Made by a program: the position numbers and the translations under genes
The notes under the pieces: model-generated
Seen by the model: the letters and a program-made list of their open reading frames with translations, nothing else
Databases searched by the model: none
Told to the model about the DNA's origin: nothing
Part shown: positions 1 through 44,528 of the stretch, one piece after another
How the letters are laid out: each line of letters starts with the position of its first letter
How positions within the stretch are numbered: the stretch's first letter is position 1
From: Candidatus Magasanikbacteria bacterium RIFOXYD2_FULL_41_14
GTDB taxonomy: Bacteria; Patescibacteriota; Patescibacteriia; Magasanikbacterales; GWA2-37-8
NCBI GenBank assembly: GCA_001784475.1
Contig: MFRE01000007.1
Location: forward strand, 1-44,528
Direction of reading: 5' to 3'
Length of the DNA: 44,528 nucleotides

Positions 1-347
1 TTTAACGCTTGTTCAGTGCACCACCAATACTCCGCCAGTGTTTCACCTTTCCAAGCAAACACCGGAATTCCCGCCTTCGCAATGGCCGCGGCCGCGTGGT
101 CTTGCGTGGAAAAAATATTACAACTTGCCCAACGCACTTGCGCCCCCAAAGCCGCTAAAGTTTCGGCCAATACTGCCGTCTGAATTGTCATGTGTAATGA
201 TCCAGTTACTTTCAAACCCTTCAATGGTTTTTTGGCTGAATATTTTTTCCGAATTGCCATTAGTCCCGGCATTTCTTTTTCCGCAATGTCAATTTCTTTT
301 CTACCCCAATCGGCCAAACCAATGTCTTTTATTTTGTATTCCGGCAT
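1..347 (-). CDS. ahcY: S-adenosylhomocysteinase, N-terminal part (cut by window edge)
   Basis: Reading leftwards from an ATG at 347, the open frame gives about 115 residues of S-adenosyl-L-homocysteine hydrolase and runs off the window. Family signatures are clear: [42 protein letters not shown] and [15 protein letters not shown]. The enzyme reversibly splits SAH, the product of SAM-dependent methyltransfer, into homocysteine and adenosine in the cytoplasm, using bound NAD. The NAD-binding domain lies outside the window. It is the last visible gene of a leftward cluster that begins with an adenosine-kinase-like gene, which would remove the adenosine product. It starts 36 nt after the preceding stop. 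The call is secure; completeness cannot be judged. Confidence 0.95.
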
Positions 348-383
348 AATAATTAAAATAATTATAAATAAAATTCGCGTTTA

Positions 384-1376
384 TCACCAAATTATTTCTA
401 ATGCTAAATAAACCAAATATAAACCGATAAGCACCGCGCCTTCCCATCTTTCCAAACGATTTTTGGTATGTAAAAAAACCATCATCACGACCGAAGCCAC
501 CGCTAAACTAATCGCCGCTAAAATAAAATGTTTCAAAGAAATAATTGAAAATGGAAATAACATTGCCAAAACTCCAATTATTAAAATATTGGCGGACGCG
601 CTCCCCAAAATATCACCGACCACTACCTCCGGATTTTCACGCCGACCGCGCAATATTATCGTCAACTCCGGCAAATTCGTCCCCACTGCCAATACCACGA
701 GTCCCACCCAAACCGCCGGCACATTCCAAGCGGTCATCAGCACCAATGATTGCTCGGTAATGACCCAAGAAAAAACCAATAAACCGGCCAAAGCCAAACC
801 GAATTTAACAACTAATTCCGGCCAAGCATATTCTCGTGTTGGCGGTTCCCAGCCGTTTAACCGGCGATCATAAACCGCGTGCGCCACAAAAAATCCATAA
901 GCAACCATAAGCGCCAAGCCATCCCAGCGCGACAATTCCCGATCCGCGATTAAAAGCAGGGGTAACAATACCACCACCGCCATTAAAATCAAATCCTTAA
1001 CAAAAAACTCACGACGGGCAAAAGGCAAAAATTTCGGCACGAAACGAAATAAATTGAAAGAAGAAAATTTATCACCGGTAAAAATTCCTTCCTTTTGCAA
1101 AACCGCGCTCAAACCAACCAACAAAGTAAAAAGCACCACGATGCCTCCCACTAAATTACCCAAAGACAATTGCGGTTTGCCCTCTAACCCGGCGTTAATC
1201 GCGATAAACAACTCCGGCGCGCTGGTCGCGATTCCCAATAAAAAAAACCCGACCGTAAATTCTCCCCAGCCCAATTTTTTACCAAAAGCGCTAAGAGTTC
1301 TCACTAAAACACCGGCGCATTGACTGATTAAGACCAGCGCGACACCAATAGTAGCCAAAGCGGAAAAAACAATCAT
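384..1376 (-). CDS. CaCA-family cation exchanger, divergent copy
   Basis: 330-residue integral membrane protein with about ten hydrophobic segments in the two-fold repeat layout of the Na+/Ca2+ exchanger (CaCA, YrbG-like) superfamily. The first alpha-repeat reads GIATSAPEL (residues 48-56) followed by GNLVGG; the second reads GTNLPEL (232-238) followed by GDILGSASAN (254-263). The neighbouring paralogue has the textbook GTS.PEL plus GN..GSN..N pattern in both halves. Here the second part of repeat 1 lacks the SN..N residues that line the cation site, so the transported ion may differ. It starts 7 nt after the stop of the paralogue, so the pair is probably one transcript. Family assignment is firm; substrate is unknown. 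Confidence 0.88.
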   Translation of the reverse strand: MIVFSALATIGVALVLISQCAGVLVRTLSAFGKKLGWGEFTVGFFLLGIATSAPELFIAINAGLEGKPQLSLGNLVGGIVVLFTLLVGLSAVLQKEGIFTGDKFSSFNLFRFVPKFLPFARREFFVKDLILMAVVVLLPLLLIADRELSRWDGLALMVAYGFFVAHAVYDRRLNGWEPPTREYAWPELVVKFGLALAGLLVFSWVITEQSLVLMTAWNVPAVWVGLVVLAVGTNLPELTIILRGRRENPEVVVGDILGSASANILIIGVLAMLFPFSIISLKHFILAAISLAVASVVMMVFLHTKNRLERWEGAVLIGLYLVYLALEIIW

Positions 1377-1383
1377 AGTACGT

Positions 1384-2340
1384 TTAACCGCGATAAATTA
1401 AAAATCCAACATAAACAACGTAAAACCCGACAAACATAAACCCCTGCCAGCGATTTAACCGCTGTTTACTATGAATAAACATAAAAGCGAACAATAGCAG
1501 AGTGGCGATAATATTAACGCCAATATCAAAATTAACCGCCGGAGTAAATGGCAATGACAAAATCGTTGAGGTTAGCCCCAAAATCCAAAAAGTGTTAAAA
1601 ATATTGGAACCGACCACATTGCCGATAGCAATATCATCATGGCCATGAATGGTGGCGATAACCGAAGTGGCTAATTCCGGCAATGATGTTCCTATGGCCA
1701 CAATCGTCAGACCAATAAGCGCCTCAGACATTCCGGCAATACGCGCCAAAATAATGGCGTTATCAACCAACAATTTCCCACCCAAAAACAACCCCACTAA
1801 ACCGGCCACAGTTAGGCCGATTGATATTGGCCAAGAATAATCCGAGATCTCATCTTTTGCTCCGGGCTCGGATTTTGCCAAACCATAAGTATAATAAAGA
1901 AAAATTACAAAAAATCCCATTAAAGCCAAACCGTCGGTGCGAGACAAGATATTAAAATCCACTTTATCCAAAAGCGCGTCATTGCCCATTACAAAAACCA
2001 ATAAAATCGCGAGCAAAGCCAAAGGAATTTCTTTCCAAACAGTGTTGCTCCCCACCTTCAGCGCTCGTATCGCGCCGCACACTCCCAAAATCAACAAAAT
2101 ATTGGCGATATTACTACCCACAATATTACCAATGGCAATATCAGCCGAACCGCGCGCCGCGGAAAAAAGATTGACAATTAATTCCGGCGCCGAGGTGCCA
2201 AAAGCCACCACCGTCAAACCGACCACCAGTGGCTTAATACCCAATTTTTTAGCGCCCGAAGCCGCCCCGCGCACCAATCCTTCAGCGCCAAAAATTAAAA
2301 TCACTAAACCGATTACAATAAATAAAATTGGCAAAAACAT
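1384..2340 (-). CDS. Calcium/sodium antiporter, CaCA family (YrbG-like)
   Basis: 318-residue membrane protein with canonical alpha-repeats: GTSAPEL (48-54) with GNIVGSNIAN (71-80), and GTSLPEL (217-223) with GNVVGSNIFN (240-249). These residues form the Ca2+/Na+ binding site in characterised exchangers, so a Na+(or H+)/Ca2+ antiport role at the cytoplasmic membrane is likely. Length matches the YrbG family. The gene lies 5 nt downstream of the PfkB-type kinase and 7 nt upstream of a divergent paralogue, all leftward, suggesting co-transcription. No Shine-Dalgarno sequence is evident. Two adjacent paralogues could act as separate exchangers or as a pair with different ion preference. Confidence 0.92.
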   Translation of the reverse strand: MFLPILFIVIGLVILIFGAEGLVRGAASGAKKLGIKPLVVGLTVVAFGTSAPELIVNLFSAARGSADIAIGNIVGSNIANILLILGVCGAIRALKVGSNTVWKEIPLALLAILLVFVMGNDALLDKVDFNILSRTDGLALMGFFVIFLYYTYGLAKSEPGAKDEISDYSWPISIGLTVAGLVGLFLGGKLLVDNAIILARIAGMSEALIGLTIVAIGTSLPELATSVIATIHGHDDIAIGNVVGSNIFNTFWILGLTSTILSLPFTPAVNFDIGVNIIATLLLFAFMFIHSKQRLNRWQGFMFVGFYVVYVGFLIYRG

Positions 2341-2345
2341 AAAAA

Positions 2346-3287
2346 TTAAAATGCTAATTTTTCATTAAAACTTTTTTGATATCGTTCACTAAATTCCTCT
2401 TTGGTAAATTTATGCGCCTGCGTGCCATAACTCTCTATGGCATAACTAGCCGCCACTGCCCCCATCTGCCCACAAGTTTTCCAGTTATAGCCAAGTTCAT
2501 ATCCAACAAAAAATCCGGCGCGGTAAGCATCCCCTGCCCCAGTCGGATCATCAAACGATTGTGGGGCACAAGCACCCACTTCTACGGTCTCGCCATCGGC
2601 TGTCATAATTACCGACCCTTTTTCACCCAAAGTGGTAATTAATACTTTACAATTTTTTAGCATCTCTTTACTGTCCCAACCAGTGCGTTCCTGCAATAAT
2701 TTAATTTCATAATCATTGCCCACGACAAAATGCGCCTGCGAAATCATTTTTTTCAACTCCATTTCATCAAACGCCGTCATTTGCTGGCCCGGATCAAATA
2801 CAGTTTTGATGCCGGCTTGAAAACAATCCAGCAAATGTTTTTTCATTACTTCCTTATAAGTGGGAGAGATAAGCGCCAAAGTTAAATTCGGTAATCTATC
2901 CACCTCAGTTTCAAGCGAACGATATAAAGGCCCGTTAAAAAAAGCGGTAATTTGATTATCATCGGCATCGGTAGTGATATACGCCGCCGCCGTATTTTGC
3001 TTGTCATCGGTAATAACATTTTCAATATTAATACCAAGTGAACGCAAATGCTCTAAATATTGCCCGCCATCTTTGCCTAAAGTTGACACCAAAAACGAAT
3101 CAACTCCCAATAACTTCATAGTGTAAGCAATATTCCCAGCCGTTCCGCCCCAACTCTGCTCTAATTTATCTACCATAAAGCAAACATTCAAAATGTGCAC
3201 CTGCTCTGGTAAAATATGATTTTTAAAACTATCGGGAAAATTCATGATATGGTCATAAACCAAAGTACCGGATACTAAAATAGACAT
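2346..3287 (-). CDS. PfkB-family kinase, probable adenosine kinase
   Basis: 313 residues of ribokinase/PfkB fold. The N-terminal GGTAGNIAY (47-55) and C-terminal DPTGAGDAYRAGFF (247-260, catalytic Asp253) are the two family signatures. The sequence resembles the archaeal/bacterial adenosine-kinase-like branch rather than fructokinases. It would phosphorylate a nucleoside or sugar with ATP in the cytoplasm. Placement at the head of a leftward cluster ending in S-adenosylhomocysteinase supports adenosine as substrate, since removing adenosine pulls SAH hydrolysis forward. The ATG at 3287 is the only reasonable start; no clear ribosome binding site is seen. Family certain; the substrate is inferred from similarity and context, and inosine-guanosine or ribose kinase is an alternative. 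Confidence 0.85.
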   Translation of the reverse strand: MSILVSGTLVYDHIMNFPDSFKNHILPEQVHILNVCFMVDKLEQSWGGTAGNIAYTMKLLGVDSFLVSTLGKDGGQYLEHLRSLGINIENVITDDKQNTAAAYITTDADDNQITAFFNGPLYRSLETEVDRLPNLTLALISPTYKEVMKKHLLDCFQAGIKTVFDPGQQMTAFDEMELKKMISQAHFVVGNDYEIKLLQERTGWDSKEMLKNCKVLITTLGEKGSVIMTADGETVEVGACAPQSFDDPTGAGDAYRAGFFVGYELGYNWKTCGQMGAVAASYAIESYGTQAHKFTKEEFSERYQKSFNEKLAF

Positions 3288-3480
3288 AGAACCACGAATA
3301 TTTATTCACAAATTTACACGAATACTTTGACGCAAGTGTAATCTTGATTAACAAAACTTACCTAGCAATCAAGCTATTAGTGTTGATTAGTGACATTGAA
3401 TTAATGGTTCTAATATACCAAAAATTATGGGATTTGTCTAACCCCGACAGATACTTACTAAAACGAAAAAATAAATCGCA
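3288..3480. other. Intergenic gap between histidine operon and kinase cluster
   Basis: AT-rich, 193 bases between the end of hisI/E and the start of the PfkB kinase, both leftward. I see no convincing hairpin terminator for the histidine operon and no strong -35/-10 pair for the kinase, so read-through from the operon into the kinase cluster is possible. A rightward open frame here overlaps hisI/E antisense and has no support. Confidence 0.4.
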
Positions 3481-4101
3481 TTATTTTGATTTCTCGCTCC
3501 TTTTTTCCAACTCCAAAATTATTTTACTAAATGGTATATTTCTTTGGACCAATAGTACTGTCAAGTGAAATAATAGATCAGAAAATTCTTCTATCACCCG
3601 TCGATTTGATTTATTTTTACCAGCAATAATTACTTCCGCCGCCTCTTCCCCTATTTTTTGGACAATCCTGTCAATTCCACCTTTAAAGAGAGAACTACTG
3701 TATGAATTTTTTGGTAATTCTTTTTTGCGCGTCCTAAGTAAATTGTATAATTGCGACATAAAATTTAAACCGCCATTGAACGACTCATTAAAACATGAAT
3801 ATCTGCCGGTATGACAGACAGAACCGCTCGGACGAGCCAAAATCAAAATCGTGTCGCCATCGCAATCGTCGGCTATGGATACAACCTGTAAATAATTGCC
3901 CGACTCCTCACCTTTTTCCCATAGACGCTTTTTGCTACGGCTCCAAAATGTTACTTTCCCTGATTCAATTGTCTTTTCTAAAGCCAACTTATTCATAAAA
4001 CCAACCATCAACACCACTTTGGTATCACAATCTTGAATCACCGCCGGCACCAAGCCGTCCAATTTGGAGAAGTTAATTTTTTTAAGAGAAATTTTTTTCA
4101 T
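3481..4101 (-). CDS. hisI: Bifunctional phosphoribosyl-AMP cyclohydrolase / phosphoribosyl-ATP pyrophosphatase
   Basis: 206 residues with the two domains of HisIE. HisI (about 1-110): FWSRSKKRLWEKGEESGNYL-type core, the DCDGD acidic metal site (79-83) and CHTGRYSCF (96-104) with the zinc cysteines. HisE (about 115-206): GEEAAE (151-156) and EEFSDLLFH (171-179), the MazG-like Mg2+ site. It carries out steps 2 and 3 of histidine synthesis, PR-ATP to PR-AMP to ProFAR. The start ATG overlaps the hisA/F stop in an ATGA (4098-4101), giving translational coupling. It is the last gene of the operon, matching the position of hisI/E in E. coli. Length is normal for the fused protein. Confidence 0.96.
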   Translation of the reverse strand: MKKISLKKINFSKLDGLVPAVIQDCDTKVVLMVGFMNKLALEKTIESGKVTFWSRSKKRLWEKGEESGNYLQVVSIADDCDGDTILILARPSGSVCHTGRYSCFNESFNGGLNFMSQLYNLLRTRKKELPKNSYSSSLFKGGIDRIVQKIGEEAAEVIIAGKNKSNRRVIEEFSDLLFHLTVLLVQRNIPFSKIILELEKRSEKSK

Positions 4102-5567
4102 ATTCTTACATTTATATTTTTACTTTTAAGATATTTTTTTAATTCTTTGATACCAATTTGGCCATAGTGGAAAACACTAGCGGCCAAAACCGCATCGGCT
4201 TTCCCGAGCGTGATCGCCTGTAAAAAATCTTGCTTGGAACCGGCGCCACTGGAAGCAATTACCGGTATTTTGACTGTTTCAGCGATTATTTTTAATAACT
4301 CCACGTCAAAACCACGTTTGGTGCCGTCGCGGTCCAAACTATTTACCAACAATTCCCCGGCGCCATTTTTTTCCATCAAACGCGCGAACCCAACCGCGTC
4401 AATTCCAGTGGGCTTACGGCCACTGTCAATAAATACTCGCCAACCGCCGCGATACCGCTTGGCGTCTAAAGAAATTACCAAACATTGAGAGCCAAACCGA
4501 CGGGCGATTTGTTTAACTAAATTCGGATTACGAACGGCCGCGCTACCAAGCGATACTTTATCCGCTCCGGCAGCCAATAATTTTTTTACATCGGCCAACG
4601 AATTAATTCCACCTCCAACGGTAAAAGGAATGTTAATATTTTTAGCAATTTTTTGAACGAGCGTTATTAAAGTTTTTCTTTTTTCAATGGTCGCGGCAAT
4701 ATCCAAAAATACCAACTCATCCGCGCCATTCTGACTGTATGATTTTGCCAACTCCACCGCGTCGCCAATAACCGCCAACTCTTGAAAACGCTTACCTTTA
4801 ACAACTAAACCATCCTTAATATCTAAACAGGGGATAATTCTTTTGGCTAAATTATCGCGCGAAAAATATTTAAACACCGACACTAAATCAATTTGGCCTT
4901 CATAAGCCGCTTTACCAATTACGGCACCGTCAGCACCCAAACGATTTAACCGTCGCAACTGCGCCAAAGTAGTAATACCGCCGGCAACCGTTACTTTAAA
5001 ATTATTTTTAATAACCTTACTGGCCAAAACAAAATTTGGGCCAGAGAGCGTCCCGTCGCGGACAACATCAGTCAGTAAAATTTGATTAATGCCAACGGCT
5101 TTGATTAATTTCAAATATTGGTCAATGCTCATTCCCGCTGCCTGTCGCCATCCGCGCGTCATCACTTGTCCATCTTTAACATCAACCGCGACCACAATTC
5201 TTTCCGCGCCATAGTTAGCAATTAAATTTTTTACTAAATTTTTCTTGAAAACGGCAGTACTAAGTATCACCCGATAAAACCCCGAATCCAAAAACTGCTT
5301 GGCGGTTTTTAAATCGCGAATTCCACCACCGACCGTAATCGGCAAACCGGTGGCTTGAAAAATTTTCTTAATTATTTTTTCGTTTTTAGGGTAACCAAAT
5401 TTAGCGCCATCTAAATCAATAACTTGTAAACACGACGCCCCACTCTCTCTAAATTGCAGAGCGGCAACGACCGGATCAACGGCATAACGCTTAACCCGGC
5501 CGTAATCACCTTGGGTCAAACGCACACAACGTCCGGCAATAATATCAATAGCGGGAATAATTTTCAT
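4098..5567 (-). CDS. hisA-hisF: HisA-HisF fusion: ProFAR isomerase plus IGP synthase cyclase
   Basis: One 489-residue frame encodes two complete half-barrel-repeat TIM barrels. HisA (about 1-234): IIPAIDIIAGRCVRL with Asp8, DLDGAKFG, VAVDVKDG with Asp129, and DVVRDGTLSGP. HisF (about 240-489): KRIIPCLDIKDGLVVKGKRF with Asp249 (equivalent to catalytic Asp11 of T. maritima HisF), ISLDAKR with Asp368 (Asp130 equivalent), SLDRDGTKRGFD and AASVFHYGQIGIKELK at the C-terminus. Both active sites look intact and the linker is only a few residues. HisA isomerises ProFAR to PRFAR; HisF with HisH turns PRFAR into IGP and AICAR. A TTG at 5576 is possible, but the ATG at 5567 begins exactly at MKIIPAID and overlaps the hisH stop as ATGA, so I chose it. 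Confidence 0.96.
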   Translation of the reverse strand: MKIIPAIDIIAGRCVRLTQGDYGRVKRYAVDPVVAALQFRESGASCLQVIDLDGAKFGYPKNEKIIKKIFQATGLPITVGGGIRDLKTAKQFLDSGFYRVILSTAVFKKNLVKNLIANYGAERIVVAVDVKDGQVMTRGWRQAAGMSIDQYLKLIKAVGINQILLTDVVRDGTLSGPNFVLASKVIKNNFKVTVAGGITTLAQLRRLNRLGADGAVIGKAAYEGQIDLVSVFKYFSRDNLAKRIIPCLDIKDGLVVKGKRFQELAVIGDAVELAKSYSQNGADELVFLDIAATIEKRKTLITLVQKIAKNINIPFTVGGGINSLADVKKLLAAGADKVSLGSAAVRNPNLVKQIARRFGSQCLVISLDAKRYRGGWRVFIDSGRKPTGIDAVGFARLMEKNGAGELLVNSLDRDGTKRGFDVELLKIIAETVKIPVIASSGAGSKQDFLQAITLGKADAVLAASVFHYGQIGIKELKKYLKSKNINVRI

Positions 5568-6148
5568 ATGGCGCAAAAATTATTTAATAATTTCAAACCG
5601 GCTAAACCGGATTTTTCCGGGTGAAACTGAACACTATAAAAATTATCACGAGAAATAACGGCCGGAAATTCTACCCCATAATCAGTAGTGGCCAAAACAT
5701 ACTGAGCCGACGCTTGAAAATAATAAGAGTGAGCAAAATAAAAAAACTCATTATTATTAATTCCAGTCAATAATGGTGAACTTCGGGAAAACCGCACGCG
5801 ATTCCAGCCGATCTGTGGAACTTTTAAACCAGCCGGCAACTTAAACACATTGCCCGGTATTACGGAAAGACAACTAACATTATCTTCGGCGGAAAAATCC
5901 GCCAATAATTGCATGCCGAGACATATTCCCAAAAATGGCACTCGGGTACTTTTGATAATTTTATCAATACCACTTTTTTTCAATTCACGCCTAGCGCTTT
6001 TGGCCCGGCCCTGCCCGGGAAAAATTATTTTATTGGCTTTTTTAATTTTTCCCGGGTCAGAACTAATTTCGCAATCATAACCCAACCCCAAAATAGCATT
6101 TTGCAGAGAGCCAACATTCCCTGATTTGTAATCAATTATAACAATCAT
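5564..6148 (-). CDS. hisH: Imidazole glycerol phosphate synthase, glutaminase subunit
   Basis: 194 residues, a class I glutamine amidotransferase of normal HisH length. The nucleophile Cys76 sits in FLGICLGMQ; the partner His176 and Glu178 are in VQFHPEKSG; the N-terminal IIDYKSGNVGSLQNA is typical. HisH hydrolyses glutamine and channels ammonia to HisF, here to the HisF half of the HisA-HisF fusion. The start codon overlaps the hisB stop (ATGA, 6145-6148) and its stop overlaps the fusion start (5564-5567), so stoichiometry is probably set by translational coupling. Nothing is missing from the active site. Confidence 0.96.
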   Translation of the reverse strand: MIVIIDYKSGNVGSLQNAILGLGYDCEISSDPGKIKKANKIIFPGQGRAKSARRELKKSGIDKIIKSTRVPFLGICLGMQLLADFSAEDNVSCLSVIPGNVFKLPAGLKVPQIGWNRVRFSRSSPLLTGINNNEFFYFAHSYYFQASAQYVLATTDYGVEFPAVISRDNFYSVQFHPEKSGLAGLKLLNNFCAI

Positions 6149-6735
6149 ATTTTTCCCTTTGTGCTCGGAACCTCTCCACTATTTTTGACATCAATAGCGA
6201 CGGCCTGACGCAATGCTCGAGCCGTGGCTTTAAAGATCGCTTCCGCCATATGGTGCTCATTGCGTCCATAAGGCAGATTAATATGGATATTGGCCCGAGC
6301 ATTATCCGACAAGGCCTTAAAAAAATCTTCCAATAATTCTGTCGGCAAATCGCCAATTTTTTCTCGCCTAAATTTAACATTCCAAACCAAATAGGAACGA
6401 CCGCCAAAATCAATCACGGCTTGAACCAAAGCTTCATCTAACGGCGCCCAAAAACCATACCGGCCGATACCGCGGCGCTCGCCCAAGGCCTGATCAATCG
6501 CTTGCCCCAAACAGATGCCAACATCCTCCACCGTGTGGTGCTCGTCAATCTCTAAATCCCCTTTAGCCAAAACCGACAAATCAAACAAAGCGTGCTTGGC
6601 CAAAGCTGAAAGCATGTGGTCTAAAAATCCTACCCCGGTATTAATGGAATATTTACCAGTACCGTCCAAATTAAGTGCTACCTCAATTTTGGTTTCCTTG
6701 GTATTGCGGATAATTTTTGCAGTTCTATTTTTCAT
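6145..6735 (-). CDS. hisB: Imidazoleglycerol-phosphate dehydratase
   Basis: 196 residues, the length of monofunctional HisB. Signatures: FLDHML (37-42), DEHHTVEDVGICLG (64-77) with the metal-binding histidines, the second HHMAEAIFKA repeat and the C-terminal SGEVPSTKG. It dehydrates IGP to imidazole-acetol phosphate (step 6) in a Mn2+-dependent reaction. In E. coli this domain is fused behind a histidinol phosphatase; here the two are separate genes joined by a 4-base ATGA overlap (6732-6735), which looks like the split state of the same arrangement. Confidence 0.96.
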   Translation of the reverse strand: MKNRTAKIIRNTKETKIEVALNLDGTGKYSINTGVGFLDHMLSALAKHALFDLSVLAKGDLEIDEHHTVEDVGICLGQAIDQALGERRGIGRYGFWAPLDEALVQAVIDFGGRSYLVWNVKFRREKIGDLPTELLEDFFKALSDNARANIHINLPYGRNEHHMAEAIFKATARALRQAVAIDVKNSGEVPSTKGKI

Positions 6736-7241
6736 AAAATTACCTTAAAAGTAGTATTAGTTTTTATCTCCACGAATTTTAGCCCTAACTTTTCCGCGAA
6801 TTTTTTATCGGTATGGCTATTCCCTATTACCACACTGTTCACTCGATCAATATTTTCCATCATCGGCAAATTATCAACTAAACCGGTCTTTGGTTTGCGA
6901 CAGTTGCAATCATCGACTGGCAAGTGCGTACAAATTAAAATCATCTCAAAAATAATTCCACTATCTTCACATATCTCTAATAATTTATTTTGCGGGCTAT
7001 CGAAACTCGGCCGCGGAAATATCTCAGCACCAAGTCCATCTTGATTGGATATCATCACCAACCGATACCCAGCCGCCACCAATTTCTGCAAACCATTAAT
7101 AACACCCGGCAAAATTTTTAATTTTCCTAAGCTGTCAATTTGATAAGGAACATCGCCCGGTTTGGTTTCTTTTAGCGTCGGTTCATGAATCAAAGTCCCG
7201 TCCCGATCAATAAAAGCGTATTTGGTTAATTGTTCAGACAT
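6732..7241 (-). CDS. hisB-N: Histidinol-phosphatase, HAD type (HisB N-terminal-like)
   Basis: 169 residues strongly resembling the N-terminal phosphatase half of E. coli HisB. HAD motif 1 is FIDRDGTLI (nucleophile Asp12, acid-base Asp14); motif 2 is MISNQDG; zinc-loop ligands are Cys104, His106, Cys112 and Cys114 (CTHLPVDDCNC), followed by RKPK. Motif 4 reads VIGNSHTD: the usual first Asp of GD...D is Asn141, while Asp145 remains. It would dephosphorylate histidinol phosphate (step 8). It starts inside the end of hisC (16-nt overlap) and is coupled to hisB. The Asn may alter Mg2+ binding; see findings. A sugar-heptose phosphatase (GmhB) is the alternative but context argues against it. Confidence 0.9.
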   Translation of the reverse strand: MSEQLTKYAFIDRDGTLIHEPTLKETKPGDVPYQIDSLGKLKILPGVINGLQKLVAAGYRLVMISNQDGLGAEIFPRPSFDSPQNKLLEICEDSGIIFEMILICTHLPVDDCNCRKPKTGLVDNLPMMENIDRVNSVVIGNSHTDKKFAEKLGLKFVEIKTNTTFKVIL

Positions 7242-8293
7242 ACTTTTTTATAAACTTCAATAAACTGACGCGTCTGTACCGCGGTGCCAAAACTTAACCG
7301 CAAGGTGCCATCAAAACCATAACCACGCCGAGGCCGAAGCAAAAAACCATTATCTTTCAAAGTCATGAACACCTTCTCGGGATTAACCGGGCGAAATAAA
7401 ATAAAATCCGCGACGCTCGGGTAGAAAAAAATTTTATTATCAGTAAAAAAATTTTCTACCAACGGCTTAGATACCATCATCACTTCCCGCACATACACGC
7501 GTAATGGCTCTAAATTACTCAGCACCGCCCGCACGGCCGCGAGCGCGACCATATTCACATCATATGGCCCACGAATTTTAATCAATTCATCAATCACAGC
7601 GGATGCAGCCACCACATAGCCCACTCGTAGAGCGGCCAAACCAAAGGCCTTGGAAAATGTACGAGTAATAATCAAATTAGGATAACTGGATAACAATGAC
7701 GTCGCCGACTCACCAGAATACTCCACATAAGCCTCGTCAACCAACACCACCGCTTTTTTAGCCACGTCCAAAATCCGCCTGATATCAGCGACTGAAAGCA
7801 AAGTTGCCGTCGGATTATTGGGGTTACAAACTACGATTAGCTTGACACTCTCATCAACGACATCTAACACCGCTTGCAACGGAAACGCCCCACTAGCGCG
7901 ATCATATTGTGGTGTCAGAACCTCATTACCGTTTACTCCGGCGCACTGATAGAACATCGCGAAACTGGGTGATGGTATAATTACCTTATCACCCTCACCA
8001 GCAAAAGCCCGAAATATTAAATCAATGGCTTGGTCCGAACCATTGGACAATAAAATATTTTCCGCCTTAACTCCGGCATATTGCGCCACCAGTTGATTGA
8101 CATCGCCATACTCCGGGTAACACTGTAAACGATTTTCCGCTACAAACTTAACTAAAGCCGCGTCAACAACTTGCCCATACGGCTCGGTGCGTTCATTAAA
8201 ATCCAACAAAAACCCGCGGTAAGCGCGCCGGCCGCTAAGGGGTGGGCAATAGGGCGCCAACCGCGCGACTGATTTTCTCACTAAATTATTCAT
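7226..8293 (-). CDS. hisC: Histidinol-phosphate aminotransferase
   Basis: 355 residues, fold-type I PLP enzyme. CNPNNPT (156-162), DEAYVEY (186-192), the PLP lysine Lys215 in TRTFSKAFGLA and LRVGY with Arg223 are all present, as is the C-terminal LRLSFGT. It transaminates imidazole-acetol phosphate to histidinol phosphate with glutamate (step 7). I start it at the ATG at 8293, 4 nt after the hisD stop; the open frame continues upstream to 8560, but that part is antisense-frame noise over hisD and has no family similarity. No Shine-Dalgarno sequence is visible. Confidence 0.95.
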   Translation of the reverse strand: MNNLVRKSVARLAPYCPPLSGRRAYRGFLLDFNERTEPYGQVVDAALVKFVAENRLQCYPEYGDVNQLVAQYAGVKAENILLSNGSDQAIDLIFRAFAGEGDKVIIPSPSFAMFYQCAGVNGNEVLTPQYDRASGAFPLQAVLDVVDESVKLIVVCNPNNPTATLLSVADIRRILDVAKKAVVLVDEAYVEYSGESATSLLSSYPNLIITRTFSKAFGLAALRVGYVVAASAVIDELIKIRGPYDVNMVALAAVRAVLSNLEPLRVYVREVMMVSKPLVENFFTDNKIFFYPSVADFILFRPVNPEKVFMTLKDNGFLLRPRRGYGFDGTLRLSFGTAVQTRQFIEVYKKVCLNN

Positions 8294-8297
8294 ATAA

Positions 8298-9599
8298 TTA
8301 TTTTCCCTTAAATCTGACGCTACAAGAATATTTGTGCGCTGGCAAATTTTCCGCGCTTGCGAATGTCTCAATCGTGTCTTTAATCTTTCGCAATCCATTA
8401 ACATCACAACTTTGGCACTCAACCAATCGCATAAAATCAAACACCGACAACCCGCCAAACATTTTGGCAGCGCCGCCGGTTGGCAAAACGTGATTTGCGC
8501 CGGTCGCATAATCTCCGGCGGATTTGCAGGTATAAATGCCCACAAAAATAGATCCAGCATTAGTTATTCTTTTGGCCACTTTAGACGCGTTTTTTGTCAT
8601 TATCTGAATGTGCTCGGGCGCATAATCATTTGCAAAAACAATTGCCTCGTCTAATGTCTCAACTAACGCAAACAAACCGAAACTGTTGATTGAATTTCTG
8701 ATATTTTCCTGAGTTGAGAACCGCCCAATATTTTTTTCTATTTCCAATAATACGGCCTGTGCCAATGATGCTGAGGTAGTGATAAGCACCACTGCACCAT
8801 CGGGTCCGTGTTCAGCATCGGCCATTAAATCGGCGGCAACAAATTTTGGGTTAACAGTCTCGTCAGCGATAATAAACACTTCTGAAGGACCAGCCGGTAA
8901 ATCAATCGATATTTCTCCTGCCACAAACCCAGTTAATTTGGCAGCAGCCACATACGAGTTACCCGGCCCGACTATTTTAGATACCTTAGTCACGCTAGAT
9001 GTACCATATGTAAAAGCCGCAATGGCTTGCGCGCCACCAATTTTATAAATATCAACTATCCCAATTTTATCAGCTGCTACCAATAATTCTGGCGCCACCA
9101 AACCGTCTGAGCGCGGCGGCGTAGCGATCGCAATATTTTTACAACCAGCTAATTTTGCCGGTATACCATTCATTAAAACCGAAGATGGATATTGCGCCCG
9201 ACCTCCCGGTACATACAGCCCAACTTTTTCAATTGCTTGCCATTTATTCCAGACACGCACACCAATAACCGGCCTGACAATTTTTAACGCGCGACTCTGC
9301 ATCTGATTTTTTTGTACCAAAGATATATTTCGTATTGCCTGCGCGAGCGCTTTTAAAAATTCCTTACTTACTTTTGTATAAGCCTCCTTGATCTCTTGAC
9401 GACTTACTTTAGTGTTCACAATGTCCACCCGATCAAATTTTTTAGTATATTTTCTAACCGCTTCATCTCCATTTAGTTTCACTTCAGCCATAATTTTTTT
9501 TACCACAAAAGACACGGGCGCGTAATTTTGTTGACTGCGCTTCATGATTTGTTTAAAATTTGGATTTTTTTTTAATTCCGATAATTTAACAATTTTCAT
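8298..9599 (-). CDS. hisD: Histidinol dehydrogenase
   Basis: 433 residues, full length. Hallmarks: GLYVPGG, IGGAQAIAAFTYGT, GPGNSYVAAAK, LPAGPSEVFIIAD, AEHGPDG with His264, YAPEH with catalytic Glu329-His330, SAGDYATGANHVLPTGG with Asp363, and AHKYSC with His422. It performs the last two oxidations, L-histidinol to L-histidine, with NAD+ and Zn2+. The residue equivalent to the E. coli zinc ligand Gln259 is Asp261 here (ADAEH in place of SQAEH), a change that could keep metal binding. I start at the ATG at 9599 (MKIVKL), one base after the hisG stop, rather than at the longer upstream frame. Confidence 0.95.
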   Translation of the reverse strand: MKIVKLSELKKNPNFKQIMKRSQQNYAPVSFVVKKIMAEVKLNGDEAVRKYTKKFDRVDIVNTKVSRQEIKEAYTKVSKEFLKALAQAIRNISLVQKNQMQSRALKIVRPVIGVRVWNKWQAIEKVGLYVPGGRAQYPSSVLMNGIPAKLAGCKNIAIATPPRSDGLVAPELLVAADKIGIVDIYKIGGAQAIAAFTYGTSSVTKVSKIVGPGNSYVAAAKLTGFVAGEISIDLPAGPSEVFIIADETVNPKFVAADLMADAEHGPDGAVVLITTSASLAQAVLLEIEKNIGRFSTQENIRNSINSFGLFALVETLDEAIVFANDYAPEHIQIMTKNASKVAKRITNAGSIFVGIYTCKSAGDYATGANHVLPTGGAAKMFGGLSVFDFMRLVECQSCDVNGLRKIKDTIETFASAENLPAHKYSCSVRFKGK

Positions 9600-9600
9600 A

Positions 9601-10215
9601 TTAGATTCTTTCCAGAACAATATTATTTTTTTTCCGATTAAACGGACTTTCAATCAAAACTGCTTGAGACTCAAATATGGTGGCAATAGCCTTCAGCCCG
9701 CACTCGGACAGGGTCTTGCCGGTTTGGGTGATGTCACAAATCGCGTCGGCCAAACCCAATCGCGGTGCAATTTCCACGGAACCATTAATTTCAATAATAG
9801 ATGAGCTTACGTCATTTTGTCGCAGGAATTTTCTTAAACTGTTAGGATACGAAGTAGCAATACGCTCGTCTTGCAAATCTTTAATTTCTCGCCGAGGTAA
9901 TTTTTTGGGGAACGCAATCACTAATTTACATTGGCCAAACCCCAATCGTTTCACTACTTTATAATTTTCCCCCCGTTCATAAATAACATTCTCACCAACA
10001 ATTCCAAAATCAGCCACACCAGCTTTAACATATTCTGGTATATCACTATTGCGAACAAACAAAATTTCTACCAGCGCGTTAGTGCATTTAACAACCAGAT
10101 CACCCAACCGTGTGGTATCAAATTCAAACCCGAGCGACCTGATAAAACTTAAACTGGGGTCTTGCAAGCGCCCTCTTTTTTGAACCGCAATACGAACGTT
10201 ATTTTCTGATGTCAT
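9601..10215 (-). CDS. hisG: ATP phosphoribosyltransferase, short form
   Basis: 204 residues. VRIAVQKRGRL, DFGIVGENVI and DAICDITQTGKTL (the PRPP-binding region) mark HisG. It catalyses the committed step, ATP plus PRPP to PR-ATP. The protein ends where the short form ends and lacks the roughly 80-residue C-terminal histidine-binding regulatory domain of the long form. Characterised short forms need the HisZ partner, a histidyl-tRNA synthetase paralogue. No separate hisZ is present here; instead a HisRS gene lies immediately upstream, overlapping by ATGA (10212-10215). Confidence 0.94.
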   Translation of the reverse strand: MTSENNVRIAVQKRGRLQDPSLSFIRSLGFEFDTTRLGDLVVKCTNALVEILFVRNSDIPEYVKAGVADFGIVGENVIYERGENYKVVKRLGFGQCKLVIAFPKKLPRREIKDLQDERIATSYPNSLRKFLRQNDVSSSIIEINGSVEIAPRLGLADAICDITQTGKTLSECGLKAIATIFESQAVLIESPFNRKKNNIVLERI

Positions 10216-11510
10216 AAATTGGTATATCCACTAAAATACTTATCTAACTGCGCTTGAGGGATTGTCTTTTGCTTGCCAGTTTCCATATTTTTAATAGTAA
10301 CGGCATTATCAGCTACTTCATCAGGGCCACAAATTACAACAAATTTTACTTTTTTCTTATCGGCATAAGCAAATTGCTTTGGCAATTTTGCTGGCTCAAA
10401 ATATATTTCCGTATTAATGCCGGCAGTTTGCAATTGGCTCCATACTTCCAATGACTTAGGCAAAGTAATTTCGTCAAAATAAGCGACCACCACATCTGAA
10501 TTGAATTTTACATCATTGAGCAAGCCCAAATCTTCCATCGCAACAACAATACGATCAAAACCAAACGCCACCCCAACGCCACTGATCTCTTTGTCGGTAA
10601 ACATGCCACACAAATCATCATACCGCCCCCCGGCGCAAACCGCTCCAATATCCACTCCTTGAGGGTAAACCTCATAAATAATCCCAGTGTAATAATCAAG
10701 CCCGCGCGCCAAACTCGGGTCAAACTCCAAAAATTCTTCCGGCACGCCGGCGTCACCGCAAAGCTGAAGGAACATTTCTACCTCCGCAATATCATATTTT
10801 TTTAGATTTTCAATTTTTTCTTGATTAGTACCAACAAGCACCATTGTCTTTAGGATATTTTTGACAACACTGACATCACAAACTTGGCTCATTTCTTGAG
10901 TGACACCATCGCGACCGATCTTGTTAAGCTTATCCAAAATACGCATTATCGCCGGTTGTTTTTCTTTTTCAATCTTTAAAAAATCCAAAATGCTGTTAAT
11001 TAACCGCCGGCTATTAATCTTTATGACAAATTTTTCAAACCCCAACTCCTTAAACACTAAGTAAATTGCCTTGGCGATTTCAGTTTCAGCCAACAAGTTC
11101 TTTGTGCCTATAATATCAATATCGCATTGTGTAAATTCGCGATAACGCCCTTTAGCCGGTTTATCCGCCCGCCATACTTTGGAAATCTGGTAGCGCTTAA
11201 ACGGCATGGGCAATTGTGAATAATTAGCAGAAACAAGGCGCGCAAACGGCACAGTTTGATCAAACCTTAAGGCCACATCACGCCCACCGTTATCTTCAAA
11301 TCTGTACAACTGTTTAGAACCATCATCACCATATTTACCCACCAACGTTTCAGCATATTCTATGGCCGGAGTATCAATTGAATCATAACCAAAACGCTCA
11401 AATATAGACACGATCTTGCTCTGCACTAAATTGCGCCTAGTCATTTCAGCTGGTAAAAAATCACGCGTACCTTTTAATATTCTGGGAATAATTTTCTTTT
11501 TTGTTTTCAT
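10212..11510 (-). CDS. hisS: Histidyl-tRNA synthetase at the head of the his operon
   Basis: 432 residues with full class II HisRS architecture: motif 1 region GTRDFLPAEM, motif 2 RYREFTQCDIDIIG (122-135), the HisA-type signature RGLDYYTG (269-276), motif 3 GVGVAFGFDRI (311-321), and a C-terminal anticodon-binding domain (about 340-432). All aminoacylation residues I can recognise are present, and HisZ proteins normally lack the anticodon domain, so this is a true HisRS rather than HisZ. It may still serve the short HisG next to it. It is the first gene of the histidine operon, joining charging of tRNA-His to histidine supply. A GATAAT box sits only 9 nt before the ATG. Confidence 0.93.
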   Translation of the reverse strand: MKTKKKIIPRILKGTRDFLPAEMTRRNLVQSKIVSIFERFGYDSIDTPAIEYAETLVGKYGDDGSKQLYRFEDNGGRDVALRFDQTVPFARLVSANYSQLPMPFKRYQISKVWRADKPAKGRYREFTQCDIDIIGTKNLLAETEIAKAIYLVFKELGFEKFVIKINSRRLINSILDFLKIEKEKQPAIMRILDKLNKIGRDGVTQEMSQVCDVSVVKNILKTMVLVGTNQEKIENLKKYDIAEVEMFLQLCGDAGVPEEFLEFDPSLARGLDYYTGIIYEVYPQGVDIGAVCAGGRYDDLCGMFTDKEISGVGVAFGFDRIVVAMEDLGLLNDVKFNSDVVVAYFDEITLPKSLEVWSQLQTAGINTEIYFEPAKLPKQFAYADKKKVKFVVICGPDEVADNAVTIKNMETGKQKTIPQAQLDKYFSGYTNL

Positions 11511-11519
11511 ATATTTTTA

Positions 11520-11549
11520 ATTATCATAATAATTTAGCTTACCAAACAA
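11520..11549 (-). promoter_or_regulatory. Putative his operon promoter
   Basis: On the minus strand TTGTTT (11544-11549), an 18-base spacer and GATAAT (11520-11525), ending 9 nt before the hisS ATG at 11510. Transcription would start within about 3 nt of the start codon, giving a leaderless message. The -35 box falls in the T-tract of the preceding terminator. Confidence 0.5.
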
Positions 11550-11574
11550 AAAATCGCCTGACTGGCGATTTTGC
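11541..11574 (-). terminator. Intrinsic terminator downstream of the exported-protein gene
   Basis: Stem AAATCGCC / GGCGATTT (11551-11558 with 11564-11571), loop of five, followed on the minus strand by a T-rich run. It separates the 11603-12133 gene from hisS. As it lies just upstream of a his operon, an attenuator role could be imagined, but no leader peptide rich in His codons is seen. Confidence 0.75.
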
Positions 11575-11602
11575 CCTAAACAACAAACCTACCAGAGATT
11601 TG

Positions 11603-12133
11603 TTACCAAGGGCAATTGCGTTGATGAATTAGATTTTGTTGATTTATCTTTAACTTCATCTCTTTTAAACGTTTGACCAGCGACTTCATTGGTTGCGCAC
11701 CGCTTTTTATTTTTTTATTATTTTCTTTTAAAAATTGATTATTTGGAATAGCGGGCGCCCTGTCATCATAATTACTATCTGCTACAATCATATCATTTAT
11801 TTCAACAACTTCGGAATCAGACTGGGCCACTGACCCAATAGTAAATGTTCCACTTTGGTTTTGATTACCAGAGTTTGGTAAAACCACATAGACGGGTTGG
11901 CTAGAAGTGTCTACAACGCTATTACCAGAATTATCCCATAATAACACAGCACCTGTGGACATATTAACATCTGTAGCCGGACTTAAGGTGATATTTTGAA
12001 GACTAATTGAGTCAATCGTTCCTTCTAAGCCAAAACTGCTAACAATAGTTTCTGCCATAACGACAGTCGGCGCCACAACAATAACAGTGGCGGCCAACAA
12101 TGTTATAAAAAGACGATATTTGGCTACTGACAT
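11603..12133 (-). CDS. Exported protein of unknown function
   Basis: 176 residues. Residues 1-28 form a signal peptide (basic start, hydrophobic LFITLLAATVIVVAPTVVM, then AET). The mature part begins with a small beta-rich segment (about 30-105, with repeated short strands and Ser/Asn/Thr), then a linker and a basic, helical C-terminus (KSLVKRLKEMKLKINQQNL). No family recognised. It lies between its own promoter at 12183-12211 and a terminator at 11541-11574, so it is a single-gene transcript and not part of the his operon. Secretion is inferred from the signal sequence only. Confidence 0.7.
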   Translation of the reverse strand: MSVAKYRLFITLLAATVIVVAPTVVMAETIVSSFGLEGTIDSISLQNITLSPATDVNMSTGAVLLWDNSGNSVVDTSSQPVYVVLPNSGNQNQSGTFTIGSVAQSDSEVVEINDMIVADSNYDDRAPAIPNNQFLKENNKKIKSGAQPMKSLVKRLKEMKLKINQQNLIHQRNCPW

Positions 12134-12182
12134 ATAATTAGTACTATATTAAATGATTCGCTATCTGTATTAGCGTATTAAT

Positions 12183-12211
12183 ACATTAATACATAATCAA
12201 TAATTTGTCAA
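12183..12211 (-). promoter_or_regulatory. Promoter of the exported-protein gene
   Basis: On the minus strand TTGACA (12206-12211), 17-base spacer, TAATGT (12183-12188). The downstream stretch carries overlapping copies of GTATTAAT in both orientations (12167-12196), which could be an operator. Confidence 0.5.
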
Positions 12212-12240
12212 GTTTCGCCTGTGGATAAGTTTGCGTCAAT

Positions 12241-12266
12241 TAAAAAACCCGCATCATTTTGCGGAT
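12241..12266 (-). terminator. Terminator overlapping the 3' end of the TrpR-like gene
   Basis: Minus-strand stem CCGCA / TGCGG (12260-12264 with 12249-12253) followed by six T. The 5' half of the stem lies inside the last codons of the TrpR-like gene. Confidence 0.7.
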
Positions 12267-12556
12267 TTTTTACTTTTCTTTAATTTTGAGAGCACCGCCC
12301 GATACCCGCCCTCGCCGTGGACAAGCCAATGGGATATGCGCGTTATGGTGGTCGTTGATACCTTGGCCAGCTTAGCAATTTCTCGATATGATTTGCCAGC
12401 GGCCAATAGTTCCACTACTTGGAAGCGACTACCTAATTCTTCCAACTCTTCCAGCGTGCACAAATCTCGCAAAAAATTTAACATTTGTGTTTCATCTTTT
12501 GCAATCAACAACGCCGTGGCCAACCTTTTTAATTTTTTAGTTCGATAATTATTCAT
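12254..12556 (-). CDS. TrpR-like / YerC-YecD family DNA-binding protein
   Basis: 100 residues from the ATG at 12556 (MNNYRTKK). The protein matches the small TrpR-repressor superfamily: ALLIAKDETQMLNFLRDLCTLEELEELGSR helices, then a helix-turn-helix (KSYREIAKLAKVSTTTITRISHWL), ending in a Lys-rich tail. These proteins bind DNA as dimers; TrpR itself senses tryptophan, but YerC-type members have no established ligand. The frame continues upstream to 12586, without support. Its target is unknown. A perfect DnaA-box-like 9-mer (12218-12226, minus) lies shortly downstream. Confidence 0.88.
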   Translation of the reverse strand: MNNYRTKKLKRLATALLIAKDETQMLNFLRDLCTLEELEELGSRFQVVELLAAGKSYREIAKLAKVSTTTITRISHWLVHGEGGYRAVLSKLKKSKKSAK

Positions 12557-12630
12557 ATATGCAACAGTAGTATAACATAAAATCAATCAAAATTAGCTAA
12601 ATCTATCCACAGCTCTAGAAATACCCCCTC

Positions 12631-12659
12631 TTGACAAACGCAACTAAGTTGCGTATAGT
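12631..12659 (+). promoter_or_regulatory. fur-zip promoter with palindromic operator
   Basis: TTGACA (12631-12636), exactly 17 bases, TATAGT (12654-12659): a near-consensus promoter. The spacer is filled by a perfect 8-1-8 palindrome, ACGCAACT-A-AGTTGCGT (12638-12654). Its position between the two boxes is ideal for repression, most simply autoregulation by the Fur-family protein that follows. Confidence 0.85.
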
Positions 12660-12684
12660 AAACAGGCAAAACAATGTAAATGCT

Positions 12685-13101
12685 ATGCCCACCAAAAAAA
12701 TTTACCAAATTTTAAAAGACAGGGAAGAACGACTTACCCCCCGTCGTCGAGCCATTATTGAAACTTTGTCAAAAAATGGCCCCTGGAGTGTAGATTTAAT
12801 TTTGCCTGAATTAAAAAAAAGGGGCCTACCAGCCAACAAAACCACGGTTTATCGGGAACTAAATTTTTTAAATAATTTGGGTCTCATTAACGAACTACAT
12901 CTACCTGGACGCAAAAAATATTACGAAATCCAAACCGAGCACCACCACCATTTAATCTGTAGCAAATGCAAAAAAATTAAACAGTTGAAATTGCCAGCTA
13001 TACTATGTAAAATGCTCGCAGACGTTACTTATATCAATAACTGCACTATTACAAATCATCATTTAGAATTTAGCGGACTGTGCAACCGCTGTAACAAATA
13101 A
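12685..13101 (+). CDS. Fur-family metalloregulator (Zur-like by context)
   Basis: 138 residues from the ATG at 12685. N-terminal winged helix (RLTPRRRAIIETLSKNGPWSVDLI...NKTTVYRELNFLNNLGLI), then a dimerisation/metal domain with HHHH (86-89), CSKC (92-95) and a C-terminal CNRC (133-136), the structural zinc site of the family. It is a cytoplasmic metal-sensing repressor. The gene is followed after 3 nt by a ZIP transporter, which makes zinc the likeliest signal. The palindrome in the promoter is the probable operator. The frame could start further upstream at the TTG of the -35 box, which is impossible in practice. Mn or Fe sensing cannot be excluded. Confidence 0.92.
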   Translation: MPTKKIYQILKDREERLTPRRRAIIETLSKNGPWSVDLILPELKKRGLPANKTTVYRELNFLNNLGLINELHLPGRKKYYEIQTEHHHHLICSKCKKIKQLKLPAILCKMLADVTYINNCTITNHHLEFSGLCNRCNK

Positions 13102-13104
13102 TTT

Positions 13105-13857
13105 ATGACACAAATAATTATTTATACGCTAGTAAGTGTATTACTCGTTAGCGCCATGTCGCTTATTGGTATAATTTTTTTATCCATTAAAACCGACCGA
13201 CTCAAACAAATTCTCATCTACATGGTGAGTTTTTCCGCCGGCGCTTTATTTGGCGATGCTTTTTTGCACCTCTTACCAGAAGCCACGGCCGAAACTTGTG
13301 GTGGCCAACATATTGCCCCCTTTTTGACTCTGGCCGGTATTTTGACATCATTTATAATGGAAAAATTAATTCATTGGCGCCATTGCCACTTGCCCCAAAC
13401 AGAAGGCCACATCCACCCTTTTGCCAAAATGAATTTGTTCGGCGACGCCATTCACAATTTTATTGACGGCTTAATTATCGCCGCTTCATATTTTGTCAGC
13501 ATTCCAGTTGGAATTGCCACCACTATTGCCGTCGTGTTTCACGAAATTCCACAAGAAGTTGGAGATTTTGGCGTATTGCTACATGGTGGCTATACTAAAC
13601 CCAAAGCTTTATTAATGAATTTTATGACCGCCTTAGCCGCACTGCTCGGAGCAATAGTCGTTCTAATTATCGGTGCTCATGCCGAATACCTAACATATTA
13701 TTTGGTCCCGTTTGCCGCCGGTAGCTTCATTTATATCGCCGGTTCGGATTTAATTCCGGAATTACACAAGGAAACTGCGCCTAAACGTTCTTTGCTACAA
13801 CTGATTTGGTTTGTGTTTGGCATTGCGCTAATGGCTTCTCTTTTGTTGGTAGGATAA
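13105..13857 (+). CDS. ZIP-family divalent metal transporter
   Basis: 250 residues, eight predicted membrane segments. The ZIP signatures HNFIDG (117-122) in TM4 and HEIPQEVGD (146-154) in TM5 form the binuclear metal site. A His-rich loop between TM3 and TM4 (residues 90-104, HWRHCHLPQTEGHIH) is also typical. ZIP proteins move Zn2+ or related ions toward the cytoplasm. It follows the Fur-type gene by 3 nt, so it shares that promoter and is presumably derepressed when metal is scarce. A bidirectional terminator lies about 110 nt downstream after a palindromic repeat. Confidence 0.93.
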   Translation: MTQIIIYTLVSVLLVSAMSLIGIIFLSIKTDRLKQILIYMVSFSAGALFGDAFLHLLPEATAETCGGQHIAPFLTLAGILTSFIMEKLIHWRHCHLPQTEGHIHPFAKMNLFGDAIHNFIDGLIIAASYFVSIPVGIATTIAVVFHEIPQEVGDFGVLLHGGYTKPKALLMNFMTALAALLGAIVVLIIGAHAEYLTYYLVPFAAGSFIYIAGSDLIPELHKETAPKRSLLQLIWFVFGIALMASLLLVG

Positions 13858-13867
13858 ATTTATTTAA

Positions 13868-13958
13868 TGTCATTGCGAGGAGCGCCTTTAGCCCCGTACT
13901 TGATACGGGGGACGCGGTAATCCCAAAGTTAGATTGCTTCACTTCGTTCGCAATGACA
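13868..13958. repeat. Palindromic dispersed repeat, copy 1
   Basis: About 91 bp bounded by inverted ends TGTCATTGCGAG and TTCGCAATGACA, with the inner phrase ACTTCGTTCG. A second copy (75 bp, 30103-30177) has the same ends. This is a MITE/REP-like non-coding repeat. Confidence 0.8.
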
Positions 13959-13960
13959 AC

Positions 13961-13995
13961 AAAAAAAGAGTCCGTATAATTCGGGCTCTTTTTTA
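13961..13995. terminator. Bidirectional terminator between ZIP and DNPH1-like genes
   Basis: Stem GAGTCCG / CGGGCTC (13968-13974 with 13982-13988, one G-T pair), seven A before and six T after, so it can end transcription from both convergent genes. Confidence 0.85.
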
Positions 13996-14004
13996 TTTTA
14001 AAAA

Positions 14005-14418
14005 TTATTTACTAAAAACCTTTTCCAAAATAACCTTCAAATCAGCTACTGTTAAATAACTAAAAACTTCCACACCACTATCCCCTTTTATCATTGCCGA
14101 CAATTTATAAGTATTTTCGCCTTTAAATAACCCAACAACGCGCTTTCCTAATGTTGTTGCTTTGGCGATTTCGTATCCAACTCCCAAACTTGGTGCGGTT
14201 AGTTCCGCTACTAACACATCACAATCTGCCACCATCCTTAAATCTCGATCATGAATTTCTTCTTTACTCAAATCCGTCTCTCCAAAATCTGATATTTTTT
14301 CATTCCCTAAAAATGGATTGACGACCTCACCATATCCTTGTAAAATTTTTACGATCTCTTCATAGACAGGTTGCAATTCTCGCCCACCTCGCACGGAAGC
14401 GGCAAAATATATTTTCAT
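14005..14418 (-). CDS. DNPH1-like 2'-deoxynucleoside 5'-phosphate N-hydrolase / nucleoside deoxyribosyltransferase family
   Basis: 137 residues. The N-terminal KIYFAASVRGGRE, the central DRDLRMVADCDVLVAELTAPSLGVGYEIAKA and the following KRVVGLF are typical of the nucleoside 2-deoxyribosyltransferase superfamily, closest to the DNPH1 (Rcl) group, which cleaves deoxynucleoside monophosphates to base plus deoxyribose 5-phosphate. Human DNPH1 removes 5-hydroxymethyl-dUMP. The gene overlaps the TrmB-type regulator by ATGA (14415-14418), so both are made from one message. Its neighbours in the next 4 kb are also nucleotide enzymes. Substrate is not proven from sequence. Confidence 0.85.
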   Translation of the reverse strand: MKIYFAASVRGGRELQPVYEEIVKILQGYGEVVNPFLGNEKISDFGETDLSKEEIHDRDLRMVADCDVLVAELTAPSLGVGYEIAKATTLGKRVVGLFKGENTYKLSAMIKGDSGVEVFSYLTVADLKVILEKVFSK

Positions 14419-15227
14419 ACTAATTTTTCATTAATACTTAACAATGTAATATCAGTTGATTTATCCCAAATATAATCAAACTGCTTTTCTTGCCACTGTG
14501 CCAATGCCACGTCCTCTACCAACAACGCCGATGGCTCGTGGCTGTTATAAGTGGTGTATAGTATTTTACCACTATATATCATAATATCAACCCCGCCAGA
14601 CAAAGTGGATTTTTCCAAACGAAATTGAGTATAATCATTGTAGCTCGTCTTTAACACCAAAGCTCGACTAGCCGGATCATCCGGTAGTAATATTTTGGTT
14701 TTTATTTTTTTAGCAACGCATCTATCCGCAAACATTTCCCTGGCCTCTAATCCAGGTTTTTTATTTTGATCAAACGGACGATATGTTCGAATTACTCCCG
14801 GACGACTTGCCACGACAGCTAAAAGCGCCCGATCATATTCGGCCATACCATCAAAAGTTTTAATACCGGGGCGAGCGCCAGCCAAACGATAGCTACGCCG
14901 CAAATCTGGAATAAGACGACGCAAATGTATCGCATCAGTTGCCACGGCCTGCTCGCGCTGCGACAATAATTCATATAAATGCTCTGGATCAACAGCTCGA
15001 TAAATAGTTCGCCACTTTTCTTTCCGCGCACCCACCAAACCAACCGCCACCAACTGACGCAACAAATAATACAAAAGAGTACGAGGGATATGCGACAAGA
15101 GCTGAAGCTCTTGAGCAGTACCAGGAGCATTTTTTAACATTAAAACATAGAGTTGAGCTTCATGTTCGCCCACCCCCAAAGTACTTAAAATGTTGGTAAT
15201 CTGACTGGGTGATTTTTGTTTTGCCAT
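14415..15227 (-). CDS. TrmB-family transcriptional regulator 1
   Basis: 270 residues. An N-terminal TrmB winged helix (TLGVGEHEAQLYVLMLKNAPGTAQEL...PRTLLYYLLRQLVAVGLVGARKE, about 15-75), a helical linker, and a C-terminal domain (about 115-270) with the phospholipase-D-like fold seen in such regulators (FDGMAEYDRALLAV). It probably binds a small effector. Its promoter overlaps a dyad at 15258-15278, and near-identical sites precede the 62-aa gene and ndk, so it may control this nucleotide island as well as itself. It is translationally coupled to the DNPH1-like gene. Effector unknown. Confidence 0.88.
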   Translation of the reverse strand: MAKQKSPSQITNILSTLGVGEHEAQLYVLMLKNAPGTAQELQLLSHIPRTLLYYLLRQLVAVGLVGARKEKWRTIYRAVDPEHLYELLSQREQAVATDAIHLRRLIPDLRRSYRLAGARPGIKTFDGMAEYDRALLAVVASRPGVIRTYRPFDQNKKPGLEAREMFADRCVAKKIKTKILLPDDPASRALVLKTSYNDYTQFRLEKSTLSGGVDIMIYSGKILYTTYNSHEPSALLVEDVALAQWQEKQFDYIWDKSTDITLLSINEKLV

Positions 15228-15249
15228 ATTTGGCTAAAATATGAGGTTT

Positions 15250-15278
15250 TTTATAAGTTGTAAAATATTATTTTACAA
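15250..15278 (-). promoter_or_regulatory. trmB1 promoter with embedded dyad operator (site 1)
   Basis: Minus-strand TTGTAA (15273-15278), 17-base spacer, TATAAA (15250-15255). The dyad TTGTAAAA / TTTTACAA (arms 15258-15265 and 15271-15278, 5 bp apart) covers the -35 box and most of the spacer, the layout of an autorepressed gene. Confidence 0.75.
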
Positions 15279-15346
15279 AGTAATGGCCTTATGATTGCTA
15301 ATATACACTATATTTGCTAAGATGTCAAGTCGTAAGAGTAATATTC

Positions 15347-15366
15347 TGTAAAATAGTTCTTTACAA
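15347..15366. promoter_or_regulatory. TrmB-like operator, site 2
   Basis: TGTAAAATAGTTCTTTACAA matches 17 of 20 positions of site 1 (TGTAAAATATTATTTTACAA, 15259-15278). It lies upstream of the 62-aa gene, about 93 bases before that gene's -10-like TATAAT. Confidence 0.6.
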
Positions 15367-15458
15367 AATCTTTGGCCGGTCTGTTGTTGTTTTCACATTG
15401 AAAAATATCTCCCTACAAGACATAGCTCCAGATGTAAACAATGACAGGTCGGCTAAGG

Positions 15459-15464
15459 TATAAT
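15459..15464 (+). promoter_or_regulatory. -10 box before the 62-aa gene
   Basis: A perfect TATAAT, 23 nt before the ATG at 15488. No good -35 box is at the normal distance; the start is preceded by an AAGAGG ribosome binding site (15478-15483). Confidence 0.45.
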
Positions 15465-15487
15465 AGCGACCTAGAAAGAAGAGGACC

Positions 15488-15676
15488 ATGAAGAAGAAAA
15501 CGGGGGAAAAAGAACTGGTCGAACCGTCGAAGGCCGCCCCCCTGCCATGGGGGAAAAGATGGAAAAGGGTGCTTGTAATTGACCCAAAGGCTGAACGAAT
15601 TGATCTCGATCTTTTTGGGCAAGAGGCCCAATACAAGATCATGTACAAGATGGTCGACGACGACGTCGAAAAATAG
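15488..15676 (+). CDS. Small protein of unknown function in the high-GC block
   Basis: 62 residues, charged, no signal peptide or membrane segment (KRWKRVLVIDPKAERIDLDLFGQEAQYKIMYKMVDDDVEK). A TATAAT box and an AAGAGG ribosome binding site precede the ATG, and the codon use is GC-rich like ndk next door and unlike flanking genes, all supporting a real gene. The stop is followed by structured repeat A. I do not recognise a family. A small binding partner or regulator is possible but unsupported. Confidence 0.5.
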   Translation: MKKKTGEKELVEPSKAAPLPWGKRWKRVLVIDPKAERIDLDLFGQEAQYKIMYKMVDDDVEK

Positions 15677-15682
15677 CTATGG

Positions 15683-15782
15683 CACACATCCTACCTCCGG
15701 GGGCAAGGGTGGTGTGTAAGTTAACAGCAACATGCCCCCTCCCTAATTTATTGCCTAAGTTAATTGGACAATGGATTAGGAG
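15683..15782 (+). repeat. Structured repeat A (downstream of the 62-aa gene)
   Basis: About 100 bases sharing ordered blocks with repeat B at 16881-16981: GGGGGCA, GGGTGGTGTGTAAG, CAACATGCCCCCTCCC, GCCTAA and TTGGAC. GGGGGCA (15699-15705) can pair with TGCCCCC (15733-15739); separately, ACACA.CC.ACC (from 15684) can pair with GGT-GG-TGTGT (to 15717) with the GGGGGCA in its loop, giving a possible H-type pseudoknot. The right end carries TTGGAC, used in a promoter-like arrangement for ndk. Confidence 0.75.
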
Positions 15783-15800
15783 GAATATAGTTCTTTACAA
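15764..15800 (+). promoter_or_regulatory. Promoter and TrmB-like site 3 ahead of ndk
   Basis: TTGGAC (15764-15769), 16-base spacer, TATAGT (15786-15791). The -10 lies inside a 20-mer (15781-15800) that matches site 2 at 16 of 20 positions, with the right half identical (ATAGTTCTTTACAA). Confidence 0.55.
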
Positions 15801-15933
15801 ATAACTACTTGGTGCCAATAACTTTTGCATGTCCGTGATTTTTTCTTAGTTTAAAGAAAGAAGCATGGACATGCCAACGGTAAGTTCGTCATGGTGACGA
15901 CAAACCGAAAGGCGCAACCAGGAAGGAAAAGTC
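15801..15933 (+). promoter_or_regulatory. Structured 5' leader of ndk
   Basis: About 130 untranslated bases with two hairpins. The first pairs GCATGTCC (15827-15834) with GGACATGC (15867-15874), with inner pairing of TTTCTT and AAGAAA to give a stem of roughly 20 bp. The second pairs TCGTCA (15886-15891) with TGACGA (15895-15900). An AGGAAGGA ribosome binding site follows (15920-15927). This may be a riboregulator; no known riboswitch class is recognised. Confidence 0.5.
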
Positions 15934-16353
15934 ATGGCAAGGTGTCGCACCCTGGCGCTGATCAAACCTGACGGCGTGAGCCGCGGACTGATCGGCAAGG
16001 TCATAGCCCGCATCGAAGACGCCGGACTCCGCATCCTCCAGCTGCAGATGAAACACGTCACGAAGCAAGAGGCGGAGGTGTTCTACGGTGCCCATCGCGG
16101 ACGCCCGTTCTACGACGCGCTCACGGAATTCACCGCGGCAGCTCCTCTGGTCGCACTCGTCATCGAGGGAGATGACGCCGTGACAAAGTGGCGCGCCATG
16201 ATGGGCGCCACCGACCCCGCCAAGGCCGGAGTCGGAACGATCCGTGGGGATTTCCGGGAGAAAGGAGCCCCGATGATGCGAAATGTCGTACACGGAAGCG
16301 ATTCGGAGGGTTCCGCTACCAACGAGATCGGGCTGTTCTTCCCCGTCCGGTAG
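15934..16353 (+). CDS. ndk: Nucleoside diphosphate kinase
   Basis: 139 residues, the usual length. TLALIKPDGVSRGLIG with Lys11, Tyr51 in FYGAHRGRPFY, MGATDPAKAGVGTIRGDF, and the catalytic His120 in NVVHGSDS are all present. NDK moves the gamma phosphate from ATP to other (d)NDPs through phospho-His, so it completes synthesis of any (d)NTP. GC content and codon choice are far above the flanking genes, and the ribosome binding site is strong, pointing to transfer from a GC-rich donor. It is followed 44 nt later by a dUTPase-like gene, then by structured repeat B. Confidence 0.95.
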   Translation: MARCRTLALIKPDGVSRGLIGKVIARIEDAGLRILQLQMKHVTKQEAEVFYGAHRGRPFYDALTEFTAAAPLVALVIEGDDAVTKWRAMMGATDPAKAGVGTIRGDFREKGAPMMRNVVHGSDSEGSATNEIGLFFPVR

Positions 16354-16397
16354 TACCACAACGAACCGGCCAGAAAAAATGGCCACCGGAGTCAGCG

Positions 16398-16880
16398 ATG
16401 AAGTTCAGATTCAGTATCCACCCCGAAGCGAAGGCGCGCGGCGCGCACCTTCCGAACAAGAAGCACCCCAGCGATGTAGGCTGGGACATCTACCCGGTGG
16501 AGGAATTCACTGTCCTTCCCGGACAGGTGGCGTCGTTCGCGACCGGACTGACCTTCGTGGCCCCTCCTGGGTGGTACCCCGAGGTCGTGGCAAAAACGGG
16601 GAACGCCTACAAGCGGCAGGTGGTGCCGGCCGCGGTCGTGTACGATCCGGATTATCGCCCGGATCCCAACGACCCGCGCGGTTCGATCTTCTCGGTCATT
16701 AACCTGGGGAAGGAACCCCAGACGTTCCGGCTGGACCAAGCGCCGGTCCAACTCATTCTCCGGCCGGTCTGTGAGGCAATGTCGTTTGAGGTCCACCACG
16801 GGGACATCGACCACAACACGGAGCGCGGCGGTGAACGCTACGGCGTGGCAGACGGAGAGCCGGACCCGTTCGCCGCGTAG
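16398..16880 (+). CDS. dUTPase-like / dCTP deaminase-fold protein (divergent)
   Basis: 160 residues from the ATG at 16398 (GGAG 8 nt upstream). The order of blocks is that of trimeric dUTPases: DVGWDI (26-31, for DAGYDL), TGLTFVAPPGWYPEVVAKTG (for the RSG block), VVYDPDYR (81-87, for GVIDxxYRG), QAPVQLILRPV (for RIAQL...P) and RGGERYGVADG (143-153, for RGxxGFGSTG). Several catalytic blocks deviate, including Thr for Ser in the second, so nucleotide specificity may have shifted. It would hydrolyse dUTP or a modified dUTP to the monophosphate. Codon use is GC-rich like ndk. An alternative is a dCTP-deaminase-like relative. Confidence 0.78.
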   Translation: MKFRFSIHPEAKARGAHLPNKKHPSDVGWDIYPVEEFTVLPGQVASFATGLTFVAPPGWYPEVVAKTGNAYKRQVVPAAVVYDPDYRPDPNDPRGSIFSVINLGKEPQTFRLDQAPVQLILRPVCEAMSFEVHHGDIDHNTERGGERYGVADGEPDPFAA

Positions 16881-16981
16881 CACAACATCACTCTCCTCTG
16901 GGGGCAGGGTGGTGTGTAAGATTTTTACAACATGCCCCCTCCCCTATTGATCGCCTAATTTATTTGGACGATGAAGTGGGA
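16881..16981 (+). repeat. Structured repeat B (downstream of the dUTPase-like gene)
   Basis: Homologue of repeat A with the same order of conserved blocks. GGGGGCA (16900-16906) can pair with TGCCCCC (16933-16939) at almost the same spacing as in A (33 against 34). CATCAC (16885-16890) can pair with GTGGTG (16909-16914) around it. Intervening bases vary while the paired blocks remain, which suggests RNA or DNA structure is kept. Its right end abuts the promoter of the HD-domain gene. Confidence 0.75.
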
Positions 16982-16999
16982 AAAAATTAATTTTTGTGG

Positions 17000-17005
17000 T
17001 ATAAT
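17000..17005 (+). promoter_or_regulatory. Extended -10 box of the HD-domain gene
   Basis: TGGTATAAT, with TATAAT at 17000-17005, 12 nt before the ATG at 17018. Transcription would start about 5 nt from the start codon, so the message is nearly leaderless. Confidence 0.6.
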
Positions 17006-17017
17006 ATACATAAAAAT

Positions 17018-17662
17018 ATGAAAACTACCGACGCCAAAGAATTTATTAAACTTTTAGAACGTTGCGCTCGACTTAAATCCGCGCCTCGCTTTAAATCATC
17101 TCTAAAACACGACGGCGACACCGTGGCCGAACATTCTTGGCGGTTAGCGGTGATGGTTTTGGTTATCGCGGAAAAATATAATTTGAAAATTGATATCATA
17201 AAAGCTATGGCCATGGCACTAATCCACGATTTGGCCGAAGCCCAAACCGGCGATATTGACGCCTACGAAGTGATGACTGGAAATTTTTGGGCCAACAAAA
17301 AACAACAGGCCGAAAAAAAGGCCATCCAAAATATGACCGGCGATTTAAAAATCGGGAAAAATGTCCGACAGTTATGGGAAGAATATGAAAACCAAATTAG
17401 TTTAGAAGCCAAATTTGTTAAAGCGTTAGACCGGATGGAAGCATTTTTACATATTATTGAAAGTGGCATTGAAGATTATATCCCCCAAGAATTCCACGGC
17501 GATTACGCCGACAAAGCGGTCAGGGCTTTTGACGAGGCCTCACACCATTTTCCGGAATTAAACGATTTACTAAACGAAATCAAAAAAATTCTCAAACGCC
17601 GGACCAAAGCCGCGGGCGTACGCTGGGCCGAAGGCGAACTGGAACAGCCAAAAACCGTTTAA
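17018..17662 (+). CDS. HD-domain phosphohydrolase, YfbR/HDDC2-like 5'-deoxynucleotidase
   Basis: 214 residues from the ATG at 17018. The HD metal site is visible: His39 in VAEHSWR, His70-Asp71 in LIHDLAEAQTGD and a later Asp in VKALDRMEAFLHI. This pattern is that of YfbR/HDDC2 proteins, which dephosphorylate deoxynucleoside 5'-monophosphates. The gene is AT-rich like the host, unlike ndk and the dUTPase-like gene directly upstream, and is followed after 14 nt by the HMUDK-helical-like gene, so these two probably form an operon. The role fits removal or salvage of unusual dNMPs. Confidence 0.88.
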   Translation: MKTTDAKEFIKLLERCARLKSAPRFKSSLKHDGDTVAEHSWRLAVMVLVIAEKYNLKIDIIKAMAMALIHDLAEAQTGDIDAYEVMTGNFWANKKQQAEKKAIQNMTGDLKIGKNVRQLWEEYENQISLEAKFVKALDRMEAFLHIIESGIEDYIPQEFHGDYADKAVRAFDEASHHFPELNDLLNEIKKILKRRTKAAGVRWAEGELEQPKTV

Positions 17663-17676
17663 GTGCTATTTTAATT

Positions 17677-18594
17677 ATGAAACCAATTTTATCTCCCGCG
17701 TCCACGCGGGATTTTTTTAATTTTATTTACGAACGTCAATTAATTTGGTATAAACGCCATGTTTTAAAATTGCCCTCACCATGGACTGCCGACCCGATAA
17801 TGCAAAAATATAAATTTTGTAATATGTATCGCGAATTAGATCGCTGTACTATTTATTTACTGACGCGCTTACAGCCGATTAAAGCGCGCCCCTGGCAATT
17901 ATTTAATATAATTTTATTTCGTTTTTTTAATCAAGACAAAATTTTTGAACAACTGAGCGGACCGTTTACGCGTTTTGAACAAACGGAAGCCAACGAATGT
18001 AAGGCACGCTTGGATAAATTAAAAAAATCCGGTCAAACAATTTTTAACAACGCCTATATTATTGCTCCCGCCCCTGGGTTTATGAGCAAACACGCGGGCA
18101 TCATCGCCAATCTAAAAAAAATATCCAGTCAACTGGCCAAACTGACTGAGCGACTGGATAAAGCCGACGCGCCGGCGGACGCTTTCATCGTCCTGCGCGG
18201 TTTGCCCCAAGTCGGGCCATTTTTAGCGGGAGAAATTTGGACAGATTTAAGTTATCTGAAATTTTTTAAACAAAACTGGACGGACGATGATTTTACGACC
18301 GTTGGTCCGGGCGCGCTCTGGGGGTTAAAAATTTTGAGTGGGTTGTCCCGCCTATCACCGGTGCGTCAGAACGAAATTTTACAATATTTACACCAAGCCC
18401 AACGAAAAATTTTGCCCAAAATATTTTCCGACGTAACCGATAATTTAAATTGGAATGACATCGCCTACCGGCCGGCGTTTTCTAACGCCCCATGGTTATC
18501 ATTAACAAATATTGAAGGCGCGCTGTGCGAATTTAGAAAATACACTAATTTAAAAAACGGCCATGGGCGCAGACGATATTTTAAAAATAACTAA
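17677..18594 (+). CDS. Protein resembling the 5-hmdU DNA kinase helical / aGPT-pyrophosphorylase family
   Basis: 305 residues, mostly helical, no signal peptide. The N-terminal block FNFIYERQLIWYKR (14-27), PWTADPIMQKYKFCNMYREL (35-54) and the following DR, then LRGLPQVGPFLAGEIWTDL (about 173-191) and FTTVGPGALWGLKIL, recall a family described by Aravind and colleagues in phage DNA-base hypermodification (5-hydroxymethyl-dU kinase helical domain, alpha-glutamyl/putrescinyl thymine pyrophosphorylase). The central GLPQVGPF looks helix-hairpin-helix-like, as in DNA glycosylases. Role inferred: acting on a modified pyrimidine in nucleotide or DNA. My recognition is from memory, so treat the function as tentative. 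Co-directional with the HD gene; a strong terminator follows. Confidence 0.6.
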   Translation: MKPILSPASTRDFFNFIYERQLIWYKRHVLKLPSPWTADPIMQKYKFCNMYRELDRCTIYLLTRLQPIKARPWQLFNIILFRFFNQDKIFEQLSGPFTRFEQTEANECKARLDKLKKSGQTIFNNAYIIAPAPGFMSKHAGIIANLKKISSQLAKLTERLDKADAPADAFIVLRGLPQVGPFLAGEIWTDLSYLKFFKQNWTDDDFTTVGPGALWGLKILSGLSRLSPVRQNEILQYLHQAQRKILPKIFSDVTDNLNWNDIAYRPAFSNAPWLSLTNIEGALCEFRKYTNLKNGHGRRRYFKNN

Positions 18595-18625
18595 AAAAGA
18601 GCCACCAAACGTGGCTCTTTTTTTT
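18593..18625. terminator. Bidirectional terminator
   Basis: Stem GAGCCAC / GTGGCTC (18599-18605 with 18611-18617), six A before and eight T after. It ends the nucleotide island on the plus strand and the convergent 600-aa gene on the minus strand. Confidence 0.9.
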
Positions 18626-18643
18626 AAATGCTTAATCTGCTAA

Positions 18644-20446
18644 TTACTTATACAACACCCCGCCCCATTCAATTAAAGTAAACCCTGCACGAGGCAACGC
18701 CGATAGTTTTTGTTCCGGTCGATTCAGTGGCGCCGATACCGCGCGATAATCCATTAATACCCGAATTACCGTGTCCGGTTTTGGCGACACAAATAACGGC
18801 GCGATATTATTCATATCGGACGTGCCATAAAAAGTAACAAAATAATACGGCGCGGACTGCATCTTCGGCAGCCAAAATTCTTTAAAATCAAAAATTTCTT
18901 TTTGATTTAATCCTTGTAGCACTAATTTCTCATCCAAAAATTTACTAACATTTTCGGCTTTAACATTAAACCCGGCATTGGTTGGCTCGGCTTCGCCCAC
19001 GCCCAATCCTTCCCAAAACAAATACGGATATTTTACACCAGATTTAATTTCGGTTAATTGTCCACCTGGCTCGGCCACAACTTCCCAACCATTGCCATAC
19101 GCCGGTTCGGACACGGTTAATTTTGACAACTGTAATTGCACTTTTACTTTGGTGGTTTTTTCTGGATACAAGTATATTACCGGTTTGCCACATTCGGCAG
19201 TGGGAGTAAATTTGTTCAGCTCAAACATAATAAGTAAACCAAATTGGTCATACCAAAACACCGCTGGCCGTGTGGCCATAAATTCTTCATAACTAATATT
19301 ACCATCGGCACTAGGATAAAATATCTGATTATAAAAATCTTTAAGCAGACTGTGATTGGCATCTTTTAATCCATAAACAATATTGCCTTTAGTGGTTTTG
19401 CCAATAATCTGTAAATCGGTTGACGATACCATTTTATCTTCTGGCACAATATTGATGACTGGTTGCCCGCAACCGCCAAAGCGGGTATAGCGATAAACAT
19501 CTAATATAGTTTCACCGGAATCACTGCGGGCTACATTTACAAATCCATCTTTATCTACAATTCCCGGGGTATATAAATATTGTCGAACTCTAAAATCACG
19601 ACCAGCCACGTAAACTACCGGGCGATTCTCATTAATATAAAAATCTCCCCAAACCGAATCAGTGTAAATCTTTTTGTCGGAAGCAAGCTGATAATTTTGT
19701 TCAGCATTTAAAACTAAACCGTTATATTTAAAGATCCATTGATCATTTTTATCACTAATCGTAGCGGGAAAATTTAAATACGGAATAGTTAAATTCTTAT
19801 CTACTGCCACCCACTTTCGATCAACCAAGTCCACTAAATTAACACCGCTAAAACCATACCGTGTATCCGCCGGTTTGACTTCATGATTGGCTAGAAATAC
19901 TACCCGACCATCATACAAAACAAAAACAGAAATTGGCTCACGACTGCAACCCATTTCGTCGATACAACTAACATCAGCATACACAATCGCCCCTACCTTA
20001 TCATTAACCTTAAATAGCCCACCCAAATAATAATCCGAAGAGATATAGCTCGCGCTTTGCCCGGGATCAACACCCCGGTCAACATCTGTGCCAAAAAAAC
20101 CCAACTTATTAATTTTTTTAGGTGGCATCCAGCTGATTACATCCGCTATGCCCAAAGGCAAATTGATATAAGTAAGTGATGAGGAAGTGTCGGCGATTGT
20201 ATTAATATTGACATAGGAAGCAAAATCAAATTCAACTCCAGTCATATCTACCGATTCTGCGTCTGAGTCATTTAGATTACCACTGGTTGCCAACGAGTCA
20301 GTGTTTACTGTTTCGTTGGACACGGAATCAGGCATTTCCGCTAATTTTGACTGCCGACCGAAACTAATAAGCCACACTACTATGGCCAAACTCAAAACTA
20401 TCGCCAAGACAACTAACACCTGAAAAAGAGTTGTTTTAAATTTCAT
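18644..20446 (-). CDS. Membrane-anchored extracellular protein with KPVIYLYP domain
   Basis: 600 residues. A single N-terminal membrane segment (about 8-28, QVLVVLAIVLSLAIVVWLIS) is followed by a Ser/Asp/Asn-rich linker, so the rest is probably outside the membrane. The central part (about 75-390) is beta-rich with paired cysteines (CIDEMGC and FGGCGQP). The C-terminal domain starts with CGKPVIYLYPEKTTKVKVQL (about 417-436) and contains GNGWEVVAEPGGQL and YPYLFWEG, a combination I have seen in many uncharacterised bacterial proteins. No catalytic residues are obvious. It is monocistronic, bounded by the terminator at 18593-18625. A cell-surface role is inferred; nothing more specific is justified. 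Confidence 0.8.
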   Translation of the reverse strand: MKFKTTLFQVLVVLAIVLSLAIVVWLISFGRQSKLAEMPDSVSNETVNTDSLATSGNLNDSDAESVDMTGVEFDFASYVNINTIADTSSSLTYINLPLGIADVISWMPPKKINKLGFFGTDVDRGVDPGQSASYISSDYYLGGLFKVNDKVGAIVYADVSCIDEMGCSREPISVFVLYDGRVVFLANHEVKPADTRYGFSGVNLVDLVDRKWVAVDKNLTIPYLNFPATISDKNDQWIFKYNGLVLNAEQNYQLASDKKIYTDSVWGDFYINENRPVVYVAGRDFRVRQYLYTPGIVDKDGFVNVARSDSGETILDVYRYTRFGGCGQPVINIVPEDKMVSSTDLQIIGKTTKGNIVYGLKDANHSLLKDFYNQIFYPSADGNISYEEFMATRPAVFWYDQFGLLIMFELNKFTPTAECGKPVIYLYPEKTTKVKVQLQLSKLTVSEPAYGNGWEVVAEPGGQLTEIKSGVKYPYLFWEGLGVGEAEPTNAGFNVKAENVSKFLDEKLVLQGLNQKEIFDFKEFWLPKMQSAPYYFVTFYGTSDMNNIAPLFVSPKPDTVIRVLMDYRAVSAPLNRPEQKLSALPRAGFTLIEWGGVLYK

Positions 20447-20500
20447 AGATATATTGTTAATTTATGCTGGTAGTATGCCCCTTATTCTGCTTCCTGACAA

Positions 20501-20527
20501 GCCCATTGCCAAATAGACCAAATGGGC
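20501..20527. promoter_or_regulatory. Inverted repeat in the divergent intergenic region
   Basis: GCCCATT (20501-20507) and AATGGGC (20521-20527), 13 bp apart, between the divergent 600-aa and slipin genes. A TATAAT for the slipin lies at 20540-20545. Possible operator for either gene. Confidence 0.4.
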
Positions 20528-20569
20528 ATACAATTACCATATAATCAATTTAATTCTTAATTTATTCAT

Positions 20570-21319
20570 ATGGACTTAGTATTGTGGTACGCCTTTTTAA
20601 TTGTGGTGGCAATTATTTTGGGTTCTATTAAACAAATCAACCAATACGAACGCGGGGTAAAATTTATGTTGGGTAAATATTATCAAACTATCATGCCGGG
20701 CTGGAGATTGGTATTTCCAGTTTTTCAAGGTTTACAAAAAGTAGATATCCGCGTCAAAGCTGTTGATGTGCCTTTGCAGGAAGCAATTACCAAAGATAAT
20801 GTGTCCGCCAAAGTCAACGCGGTTATTTATTACAAAGTAAGCGACGCTGCTAAAGCGATTTTGGAAGTAGAAAATTTTAAATACGCCATTTCACAATTAG
20901 CCCAAACCACCATGCGTAATGTGGTCGGTCAATTGGAATTAGACCAATTACTTTCTAACCGCGAACAAGCAGCTGATAAAATAAAATTAATTGTGGACGA
21001 AGCCACCGACCCGTGGGGAATTAAAGTAGAAACAGTGGAATTAAAAGATGTAATTTTGCCGGACGATATGCAACGCACCATTGGCAAACAAGCTGAAGCC
21101 GAACGTGAACGCCGGGCGGTAATTATTAAAGCCGAAGGTGAAAAAGCCGCTGCGACTAATTTAGCTCTCGCTGCCAAAATGCTGTCCGAACAACCAGGCG
21201 CCCTGCATTTGCGCACTTTAAACGCTTTAAACGATATTTCATCAGATCAGTCCAACACCATTGTCTTTGCGGTGCCACTGGAAATTTTACGGGCGTTTGA
21301 AAGAATCGCTCAAAAATAA
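20570..21319 (+). CDS. Slipin / stomatin-like SPFH (band 7) protein
   Basis: 249 residues: one N-terminal membrane segment (about 3-20), then the SPFH domain (INQYERGVKFMLGKYYQTIMPGWRLVFPVFQGLQKVDIRVKAVDVPLQEAITKDN..., with further conserved VKVETVELKDVILPDDMQ-type residues) and an Ala/Glu-rich coiled region (AEAERERRAVIIKAEGEKAAATNLALAAK). Slipins oligomerise on the membrane and organise microdomains; they are often paired with an NfeD protease partner, which is not seen here. Single-gene unit with a TATAAT box 24 nt upstream and an intrinsic terminator downstream. Confidence 0.92.
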   Translation: MDLVLWYAFLIVVAIILGSIKQINQYERGVKFMLGKYYQTIMPGWRLVFPVFQGLQKVDIRVKAVDVPLQEAITKDNVSAKVNAVIYYKVSDAAKAILEVENFKYAISQLAQTTMRNVVGQLELDQLLSNREQAADKIKLIVDEATDPWGIKVETVELKDVILPDDMQRTIGKQAEAERERRAVIIKAEGEKAAATNLALAAKMLSEQPGALHLRTLNALNDISSDQSNTIVFAVPLEILRAFERIAQK

Positions 21320-21334
21320 TTTAAAAACGATTTT

Positions 21335-21364
21335 AAAAAACTCTCCAAATTGGAGAGCTTTTTA
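21335..21364 (+). terminator. Terminator of the slipin gene
   Basis: Palindrome CTCTCCA / TGGAGAG (21341-21347 with 21351-21357) followed by CTTTTTATTT; A-run upstream allows use from the minus strand too. Confidence 0.85.
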
Positions 21365-21369
21365 TTTAA

Positions 21370-21429
21370 CTATTTTTTCTTTTTCTTTTTCTTAACTTCT
21401 TTTTTCTGCGAATTGTTGCCTTTGGCCAT
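21370..21429 (-). CDS. Tiny lysine-rich protein (MAKGNNSQ type)
   Basis: 19 residues: MAKGNNSQKKEVKKKKKKK, ATG at 21429 and TAG at 21370-21372. Very short proteins starting MAKG(N/D)N and ending in a poly-Lys tail occur in diverse bacteria as conserved hypotheticals, which is my reason for listing it. It would be a highly basic, probably nucleic-acid-binding peptide. No promoter was identified and it is too short for a statistical argument. Confidence 0.5.
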   Translation of the reverse strand: MAKGNNSQKKEVKKKKKKK

Positions 21430-21511
21430 ATTGTTTAAATTAATTATTAACACTAATATTATATCACAAAAATAAAAACTTGCCTAATCAATAAGGGGGT
21501 GCTCTGCTAAA

Positions 21512-21862
21512 CTAAACATTCCTATCACTCCGCATCTGTTTCAATAAGTCCAGCCAAATTATCATCCCCGCATGAGCTTTTTCCATTTTAGTTAAATCGG
21601 CGCTGAGCACTGGATCTGAAGCAACCCGATCTAGCGAAAGAAGTACTCTTCTGACCACAACGTCTTTAGCTTGATTAAAATCAAGATTTTTTTCACGCTG
21701 CTCCCTGACTATCATTTCGTCCATCAGTGCTTTATACAAAGCAATATCCTGACCTAAATTTTCACAAACAACCGCCTCCAACAGACGGCCTTTTTCTCGA
21801 TCACACAGCGACTCCAATTGAGATAAGCTATAGACCCCGTGACTTAATTCTTCACCAGACAT
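21512..21862 (-). CDS. Hypothetical helical protein
   Basis: 116 residues, acidic and almost wholly helical (SLSQLESLCDREKGRLLEAVVCENLGQDIALYKALMDEMIVREQREKNLDFNQAKDVVVRRVLLSLDRV...), with no signal peptide or membrane segment. Not recognised. ATG at 21862; the stop is followed by the slipin terminator region. It is the last gene before the tRNA-Ser hot spot; a fragment of a tRNA-Ser-like repeat lies 33 nt upstream of its start. A coding origin is supported by length and composition only. Confidence 0.55.
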   Translation of the reverse strand: MSGEELSHGVYSLSQLESLCDREKGRLLEAVVCENLGQDIALYKALMDEMIVREQREKNLDFNQAKDVVVRRVLLSLDRVASDPVLSADLTKMEKAHAGMIIWLDLLKQMRSDRNV

Positions 21863-21894
21863 ATATAGTTAAATTAAAAAATATATGAAATTTA

Positions 21895-21957
21895 GCGGAG
21901 AGGGTGAGATTTACCCCTAAAGGGGCACAAACTTCGAATCCTTACGCACTTTATATA
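21895..21957 (-). repeat. tRNA-Ser 3'-end-containing repeat, copy a
   Basis: Begins on the plus strand with gcggagagggtgagatt (21895-21911), the complement of the last bases of both tRNA-Ser genes, but no tRNA follows. Then come a small GC hairpin (ACCCCTAAAGGGG) and CTTCGAATCCTTACGCAC. Copy d at 25184-25254 is nearly identical. Looks like an attachment-site or integration remnant. Confidence 0.7.
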
Positions 21958-21991
21958 TTTAAATTCTCCCTTTGTGGGGTAATTTAAATTG

Positions 21992-22019
21992 GCGGTGTGT
22001 GATTGACGTTATCAGAACT
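21992..22019. repeat. Exact 28-bp direct repeat, copy 1 (Xer-site-like)
   Basis: Starts GCGGTGTGTGA and ends TTATCAGAACT. It is identical to 23877-23904 over exactly 28 bp, with different bases on both sides. It abuts the stop codon of the doc-type gene. Twenty-eight is the length of dif-type XerC/D sites, and the right 11 bases resemble the XerD arm (TTATGTAAACT in B. subtilis dif; 8 of 11 match). Confidence 0.7.
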
Positions 22020-22448
22020 CTACTTTAATTTTTTGAGATTTCTTTTTAAAAACTCCGCAGTGGCCTGAACCGCCTGTTCTTTTACTTGCGGGTCAGAAGC
22101 GGCGACCCACTTAGCAAAATTATATAGCTTCGTGTTATCCACCTCAATCCATTTGTTGTTTTTAAACAAAAACACCAATAACGTCGTCATGGCAATCCGT
22201 TTATTTCCATTCTGAAAAGGATGGTTTTTGACCATTAAATAAAATAACATTGCCGCTTTTTCGGTCAACCCTTTATACAGAACCTTATTATTAAATTTTA
22301 AGAAAGGGGTAACAATGCAACTTTCTAATTTATTGGGGAAACGAGTATTAAACTCGGGAATCGGTTCGTCCCATTTCATGGTCTTCCTAGCCAGATCATA
22401 AGCTATATACTCGACCTCTTTCAAAGTAATATCTTTCATACAAATCAT
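22020..22448 (-). CDS. Doc-type Fic-domain toxin
   Basis: 142 residues, Fic/Doc fold. The active motif is HPFQNGNKRI (76-85), with the second-position Gly/Lys pattern of Doc (HxFx[N/D]xNKR) rather than GNGR of AMP-transferring Fic; Doc phosphorylates EF-Tu and stops translation. The ATG at 22448 overlaps the antitoxin stop as ATGA (22445-22448), which decides the start over the ATG at 22439. It is the second gene of a two-gene toxin-antitoxin operon. The stop codon directly touches the 28-bp repeat. Confidence 0.88.
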   Translation of the reverse strand: MICMKDITLKEVEYIAYDLARKTMKWDEPIPEFNTRFPNKLESCIVTPFLKFNNKVLYKGLTEKAAMLFYLMVKNHPFQNGNKRIAMTTLLVFLFKNNKWIEVDNTKLYNFAKWVAASDPQVKEQAVQATAEFLKRNLKKLK

Positions 22449-22705
22449 TCTTTGGCTAACAAACGCAATGTTTCTCCGTAGTCATGCATCGTCCTATCAA
22501 CAGCTTCGCTGATTATTTTTTTGTCATTAGCTGACATCCTATCATTTAAACCAGAAACATCCGCAATATTAATTGCATAATTACGGCCTTTCTTGATCGC
22601 TTTAATTTCGCCGTTTTGTATTTTTTTAAATATAGCAATACGACTAATTCCCAATAAATTAGCTAATTCTGCGGTTGTAATAAATTTATTCTTTTCTTTT
22701 GTCAT
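22445..22705 (-). CDS. Antitoxin with MerR/excisionase-like helix-turn-helix
   Basis: 86 residues from the ATG at 22705 (MTKEKNKF). Residues 7-50 form an excisionase-type DNA-binding domain (FITTAELANLLGISRIAIFKKIQNGEIKAIKKGRNYAINIADV); the C-terminal helix-rich part probably binds and blocks the Doc toxin. It likely represses its own promoter through the large inverted repeat just upstream. The frame extends to 22753 but passes through the promoter, so the shorter start is used; the -10 box lies only 9 nt before the ATG. Confidence 0.85.
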   Translation of the reverse strand: MTKEKNKFITTAELANLLGISRIAIFKKIQNGEIKAIKKGRNYAINIADVSGLNDRMSANDKKIISEAVDRTMHDYGETLRLLAKE

Positions 22706-22714
22706 ATAACAACT

Positions 22715-22754
22715 ATTATACATTATGTTAACCAACTTGTCAATGGTTAACATA
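22715..22754 (-). promoter_or_regulatory. Toxin-antitoxin promoter and operator
   Basis: Minus-strand TTGACA (22738-22743), 17 bases, TATAAT (22715-22720): consensus. A perfect inverted repeat with 11-bp arms TATGTTAACCA / TGGTTAACATA (22724-22734 and 22744-22754) brackets the -35 box. Confidence 0.9.
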
Positions 22755-22790
22755 AAATAATTGACCTTATTTTAGCCAATTATTTTGTGA

Positions 22791-22940
22791 GCGGAGAGGG
22801 TGAGCGCTTCGCTATTCGAAGTCGCTTTGCTCCCACGAAAACCTTCGGGTTTTCGTGAACTTTCCTCGGCAAGTGAAAACTACCGTTTTCACCCTTTCCC
22901 GTTCGAATCTCATACGCGAGCCAAACTATTGGCTCGCTCC
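22791..22940 (-). repeat. Hairpin-rich tRNA-Ser-end repeat, copy b
   Basis: Starts with gcggagagggtgag (tRNA-Ser 3' end complement) but continues into three perfect hairpins instead of a tRNA: CACGAAAACC / GGTTTTCGTG, GTGAAAAC / GTTTTCAC and GCGAGCC / GGCTCGC. It also holds GTTCGAATCTCA, a T-arm-like phrase. It directly abuts the true tRNA-Ser(CGA). Probably a rearranged tRNA/att remnant; a structured RNA is possible. Confidence 0.55.
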
Positions 22941-22941
22941 G

Positions 22942-23026
22942 CGGAGAGGGTGAGATTCGAACTCACGGTCCCTTGCGGGACACGGCTTTTCGAGAGCCGC
23001 ACTTTAGACCACTCAGACACCTCTCC
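22942..23026 (-). tRNA. tRNA-Ser (anticodon CGA)
   Basis: 85 nt class II tRNA. Acceptor GGAGAGG / CCTCTCC, anticodon loop CTCGAAA giving CGA (reads UCG), long variable arm GTCCCGCAAGGGAC, T arm GTGAGTTCGAATCTCAC, discriminator G. CCA is not encoded. Confidence 0.96.
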
Positions 23027-23136
23027 TTTTTTATTTTATGTCTAAATTCTACCCAATTTTACACAAAAAGTCAACCTTCGATCTGACAAAAGTGTCCGCG
23101 CGGTATGGATATCCACCCGCTTAATTAACAACACTA

Positions 23137-23460
23137 TCACCTACCTTTTTCCATGCTTTTCAAAACCTCGAGATATAAACCTTCAACAATTTTTTCCTGA
23201 GCCTCGCCTGTCTTGGTATAATGATCTAGCCCGGGCGCGGAGTTAATTTCAATAATCCAATATTTTTTGGTTTCTTACTAATATCTCCCTTAACCATAAT
23301 GTCCACGCCACAAAGCTGAAGCCCCATATCACGCGTAATCTTTACGACCAATTTTTTAAAATTAGCATGAACGCTATTGGTAACATCTACCGAATCCCCG
23401 CCCGTGGATAAATTGGCGTTGTCAAGCAAACACACTGTTTAGCCGCGCGCTGGGATAGAT
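23137..23460 (-). pseudogene. Decayed ATP-grasp ligase (RimK / cyanophycin-synthetase-like), 3' part
   Basis: A reading frame ending at 23226 contains NANLSTGGDSVDVTNSVHANFKK and MGLQLCGVDIMVKGDISKKPKN, then shifts; the continuation, in another frame to 23137, reads YWIIEINSAPGLDHYTKTGEAQEKIVEGLY. Together these are the C-terminal ATP-grasp signature (ANLS.GG.S.DVT, CGVD, EIN..PG). One frameshift lies near 23265 and the 5' part is missing (an in-frame stop appears just upstream). The gene is therefore inactive. Original function was probably peptide or glutamate ligation. It sits inside the tRNA-Ser hot spot, consistent with decay of integrated cargo. Confidence 0.8.
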
Positions 23461-23519
23461 TGTAAACGCATCCCGCAATGTACGAGTTTTTCTTTTTTTG
23501 AGCTTACAATCAACGCACT

Positions 23520-23741
23520 CTACATCTTTATAAAAATATGGCCTAATTTATTTAGATATTTTAAATTAAAAACCTTTATCCATAATAAAACTGCCGTCAG
23601 CAGTGGCGCAAAAATACCCAAAAGTAAAATGGCGTACTGCTCATATGAATAGGATTGGGAATGATTAAATACATAAATTTGTATTAATGTAAGAATTACG
23701 TCCAAGCTAATTATGCATGCCAAAATACACAAAATTTTCAA
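23520..23741 (-). CDS. Small membrane protein, unknown
   Basis: 73 residues with two hydrophobic helices (about 3-25, ILCILACIISLDVILTLIQIYVF, and about 38-62, YAILLLGIFAPLLTAVLLWIKVF). No recognised family. It is isolated inside the tRNA-Ser hot spot, next to a decayed gene. A hairpin with CTCACTTTT / AAAAGTGAG arms (23841-23866) lies about 100 nt upstream. It could be a hypothetical cargo gene or a chance frame. Confidence 0.4.
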   Translation of the reverse strand: MKILCILACIISLDVILTLIQIYVFNHSQSYSYEQYAILLLGIFAPLLTAVLLWIKVFNLKYLNKLGHIFIKM

Positions 23742-23876
23742 AGCCCAACTTTTGAAAGCTCATTCAAACAAGCGACAATCTCAAACCTCTTGAATAAAAA
23801 TATTACTCGCTCAAACTGAACAAACGCCATTAATAAAGCACAAAAGTGAGCAGTTAAACTCACTTTTACGCGCAAT

Positions 23877-23904
23877 GCGGTGTGTGATTGACGTTATCAG
23901 AACT
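23877..23904. repeat. Exact 28-bp direct repeat, copy 2 (Xer-site-like)
   Basis: Identical to 21992-22019 and in the same orientation. It lies 8 bp from the stop of the Fic gene. The two copies bracket the Doc operon, tRNA-Ser(CGA), the ATP-grasp remnant and the small membrane protein. Confidence 0.7.
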
Positions 23905-23912
23905 GAAAATAA

Positions 23913-25049
23913 TTAATGTCTATTAAAGCAATTAAAATACTCCCAAAGAATAAAAACACGATTTCTAGAAAAACCAGTTCTTTCTTTCAAAATATTTACC
24001 TTAGCCATTGCTTTAACCAAAGCATTGGCAGTGGGCGCACTGATTCTCAGTTTATTCTCAATTTCTTTCACAGTAACTATTGGATCAGTAAACAAAAAGA
24101 ACAAAAGATCTCTGGCAACTTTGCTTCTTTTGCCTAGTTTTTCGATGATAATATTCTCGTATTTTTCTCTTAGTTTGATTATTTTTTCAAAAGTATTTAT
24201 TCCATCTTTAGATGTTTGAATAATACCATTTAGAAAAAACTTTATCCACTGTTCAATTTCATTTGATTTTCTAACTAAGGTCAATGAATCATAATAAGAC
24301 GCCCTATTTTTTTCAAAGAAATAAGACAAATAAAGCGTGGGTTTTTTTAACATCCCCAAACTAACTAAATGTAAAGTGATTAAAAGTCTGCCAATTCTCC
24401 CATTGCCATCTTCAAAGGGATGAATCGTTTCAAACTGATAATGACTAATAGCAATTTTTATTAAATTAGGAATCTCCAAATTATCATTATGCCAAAATTT
24501 TTGCAGATCACTTAGTAATTCTCCCAAATGAACATGGTGTGGTGGAACAAAAAAAGCATCCGAAGGACCGGATCCTCCTATCCAATTTTGGCTACGCCGT
24601 ATCTCACCCGGATGTTTGTGTTTACCTCTAGAATCTGATAATAAAATTTTATGCGTCTGCTCGGTTAATCTCATTGACAAAGGTAGGGTATCAAGATTTT
24701 TTACAGCAAAATTAATCACTTTAACGTAGTTCCTTACTTCTTGCCAATCATCTCTCTTTTCTGGGTCTATTTCTTCTTTGGGAGACAGCGCTTCATCCAT
24801 GCTTGTTTTTGTCCCTTCAATTTTACTAGACAAAACCGCTTCTTTAAATACATGCATCTGTATAAAAAAATCCACATCTGGCACAAGCAAAGAATAAGCA
24901 TTTAATTCACCTAAATACCTAGTCGCTTCTTCCAAGAGCATATTTATTTTCTTGTCTTTCCAGACAAAGTCTTTGTTAATAAAATTTGGAAGAAAGCTTT
25001 TATATTGAAATTGTTGTTCAAAAATACCTGACTTAAATAAGTTTTCCAT
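23913..25049 (-). CDS. Fic-family AMP-transferase, class II, with C-terminal winged helix
   Basis: 378 residues. An N-terminal Fic_N region contains the autoinhibitory SSKIEG (74-79; the (S/T)xxxE(G/N) motif). The catalytic loop is complete, [12 protein letters not shown] (210-221), as needed for transfer of AMP to a hydroxyl side chain of a target protein. A C-terminal winged-helix-like region (about 300-370, [33 protein letters not shown]) suggests DNA binding and autoregulation. The inhibitory helix in the same chain means no separate antitoxin is required. Upstream are a TTGACA/TAAACT promoter and two dyads. Its 28-bp neighbour repeat is shared with the Doc gene. Target protein unknown. 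Confidence 0.93.
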
Positions 25050-25051
25050 AT

Positions 25052-25121
25052 CTTTAAATATGATAATTTATATTTAAAGTTTACTACCTAACCTTAAATA
25101 TGTCAAGTAAGTATTTAAACT
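25052..25121 (-). promoter_or_regulatory. fic promoter with two operator-like dyads
   Basis: Minus-strand TTGACA (25101-25106), 17 bases, TAAACT (25078-25083). Dyad 1: CTTTAAATAT / ATATTTAAAG (25052-25061 and 25070-25079). Dyad 2: TTAAATA / TATTTAA in 25094-25118, flanking the -35. Four half-sites of the same sequence suggest binding by a dimeric repressor, perhaps the Fic protein itself. Confidence 0.7.
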
Positions 25122-25183
25122 ACCGGATATTAGAACCAAAAACTTCCCTAAGATAAGGGAAGTTTTTGTGTTTTGCCCGCTAT

Positions 25184-25252
25184 GCGGAGAGGGTGAGATT
25201 TACCCCTGCACTTCGCTTCGGGGCATAAACTTCGAATCCTTACGCACTTCAT
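25184..25252 (-). repeat. tRNA-Ser 3'-end-containing repeat, copy d
   Basis: Near-identical to 21895-21957: gcggagagggtgagatt, a small GC hairpin with longer loop (ACCCCT...GGGGCA) and AAACTTCGAATCCTTACGCACTT. No tRNA is present. Confidence 0.7.
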
Positions 25253-25253
25253 A

Positions 25254-25292
25254 TAATAAAATTAGCCCAACACAGTTGGGCTAATTTTATTA
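25254..25292. terminator. Large hairpin after tRNA-Ser(TGA)
   Basis: 17-bp perfect stem (25254-25270 with 25276-25292), loop of five. It lies 3 nt beyond the tRNA 3' end on the minus strand, with an A/T-rich base, and probably ends the tRNA transcript. A similar hairpin is at 40950-40980. Confidence 0.75.
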
Positions 25293-25294
25293 TG

Positions 25295-25379
25295 CGGAGA
25301 GGGTGAGATTCGAACTCACGGTACCTTGCGGTACGACAGTTTTCAAGACTGTTGGTTTAAACCACTCACCCACCTCTCC
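25295..25379 (-). tRNA. tRNA-Ser (anticodon TGA)
   Basis: 85 nt class II tRNA. Acceptor GGAGAGG / CCTCTCC, anticodon loop CTTGAAA giving TGA (reads UCA and UCG by wobble), variable arm GTACCGCAAGGTAC, T arm GTGAGTTCGAATCTCAC, discriminator G, no encoded CCA. Confidence 0.96.
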
Positions 25380-25426
25380 GTAATTAAATTGTATTTTTTG
25401 AAAACCAAAAATAATAATTGCCTTTC

Positions 25427-25475
25427 CGCCAGAGGCGAACCCGCCTTTGGCGGGAAACCACTCGGCCACCTCTCC
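25427..25475 (-). pseudogene. tRNA-Ser 5' fragment joined to a hairpin repeat
   Basis: The minus strand has GGAGAGGTGGCCGAGTGGTTT (25455-25475), the start of a tRNA-Ser, and then switches to CCCGCC AAA GGCGGG and a CGCC/GGCG hairpin with no anticodon arm. It is a broken third tRNA-Ser. Confidence 0.7.
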
Positions 25476-25553
25476 ATATTACGCGTCCACTAAATTACCA
25501 CAAAACTAATAAAAAATCAACCCCCCGACACTATAATTTTTTTATCATAAATT

Positions 25554-26333
25554 TTATTCATTAATACTATTCCACATCATCTCAAACCACGCAACAAACG
25601 TATCTGCTATCGTCGGATTATCAATAACAACGCCAGATAAATGTTCCGCATAATCGATAATTGCAACATGACCTGCCCAAATTAAAGTATCAGTATTGAA
25701 CTGCACCGACGATGGCAACCATTTTACCTGATGAAATTTTGTAACCGGCGCAACCTTCAAATACCGTTCGGCTTCTTTGCTTCTTATCATTAAATCTTTC
25801 TTCATCGTCTGAAATATTTGAAAATCTTTTAGATTGTCTTCAGATAACATGCGCGGAAAAACTTGATATACCGAAGCAACATTAACTATAGTGCGCGTCT
25901 CCGTGCGAGCGTTTTGTAATTCACGATGGATGGCGAGTATGCCTTTTTTGCCATCAAAAAATCTTGTGCCCGGCTCATAAATCGTACCGGATTTAAACTG
26001 ATGAAATATATCCGCCGCCGAACGGATAACATTCTGTTTATCTACTAAAACCCTCTTTTGTTCTTCAACAACATCAACCGCATGCTCAACATTTTCCACT
26101 CGATAATAAATATCACCATCACGATCAAAACTGCTCACCAGACCTCCGTTCTGTAGTGTTTTTAAAATATCATAAATTGATGTTCGTGGAATATCCTGAA
26201 CTTGTTTTGATATAACAATGGCAGTAGATACGCCAAATTCAAGCAAAACACAAAATACTCTACTGGCGCGATCAGTTAACCCTAGCTGGCTTAATATCTC
26301 TTTAATCTTTTGTTGTCGGCTATTCATCGACAT
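25554..26333 (-). CDS. TrmB-family transcriptional regulator 2
   Basis: 259 residues. N-terminal winged helix (ILSQLGLTDRASRVFCVLLEFGVSTAIVISKQVQDIPRTSIYDILKTLQNGGLV), then a coiled linker and a C-terminal effector domain (TRFFDGKKGILAIHRELQNA...). It is a paralogue of the 14415-15227 regulator. The ATG at 26333 is used; the ATG at 26327 is possible. It is transcribed divergently from a membrane protein gene, with interlocked promoters and a dyad at 26369-26391, so it probably regulates both itself and that gene. Effector unknown. The promoter-to-start leader is about 18 nt. Confidence 0.88.
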   Translation of the reverse strand: MSMNSRQQKIKEILSQLGLTDRASRVFCVLLEFGVSTAIVISKQVQDIPRTSIYDILKTLQNGGLVSSFDRDGDIYYRVENVEHAVDVVEEQKRVLVDKQNVIRSAADIFHQFKSGTIYEPGTRFFDGKKGILAIHRELQNARTETRTIVNVASVYQVFPRMLSEDNLKDFQIFQTMKKDLMIRSKEAERYLKVAPVTKFHQVKWLPSSVQFNTDTLIWAGHVAIIDYAEHLSGVVIDNPTIADTFVAWFEMMWNSINE

Positions 26334-26338
26334 AACTA

Positions 26339-26391
26339 TTGACTATTAACATAATTTATTATATATTTAATTCTTAATTTCGTCAAGAATT
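26339..26391. promoter_or_regulatory. Interlocked divergent promoters and dyad
   Basis: Plus strand: TTGACT (26339-26344), 17 bases, TATATT (26362-26367), for the membrane protein. Minus strand: TTGACG (26381-26386), 17 bases, TATAAT (26358-26363), for trmB2. The -10 boxes overlap. The dyad AATTCTT / AAGAATT (26369-26375 and 26385-26391) covers the trmB2 -35. Confidence 0.8.
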
Positions 26392-26500
26392 TTCGACAAT
26401 CCTGGGTGTTTAACGAGAGAAATTGCTATTTTGGCCATTTCTCCCGCTAAACAGCAAACGGCACAACGCCTTTTCTGATTTAGCAAAAAAGGAGAACTCA

Positions 26501-27004
26501 ATGGCCTTGTGGATTGGTTGGGTCGGAATGTCACTTATAGTCGCAGGGACATACGCGCCGGCCGAATATAGCCGGTGGCTCTTCCTCGCTGGAGCTTCCG
26601 CGCTAGGAGTAAGCGCTATCCTCGGCAAAAGCCGCTTCTACGTGGCGTTTCAAATTCCCATCATCATTGGTGCGATCACCGCGCTACTGCCAACGATCCT
26701 GAACATTGTGGGAATGTGTACAATGTTGTTCGGGGTACTCGTGGCCATAATCTATTTGACCAGAGTGCGCGAACTAACGGAGTGGCAATCAAAAGCTGGG
26801 GCTATAGGGCTAATCCTACTGGCGGGTGGCTTTGCGAGCGGAACTAAAGCTTATTTGTTACCGGCAAATATTGTACTTTTGTTCAATGCCGCTTTTCGTC
26901 TCCATATAAAACGAGAGAAAATTGCTATCATATGGCTGGTATTGGAAATACTAGCTGGTGGTGGCACAATCTTTTCGATTGTATGTGGACGGACACCGTC
27001 GTAA
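26501..27004 (+). CDS. Multi-pass membrane protein, unknown
   Basis: 167 residues from the ATG at 26501, set by an AAGGAG ribosome binding site 6 nt upstream (26489-26494); the frame extends to 26423 without support. About six hydrophobic segments cover most of the protein (WIGWVGMSLIVAGTYA; WLFLAGASALGVSAIL; VAFQIPIIIGAITALLPTIL; VGMCTMLFGVLVAIIYL; IGLILLAGGFASG; IAIIWLVLEILAGGGTIFSIV). No family recognised. GC content and the strong ribosome binding site differ from its neighbours, hinting at transfer. Expression is probably controlled by the divergent TrmB regulator. A terminator follows. Confidence 0.7.
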   Translation: MALWIGWVGMSLIVAGTYAPAEYSRWLFLAGASALGVSAILGKSRFYVAFQIPIIIGAITALLPTILNIVGMCTMLFGVLVAIIYLTRVRELTEWQSKAGAIGLILLAGGFASGTKAYLLPANIVLLFNAAFRLHIKREKIAIIWLVLEILAGGGTIFSIVCGRTPS

Positions 27005-27064
27005 ACATCATCGGTGCGCCCGACACTTTCCAAACGGGCATCTCACCTTGTGCACAAACGAGAC

Positions 27065-27099
27065 AAAAAACCGAACCAGTGATGGATCGGTTTTTTGTT
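27065..27099 (+). terminator. Terminator after the membrane protein
   Basis: Stem AAAAAACCGA / TCGGTTTTTT (27065-27074 with 27087-27096), T-tract at the end. Confidence 0.85.
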
Positions 27100-27102
27100 T
27101 AA

Positions 27103-27150
27103 GCGAGCGAAACCCCACCCTACCCTCCCTTTTTAAAAAGGGAGGGAACG
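27103..27150. repeat. Dispersed CCCTCCC/GGGAGGG repeat, copy 1
   Basis: GCGAGCGAAACCCCACCCT followed by the inverted pair CCCTCCCTTTTT / AAAAAGGGAGGG (27124-27147). A second copy occurs at 32681-32723. Confidence 0.7.
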
Positions 27151-27156
27151 CGAAAA

Positions 27157-30072
27157 TTACATCTTAAAAAATTTCTTTAAAACTCCACCTACTTTCTCTC
27201 GCTCCCGCAACCCCCAACCCAAACCAACCACCCCCATCACTCCCAAAACCATGTAAGCATACGACCGCCAACCGCTACTCGCCGTAATTTTTACGCCTTT
27301 TACCTCGGGCGCGACACCAATAACTTTAATATCGTCAGAGCCACGCGGCCAGATTTCCATTCCTCCTTTGCCATTTTCCAAAATACCGCTTACCTCCACG
27401 CTATCACCTTCATTAAATAATTTTTTATCAATTTTGGCACCAGTTTTTAAAGTAACTTTTATTTCACCCACTTCATTATCCAAATAAAAATACCCCGACT
27501 TCATTTCCGTAATATCACCAAACACTTTTACCAACCGCCCTAATAATTCTTCGCTCAATTCATCAATCACCATTTCCAAAGACATTGGTGCGCTGCCATT
27601 TTTTATTACTTTTATATCACTCGCCCCACTGGCCCGAATTCTTTTTTGTCCGGATGCCTCACTGGTCAGACCACTCACTTCAATTTCATCACCCAAGGTC
27701 AAAGTTGGAAAATCTTTTTTGTTTTGATAAACTTGCAGACCATTTTGGCCATCTTCAATATAGAAATATTGCGTTCCAAATACTCCTGGTAAAGTCGAGA
27801 CTACACCGCGCACTTTTACTTTGGCGTCTTTGGGTTTGACGCGAGCATCGGTGATTGAATTGGGGACGAAATAGGCGGTTGAAGCAGTTGATTTGGCGAC
27901 GCTGGCCAATTTAACCACCCCGACGCTCCCACCACCCCCCGCCCCTCCTCCGGCAGGAGGGGAGAAAACGACGCCTGGGCTTGGCGCCGACCACTGCCAA
28001 ATATTTTTTTCTAAACTATAACTTTTTCCGGAAATCGCTTTATCATATTTTACAAAATCCACGGTGTCGAGAGCGGGCGTTAGCAAACTTACTTTGCCAC
28101 CGCTGTTATTTAACGCCATTTTGGTGGCTAAACGATAAAATACCAGTGACGAACTTGGGGCGATATTGGTGCCAATCGGAATTTCATATTGTTTGGTATC
28201 CACGCGCAAAATCCAATTGGCCAAATTAACTGTGGACGAACCAAAATTTGATACTTCAATGTATTCGTTATCATCATTACCGTCCGGATTAGGCAAAATT
28301 TCCGTGATGCCAACTAACGCGTTTTGTACAGACAATCCGGTGCCAATTTTTATTGATAATTTTTTATTGCCGCTCGTGCCGGCCGTGCTACTGGCGTTTA
28401 ACACCATTTCAAAAATCCCAGATGTAGTAAATTTGTATTCCGCCGTTGGGCCGACAAATTCCGTCCCGCTCGCGAATTTCCACAAATAATTTAACTGCCC
28501 ACCGCGCGGGTCAACCGAACCAACAGCCGAAAATTTTAACACTTCATCCGGCTCGCCCGAATCCGGCGCCAATATTTTCCAAATTAAACTAATCGCGTCC
28601 GGCTCTTCAATAACATTTTTTAAACCCGGTGTTAAAGCATAACTCCACCGCCAACCATCGGCAGTACGATTATAACTTTCACCGGTCAAAGCGCGCTCAT
28701 ACGAAATTTTATCGGCCTGTCGCCCCCAAGCATCAACTAAAACCACACTCTCGGCCGCGGTGTTATTCAAAGCAATCTCGGTATCCGGCCGTTTCAAAAC
28801 CAAATATCCCCCTGCCGGAATATTCGCAGAAATAGTATAACTTTTTTCATTATCTTTAATTTTCCAATCGCCCAGATCAACGGCCTGACTACCAAAATTA
28901 TACAGCTCAATAAATTCATCGTCATTATCCGCGCCAGTTGGATCAGGATATATTTCATTAATCAAAATAGTAGTAGTAGCCGGAGCGACTGTTGTGGTTT
29001 GAGACTGATTTGACAACGGATTATACGATGCGCCATTATTTATTGATGGTGGCACAATTACTCTGGCGACAATGTTATTACTCGCGCCCATTGTCACAGC
29101 AGTAGTAATTTGCCAGCTACCGGCACCATCAATAGAGCGAGCAAAACTTTCACCTTTTTTGGGAGCAGTGTCACCTTCATAAATAACCTCCGCGATAACA
29201 TCCTCGTCTGGATTTTTTAAAATTACTGAGTCCGCATCATTATTTAATAAACTTCGTGTTCCCAAATCAACCACTAAAAAACCCCGACCAACAATTACTC
29301 CATTGACCGGCTTACAGTAACTACCTATCAAATGATTATCACAAATATAACCACCCGATAATATTACAGTGGAAGTAGAATTATTATATAACTCAATTTT
29401 TTCATTTTCACTGTCATCAGGGGAAACTACAATCTCATTTAATTTAATATTAAACCAAAAAGAATAATCTGATTGTGACTCTGTTGATACTTCATCAGTG
29501 CTGGTGGGGGTAGAAGTAGGAGTTATCGGTGGGACAACATCTTCACAGCTTGCTCTACTATTAGGCAAGCCAACAGTATTGCCCAAGACATGCTCACACC
29601 AATTAGAAGTTGTAGCCGGAGCAAACGCGTCCAAACGTTCTAACGAATAATTCAAGGCGGGTGGATAAACAAAATCATCCACCAATATATCGCCAGATTT
29701 CAAACCAATTTCTTCTCCCCCTTCATTTAAACTACTCCAGGAAGAATCAAAAACTGAACCAACAAAACCAGGGTACCTTTCTAAAAATTTAGCATCATCT
29801 TGGCAAATTACTCCATACTCACCCAGTTCCAAAATACTATCAGTGGTACTTGTCATCAAACTATGATTAGTATTATTTTCCCAAAATTTCCAACCAGTCA
29901 AATCTACCAGACTGCTACCTTTATTCCAAATTTCAATCCACTCATAGCCAGTAGTCTCATAGGCACCAATTTCATTGATAATAATATCAAAATCTGACGC
30001 CTGGGCAATAGAAATTTGCCAAATAAAAAAACCGATTAAAAAACCGGTTACCAAAAAAATCCTCCTAAACAT
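27157..30072 (-). CDS. Secreted multi-domain lamin-tail-domain (LTD) surface protein
   Basis: 971 residues. Signal peptide 1-26 (FLVTGFLIGFFIWQISIAQA). Four lamin-tail domains, each starting IxINEI or similar and containing E(W/F)IE(I/L)(W/Y)N...DLxxWK: about 28-170, 207-340, 368-475 and 580-680. A PKD-like segment lies at about 495-575. Then an OB-fold-like pair (about 738-915, VKVRGVVSTLPGVFGTQYFYIEDGQNGLQVY and VFGDITEMKSGYFYLDN). One C-terminal membrane anchor (about 938-958) precedes a short basic tail (REREKVGGVLKKFFKM). Such proteins are common at the CPR cell surface, presumably for adhesion or polymer binding. A strong AAGGAGG ribosome binding site precedes the ATG. Confidence 0.9.
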   Translation of the reverse strand: MFRRIFLVTGFLIGFFIWQISIAQASDFDIIINEIGAYETTGYEWIEIWNKGSSLVDLTGWKFWENNTNHSLMTSTTDSILELGEYGVICQDDAKFLERYPGFVGSVFDSSWSSLNEGGEEIGLKSGDILVDDFVYPPALNYSLERLDAFAPATTSNWCEHVLGNTVGLPNSRASCEDVVPPITPTSTPTSTDEVSTESQSDYSFWFNIKLNEIVVSPDDSENEKIELYNNSTSTVILSGGYICDNHLIGSYCKPVNGVIVGRGFLVVDLGTRSLLNNDADSVILKNPDEDVIAEVIYEGDTAPKKGESFARSIDGAGSWQITTAVTMGASNNIVARVIVPPSINNGASYNPLSNQSQTTTVAPATTTILINEIYPDPTGADNDDEFIELYNFGSQAVDLGDWKIKDNEKSYTISANIPAGGYLVLKRPDTEIALNNTAAESVVLVDAWGRQADKISYERALTGESYNRTADGWRWSYALTPGLKNVIEEPDAISLIWKILAPDSGEPDEVLKFSAVGSVDPRGGQLNYLWKFASGTEFVGPTAEYKFTTSGIFEMVLNASSTAGTSGNKKLSIKIGTGLSVQNALVGITEILPNPDGNDDNEYIEVSNFGSSTVNLANWILRVDTKQYEIPIGTNIAPSSSLVFYRLATKMALNNSGGKVSLLTPALDTVDFVKYDKAISGKSYSLEKNIWQWSAPSPGVVFSPPAGGGAGGGGSVGVVKLASVAKSTASTAYFVPNSITDARVKPKDAKVKVRGVVSTLPGVFGTQYFYIEDGQNGLQVYQNKKDFPTLTLGDEIEVSGLTSEASGQKRIRASGASDIKVIKNGSAPMSLEMVIDELSEELLGRLVKVFGDITEMKSGYFYLDNEVGEIKVTLKTGAKIDKKLFNEGDSVEVSGILENGKGGMEIWPRGSDDIKVIGVAPEVKGVKITASSGWRSYAYMVLGVMGVVGLGWGLREREKVGGVLKKFFKM

Positions 30073-30102
30073 ATTCCCTCCTTGTTAAAAATAAAAAATA
30101 CT

Positions 30103-30177
30103 TGTCATTGCGAGGGAGCAAAGCGACCACGGCAATCTCAATTGGCGATAGATTGTTTCACTTCGTTCGCAATGACA
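30103..30177. repeat. Palindromic dispersed repeat, copy 2
   Basis: 75 bp with ends TGTCATTGCGAG and TTCGCAATGACA, the same element as 13868-13958. It lies between two co-directional minus-strand genes. Confidence 0.8.
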
Positions 30178-30180
30178 AAC

Positions 30181-31986
30181 TTAGTTAAAATTTATCCAAA
30201 TTTCCACCGCGTCATCGTGTTCGGGCAATCCGGACGGATTATCTTTTTTCAAAATCAACGCCCCGCGATTATACGGTTCATTCGGTATGGCAAATTCTAT
30301 TGTCGCCGTAAATGGCACAAAATCTTCCGTCATCCACTCGCCTTGCGCTGTCGCAAAACTTTCGGCAATAATTTTTCCATCCCAATCCACTAAAATCACC
30401 GGAAAACTGCCTTCAAAAAACCAGGTACCGCGCGCCGAACCGGAAATTGTCAGTGGGCTGGTAATATTTTGACCGGTTTGAAAATTTTCCAATTTAATAA
30501 TTTCGCCTTTATCACTTTTAAATTCATGAAGTGCGTTCGCCGTAACCGGCACGGATACCGGCGCCACCACTGGCGCCTCTATTTTTTTCAACCATCCCAT
30601 TTTATCCGCCAACACCAAAGAACTGAAAAATCCAAAAAACACAAAAATTAAAATAATTATCACTTGGCGCCAAACGGCCGGCCGAAAAGATTTAGCCAAC
30701 TGCGTCTGATTTAACCAAAATATCAGCCCCGTATGCACAAACATCGCCACCGCGTTTAATACCGCCCCGAGCACAATTAAAGTTTTTGGCTCATGCAAAC
30801 CGCCTAAAAGTAACACACACCCAAACACAATTTGCATCCAAAGAAAAATATAATAAATTTTGCTTAAATTAATTTGACCTTCCACATCATTGCCGAGTTT
30901 TTTAATGGCCGCGTTTTCCGCCATTATGCGCGAAGTGGAATCCATCACGCCTAATTGCGTTTGAAATAACATTACGACTACCGCCACCAAAAACGCGACA
31001 CCTAGCGCCCCACCCACTCGTCCGCCAATCATCGCGCCTTCGCTAATCACAAAATTTATCCCTTCGGCATTACCGGACAATCCATAGGCCGTGGTATAGG
31101 CCAGAAGCATTAGTAGCGACATGCACAAAAGACCAATGAACCAAAATACGAGCAGATGTTCGCGGTTAATCAAACGCCACCAGGATTTAAAAGTGGCAAC
31201 ATTTTCCGGCGTGGCCTCGCAGGAAATTCCACTTAATTTTATTTTTTGCGTTGCCCCACTTTTAAATAATCCGGCAATTCGTTCACTGTATTTCCCCATG
31301 CCATATCCTTTTTCTTTCACATAAATTGATTGTGTCAAATTCAAATTCCCACCGGCGCCCGAATACGCGAACGCGGCGAAAAACGCGGCCAAACTAATGC
31401 CGGCCGGCAAAAAACTAAACCCGTCGCCCCGACCAATTAAGCCATTAAACAGCGCCAACCAATCGCTACCATCACTCAAAAATAAAGTTAATATAAAAAT
31501 AAACGGCACGCCTATTAATAAAATTGTTTTGGTGATTTTTTCCATCATGCCATAAACCGTCTGGCCGGAAGATAAAATCAAACCAATCAAAATTAAAAAT
31601 CCCACCGCGATATATTGAAAACCACCCACTCCCAAAACCGAAGCCGCCACTTTGGCCGACGCCGCGATAATTCCGGGCAAACCAAACCCGATAAAAGTAG
31701 AAAAAATGAACCAATACGCCGCCCCCCGCCAAATTTTATTTATGCCCACAAAAACGCTTTCGCCTTTTAAAAGCGCATAGCGTTCAATTTCCATATTAAT
31801 AAAAAATTGAAAAGTGATCCCAATTATCGCGCCCCAAGCAATTCCTAAACCATAATTAGACACCAGATACGGCCACAAAATCACCTCGCCCGAGCCCAAG
31901 CCAAGCGCGAGAATTATAAAACTCGGGCCAATGAGTTTGGAGAGTTTGGGGGGTGGGGGGAGAGGTTGATATAATGATGAAGACAT
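30181..31986 (-). CDS. Nramp-like divalent metal transporter fused to a Gmad2 domain
   Basis: 601 residues from the ATG at 31986 (MSSSLYQ). Residues about 15-470 hold eleven or twelve membrane helices of the Nramp/LeuT-like fold. Helix 1 reads GLGSGEVILWPYL where classical Nramp has DPGN, and the helix-6 region reads AFAYSGAGGNLNLTQS in place of the MPH motif, so ion selectivity is uncertain. After a linker, residues about 505-600 (NITSPLTISGSARGTWFFEG, SFPVILVDWDGK, WMTEDFVPF, NPSGLPEHDD) form a Gmad2 immunoglobulin-like domain, usually found in lipoproteins, presumably outside the membrane. This fusion is unusual. Its TTGTGG/TATAAT promoter ends 9 nt before the ATG. Confidence 0.85.
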   Translation of the reverse strand: MSSSLYQPLPPPPKLSKLIGPSFIILALGLGSGEVILWPYLVSNYGLGIAWGAIIGITFQFFINMEIERYALLKGESVFVGINKIWRGAAYWFIFSTFIGFGLPGIIAASAKVAASVLGVGGFQYIAVGFLILIGLILSSGQTVYGMMEKITKTILLIGVPFIFILTLFLSDGSDWLALFNGLIGRGDGFSFLPAGISLAAFFAAFAYSGAGGNLNLTQSIYVKEKGYGMGKYSERIAGLFKSGATQKIKLSGISCEATPENVATFKSWWRLINREHLLVFWFIGLLCMSLLMLLAYTTAYGLSGNAEGINFVISEGAMIGGRVGGALGVAFLVAVVVMLFQTQLGVMDSTSRIMAENAAIKKLGNDVEGQINLSKIYYIFLWMQIVFGCVLLLGGLHEPKTLIVLGAVLNAVAMFVHTGLIFWLNQTQLAKSFRPAVWRQVIIILIFVFFGFFSSLVLADKMGWLKKIEAPVVAPVSVPVTANALHEFKSDKGEIIKLENFQTGQNITSPLTISGSARGTWFFEGSFPVILVDWDGKIIAESFATAQGEWMTEDFVPFTATIEFAIPNEPYNRGALILKKDNPSGLPEHDDAVEIWINFN

Positions 31987-31995
31987 AATTTTGAT

Positions 31996-32024
31996 ATTAT
32001 ACCAAAAATAAACACTTACCACAA
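31996..32024 (-). promoter_or_regulatory. Promoter of the Nramp-Gmad2 gene
   Basis: Minus-strand TTGTGG (32019-32024), 17 bases, TATAAT (31996-32001) with an extended TGG in front. The -10 ends 9 nt before the ATG at 31986, so the message should be essentially leaderless. Confidence 0.75.
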
Positions 32025-32032
32025 TCTAACTA

Positions 32033-32061
32033 TTGACAATAGCATTTTTTTACGCTATACC
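32033..32061 (+). promoter_or_regulatory. Promoter of the putative small RNA
   Basis: TTGACA (32033-32038), 17 bases, TATACC (32056-32061). It points right, with predicted start near 32068-32069. Confidence 0.75.
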
Positions 32062-32067
32062 TAATTT

Positions 32068-32163
32068 AGGTGCTCGTGTAGGGCTTTGGCCCTCTCACGG
32101 TTAATTACATAAACCGTAGCACAAGCACTGCAATAAGTCATCACATTTTGTGGTGATTTTTTG
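32068..32163 (+). ncRNA. Putative structured small RNA, about 95 nt
   Basis: Starts 7 nt after a TTGACA/TATACC promoter and ends in an intrinsic terminator (CATCACA-TTT-TGTGGTG, 32139-32155, then T6). The body folds as a three-way junction: outer stem GTGCTCGTGT with GCACAAGCAC (32070-32079 with 32119-32128, one mismatch), inner hairpins AGGGC-TTTG-GCCCT (32079-32092) and ACGGTT / AACCGT (32097-32102 with 32112-32117). No protein frame is needed to explain it. It does not show the 4.5S, 6S, tmRNA or RNase P signatures I know. Confidence 0.65.
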
Positions 32164-32216
32164 TTAATCCTCGTTGGGATTGCCATTATGGATAATTCTT
32201 TTCGCTCTTGGAATCC

Positions 32217-32504
32217 TTACAGGGTGTGAGAAAGATTTATAATATTTTTGGCCAGTGGCGAACAGCGCAATCTGATAAATTGATCTTCATTTGTCCTTGC
32301 TTTATTCCTGCCCTTAAATTTTATATGTTCTAATCCTTTAGCATTAAAAGCCATTTCTACTTTGAGATACGGGCACAAAACATTTCCAAAATTTTTATAA
32401 TCCGCCTCAGCTTTCTCTTTAATTTCTTATAATTTCTATTCACTTATTTGCATGCTATTTTAAACTATTTAAATTTTGAACCTCTTTAGTTGTCCAAGTT
32501 TCAT
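32217..32504 (-). pseudogene. Remnant of a small CPR-type protein
   Basis: An open frame from 32426 to the stop at 32217 translates as EIKEKAEADYKNFGNVLCPY, then LKVEMAFNAKGLEHIKFKGR, NKARTNEDQFIRLRCSPL and AKNIINLSHTL. The composition and N(A/S)KG..H(I/L)..K pattern look like a real protein family that I recall from CPR genomes, possibly related to small RelE/PBECR-type nucleases. A stop codon precedes the first residue, an extended -10 (TGGTATAAT) with an ATG at 32504 opens a different frame, and a further frame continues after the stop. I read it as a decayed gene; a 45-residue product from an internal ATG at 32354 is the alternative. Confidence 0.5.
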
Positions 32505-32529
32505 ATATTATACCATAATAAACTAAACC

Positions 32530-32558
32530 TTGACAAAACCGCCAAAATATGCTATAAT
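32530..32558 (+). promoter_or_regulatory. typA promoter
   Basis: TTGACA (32530-32535), 17 bases, TATAAT (32553-32558). Predicted start near 32565, leaving a 170-nt leader. Confidence 0.9.
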
Positions 32559-32564
32559 TACGAA

Positions 32565-32734
32565 CGTTGAGACAAATGAAAGATCACTTTCATTTGCGAG
32601 ACGTGACGTAATTTCAAGCTTAGCTTATAATTACGCCAATCTTATGATCCCTGCGGGGATTTTTAAATTAAAAATAACAAGCGAGACCCCACCCTCGCCC
32701 TCCCCTTTTTATAAAGGGAGGGAAAACTACCAAT
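32565..32734 (+). promoter_or_regulatory. Long structured typA leader with terminator-like hairpin
   Basis: Three hairpins: CAAATGAAAG / CTTTCATTTG (32573-32596), CGTAATT / AATTACG (32607-32635) and ATCCC / GGGAT with T5 (32647-32664), the last a candidate intrinsic terminator or attenuator. The rest (32681-32723) is a dispersed repeat whose AGGGAGGG supplies the ribosome binding site 12 nt before the ATG. Confidence 0.6.
32681..32723. repeat. Dispersed CCCTCCC/GGGAGGG repeat, copy 2
   Basis: Shares GCGAG, CCCCACCCT and the CCCTCCCCTTTTT / AAAGGGAGGGA pair with 27103-27150. Confidence 0.7.
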
Positions 32735-34543
32735 ATGGAAATTCGCAATATCGCCATTATTGCTCACGTTGACCACGGCAAAACCAAATTGACCGATGCT
32801 TTGCTTCGTCAAACCGGTATGGTTACCGATGATTCAATTAGTATGGACTCGAACGCGCTCGAACTTGAGCGTGGTATTACGATTTATTCCAAAAATACTT
32901 CACTTTTTTACAAAGGCACAAAAATTAACATCGTGGACACGCCCGGACATGCTGATTTTGGTTCGGAGGTAGAGCGAATTTTGCGTTCAATTGATTGCGT
33001 ATTGCTGGTAGTGGACGCACAAGAGGGACCAATGCCACAGACTAAATTCGTGTTGCGAAAATCCCTAGAATTAAACTTAAAACCAATTGTTGTAATTAAT
33101 AAAATTGATAAAGCCGCCGCCCGACCGGAGTGGACTCAGGAAAAAATATTAGAGTTATTCATGGACCTAGGCGCAACCGACGAACAACTTAATTTTACGA
33201 CAGTTTATGCCATTGCCAAAAACGGTATAGCCAAAATGAATTTAGCGGATGAGTCCAAAGATTTGACTCCGCTTTTGGATACAATTTTAGCAAAAGTTCC
33301 AACCGCGCCATCTGACACGGCCGCGCCTTTTGCCTATCAACCATTTAATTTGGCCTACGACAATTACTTGGGTCGCTTGGGTATTGGCAGAATTTATCAA
33401 GGAACTATTAAAGCCGCAGATAAAGTATTTATCAAAAAACACACTGGCGAAATAATTTCCGAACAAATCACTAAACTATTTACTTTTGAAGGAACAACAC
33501 GTAAAGAAGTAAAAGAAGCGGTCGCCGGTGACATTGTTATGGTTGCCGGTTTACCGGACATCTACATTGGCGATACTATTTGTATCAATCCTGAACAAGA
33601 ACTTTTGCCGGCCATTAAAATTGATGAACCGACTATTTCTTTAAACTTCTTAGTCAATAATTCACCTTTTGCTGGACGAGAAGGAAAATACGTTACCGGT
33701 CAACAAATTAAAAAGCGTTTGGAAAAAGAATTGGAAGTGAACGTGGGTTTGAAAATTGATTTTTCCGCTGGCGATTATTTCAAAGTCCAAGGGCGCGGTG
33801 AATTACACATCGCAATTTTATTAGAAAACATGCGCCGTGAAGATTATGAAATGCAAGTTTCGCAACCACAAGTAATTATTAAATATATTAATGGTGAAAA
33901 ATGCGAGCCATTTGAAGAAATTACTATCGATATTCCAGAATCCTGCGTCGGAACTGTAATTCAAAAACTTTCCAACCGCAAAGGCAAAATGACTTATATG
34001 GGTCCGGAACAAAATCACACCCGTCTAATTTTTGAAATTCCCACCCGCGGATTTTTGGGTTATCGCAGTGAGTTTGTCGTGGATACTCGCGGCGAAGGAA
34101 TTTTATGTTCAGAAGTTGTTGGTTTTAAACCTTATGCCGGCGATATTGAAAAACACGCAACTGGCTCTATGATTTCAGGCGAAACCGGCAAGGCCCTGGC
34201 CTTTTCTATGGCCAACCTACAAGAACGTGGTGTCTTGTTTATCCAACCTAACTCCGAAGTTTACGCGGGACAAGTCATTGGCAATACTGCCAAGGGCGAA
34301 GATATGACGGTAAACCCCACTAAAGGGAAACAGCAAACCAATATGCGCTCATCCAATGCTGATATCGCAGTCCAACTAACCCCACCCGATGAACTTACTT
34401 TAGAAAAAGGTTTAGAAATCATGTCGGAAGATGAATATCTGGAAGTTACACCAAAAAGTGTTCGCATGCGTAAACAGTATTTGACCGAAAATGATCGCGT
34501 TCAAGCCAAACGAAAAAAACAAGACGAGGAAAAAAATATGTAA
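32735..34543 (+). CDS. typA: TypA/BipA translational GTPase
   Basis: 602 residues, standard length. The G1 P-loop [10 protein letters not shown], switch regions with RGITI and [13 protein letters not shown] (G4), then domain 2, an EF-G-like domain III ([19 protein letters not shown] for ISLNF...), the BipA-specific [20 protein letters not shown], and the C-terminal domain with [13 protein letters not shown] and [22 protein letters not shown]-type ends. BipA binds ribosomes, assisting 50S assembly and stress translation, for example at low temperature. It has its own consensus promoter and a structured leader, suggesting post-initiation control. It lies upstream of, and co-directional with, the CNNM-type gene. 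Confidence 0.97.
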
Positions 34544-34559
34544 AAAAAATAAATTATGA

Positions 34560-34565
34560 TATAAT
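34560..34565 (+). promoter_or_regulatory. -10 box before the CNNM-type gene
   Basis: TATAAT, 22 nt before the ATG at 34588, in the short gap after typA. It suggests an independent promoter, although read-through from typA is also possible. Confidence 0.45.
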
Positions 34566-34587
34566 ATAAAAGTATCATAATATTACG

Positions 34588-35538
34588 ATGTCATATTTTA
34601 TAATTATAATTTTAGTTGCTTTTTCTTCTTTATTTTCCGGTTTAACTATCGGTTTTTTTAGTTTAAATCGCGACGACTTAAAACGACGCGCTAGTTTAGG
34701 CGACAAAAAAGCCCAAAAAATATATTCCGTTAGAAAAAGGGGGTATTTGCTTTTATGCACACTGCTGATTGGCAATGTCGCAGTCAATTCAGTTTTATCA
34801 ATATTTTTAGGGTCACTAACTACTGGAGTGGCAGCCTGGATTACTTCCACTTCTTTAATAGTATTGTTCGGTGAAATTATTCCACAAGCAATTTTTGCCC
34901 GATATGCCCTTAACTTGGGCGCACGATTGGTGTGGATCGTAAAAATATTTATTTTCATATTTTACCCAATTTGCTGGCCCTTATCTTGGACATTGTTTTA
35001 TATACTAGGCAAAGAACCTGGAAAAATTTATTCCAAACAGGAACTAGTAAAAATTATTGAAGACCACGAGGATTTAGGACTAAGCGGCATTGACGCCGAT
35101 GAAGAAAAAATAGTGCGCGGTGCTTTGTCCTTTTCCGAAAAACAGGTAAAAGAAATAATGACACCAATCGATAAAACACAAATAATTAATGGCGCAGATA
35201 TTTTAAATTTTGATTTGTTAAAAAAAATTAATCAGCTAGGCCACTCCCGCTTTCCAGTTTACGCGAAAAATAAAAAAAATATAATCGGAATTTTGTATGC
35301 GAAAGACATCGTGGGTAATATTAACAAAAATCAATCTACTGTTAAAGAAATAATGCGTTTGGGAATAGTAACGGTTTCAGAAGACACTCGTCTGGATGAT
35401 CTCTTAAATTCGTTTAAAAAAAGCCGCCGTCATTTATATCTTGTAACTAACAAAGACAAAGAAGTGAGAGGCATTGTTACTATCGAAGATGTTCTTGAAG
35501 AAATTATCGGTGATGAAATAATTGATGAATACGATTAA
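34588..35538 (+). CDS. CNNM/CorB-type membrane protein with CBS pair
   Basis: 316 residues. DUF21 transmembrane domain with four hydrophobic segments (about 1-145; the family motif region reads LFSGLTIGFFSLNRDDLKRRA and LLIGNVAVNSVLS), an acidic helical linker, then two CBS domains (about 175-310; SFSEKQVKEIMTPIDKTQ, HSRFPVYAKNKKNIIGILYAKDI, and RRHLYLVTNKDKEVRGIVTIEDVLEEIIGDEI). Family members act in Mg2+ homeostasis, with the CBS pair sensing ATP or Mg2+. The usual C-terminal CorC_HlyC domain is missing, so this is a short version. A shared bidirectional terminator follows. Confidence 0.92.
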   Translation: MSYFIIIILVAFSSLFSGLTIGFFSLNRDDLKRRASLGDKKAQKIYSVRKRGYLLLCTLLIGNVAVNSVLSIFLGSLTTGVAAWITSTSLIVLFGEIIPQAIFARYALNLGARLVWIVKIFIFIFYPICWPLSWTLFYILGKEPGKIYSKQELVKIIEDHEDLGLSGIDADEEKIVRGALSFSEKQVKEIMTPIDKTQIINGADILNFDLLKKINQLGHSRFPVYAKNKKNIIGILYAKDIVGNINKNQSTVKEIMRLGIVTVSEDTRLDDLLNSFKKSRRHLYLVTNKDKEVRGIVTIEDVLEEIIGDEIIDEYD

Positions 35539-35567
35539 AAAAATCCCAACAAATATCGGGATTTTTG
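35537..35567. terminator. Bidirectional terminator
   Basis: Stem AAATCCC / GGGATTT (35541-35547 with 35558-35564), A-run before and T-run after, between convergent CNNM and MATE genes. Confidence 0.85.
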
Positions 35568-35581
35568 TTAATTATAAACTA

Positions 35582-36958
35582 TTATACCATTTCAATACTC
35601 TCTGGGACCTCGGCTGGTTTCGGTTTATGAAGACGCGCAAAACTGCGTTTGAAAACAAAATAAGTTACCACGGTCGCGAATACATCAGTAATCGGAAATG
35701 AAGCATACAGCCCGTGCAAACCAAAAAACAAAGGCAAAATGAGCATTAAAGGAATTAATAAAATTAATTGACGGAGAGTTGATAAAAACAGCGCCTCACC
35801 AGCATGACCCACCGCCTGAAAGTATCCGCCCGCGGCCAACTGAAAACCAAGAAGAGGGTACGCCAAGACGAATACCCGCAACAAATCCTTACCCACCGCC
35901 AATAATTCCTTGTCACCGGAAAAAATTCCTATTAATTGCGCTGGAAAAAGCATCATAATTAAAAAAGCGCCACCAGAAAAAATGGTACTAATTTTAACCG
36001 TTCGTCTCACGACATCTTTAACTCTATCAATTTGCCCCGCGCCGTAATTCATGCCGGCAATTGGCTGCATGCCTTGCAACATGCCAAAAATTGGCATAAA
36101 TACGAGCATGGTAAGGCGCAAAATAATTCCAAAAGCGGCAATGGAAATCTCGGTCGCATAATACGCAAGTGAAATATTTAAAATAACCATCATAACAGAT
36201 CCTGACGCTTGGCGCGCGAATGATGAAGCGCCAATATAAGCCCCCTCTTTCAATAATGCCGGCTTAAATTTGAAATCCTCCTTCTTAATTTCTAAATGTC
36301 GCCCTCCACCAAAAATACACCACGCGACATAAATACTACTACAAAACCAAGCAATAAAAGTCGCCCAAGCGATCCCGGCAACACCCATATGAAAAACAAA
36401 AATAGAGACCGGATCTAAAATCAAATTAATTACCGCGCCAATTATCATCCCAATCATCGCCCGCTTAGCATCGCCAAACGCCCGCACAATCGCATTGCCG
36501 CCTGATGCCACAACAAAAAATACTGCCCCAAACATAACAACTCTGGCATATTCAAAGGCAAAAGAAATAATGTCAGGAGTAGCCCCCAAAATTTTAAGAA
36601 TCGGTCGTAAAAAAATAATCCCAAAAATAATCAGCGGAACAGATGCTACAAAACTTACTGAAAAAAAATTCCCGAGCGCCTGATGCGCTTTTTTGTAATC
36701 ATTGGCTCCAAGCGCGCGTGAAATTATTGATGCAAAGCCCAAACCAAACGACTGAGCCAACGCGCCAATTATCATAATAAGTGGTAAAGACACCGCCACA
36801 CCCGCAAGCGCCAGCGTGCCCACGCCTCGCCCGACAAAAATCGTATCCGCTAAATTATACAAGGTAATTACAAACATACCGGTCATCGCCGGTATTGATT
36901 GTTTCCAAAGCAATTTTCCAATCGGTTTTTCTAAAAATTCTTTTTCTTGGGGGCGCAT
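35582..36958 (-). CDS. MATE-family multidrug/toxic compound exporter
   Basis: 458 residues, twelve membrane helices in two halves. The family signatures IPAMTGMFVITLYNLADTIFVGR and GLGFASIISRALGANDYKKAHQA in the N-half, and GMLQGMQPIAGMNYGAGQIDRVK in the C-half, are clear (NorM/MepA-like branch). It exports cationic compounds in exchange for Na+ or H+. Its 3' end meets the bidirectional terminator; upstream is the tspO terminator, so it is a single-gene unit with a TATACT-type -10 about 24 nt from the ATG. Substrate unknown. Confidence 0.95.
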   Translation of the reverse strand: MRPQEKEFLEKPIGKLLWKQSIPAMTGMFVITLYNLADTIFVGRGVGTLALAGVAVSLPLIMIIGALAQSFGLGFASIISRALGANDYKKAHQALGNFFSVSFVASVPLIIFGIIFLRPILKILGATPDIISFAFEYARVVMFGAVFFVVASGGNAIVRAFGDAKRAMIGMIIGAVINLILDPVSIFVFHMGVAGIAWATFIAWFCSSIYVAWCIFGGGRHLEIKKEDFKFKPALLKEGAYIGASSFARQASGSVMMVILNISLAYYATEISIAAFGIILRLTMLVFMPIFGMLQGMQPIAGMNYGAGQIDRVKDVVRRTVKISTIFSGGAFLIMMLFPAQLIGIFSGDKELLAVGKDLLRVFVLAYPLLGFQLAAGGYFQAVGHAGEALFLSTLRQLILLIPLMLILPLFFGLHGLYASFPITDVFATVVTYFVFKRSFARLHKPKPAEVPESIEMV

Positions 36959-36994
36959 AAATTACAAATAATTATTCAGTCAGTATATCACAAA

Positions 36995-37031
36995 AATTTT
37001 AAAAAACAAACCCGACCAATCGGCCGGGAAA
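36995..37031 (-). terminator. Terminator of tspO
   Basis: Minus-strand stem CCCGGCC-GATT-GGTCGGG (37011-37028, one G-T pair), followed by TTTGTTTTTT. Confidence 0.8.
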
Positions 37032-37049
37032 GCGACTTAGATAGACAAA

Positions 37050-37445
37050 CTATATATTTAAATACATAACTGTTAACTGCAAAATAGTTGCAAATGTAAC
37101 CCACAGTAAATATGGTATTTGGACATAAGCAATCCAGCGTACTGATCTAAATATAACAATTATAGCCCAAATTAAAGTAACCAAAACCAACAAAATATCA
37201 ATTGCCGCCAAATAATTATTTTGCAAACCAAATTGCAGCGGAGTAAAAGCAAAATTAGAAATCAAATTAAGCACAAACGGAACAGCGACGTTACGCGCTA
37301 ACTGTTTTTTTAAAACCATTACAAATACCGCACCAAAAGAAATAGCAATTAAAATATAAAGGACTGTCCACACTGGTCCAAATAACCACGCCGGCGGAGC
37401 CCAGAATGGTTTGATTAGTTGTGAGTACCAAAGATAAGAAGTCAT
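37050..37445 (-). CDS. tspO: TspO/MBR-family membrane protein
   Basis: 131 residues with five helices, the TspO length without the N-terminal extension. The diagnostic stretches are WYSQLIKPFWAPPAWLFGPV followed by WTVLYI (6-31), NLISNFAFTPLQFGLQNN (about 60-77) and WVTFATILQLTVMYLN near the C-terminus (WxxxATxxN form). TspO binds porphyrins and is involved in stress-related tetrapyrrole handling. It is an isolated gene, with its own terminator downstream and a GC-rich hairpin repeat upstream. No heme-synthesis gene lies nearby, so the ligand is open. Confidence 0.92.
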   Translation of the reverse strand: MTSYLWYSQLIKPFWAPPAWLFGPVWTVLYILIAISFGAVFVMVLKKQLARNVAVPFVLNLISNFAFTPLQFGLQNNYLAAIDILLVLVTLIWAIIVIFRSVRWIAYVQIPYLLWVTFATILQLTVMYLNI

Positions 37446-37496
37446 ATTTCTATTATATCAAAAAAACATAATTATAAAATACCGCCTACGGAAACT

Positions 37497-37537
37497 CCCC
37501 CACCCGCCTCGCAATCGAAGCGTTGTGGGCGGGCCTT
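37497..37537. repeat. GC-rich hairpin repeat between proC and tspO
   Basis: CCCGCC / GGGCGGG arms around TCGCAATCGAAGCGTTGT. There is no T-tract, so it is not a good terminator. It is likely a dispersed repeat. Confidence 0.45.
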
Positions 37538-37546
37538 GGGTCGTCG

Positions 37547-38350
37547 TTAAATGCCCCCTCTTAATTCTCGCGCTCGTTTGTAGGCCACCTTTAACGCCTT
37601 ACTATAAATTTTATTTAATTTGGCTTTATCAATTACTTTAAATGCCGCTTCCGTAGTACCTCCTTTTGAGGTCACTTTTTTACGCAAATCACTGGCGCTT
37701 TCTTCACTCATTATTAATAAACTGCCGGCGCCAATAATTGTCTGCCCCACTAATTGTCGCGCCTGTTTTTCATTAAAACCTAATTCTTGCGCTGCCACGA
37801 TTAAATGAGACGCAAAATCAAACACATAGGCCGGTCCACTCCCACTGACGGCTGTGGCCTTGTCAATTAAATCTTCGCTACTTACTTCCAATTCTTGACC
37901 CAATGATTGCAAAATCCTTTTTATGAAACTTTTTTCTGCTTTAAATAATCCCGCGGCTGTCCAAACGCTCATCCCACTCCCGATGCGCGCCGGTGTATTA
38001 GGCATCACACGCGCAACTTTTTTGGAATTAACTAAATTAGATATTTTTTTTATACTGACACCAGTCATAATAGACAAAAATACTTGATCAATTTTTGCTT
38101 TTGGCAAATTACCTAAAGCAACTTCCGCCTGTTGAGGTTTAACGGCCAAAATAATCAAATCGGCATTTTTAAAAGCATCCGCGTTATTTTGTGAAACATC
38201 AATTTTATATTTTTTATTTAAATTGCGTAAACGTTTTAAATCCGGGGCAGTGGCAATAATATTTTTTGCGTTTATGCCAACCATAAGCAGACGAGAAATA
38301 AATACCTCGCCCATCACGCCCGCACCAATGATGCCAATTTTTTTAAACAT
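37547..38350 (-). CDS. proC: Pyrroline-5-carboxylate reductase
   Basis: 267 residues. Rossmann start KIGIIGAGVMGEVFISRLL, ILAVKPQQ, RVMPNTPARIGSGMSVW, and the C-terminal dimer region AVSGSGPAYVFDF...GQTIIGAGSLL...LRKKVTSKGGTTEAAF all match ProC. It reduces P5C to L-proline with NAD(P)H, the last step of the pathway whose first two enzymes are ProB and ProA, located upstream. A triple TGTCCGTACA-type palindrome lies just before its start. No Shine-Dalgarno sequence is seen. Confidence 0.96.
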   Translation of the reverse strand: MFKKIGIIGAGVMGEVFISRLLMVGINAKNIIATAPDLKRLRNLNKKYKIDVSQNNADAFKNADLIILAVKPQQAEVALGNLPKAKIDQVFLSIMTGVSIKKISNLVNSKKVARVMPNTPARIGSGMSVWTAAGLFKAEKSFIKRILQSLGQELEVSSEDLIDKATAVSGSGPAYVFDFASHLIVAAQELGFNEKQARQLVGQTIIGAGSLLIMSEESASDLRKKVTSKGGTTEAAFKVIDKAKLNKIYSKALKVAYKRARELRGGI

Positions 38351-38356
38351 AATTTT

Positions 38357-38391
38357 TGTCCGTACATATGTCCGTACACGTGTACGGACAT
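38357..38391. promoter_or_regulatory. Large palindrome between proB and proC
   Basis: A 24-bp perfect palindrome with no loop (38368-38391; half ATGTCCGTACAC) plus a further direct copy of TGTCCGTACA (38357-38366). The three copies of this 10-mer look like a multi-site operator, or a cruciform/attenuator, immediately upstream of the proC start at 38350. Confidence 0.7.
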
Positions 38392-38396
38392 GATTT

Positions 38397-39458
38397 TTAT
38401 AAAATTATTAAATCGTTAGCGTGGGCAACTTCTTGGTCGTATGATTTAACTTTGCCAGAAATCATTTTTTGTAGATCTTGATAATTTAATTTGACAATCC
38501 CGACTGCCAACTGGTCGCCATCTAAATCTAAAATATCTATCACTTCACCTTCGGCAAACGTACCATAAATTTTCTTTACCCCCACAGCCAACAAACTTTT
38601 ACTTTTACGCAAAGCGGTAGCCGCACCTTTGTCTACTACGACTGAACCGGATGAAATTTTAGCAGAAACAATCCAACAGTCGCGCGCTTTAAATTTAGCG
38701 TCTGGATGTGGCAAAAACAATGTACCAACGGGCTCACCCGCCACAGCTTTCTCAACCACCCCTTCTTTTTTGCCATTGGTTAAAACCATGGTAATTCCAA
38801 ACGCCGAACCCATACGCATAGCTCGTAACTTACCAAGCATACCACCACTACCCTCTTGCGACATCCCTCGGTCGCACTGTAACATTAATTCTTTTCCAAC
38901 ATTTTGCACTTTATCAATTAATTTTGCGTCTTTATTAATATCGGGATTTTTATCATATAACCCATCTACATGAGATAAATTTATCACCAATTTAGCATCA
39001 ATGGCTAAAGCCACGACAACTGCTAAACCATCGTTGTCTTGAAAACTTACTGTCGTATTTTTAGACAAAATATCATTTTCATTTATAATCGGCACAATAC
39101 CAGCGCTCATTAATTTCACGACTGTTTCGCGCAAGGTATTATATGTATCCTTATTTAAAATATCATTTTTACTAAGCAATATTTGCGCTACCAAAAGTCC
39201 CTCGCCAGAAAACTCTTTAACATAGCTGGCAATTAAATCCGCCTGACCCAAAGCTGCCAATCCACGCTTATCTAATTTTTTGTCCTGACTTAAAAATTTT
39301 CCCTGCGCCACTGCGCCAGAGGTGATAACCGCAACTTGATTACCATTTGCTATTTGTTTTTTAATTTCGCGCGCTAAATTACGCACTACTAAATTATCCA
39401 AACAACTGTCTGAATTTAACAAACTTTTTGTGCCAATTTTTATAATTATTTTTTGCAT
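38397..39458 (-). CDS. proB: Glutamate 5-kinase with PUA domain
   Basis: 353 residues. N-terminal amino-acid-kinase domain (IIIKIGTKSLL, VITSGAVAQGKFL, INENDILS, DNDGLAVVVALAIDAKLVINLSHVDGLYDKNP, GSGGMLGKLRAM) and a C-terminal PUA domain (about 275-350, GSVVVDKGAATALRKSKSLLAVGV). It phosphorylates glutamate to gamma-glutamyl phosphate, the committed proline step, and is normally feedback inhibited by proline. It follows proA (minus-strand order proA-proB-proC) but is separated by an inverted repeat at 39472-39549. Confidence 0.95.
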   Translation of the reverse strand: MQKIIIKIGTKSLLNSDSCLDNLVVRNLAREIKKQIANGNQVAVITSGAVAQGKFLSQDKKLDKRGLAALGQADLIASYVKEFSGEGLLVAQILLSKNDILNKDTYNTLRETVVKLMSAGIVPIINENDILSKNTTVSFQDNDGLAVVVALAIDAKLVINLSHVDGLYDKNPDINKDAKLIDKVQNVGKELMLQCDRGMSQEGSGGMLGKLRAMRMGSAFGITMVLTNGKKEGVVEKAVAGEPVGTLFLPHPDAKFKARDCWIVSAKISSGSVVVDKGAATALRKSKSLLAVGVKKIYGTFAEGEVIDILDLDGDQLAVGIVKLNYQDLQKMISGKVKSYDQEVAHANDLIIL

Positions 39459-39471
39459 ATAAACAATCCCT

Positions 39472-39549
39472 TCATCCTGAATTTATTTCAGGATCTCTTC
39501 GTTGTAATCATTGCCGTAAACAGGGGATCCTGAAATAAATTCAGGATGA
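39472..39549. repeat. Inverted repeat between proA and proB
   Basis: Perfect 24-bp arms (39472-39495 and 39526-39549; TCATCCTGAATTTATTTCAG and so on), separated by a 30-bp loop. Each arm is itself palindromic around AAATTT-like bases (CCTGAA / TTCAGG). A MITE-like dispersed repeat. Confidence 0.85.
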
Positions 39550-39556
39550 CAGATGG

Positions 39557-40831
39557 TTATCTTATCTGCCCATTTCCTAAAACAATATACCTAGTAACCG
39601 TTAATTCTTCCAAGCCCATCGGCCCCATGCCATGAATTTTAGAAGTATTTATGCCTATTTCCGCGCCCAAACCAAACTCACTACCATCAGTAAACCGCGT
39701 AGAAGCATTTACATAGGTAGCCGCACTATCGACAGCTGACACAAATTTTTGTGCTTCACTTTCGTCTTCCGTAATTATTCCATCAGAAAGGTTAGTTGAA
39801 TATTTATTTATATGAGCAATGGCCTCGCCTAAGCCATCTACAATTTTTATGCTAATGATATAATCCAAATATTCAGTTAACCAATCAACGTTCGTGGCCA
39901 ATACCACCTCCGGCACAATGACTTGAACTTTTTCATCTCCGCGCACTTCCACGCCAGACTCTTTTAATTTTTTTAATAATTCTGGTAAAATTTTATCAGC
40001 GACTTTGGCGTCAATTAAAGCATGCTCCAAAGAATTACAAGCCGACGGATTTGAAGTTTTGGCATTATGAATAATTTTTATGGCCATATCCAGATTGGCT
40101 GATGCCGCCGCGTAAATGTGGGTAATACCCTTGCGGTGGCGCAAAACCGGTACAGTCGCCCCGTCGCAAACTGCATCGATTAATTTTTCTCCTCCACGCG
40201 GAATAATTAAATCAATATATTTATCTAATTTAGACAAAGCCGACACTGCCGCGTGGTCGGTAAAAGAAATAAATTGTAAATACTCCTGGTCAACCCCAAC
40301 ACTGACAACTGCCTCACGAAAAATATCCGCTAAAACTGTATTGGAATTTATTGACTCTTTGCCACCGCGCAAAATACAGGCGTTGCCAGATTTTAAAGCC
40401 AGAGCCGCGATATCAACCGTCACATTTGGACGCGATTCATACACGCAAGCAATCACCCCAATAGGAATTCTTACTTTTTTAATTTCTAAACCATTAGGAC
40501 GTTCGGTTATTTTTACAACTTCACCTACTGGATCGGGCAAACCAGCCACAGTGATCACCCCCTCAACAATAGCTTTGATTTTTTCTTTTGTTAAAATTAA
40601 CCGACTTTGCAATGCTTTACTCGCGTCCGATCTTTTTTCTAATAAATTTTCCATATCAATGGCATTGGCGGCCAAAATATCATCAGTTTTTTTGGCCAAT
40701 GCTCCGGCCACTGCCAAAAGCGCTTGGTTTTTCTTTTCAGTTGATAAAGAACGTAAACCTAAAGAGGCGGCTTTGGCCCGCTTTGCCTGTAGTGCGGCAA
40801 TTTGTATTGCAGTTAATTCCATAAAACCCAT
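39557..40831 (-). CDS. proA: Glutamate-5-semialdehyde dehydrogenase (gamma-glutamyl phosphate reductase)
   Basis: 424 residues, aldehyde-dehydrogenase fold. Signatures: IPIGVIACVYESRPNVTVDIAALALKSGNACILRGGKE, IIPRGG, TSNPSACNSLEH with the catalytic Cys, and the C-terminal TDGSEFGLGAEIGINTSKIHGMGPMGLEELT. It reduces gamma-glutamyl phosphate with NADPH. The start may be the ATG at 40831 (MGFMEL) or the one at 40822 (MELTAI); no ribosome binding site decides between them. Together with proB and proC it completes proline biosynthesis from glutamate. Confidence 0.95.
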   Translation of the reverse strand: MGFMELTAIQIAALQAKRAKAASLGLRSLSTEKKNQALLAVAGALAKKTDDILAANAIDMENLLEKRSDASKALQSRLILTKEKIKAIVEGVITVAGLPDPVGEVVKITERPNGLEIKKVRIPIGVIACVYESRPNVTVDIAALALKSGNACILRGGKESINSNTVLADIFREAVVSVGVDQEYLQFISFTDHAAVSALSKLDKYIDLIIPRGGEKLIDAVCDGATVPVLRHRKGITHIYAAASANLDMAIKIIHNAKTSNPSACNSLEHALIDAKVADKILPELLKKLKESGVEVRGDEKVQVIVPEVVLATNVDWLTEYLDYIISIKIVDGLGEAIAHINKYSTNLSDGIITEDESEAQKFVSAVDSAATYVNASTRFTDGSEFGLGAEIGINTSKIHGMGPMGLEELTVTRYIVLGNGQIR

Positions 40832-40916
40832 TAATTATGGGGTAAAAACAGTGTTTTGTCAAGTTTTAAATAACACTGCGACTTTTTTAAGTCTAAAATT
40901 ACTAAGCATATCTGTA

Positions 40917-40941
40917 TTACCCGTTCGAATCCTGAGCCAGA
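40917..40941 (+). pseudogene. tRNA 3'-end-like fragment
   Basis: TACCCGTTCGAATCCTGAGC and the next bases resemble a tRNA T arm and acceptor end, but no D or anticodon arm lies upstream. It is followed 8 nt later by a large hairpin of the type found after tRNA-Ser(TGA). Probably the remnant of an excised or decayed tRNA gene. Confidence 0.45.
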
Positions 40942-40949
40942 AATATAAT

Positions 40950-40980
40950 AAAATTACACCAACTTTGTTGGCGTAATTTT
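40950..40980. terminator. Large hairpin after the tRNA-like fragment
   Basis: AAAATTAC-A-CCAAC / GTTGG-C-GTAATTTT (40950-40963 with 40967-40980), loop TTT, one mismatch. A/T-rich base works as a terminator on either strand; it may end proA-antisense or former tRNA transcription. Confidence 0.65.
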
Positions 40981-41071
40981 ATTTGCTCTACCGATTATGT
41001 CTTTTGCGAACTTTTTTGGATATACCAACATACCTACAAAATTAAATCTTTATCTTTCCTAAACACAATGG

Positions 41072-41077
41072 TATAAT
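41072..41077 (+). promoter_or_regulatory. Extended -10 of the radical SAM gene
   Basis: TGGTATAAT, TATAAT at 41072-41077, 31 nt before the TTG at 41109. The -35 region is weak (TTATCT near 41049), fitting an extended -10 promoter. Confidence 0.55.
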
Positions 41078-41108
41078 CCACCGTATCAACAAACCCACAG
41101 GAGGCGGC

Positions 41109-42149
41109 TTGCTGATTCGTAGAAGCAGGGCCGCTGCCCTGCACCTAAAACGCGGTATTATGAATTTCGTCCGAGGGCGCGTCCTTGGTCGAGAATTCAT
41201 TTTGCCGTTCACGGCGGTGTACCATCTCAACTTGAGGTGTAATTCGCAATGTTCCTGGTGTAGCCGGGAAGAAGACATGCGCTTGCATCATTCGGGCGGA
41301 GTGGACATCACCAAGGTCGAAACCATTTTGCGCGCAGTTAGGCGTCTCACGCCTTCGCTTTACATCGCCGGTGGTGAACCGACGCTGGAAGCGAATGTCA
41401 GCGAGGTTCTGAAACTCGCACGCAATCTTGGTTTTTGGCCGATTGTTCTTAACACCAATGGCACACTTCTGGACAGGAGACCAGAAGTGGTGCAACTTGC
41501 CGACCGAATTATCGTCAGCTTGCATGCCGACACACCGGCAAAACAGGCGGCGATTCTGCGCGTCAATCCGGCACTCGGGCAAAAGGTCTTCGATAACTTG
41601 CTTTGGGCGGCTCGCACCACTGGCCGTGTCGCGGTCAACTGCGTTCTCACCCAGGACAACATCGAAGACGCGCACGGCGTATTGGCGTTCTGTTTGGCGC
41701 ACAATATACCGTTCGCGGTGGTGCCAGCAGTGGTTGGATATCAACCCGCCATTGCCACCGCCAGCCCAGATCGGATAGAAGCGTACCGACAGTTCGTCGG
41801 CAAAGTGATGGAGGCCAAGTCCCAATGGCCACGCGCGGTCGTCGGGACAATGTCGTACCTGCAAAAGGTACAATCTCTTGATGGGTTTGATTGCCGACCT
41901 TCGGGAATCATCACGATTTCCCCGGAGGGAAAAATTGTCAACCCCTGTTCGTTCAAGTACCGCGAGGTACCGCAGACGATTGGGGTGGCAAACGGCCACG
42001 AGTCCATCGAAGTCCAACTTCGCCGTCAGCTCGACTTCAGTGCAACGCACACGAAGTGTCCTGGTGGCAACTGCCTCAAGATGTGCTATGTAGGGCCTGC
42101 TATGGCGCTTGAAACGCCGGCGCAGTCCATACGTGAATTCTTGAGCTGA
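41109..42149 (+). CDS. Radical SAM protein with SPASM-like C-terminal cysteines
   Basis: 346 residues from a TTG at 41109, chosen because AGGAGG lies 4 nt upstream (41099-41104); an ATG at 41160 is the alternative. The CNSQCSWC motif (Cys44, Cys48, Cys51) binds the SAM 4Fe-4S cluster; AGGEPT is the GGE motif; a (beta/alpha)6 barrel follows (LNTNGTLL, IIVSLHADTP). The C-terminal third carries further cysteines (FDCRPSG, NPCSF, KCPGGNCLKMC), suggesting an auxiliary cluster. Substrate cannot be told; peptide- or lipid-modifying enzymes share this design. High GC, balanced codons and a strong ribosome binding site point to recent transfer. No partner gene is next to it. Confidence 0.88.
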   Translation: MLIRRSRAAALHLKRGIMNFVRGRVLGREFILPFTAVYHLNLRCNSQCSWCSREEDMRLHHSGGVDITKVETILRAVRRLTPSLYIAGGEPTLEANVSEVLKLARNLGFWPIVLNTNGTLLDRRPEVVQLADRIIVSLHADTPAKQAAILRVNPALGQKVFDNLLWAARTTGRVAVNCVLTQDNIEDAHGVLAFCLAHNIPFAVVPAVVGYQPAIATASPDRIEAYRQFVGKVMEAKSQWPRAVVGTMSYLQKVQSLDGFDCRPSGIITISPEGKIVNPCSFKYREVPQTIGVANGHESIEVQLRRQLDFSATHTKCPGGNCLKMCYVGPAMALETPAQSIREFLS

Positions 42150-42187
42150 AAAAGCCCGCGTTTGGAGGAACGCGGGCTTCTGTTTTT
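42150..42187 (+). terminator. Terminator after the radical SAM gene
   Basis: 11-bp stem AAGCCCGCGTT / AACGCGGGCTT (42152-42162 with 42169-42179), then TGTTTTT. Confidence 0.92.
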
Positions 42188-42262
42188 AAAATTTTTTATT
42201 TATAATTTTTAAACTTAAATTTTTGGTTAGACCAGCACAATGCGTGGTCATCAAAACGATTA

Positions 42263-43324
42263 TTATATGGTAACATTCTGGCACTCATTACAATAATAAT
42301 TATTGATTATCCCATTATAAGTTAGCATATTTCTATGAAAGTGCTTTCGACACTTACCACAAGTTTGCCCCACGCTATAAGTTTCGCTGCAATTTTGGCA
42401 CTTATCCCCACCAAACATAATACTATTTGTAATAGACGAATCTGCCTCTACTCCGCAACAACTGCAATAACTTTTTAAGGTGTAAGCATATGTTTGATTT
42501 AGCACATCTTTCCAGCCGATATCACTAGCGTTTTTAGTAACACCCATGTTGCTACCAATAGACAAAGGGTAATCAGTGATGTATGTTGAATTTAAAATTT
42601 CTTCGTCCTTTATTATATTTTGAGCTATTGGTAATTTTTTTCTATTTTTACTTTTTTCGTTTATAAAAGATCCGAGTTCCTTATAAAGAGTTATTTTATT
42701 CTCTGTTTTGTTTGACCACTCAAACATTAAAAGTTCGTTAATTTTCCCATTTTTTATGTCACTTTCAAAATCACCATCCCCGGAAATTAAAAATAGGTCT
42801 TCGTCCACAAAATTTTGAATAATAGTTTCCCATATTATCGCATCACCAAAGGAAGCATTATTTTTTCTCGGTGGATTGCCTCTGAGATTTCTAAACCACG
42901 CCTTCTGGAGTAAAGTATCACTTTCTTCTGGTCGAGTGGCGAGAGAAAATAATTTATTCAATGATCGATTAATCCTGCTTTTGGGATTAAACACTCTATT
43001 TTTGTAATCTGTCACCGCTCTTTCTTTTAAAGAATTCAATTTTTTAACAGTCGATTTTATTTGGTTAATTTTCTGCGAAAAAGTAAGTAGGTTCGGCGTT
43101 TTGAGCGTTACACCCAGTCCTTCCCCAAAATTTAAAATATGGTCATGATAAATATTACTGCTATTTTTGTTTCTAATAAATTCATCCTCAATTTGTTTTG
43201 GTAAAATTAATTCTAATTTTTCTTTCTCAATAAGATTTATAAGGTTTTTTAACATCTCCAGAGATTGTCCTCCTTGGAGTCTGTAAAAATTTAAATATAT
43301 GTTCGTATCAATTATTAATCTCAT
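42263..43324 (-). CDS. PIN-domain nuclease with C-terminal zinc ribbons
   Basis: 353 residues. The N-terminal PIN fold has Asp6 (LIIDTNIYLNF), an acidic residue in QIEDEF (about 45-50), SFGDAIIWE (about 157-165) and LISGDGDF (about 177-184), the metal-dependent RNase pattern (PIN_8/DUF4935-like). The C-terminal 70 residues hold cysteine pairs CSCCG, CQNC, CGKC and CNEC with nearby histidines (KHFH), i.e. two zinc ribbons that could bind RNA. The gene starts 20 nt after the HEPN-like gene's stop, so they form an operon. Likely RNA cleavage in a toxin-antitoxin or defence setting. Confidence 0.82.
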   Translation of the reverse strand: MRLIIDTNIYLNFYRLQGGQSLEMLKNLINLIEKEKLELILPKQIEDEFIRNKNSSNIYHDHILNFGEGLGVTLKTPNLLTFSQKINQIKSTVKKLNSLKERAVTDYKNRVFNPKSRINRSLNKLFSLATRPEESDTLLQKAWFRNLRGNPPRKNNASFGDAIIWETIIQNFVDEDLFLISGDGDFESDIKNGKINELLMFEWSNKTENKITLYKELGSFINEKSKNRKKLPIAQNIIKDEEILNSTYITDYPLSIGSNMGVTKNASDIGWKDVLNQTYAYTLKSYCSCCGVEADSSITNSIMFGGDKCQNCSETYSVGQTCGKCRKHFHRNMLTYNGIINNYYCNECQNVTI

Positions 43325-43344
43325 ATAAATAAATATATTATGTA

Positions 43345-44436
43345 TTATTTATCTTTATTATTGGCTATGAGTTCGTCCCACCATAACTGTAACACCCGAC
43401 GAACTATGTGTTCAAAAGTTCTGAGAAGCATGGGAATTTCATTTTGTGTCCAAATTCTATTAGCAACTTCAACTGTGCCAAATGGTATTTCTAATAACTC
43501 AAGATTTAAAATAAATGGTATATCACACATCGGGACGGGAAAATCTAAACCAGCATGTAGTGCCCTAGATCTGTATTGATAAATAATTTTCATGGCATTA
43601 TTTAAATCAGTACAAAAATTGAACTGCAAATCAGCCTCTGGTCTTTTCTCGGGTGGTTCTGGCTTGAAATTTGATATAAAATTTACAAATTTGTGTGTAC
43701 TACCCATCGTTTCTTGTAGTTTCTCTGCTATATATTTTTCACAATCTTTACCCCATTTTTTTAATATTTCTTCAGACCATTTCGGTTTAATTTCACGAAA
43801 ATAACCAATTGCGTTGTGGCTTGTTTTGGTTTTGTGCCAGTGATTGCTTGCAGTCTCCACTGCTGCAACAAGTAATAGCCACGATACAGTTGGTTCAGAA
43901 TCAGATACCCAAATTGCTTTTTGATATAGACGGGCTGAGCGAACCAACGCAATCGCGCTATTTAAATCTAGGCAATTATAGTATTTAAATCTTTTGAGTT
44001 CAAAGGTGCGCTCTTTCAAGTCCGGTAACATCGGATATTCTTTATTTAAGTAATAATAACTTTTGTCTTCGACCTTTTTTAATTTCATACCAATATCCAA
44101 ACCGATTAACGCGGACAATTCTTCACCAATTGAACCACCATTTGAATCTAAGGTGAATAAATTAAAATTGGGATCAGCATTGCTGTGGTCAGATAATTTA
44201 ATGTGAAGCGTGGGGTGCAGTCCGTCGATCTCACGGCTTGAGTACTTGTTGCCATGTGTTAAATTCGCGATATAATATGGGCCGACTATTTCGTAATTTG
44301 GTCCAATCAGAATTGTGTCAGAATATAGCACGATATCCATGTGATTCTTTTTGCTTTTACTATCGTTAAAAGCCTGCCAATTTCTATGGGCTAATGGACC
44401 AACGGAGTCGTTTGATGACTTGTCTGCAAATATCAC
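43345..44436 (-). CDS. HEPN-like (ApeA-type C-terminus) protein, partner of the PIN nuclease
   Basis: 363 residues. The N-terminal half (about 30-165) looks like a beta-rich sensor or binding domain. The C-terminal half is helical and carries YRSRALHAG (Arg289 to His294, an RX4H motif), the signature of HEPN ribonucleases, preceded by helices with WLLLVAAVETASN and followed by LLRTFEHIVRRVLQLWWDEL. This arrangement recalls ApeA-like HEPN proteins used in anti-phage systems. The frame begins at a GTG at 44436; the first ATG is at 44340, within the N-domain. It precedes and probably is co-transcribed with the PIN gene. Function as RNase is inferred. Confidence 0.65.
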   Translation of the reverse strand: MIFADKSSNDSVGPLAHRNWQAFNDSKSKKNHMDIVLYSDTILIGPNYEIVGPYYIANLTHGNKYSSREIDGLHPTLHIKLSDHSNADPNFNLFTLDSNGGSIGEELSALIGLDIGMKLKKVEDKSYYYLNKEYPMLPDLKERTFELKRFKYYNCLDLNSAIALVRSARLYQKAIWVSDSEPTVSWLLLVAAVETASNHWHKTKTSHNAIGYFREIKPKWSEEILKKWGKDCEKYIAEKLQETMGSTHKFVNFISNFKPEPPEKRPEADLQFNFCTDLNNAMKIIYQYRSRALHAGLDFPVPMCDIPFILNLELLEIPFGTVEVANRIWTQNEIPMLLRTFEHIVRRVLQLWWDELIANNKDK

Positions 44437-44528
44437 TAGTGTTGCGTTAAATTAAACCTGTTCTTTAAAATTTAACTAAATTTAGATAAAAATCGACCGT
44501 TCAGCTTGCGCACGACTTGAATTTTGAT
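44437..44528. other. Window right end, nothing identified
   Basis: AT-rich 92 bases upstream of the HEPN-like gene. No consensus promoter or gene is seen. Confidence 0.3.

Follow-up and report, generated by a model that had tools for sequence, protein, structure and literature searches.

Two structured 3′ elements in a nucleotide-metabolism locus of a Magasanikbacteria genome are probably diverged members of an order-wide gene-end module

Phage morons are single genes of deviant composition that carry their own promoter and terminator, and the uptake sequences of Neisseria and Haemophilus place a conserved sequence in terminator hairpins, in hundreds of copies per genome. The arrangement described here resembles both. 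It shares with morons the deviant single genes with their own promoter and terminator, but the genes lie in a bacterial chromosome and have a common conserved 3′ module; it shares with uptake sequences a conserved sequence within a terminator hairpin, but this sequence, a hairpin termed P3, occurs in at most approximately five copies per genome. Integron attC sites are likewise structured 3′ appendages on unrelated genes, and the P3 tip, YYYAA..TTRRR, recalls their R″ and R′ boxes. In P3, however, the boxes are located at the tip with a loop of 3-8 nt, pairing extends beyond the crossover, and there is no nearby integrase. Canonical members of the P3 family are like intrinsic terminators in having compensating stems and a U-run right behind the gene; they differ in the sequence-conserved P3 nested inside, and three members of the family (A, B, and C) have neither the stem nor the U-run. 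Finally, some modules are similar to the RAPP/RGPP arrest peptides ApcA, ApdA, and ApdP in that a very short, Shine-Dalgarno-led ORF has R-[AG]-P-P as its C-terminal motif (PMC12992588, PMC10951233, PMC7897499). The peptides described in these papers are encoded upstream of the regulated gene, whereas the ORFs found here are located downstream, in the 3′ UTR, and have 8-9 codons.

The stretch of DNA analyzed here (the window; 44,528 nt) comes from Candidatus Magasanikbacteria bacterium RIFOXYD2_FULL_41_14 (genome G000). A high-GC block at 15.4-17.0 kb adjoins a minus-strand regulator gene and a nucleoside 2-deoxyribosyltransferase-like gene (Table 1). The original prediction of a two-copy repeat, each copy following a cargo gene unit, agrees with what was found: elements A and B constitute a 96-nt direct repeat, 75% identical at a spacing of 1200 nt, and their starts lie 8 and 2 nt, respectively, past the stop codons of the 62-aa ORF and the dUTPase gene, the latter of which follows the NDK gene. 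The start-to-start distances between GGGGGCA and TGCCCCC, 34 nt in A and 33 nt in B, were also as predicted. The motif TTGGAC, described earlier as lying near the right end of each copy, is present at 15764-15769 (A) and 16964-16969 (B), but it is part of the tip of the long hairpin P3 and not a separate right-end box. In shuffle tests, A folded better than 199 of 200 shuffled sequences (z −2.6), and the folding of B was weaker (z −1.6). Searches of G000, for which the sequence coverage was approximately 95% or more (as it was for the relative G022), detected A and B alone as full copies of the repeat, and a structural scan of G000 for the P3 tip returned A plus one weak match only. No description of these elements was found in the literature available without subscription.

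Table 1. Positions of the elements, genes, and flanking sequences of the high-GC block in the window
Feature	Position	Strand	Remarks
Nucleoside 2-deoxyribosyltransferase-like gene	14005-14418	−	adjoins the regulator gene in G013 too
TrmB-type regulator gene	14415-15227	−	divergent; 44% orthologue at the corresponding place in G013
15-bp direct repeat, copy 1	15353-15367	+	ATAGTTCTTTACAAA; before unit 1; right part of a TGTAAA-N7-TTTACA palindrome (15347-15365)
Sigma-70-like promoter of unit 1	15435-15464	+	TAAACA-18-TATAAT
Cargo 1	15488-15676	+	62-aa ORF without family match; GC3 60%
Element A	15684-15783	+	P1 hairpin, pseudoknot-capable strands, P3 hairpin
A: P1 hairpin	15684-15717	+	ACACA-t-CC-t-ACC / GGTGGTGTGT; stem covaries with copy C of G013
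A: GGGGGCA	15699-15705	+	in P1 loop; 5′ strand of putative pseudoknot stem; invariant in A, B, and C
A: TGCCCCC	15733-15739	+	3′ strand of putative pseudoknot stem
A: P3 hairpin	15742-15780	+	tip CTAA-GTTAA-TTGGA; core common to the order-wide family
15-bp direct repeat, copy 2	15787-15801	+	ATAGTTCTTTACAAA; directly after element A
5′ hairpin before cargo 2	15827-15874	+	GCATGTCC..GGACATGC; G013 counterpart GCCAGCCC..GGGCTGGC
Cargo 2a, nucleoside diphosphate kinase (NDK)	15934-16353	+	GC3 75.5%, 99.9th percentile of the genome
Cargo 2b, dUTPase	16398-16880	+	GC3 80%, top among the ORFs of the genome
Element B	16882-16983	+	
B: P1 hairpin	16882-16917	+	ACA-a-CATCACTC / GGGTGGTGTGT
B: GGGGGCA	16900-16906	+	in P1 loop
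B: TGCCCCC	16933-16939	+	
B: P3 hairpin	16942-16980	+	tip CTAA-TTTAT-TTGGA

With a covariance model made from A and B, a third copy, C, was detected in G013 (E-value 6.5e-10), a genome from a different genus of the same Magasanikbacteria family. C starts 2-3 nt past the stop codon of a 251-aa GC-rich ORF unrelated to the window cargo; a resemblance of this ORF product to MazG, seen by eye, had no profile support. The C locus is equivalent to that of the window, with orthologous TrmB and nucleoside deoxyribosyltransferase genes adjoining it. In the alignment of A, B, and C, 6 of the 30 pairs were changed on both sides, compared with 2.4 in shuffles, and 92% of the cells were paired, compared with at most 49% in slid controls. 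The stem ACACA/TGTGT of P1 in A is replaced by CGGA/TCCG in C, and four pairs of P3 show double-sided changes. One of the readings first offered for A and B, that of a 3′ regulatory RNA, is supported, as is the existence of further copies with covariation. That A and B act as RNA is also suggested by their location 3′ of the gene and on its strand and by the compensation in the stems. A BLASTN search with B against 57 relatives gave chance-level matches only, and in the more distant relative G056 the regulator gene and a divergent low-GC gene are present with no element visible. Among 85k genomes, the pattern GGGGGCA..TGCCCCC matched only G013 and two unrelated sequences, to which the model gave a poor score or none. 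Matches of model R1 in G083 and G073 were chance-like, and those of model R2 (see below) in G272, G248, G005, and G044:C1 were coding or unconvincing.

The P1 loop of all three copies contains GGGGGCA, which is complementary to the downstream TGCCCCC, and the seven pairs are invariant. The elements had been called pseudoknot-capable. The geometry is indeed sound for the H-type (a 7-bp second stem, an L2 of 0-1 nt, and an L3 of 15 nt) and both strands are unchanged in the three copies, but there is no covariation and the energies do not clearly favor this pairing, the pseudoknot being close in energy to competing folds in which P1 has an inner stem. Covariation is silent on the pseudoknot because its seven pairs never vary. 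Judging from the modeled geometry, A, B, and C may form an H-type pseudoknot. The availability of alternative folds (P1 with an inner stem, the pseudoknot, and a nested stem), as well as the fact that the genes neighboring A and B all belong to nucleotide metabolism, would suit riboswitch-like 5′ leaders of the next gene, namely NDK-dUTPase after A and the HD deoxynucleotidase gene after B. This reading is very improbable, since only a convergent gene is located downstream of C, which excludes a leader role for that copy, a TATAAT hexamer lies between B and the HD gene, and no family of Rfam 15 matched the elements at its gathering score.

When 25 genomes of the family were searched sensitively with R2, the model built from A, B, and C only, the weak matches shared P3; in G020, G024, and G022 they followed GC-rich genes, and in G013 and G019 they lay beside such genes. 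A P3 model of ten such hairpins, with 93.9% of the cells paired, showed a covariation of 0.46 compared with 0.26 in shuffled alignments, and none of 500 shuffles reached the observed value. This model matched 17 of the 86 genomes of the order, G000 and G013 included, and beyond A, B, and C approximately 22 further P3 copies were found in 15 other genomes. A, B, and C belong to the training set of the P3 model; R2, which contains these three alone, finds other copies independently. The alignments of R2 and R3, the latter derived partly from R2 matches, were small, had been hand-padded with knowledge of the structure, and were given a short calibration, and this hand-padding favors the stated pairs. 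A few of the listed matches (G066:C5, G023:C11) were left out of the module set as coding or atypical. The modules have a common architecture consisting of a GC-rich ORF, its stop codon, a segment with hairpin P1, an outer stem around P3, and a U-run, the distance from the stop codon to P3 being mostly 42-105 nt. The GC-rich cargo ORFs are almost all unrelated, with only three related pairs among 24 proteins, and among their very different matches are an enzyme of the nucleoside-phosphorylase type, a histidine phosphatase, and a protein with a metal-binding motif. Their GC3 values are at least at the 98th percentile in G022 and at the 99-100th in G000. P3 hairpins with similar stems (CTCGAYTKA..) were also observed in G013 (C7:14352 and 14769; L218/L235) and G019 (C25; L225); in both genomes one precedes a GC-rich gene, and in G013 one follows that gene as well, so that P3 can occur on the 5′ side too.

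Outside A, B, and C, 20 of the 21 modules with defined cargo have an outer compensating stem of 11-21 bp that encloses P3 and is followed by a U-run, and from these features the 20 are clearly predicted to be intrinsic terminators. A, B, and C agree with the definition of the gene-end module, in which a GC-rich ORF and its stop codon are followed by a P3 hairpin with the tip YYAA..TTGGA, and neither a qualifying outer stem nor a U-run was found when these three copies were tested as terminators. It could be argued from this difference that ordinary intrinsic terminators were acquired together with the genes, that P3 is no more than a terminator core of shared ancestry, and that A and B are functionless decayed terminators. 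We regard this as rather unlikely, because P1, P3, and both pseudoknot strands persist in A, B, and C, which come from two genera and show compensatory changes, the tip CTAA..TTGGA is retained while the stems vary, and the R-x-P-P micro-ORFs described below are enriched. At orthologous sites of G020, G022, G024, and G008, the outer stem drifts with compensation and the P3 tip, TTTCTAAA..TTTGGARATA, is mostly kept. Such conservation of the tip suggests that something binds it, perhaps a protein.

At least six P3 modules and a related module of G044 contain a Shine-Dalgarno-led micro-ORF of 8-9 codons, which is located just past the cargo stop codon and ends in R-[AGS]-P-P beside P1, the 5′ arm of P1 encoding the R-[A/G/S]-P-P motif. 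The peptides are MSARAPPPL, MYARAPPL, MVSIRAPPQ, MPKIRGPP, and MFIRGPPW, and MHKSRSPP in G044. The motif was first spotted by eye and tested afterwards: genome-wide in G022 (871 kb), the micro-ORF pattern occurred at three distinct places, compared with none for eleven permuted motifs. A blind pattern find on contig C15 of G022, MEAIRAPPQ, revealed a new full module with a cargo of GC3 80%, P1, and a terminator containing a P3-like hairpin. Orthologous sites retain R-[AG]-P-P mostly by synonymous change; at one of them, the codons for RAPP differ only synonymously between G020 and G022, and RGPP was found in G024. The motif is absent from most P3 modules. No R-x-P-P micro-ORF was found in A, B, or the rest of G000; A contains an ATG that has no Shine-Dalgarno sequence, in the frame MAHILPPG. 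RAPP and RGPP are robust arrest motifs (PMC12992588, PMC10951233); PMC12992588, whose plotted phyla include Patescibacteria, describes them as particularly robust and as avoided by bacterial proteomes. By analogy with these peptides, ribosomes may stall on the R-x-P-P micro-ORFs. Since A, B, and C have no such ORF, the arrest part is inapplicable to the window.

Several observations favor mobile gene cassettes, in which P3 would be a DNA recombination or transposition signal (attC-like or a subterminal hairpin) and A and B would mark the cassette ends. A single conserved 3′ hairpin accompanies unrelated, compositionally foreign genes; two tandem units are present in the window and in G022:C9; the 15-bp direct repeat lies on both sides of unit 1; several units have promoter-like sequences and a terminator; and the cargo upstream of a common P3 differs between G022 and G020/G024. 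We consider this explanation unlikely. Modules occupy corresponding sites in sister species and drift there with compensation, and the pairing in P3 extends to either side of where the crossover would fall, both of which argue against the integration site proposed originally. The small copy number (at most approximately five per genome) also speaks against cassettes, and the integrase that was to be sought near the repeats is not linked to them: the only two PF00589 recombinases of the genome are encoded on other contigs. Phage, plasmid, and viral collections contained no copy except for one chance match to the P3 pattern, on a viral contig, which falls in a phage coding region. In respect of a mobile cassette boundary, the association of one 3′ module with many unrelated cargos of deviant composition stands, but neither an empty site nor an element end was found; in particular, the comparison of G022 with its sisters gave no clean empty site. 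A cassette-like history is nevertheless conceivable, because unrelated cargo precedes the common P3 in G022 and in G020/G024. Neither the dUTPase nor the 251-aa cargo of G013 gave a match in searches of phages and viral contigs, and the dUTPase homologues found in the phylum lie outside GC-rich islands.

That A and B are not classical attC sites, as had been stated, is borne out by the pairing of P3 across the would-be crossover, the short loop, and the lack of a nearby integrase. The candidate boxes are GCCTAAG..ATTGGAC in A and GCCTAAT..TTTGGAC in B, and the letters beside the core deviate from R″ (RYYYAAC) and R′ (GTTRRRY). In attC, the boxes would be expected at the base of the fold; those of A and B sit at the tip of a hairpin, the loop of which is only 5-6 nt long in all three copies.

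No promoter was found before unit 2 (NDK-dUTPase). The presence of a promoter for unit 1 only and the gene order agree with co-transcription through A without proving it. Between the TrmB-type regulator gene and the cargo, TGTAAA-N7-TTTACA palindromes were observed in both genera (15347-15365 and 15259-15277 in the window; approximately 4305-4323 of L049 in G013); they are likely operators of this regulator. A long 5′-UTR hairpin covaries between unit 2 (15827-15874) and the G013 cargo (approximately 4454-4510 of L049). It starts 32-33 nt past TTTACA, which places it near the expected transcription start if TTTACA is a −35 box. A gene for a protein with the helical domain of 5-hmdU DNA kinase (HMUDK_hel; 17677-18594) adjoins that of the HD-type deoxynucleotidase, and the two possibly form a locus of this Patescibacteria genome for base modification or the nucleotide pool. 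The window also contains a second lone high-GC gene, a radical SAM gene of approximately 56% GC (41109-42149), which has a strong terminator of its own, GCCCGCG-TTTGGAGGAA-CGCGGGC; the terminator loop has a P3-tip-like TTTGGAG, and a P3 hairpin and an R-x-P-P ORF are absent. Further GC-rich genes of G000 are located at L133 (7700-8400, 16650-17050, and 19400-19850), L145 (1-600), and L147 (1950-2450), and several of these scattered genes have TTGACA/TATAAT-like promoters and hairpin 3′ ends without P3.

Overall, A and B are probably structured mRNA 3′-UTR elements, namely diverged members of a gene-end module of the Magasanikbacteria order that are intercistronic and non-terminating in the window. 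The canonical module consists of a GC-rich gene's stop codon, which in some members is followed by a Shine-Dalgarno sequence and a micro-ORF, then P1, and a terminator with P3 in its loop; it would probably delimit the 3′ end of the mRNA and protect it. The ribosome that finishes the cargo gene would re-initiate and, next to P1, stall at R-x-P-P, and the P3-containing terminator would close the transcript, the P3 tip perhaps being bound by a protein. In the window and G013, the outer stem, U-run, and micro-ORF are absent, and TGCCCCC, in place of the 5′ arm of the outer stem, can pair with the P1 loop. Because the termination and arrest parts are missing and P1, P3, and the loop-to-tail complementarity are left, A and B are read as non-terminating 3′ elements. 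In the nucleotide-pool operon beside the TrmB-type regulator gene, they would serve as non-terminating barriers or as processing or stability elements; most likely, and with moderate confidence, they would be barriers to exonucleases or ribosomes.

A more far-reaching version, which we put forward only tentatively and hold to be possible but doubtful, is a new form of 3′-end control in these ultra-small bacteria: their GC-rich genes would have a portable 3′ UTR in which a coupled R-[AG]-P-P micro-ORF parks a ribosome by a terminator that contains a hairpin bound by a protein, and the translation of a gene would thereby set the fate of its mRNA end; at the TrmB locus, the pseudoknot would have replaced the ribosome and the terminator. 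Known arrest peptides are upstream regulators, and R-[AG]-P-P micro-ORFs downstream of genes, linked to a conserved terminator hairpin, would, if true, extend arrest control to mRNA 3′ ends. In addition, the P3 module would provide a sequence handle on the foreign-looking GC-rich genes that are scattered in Patescibacteria genomes.
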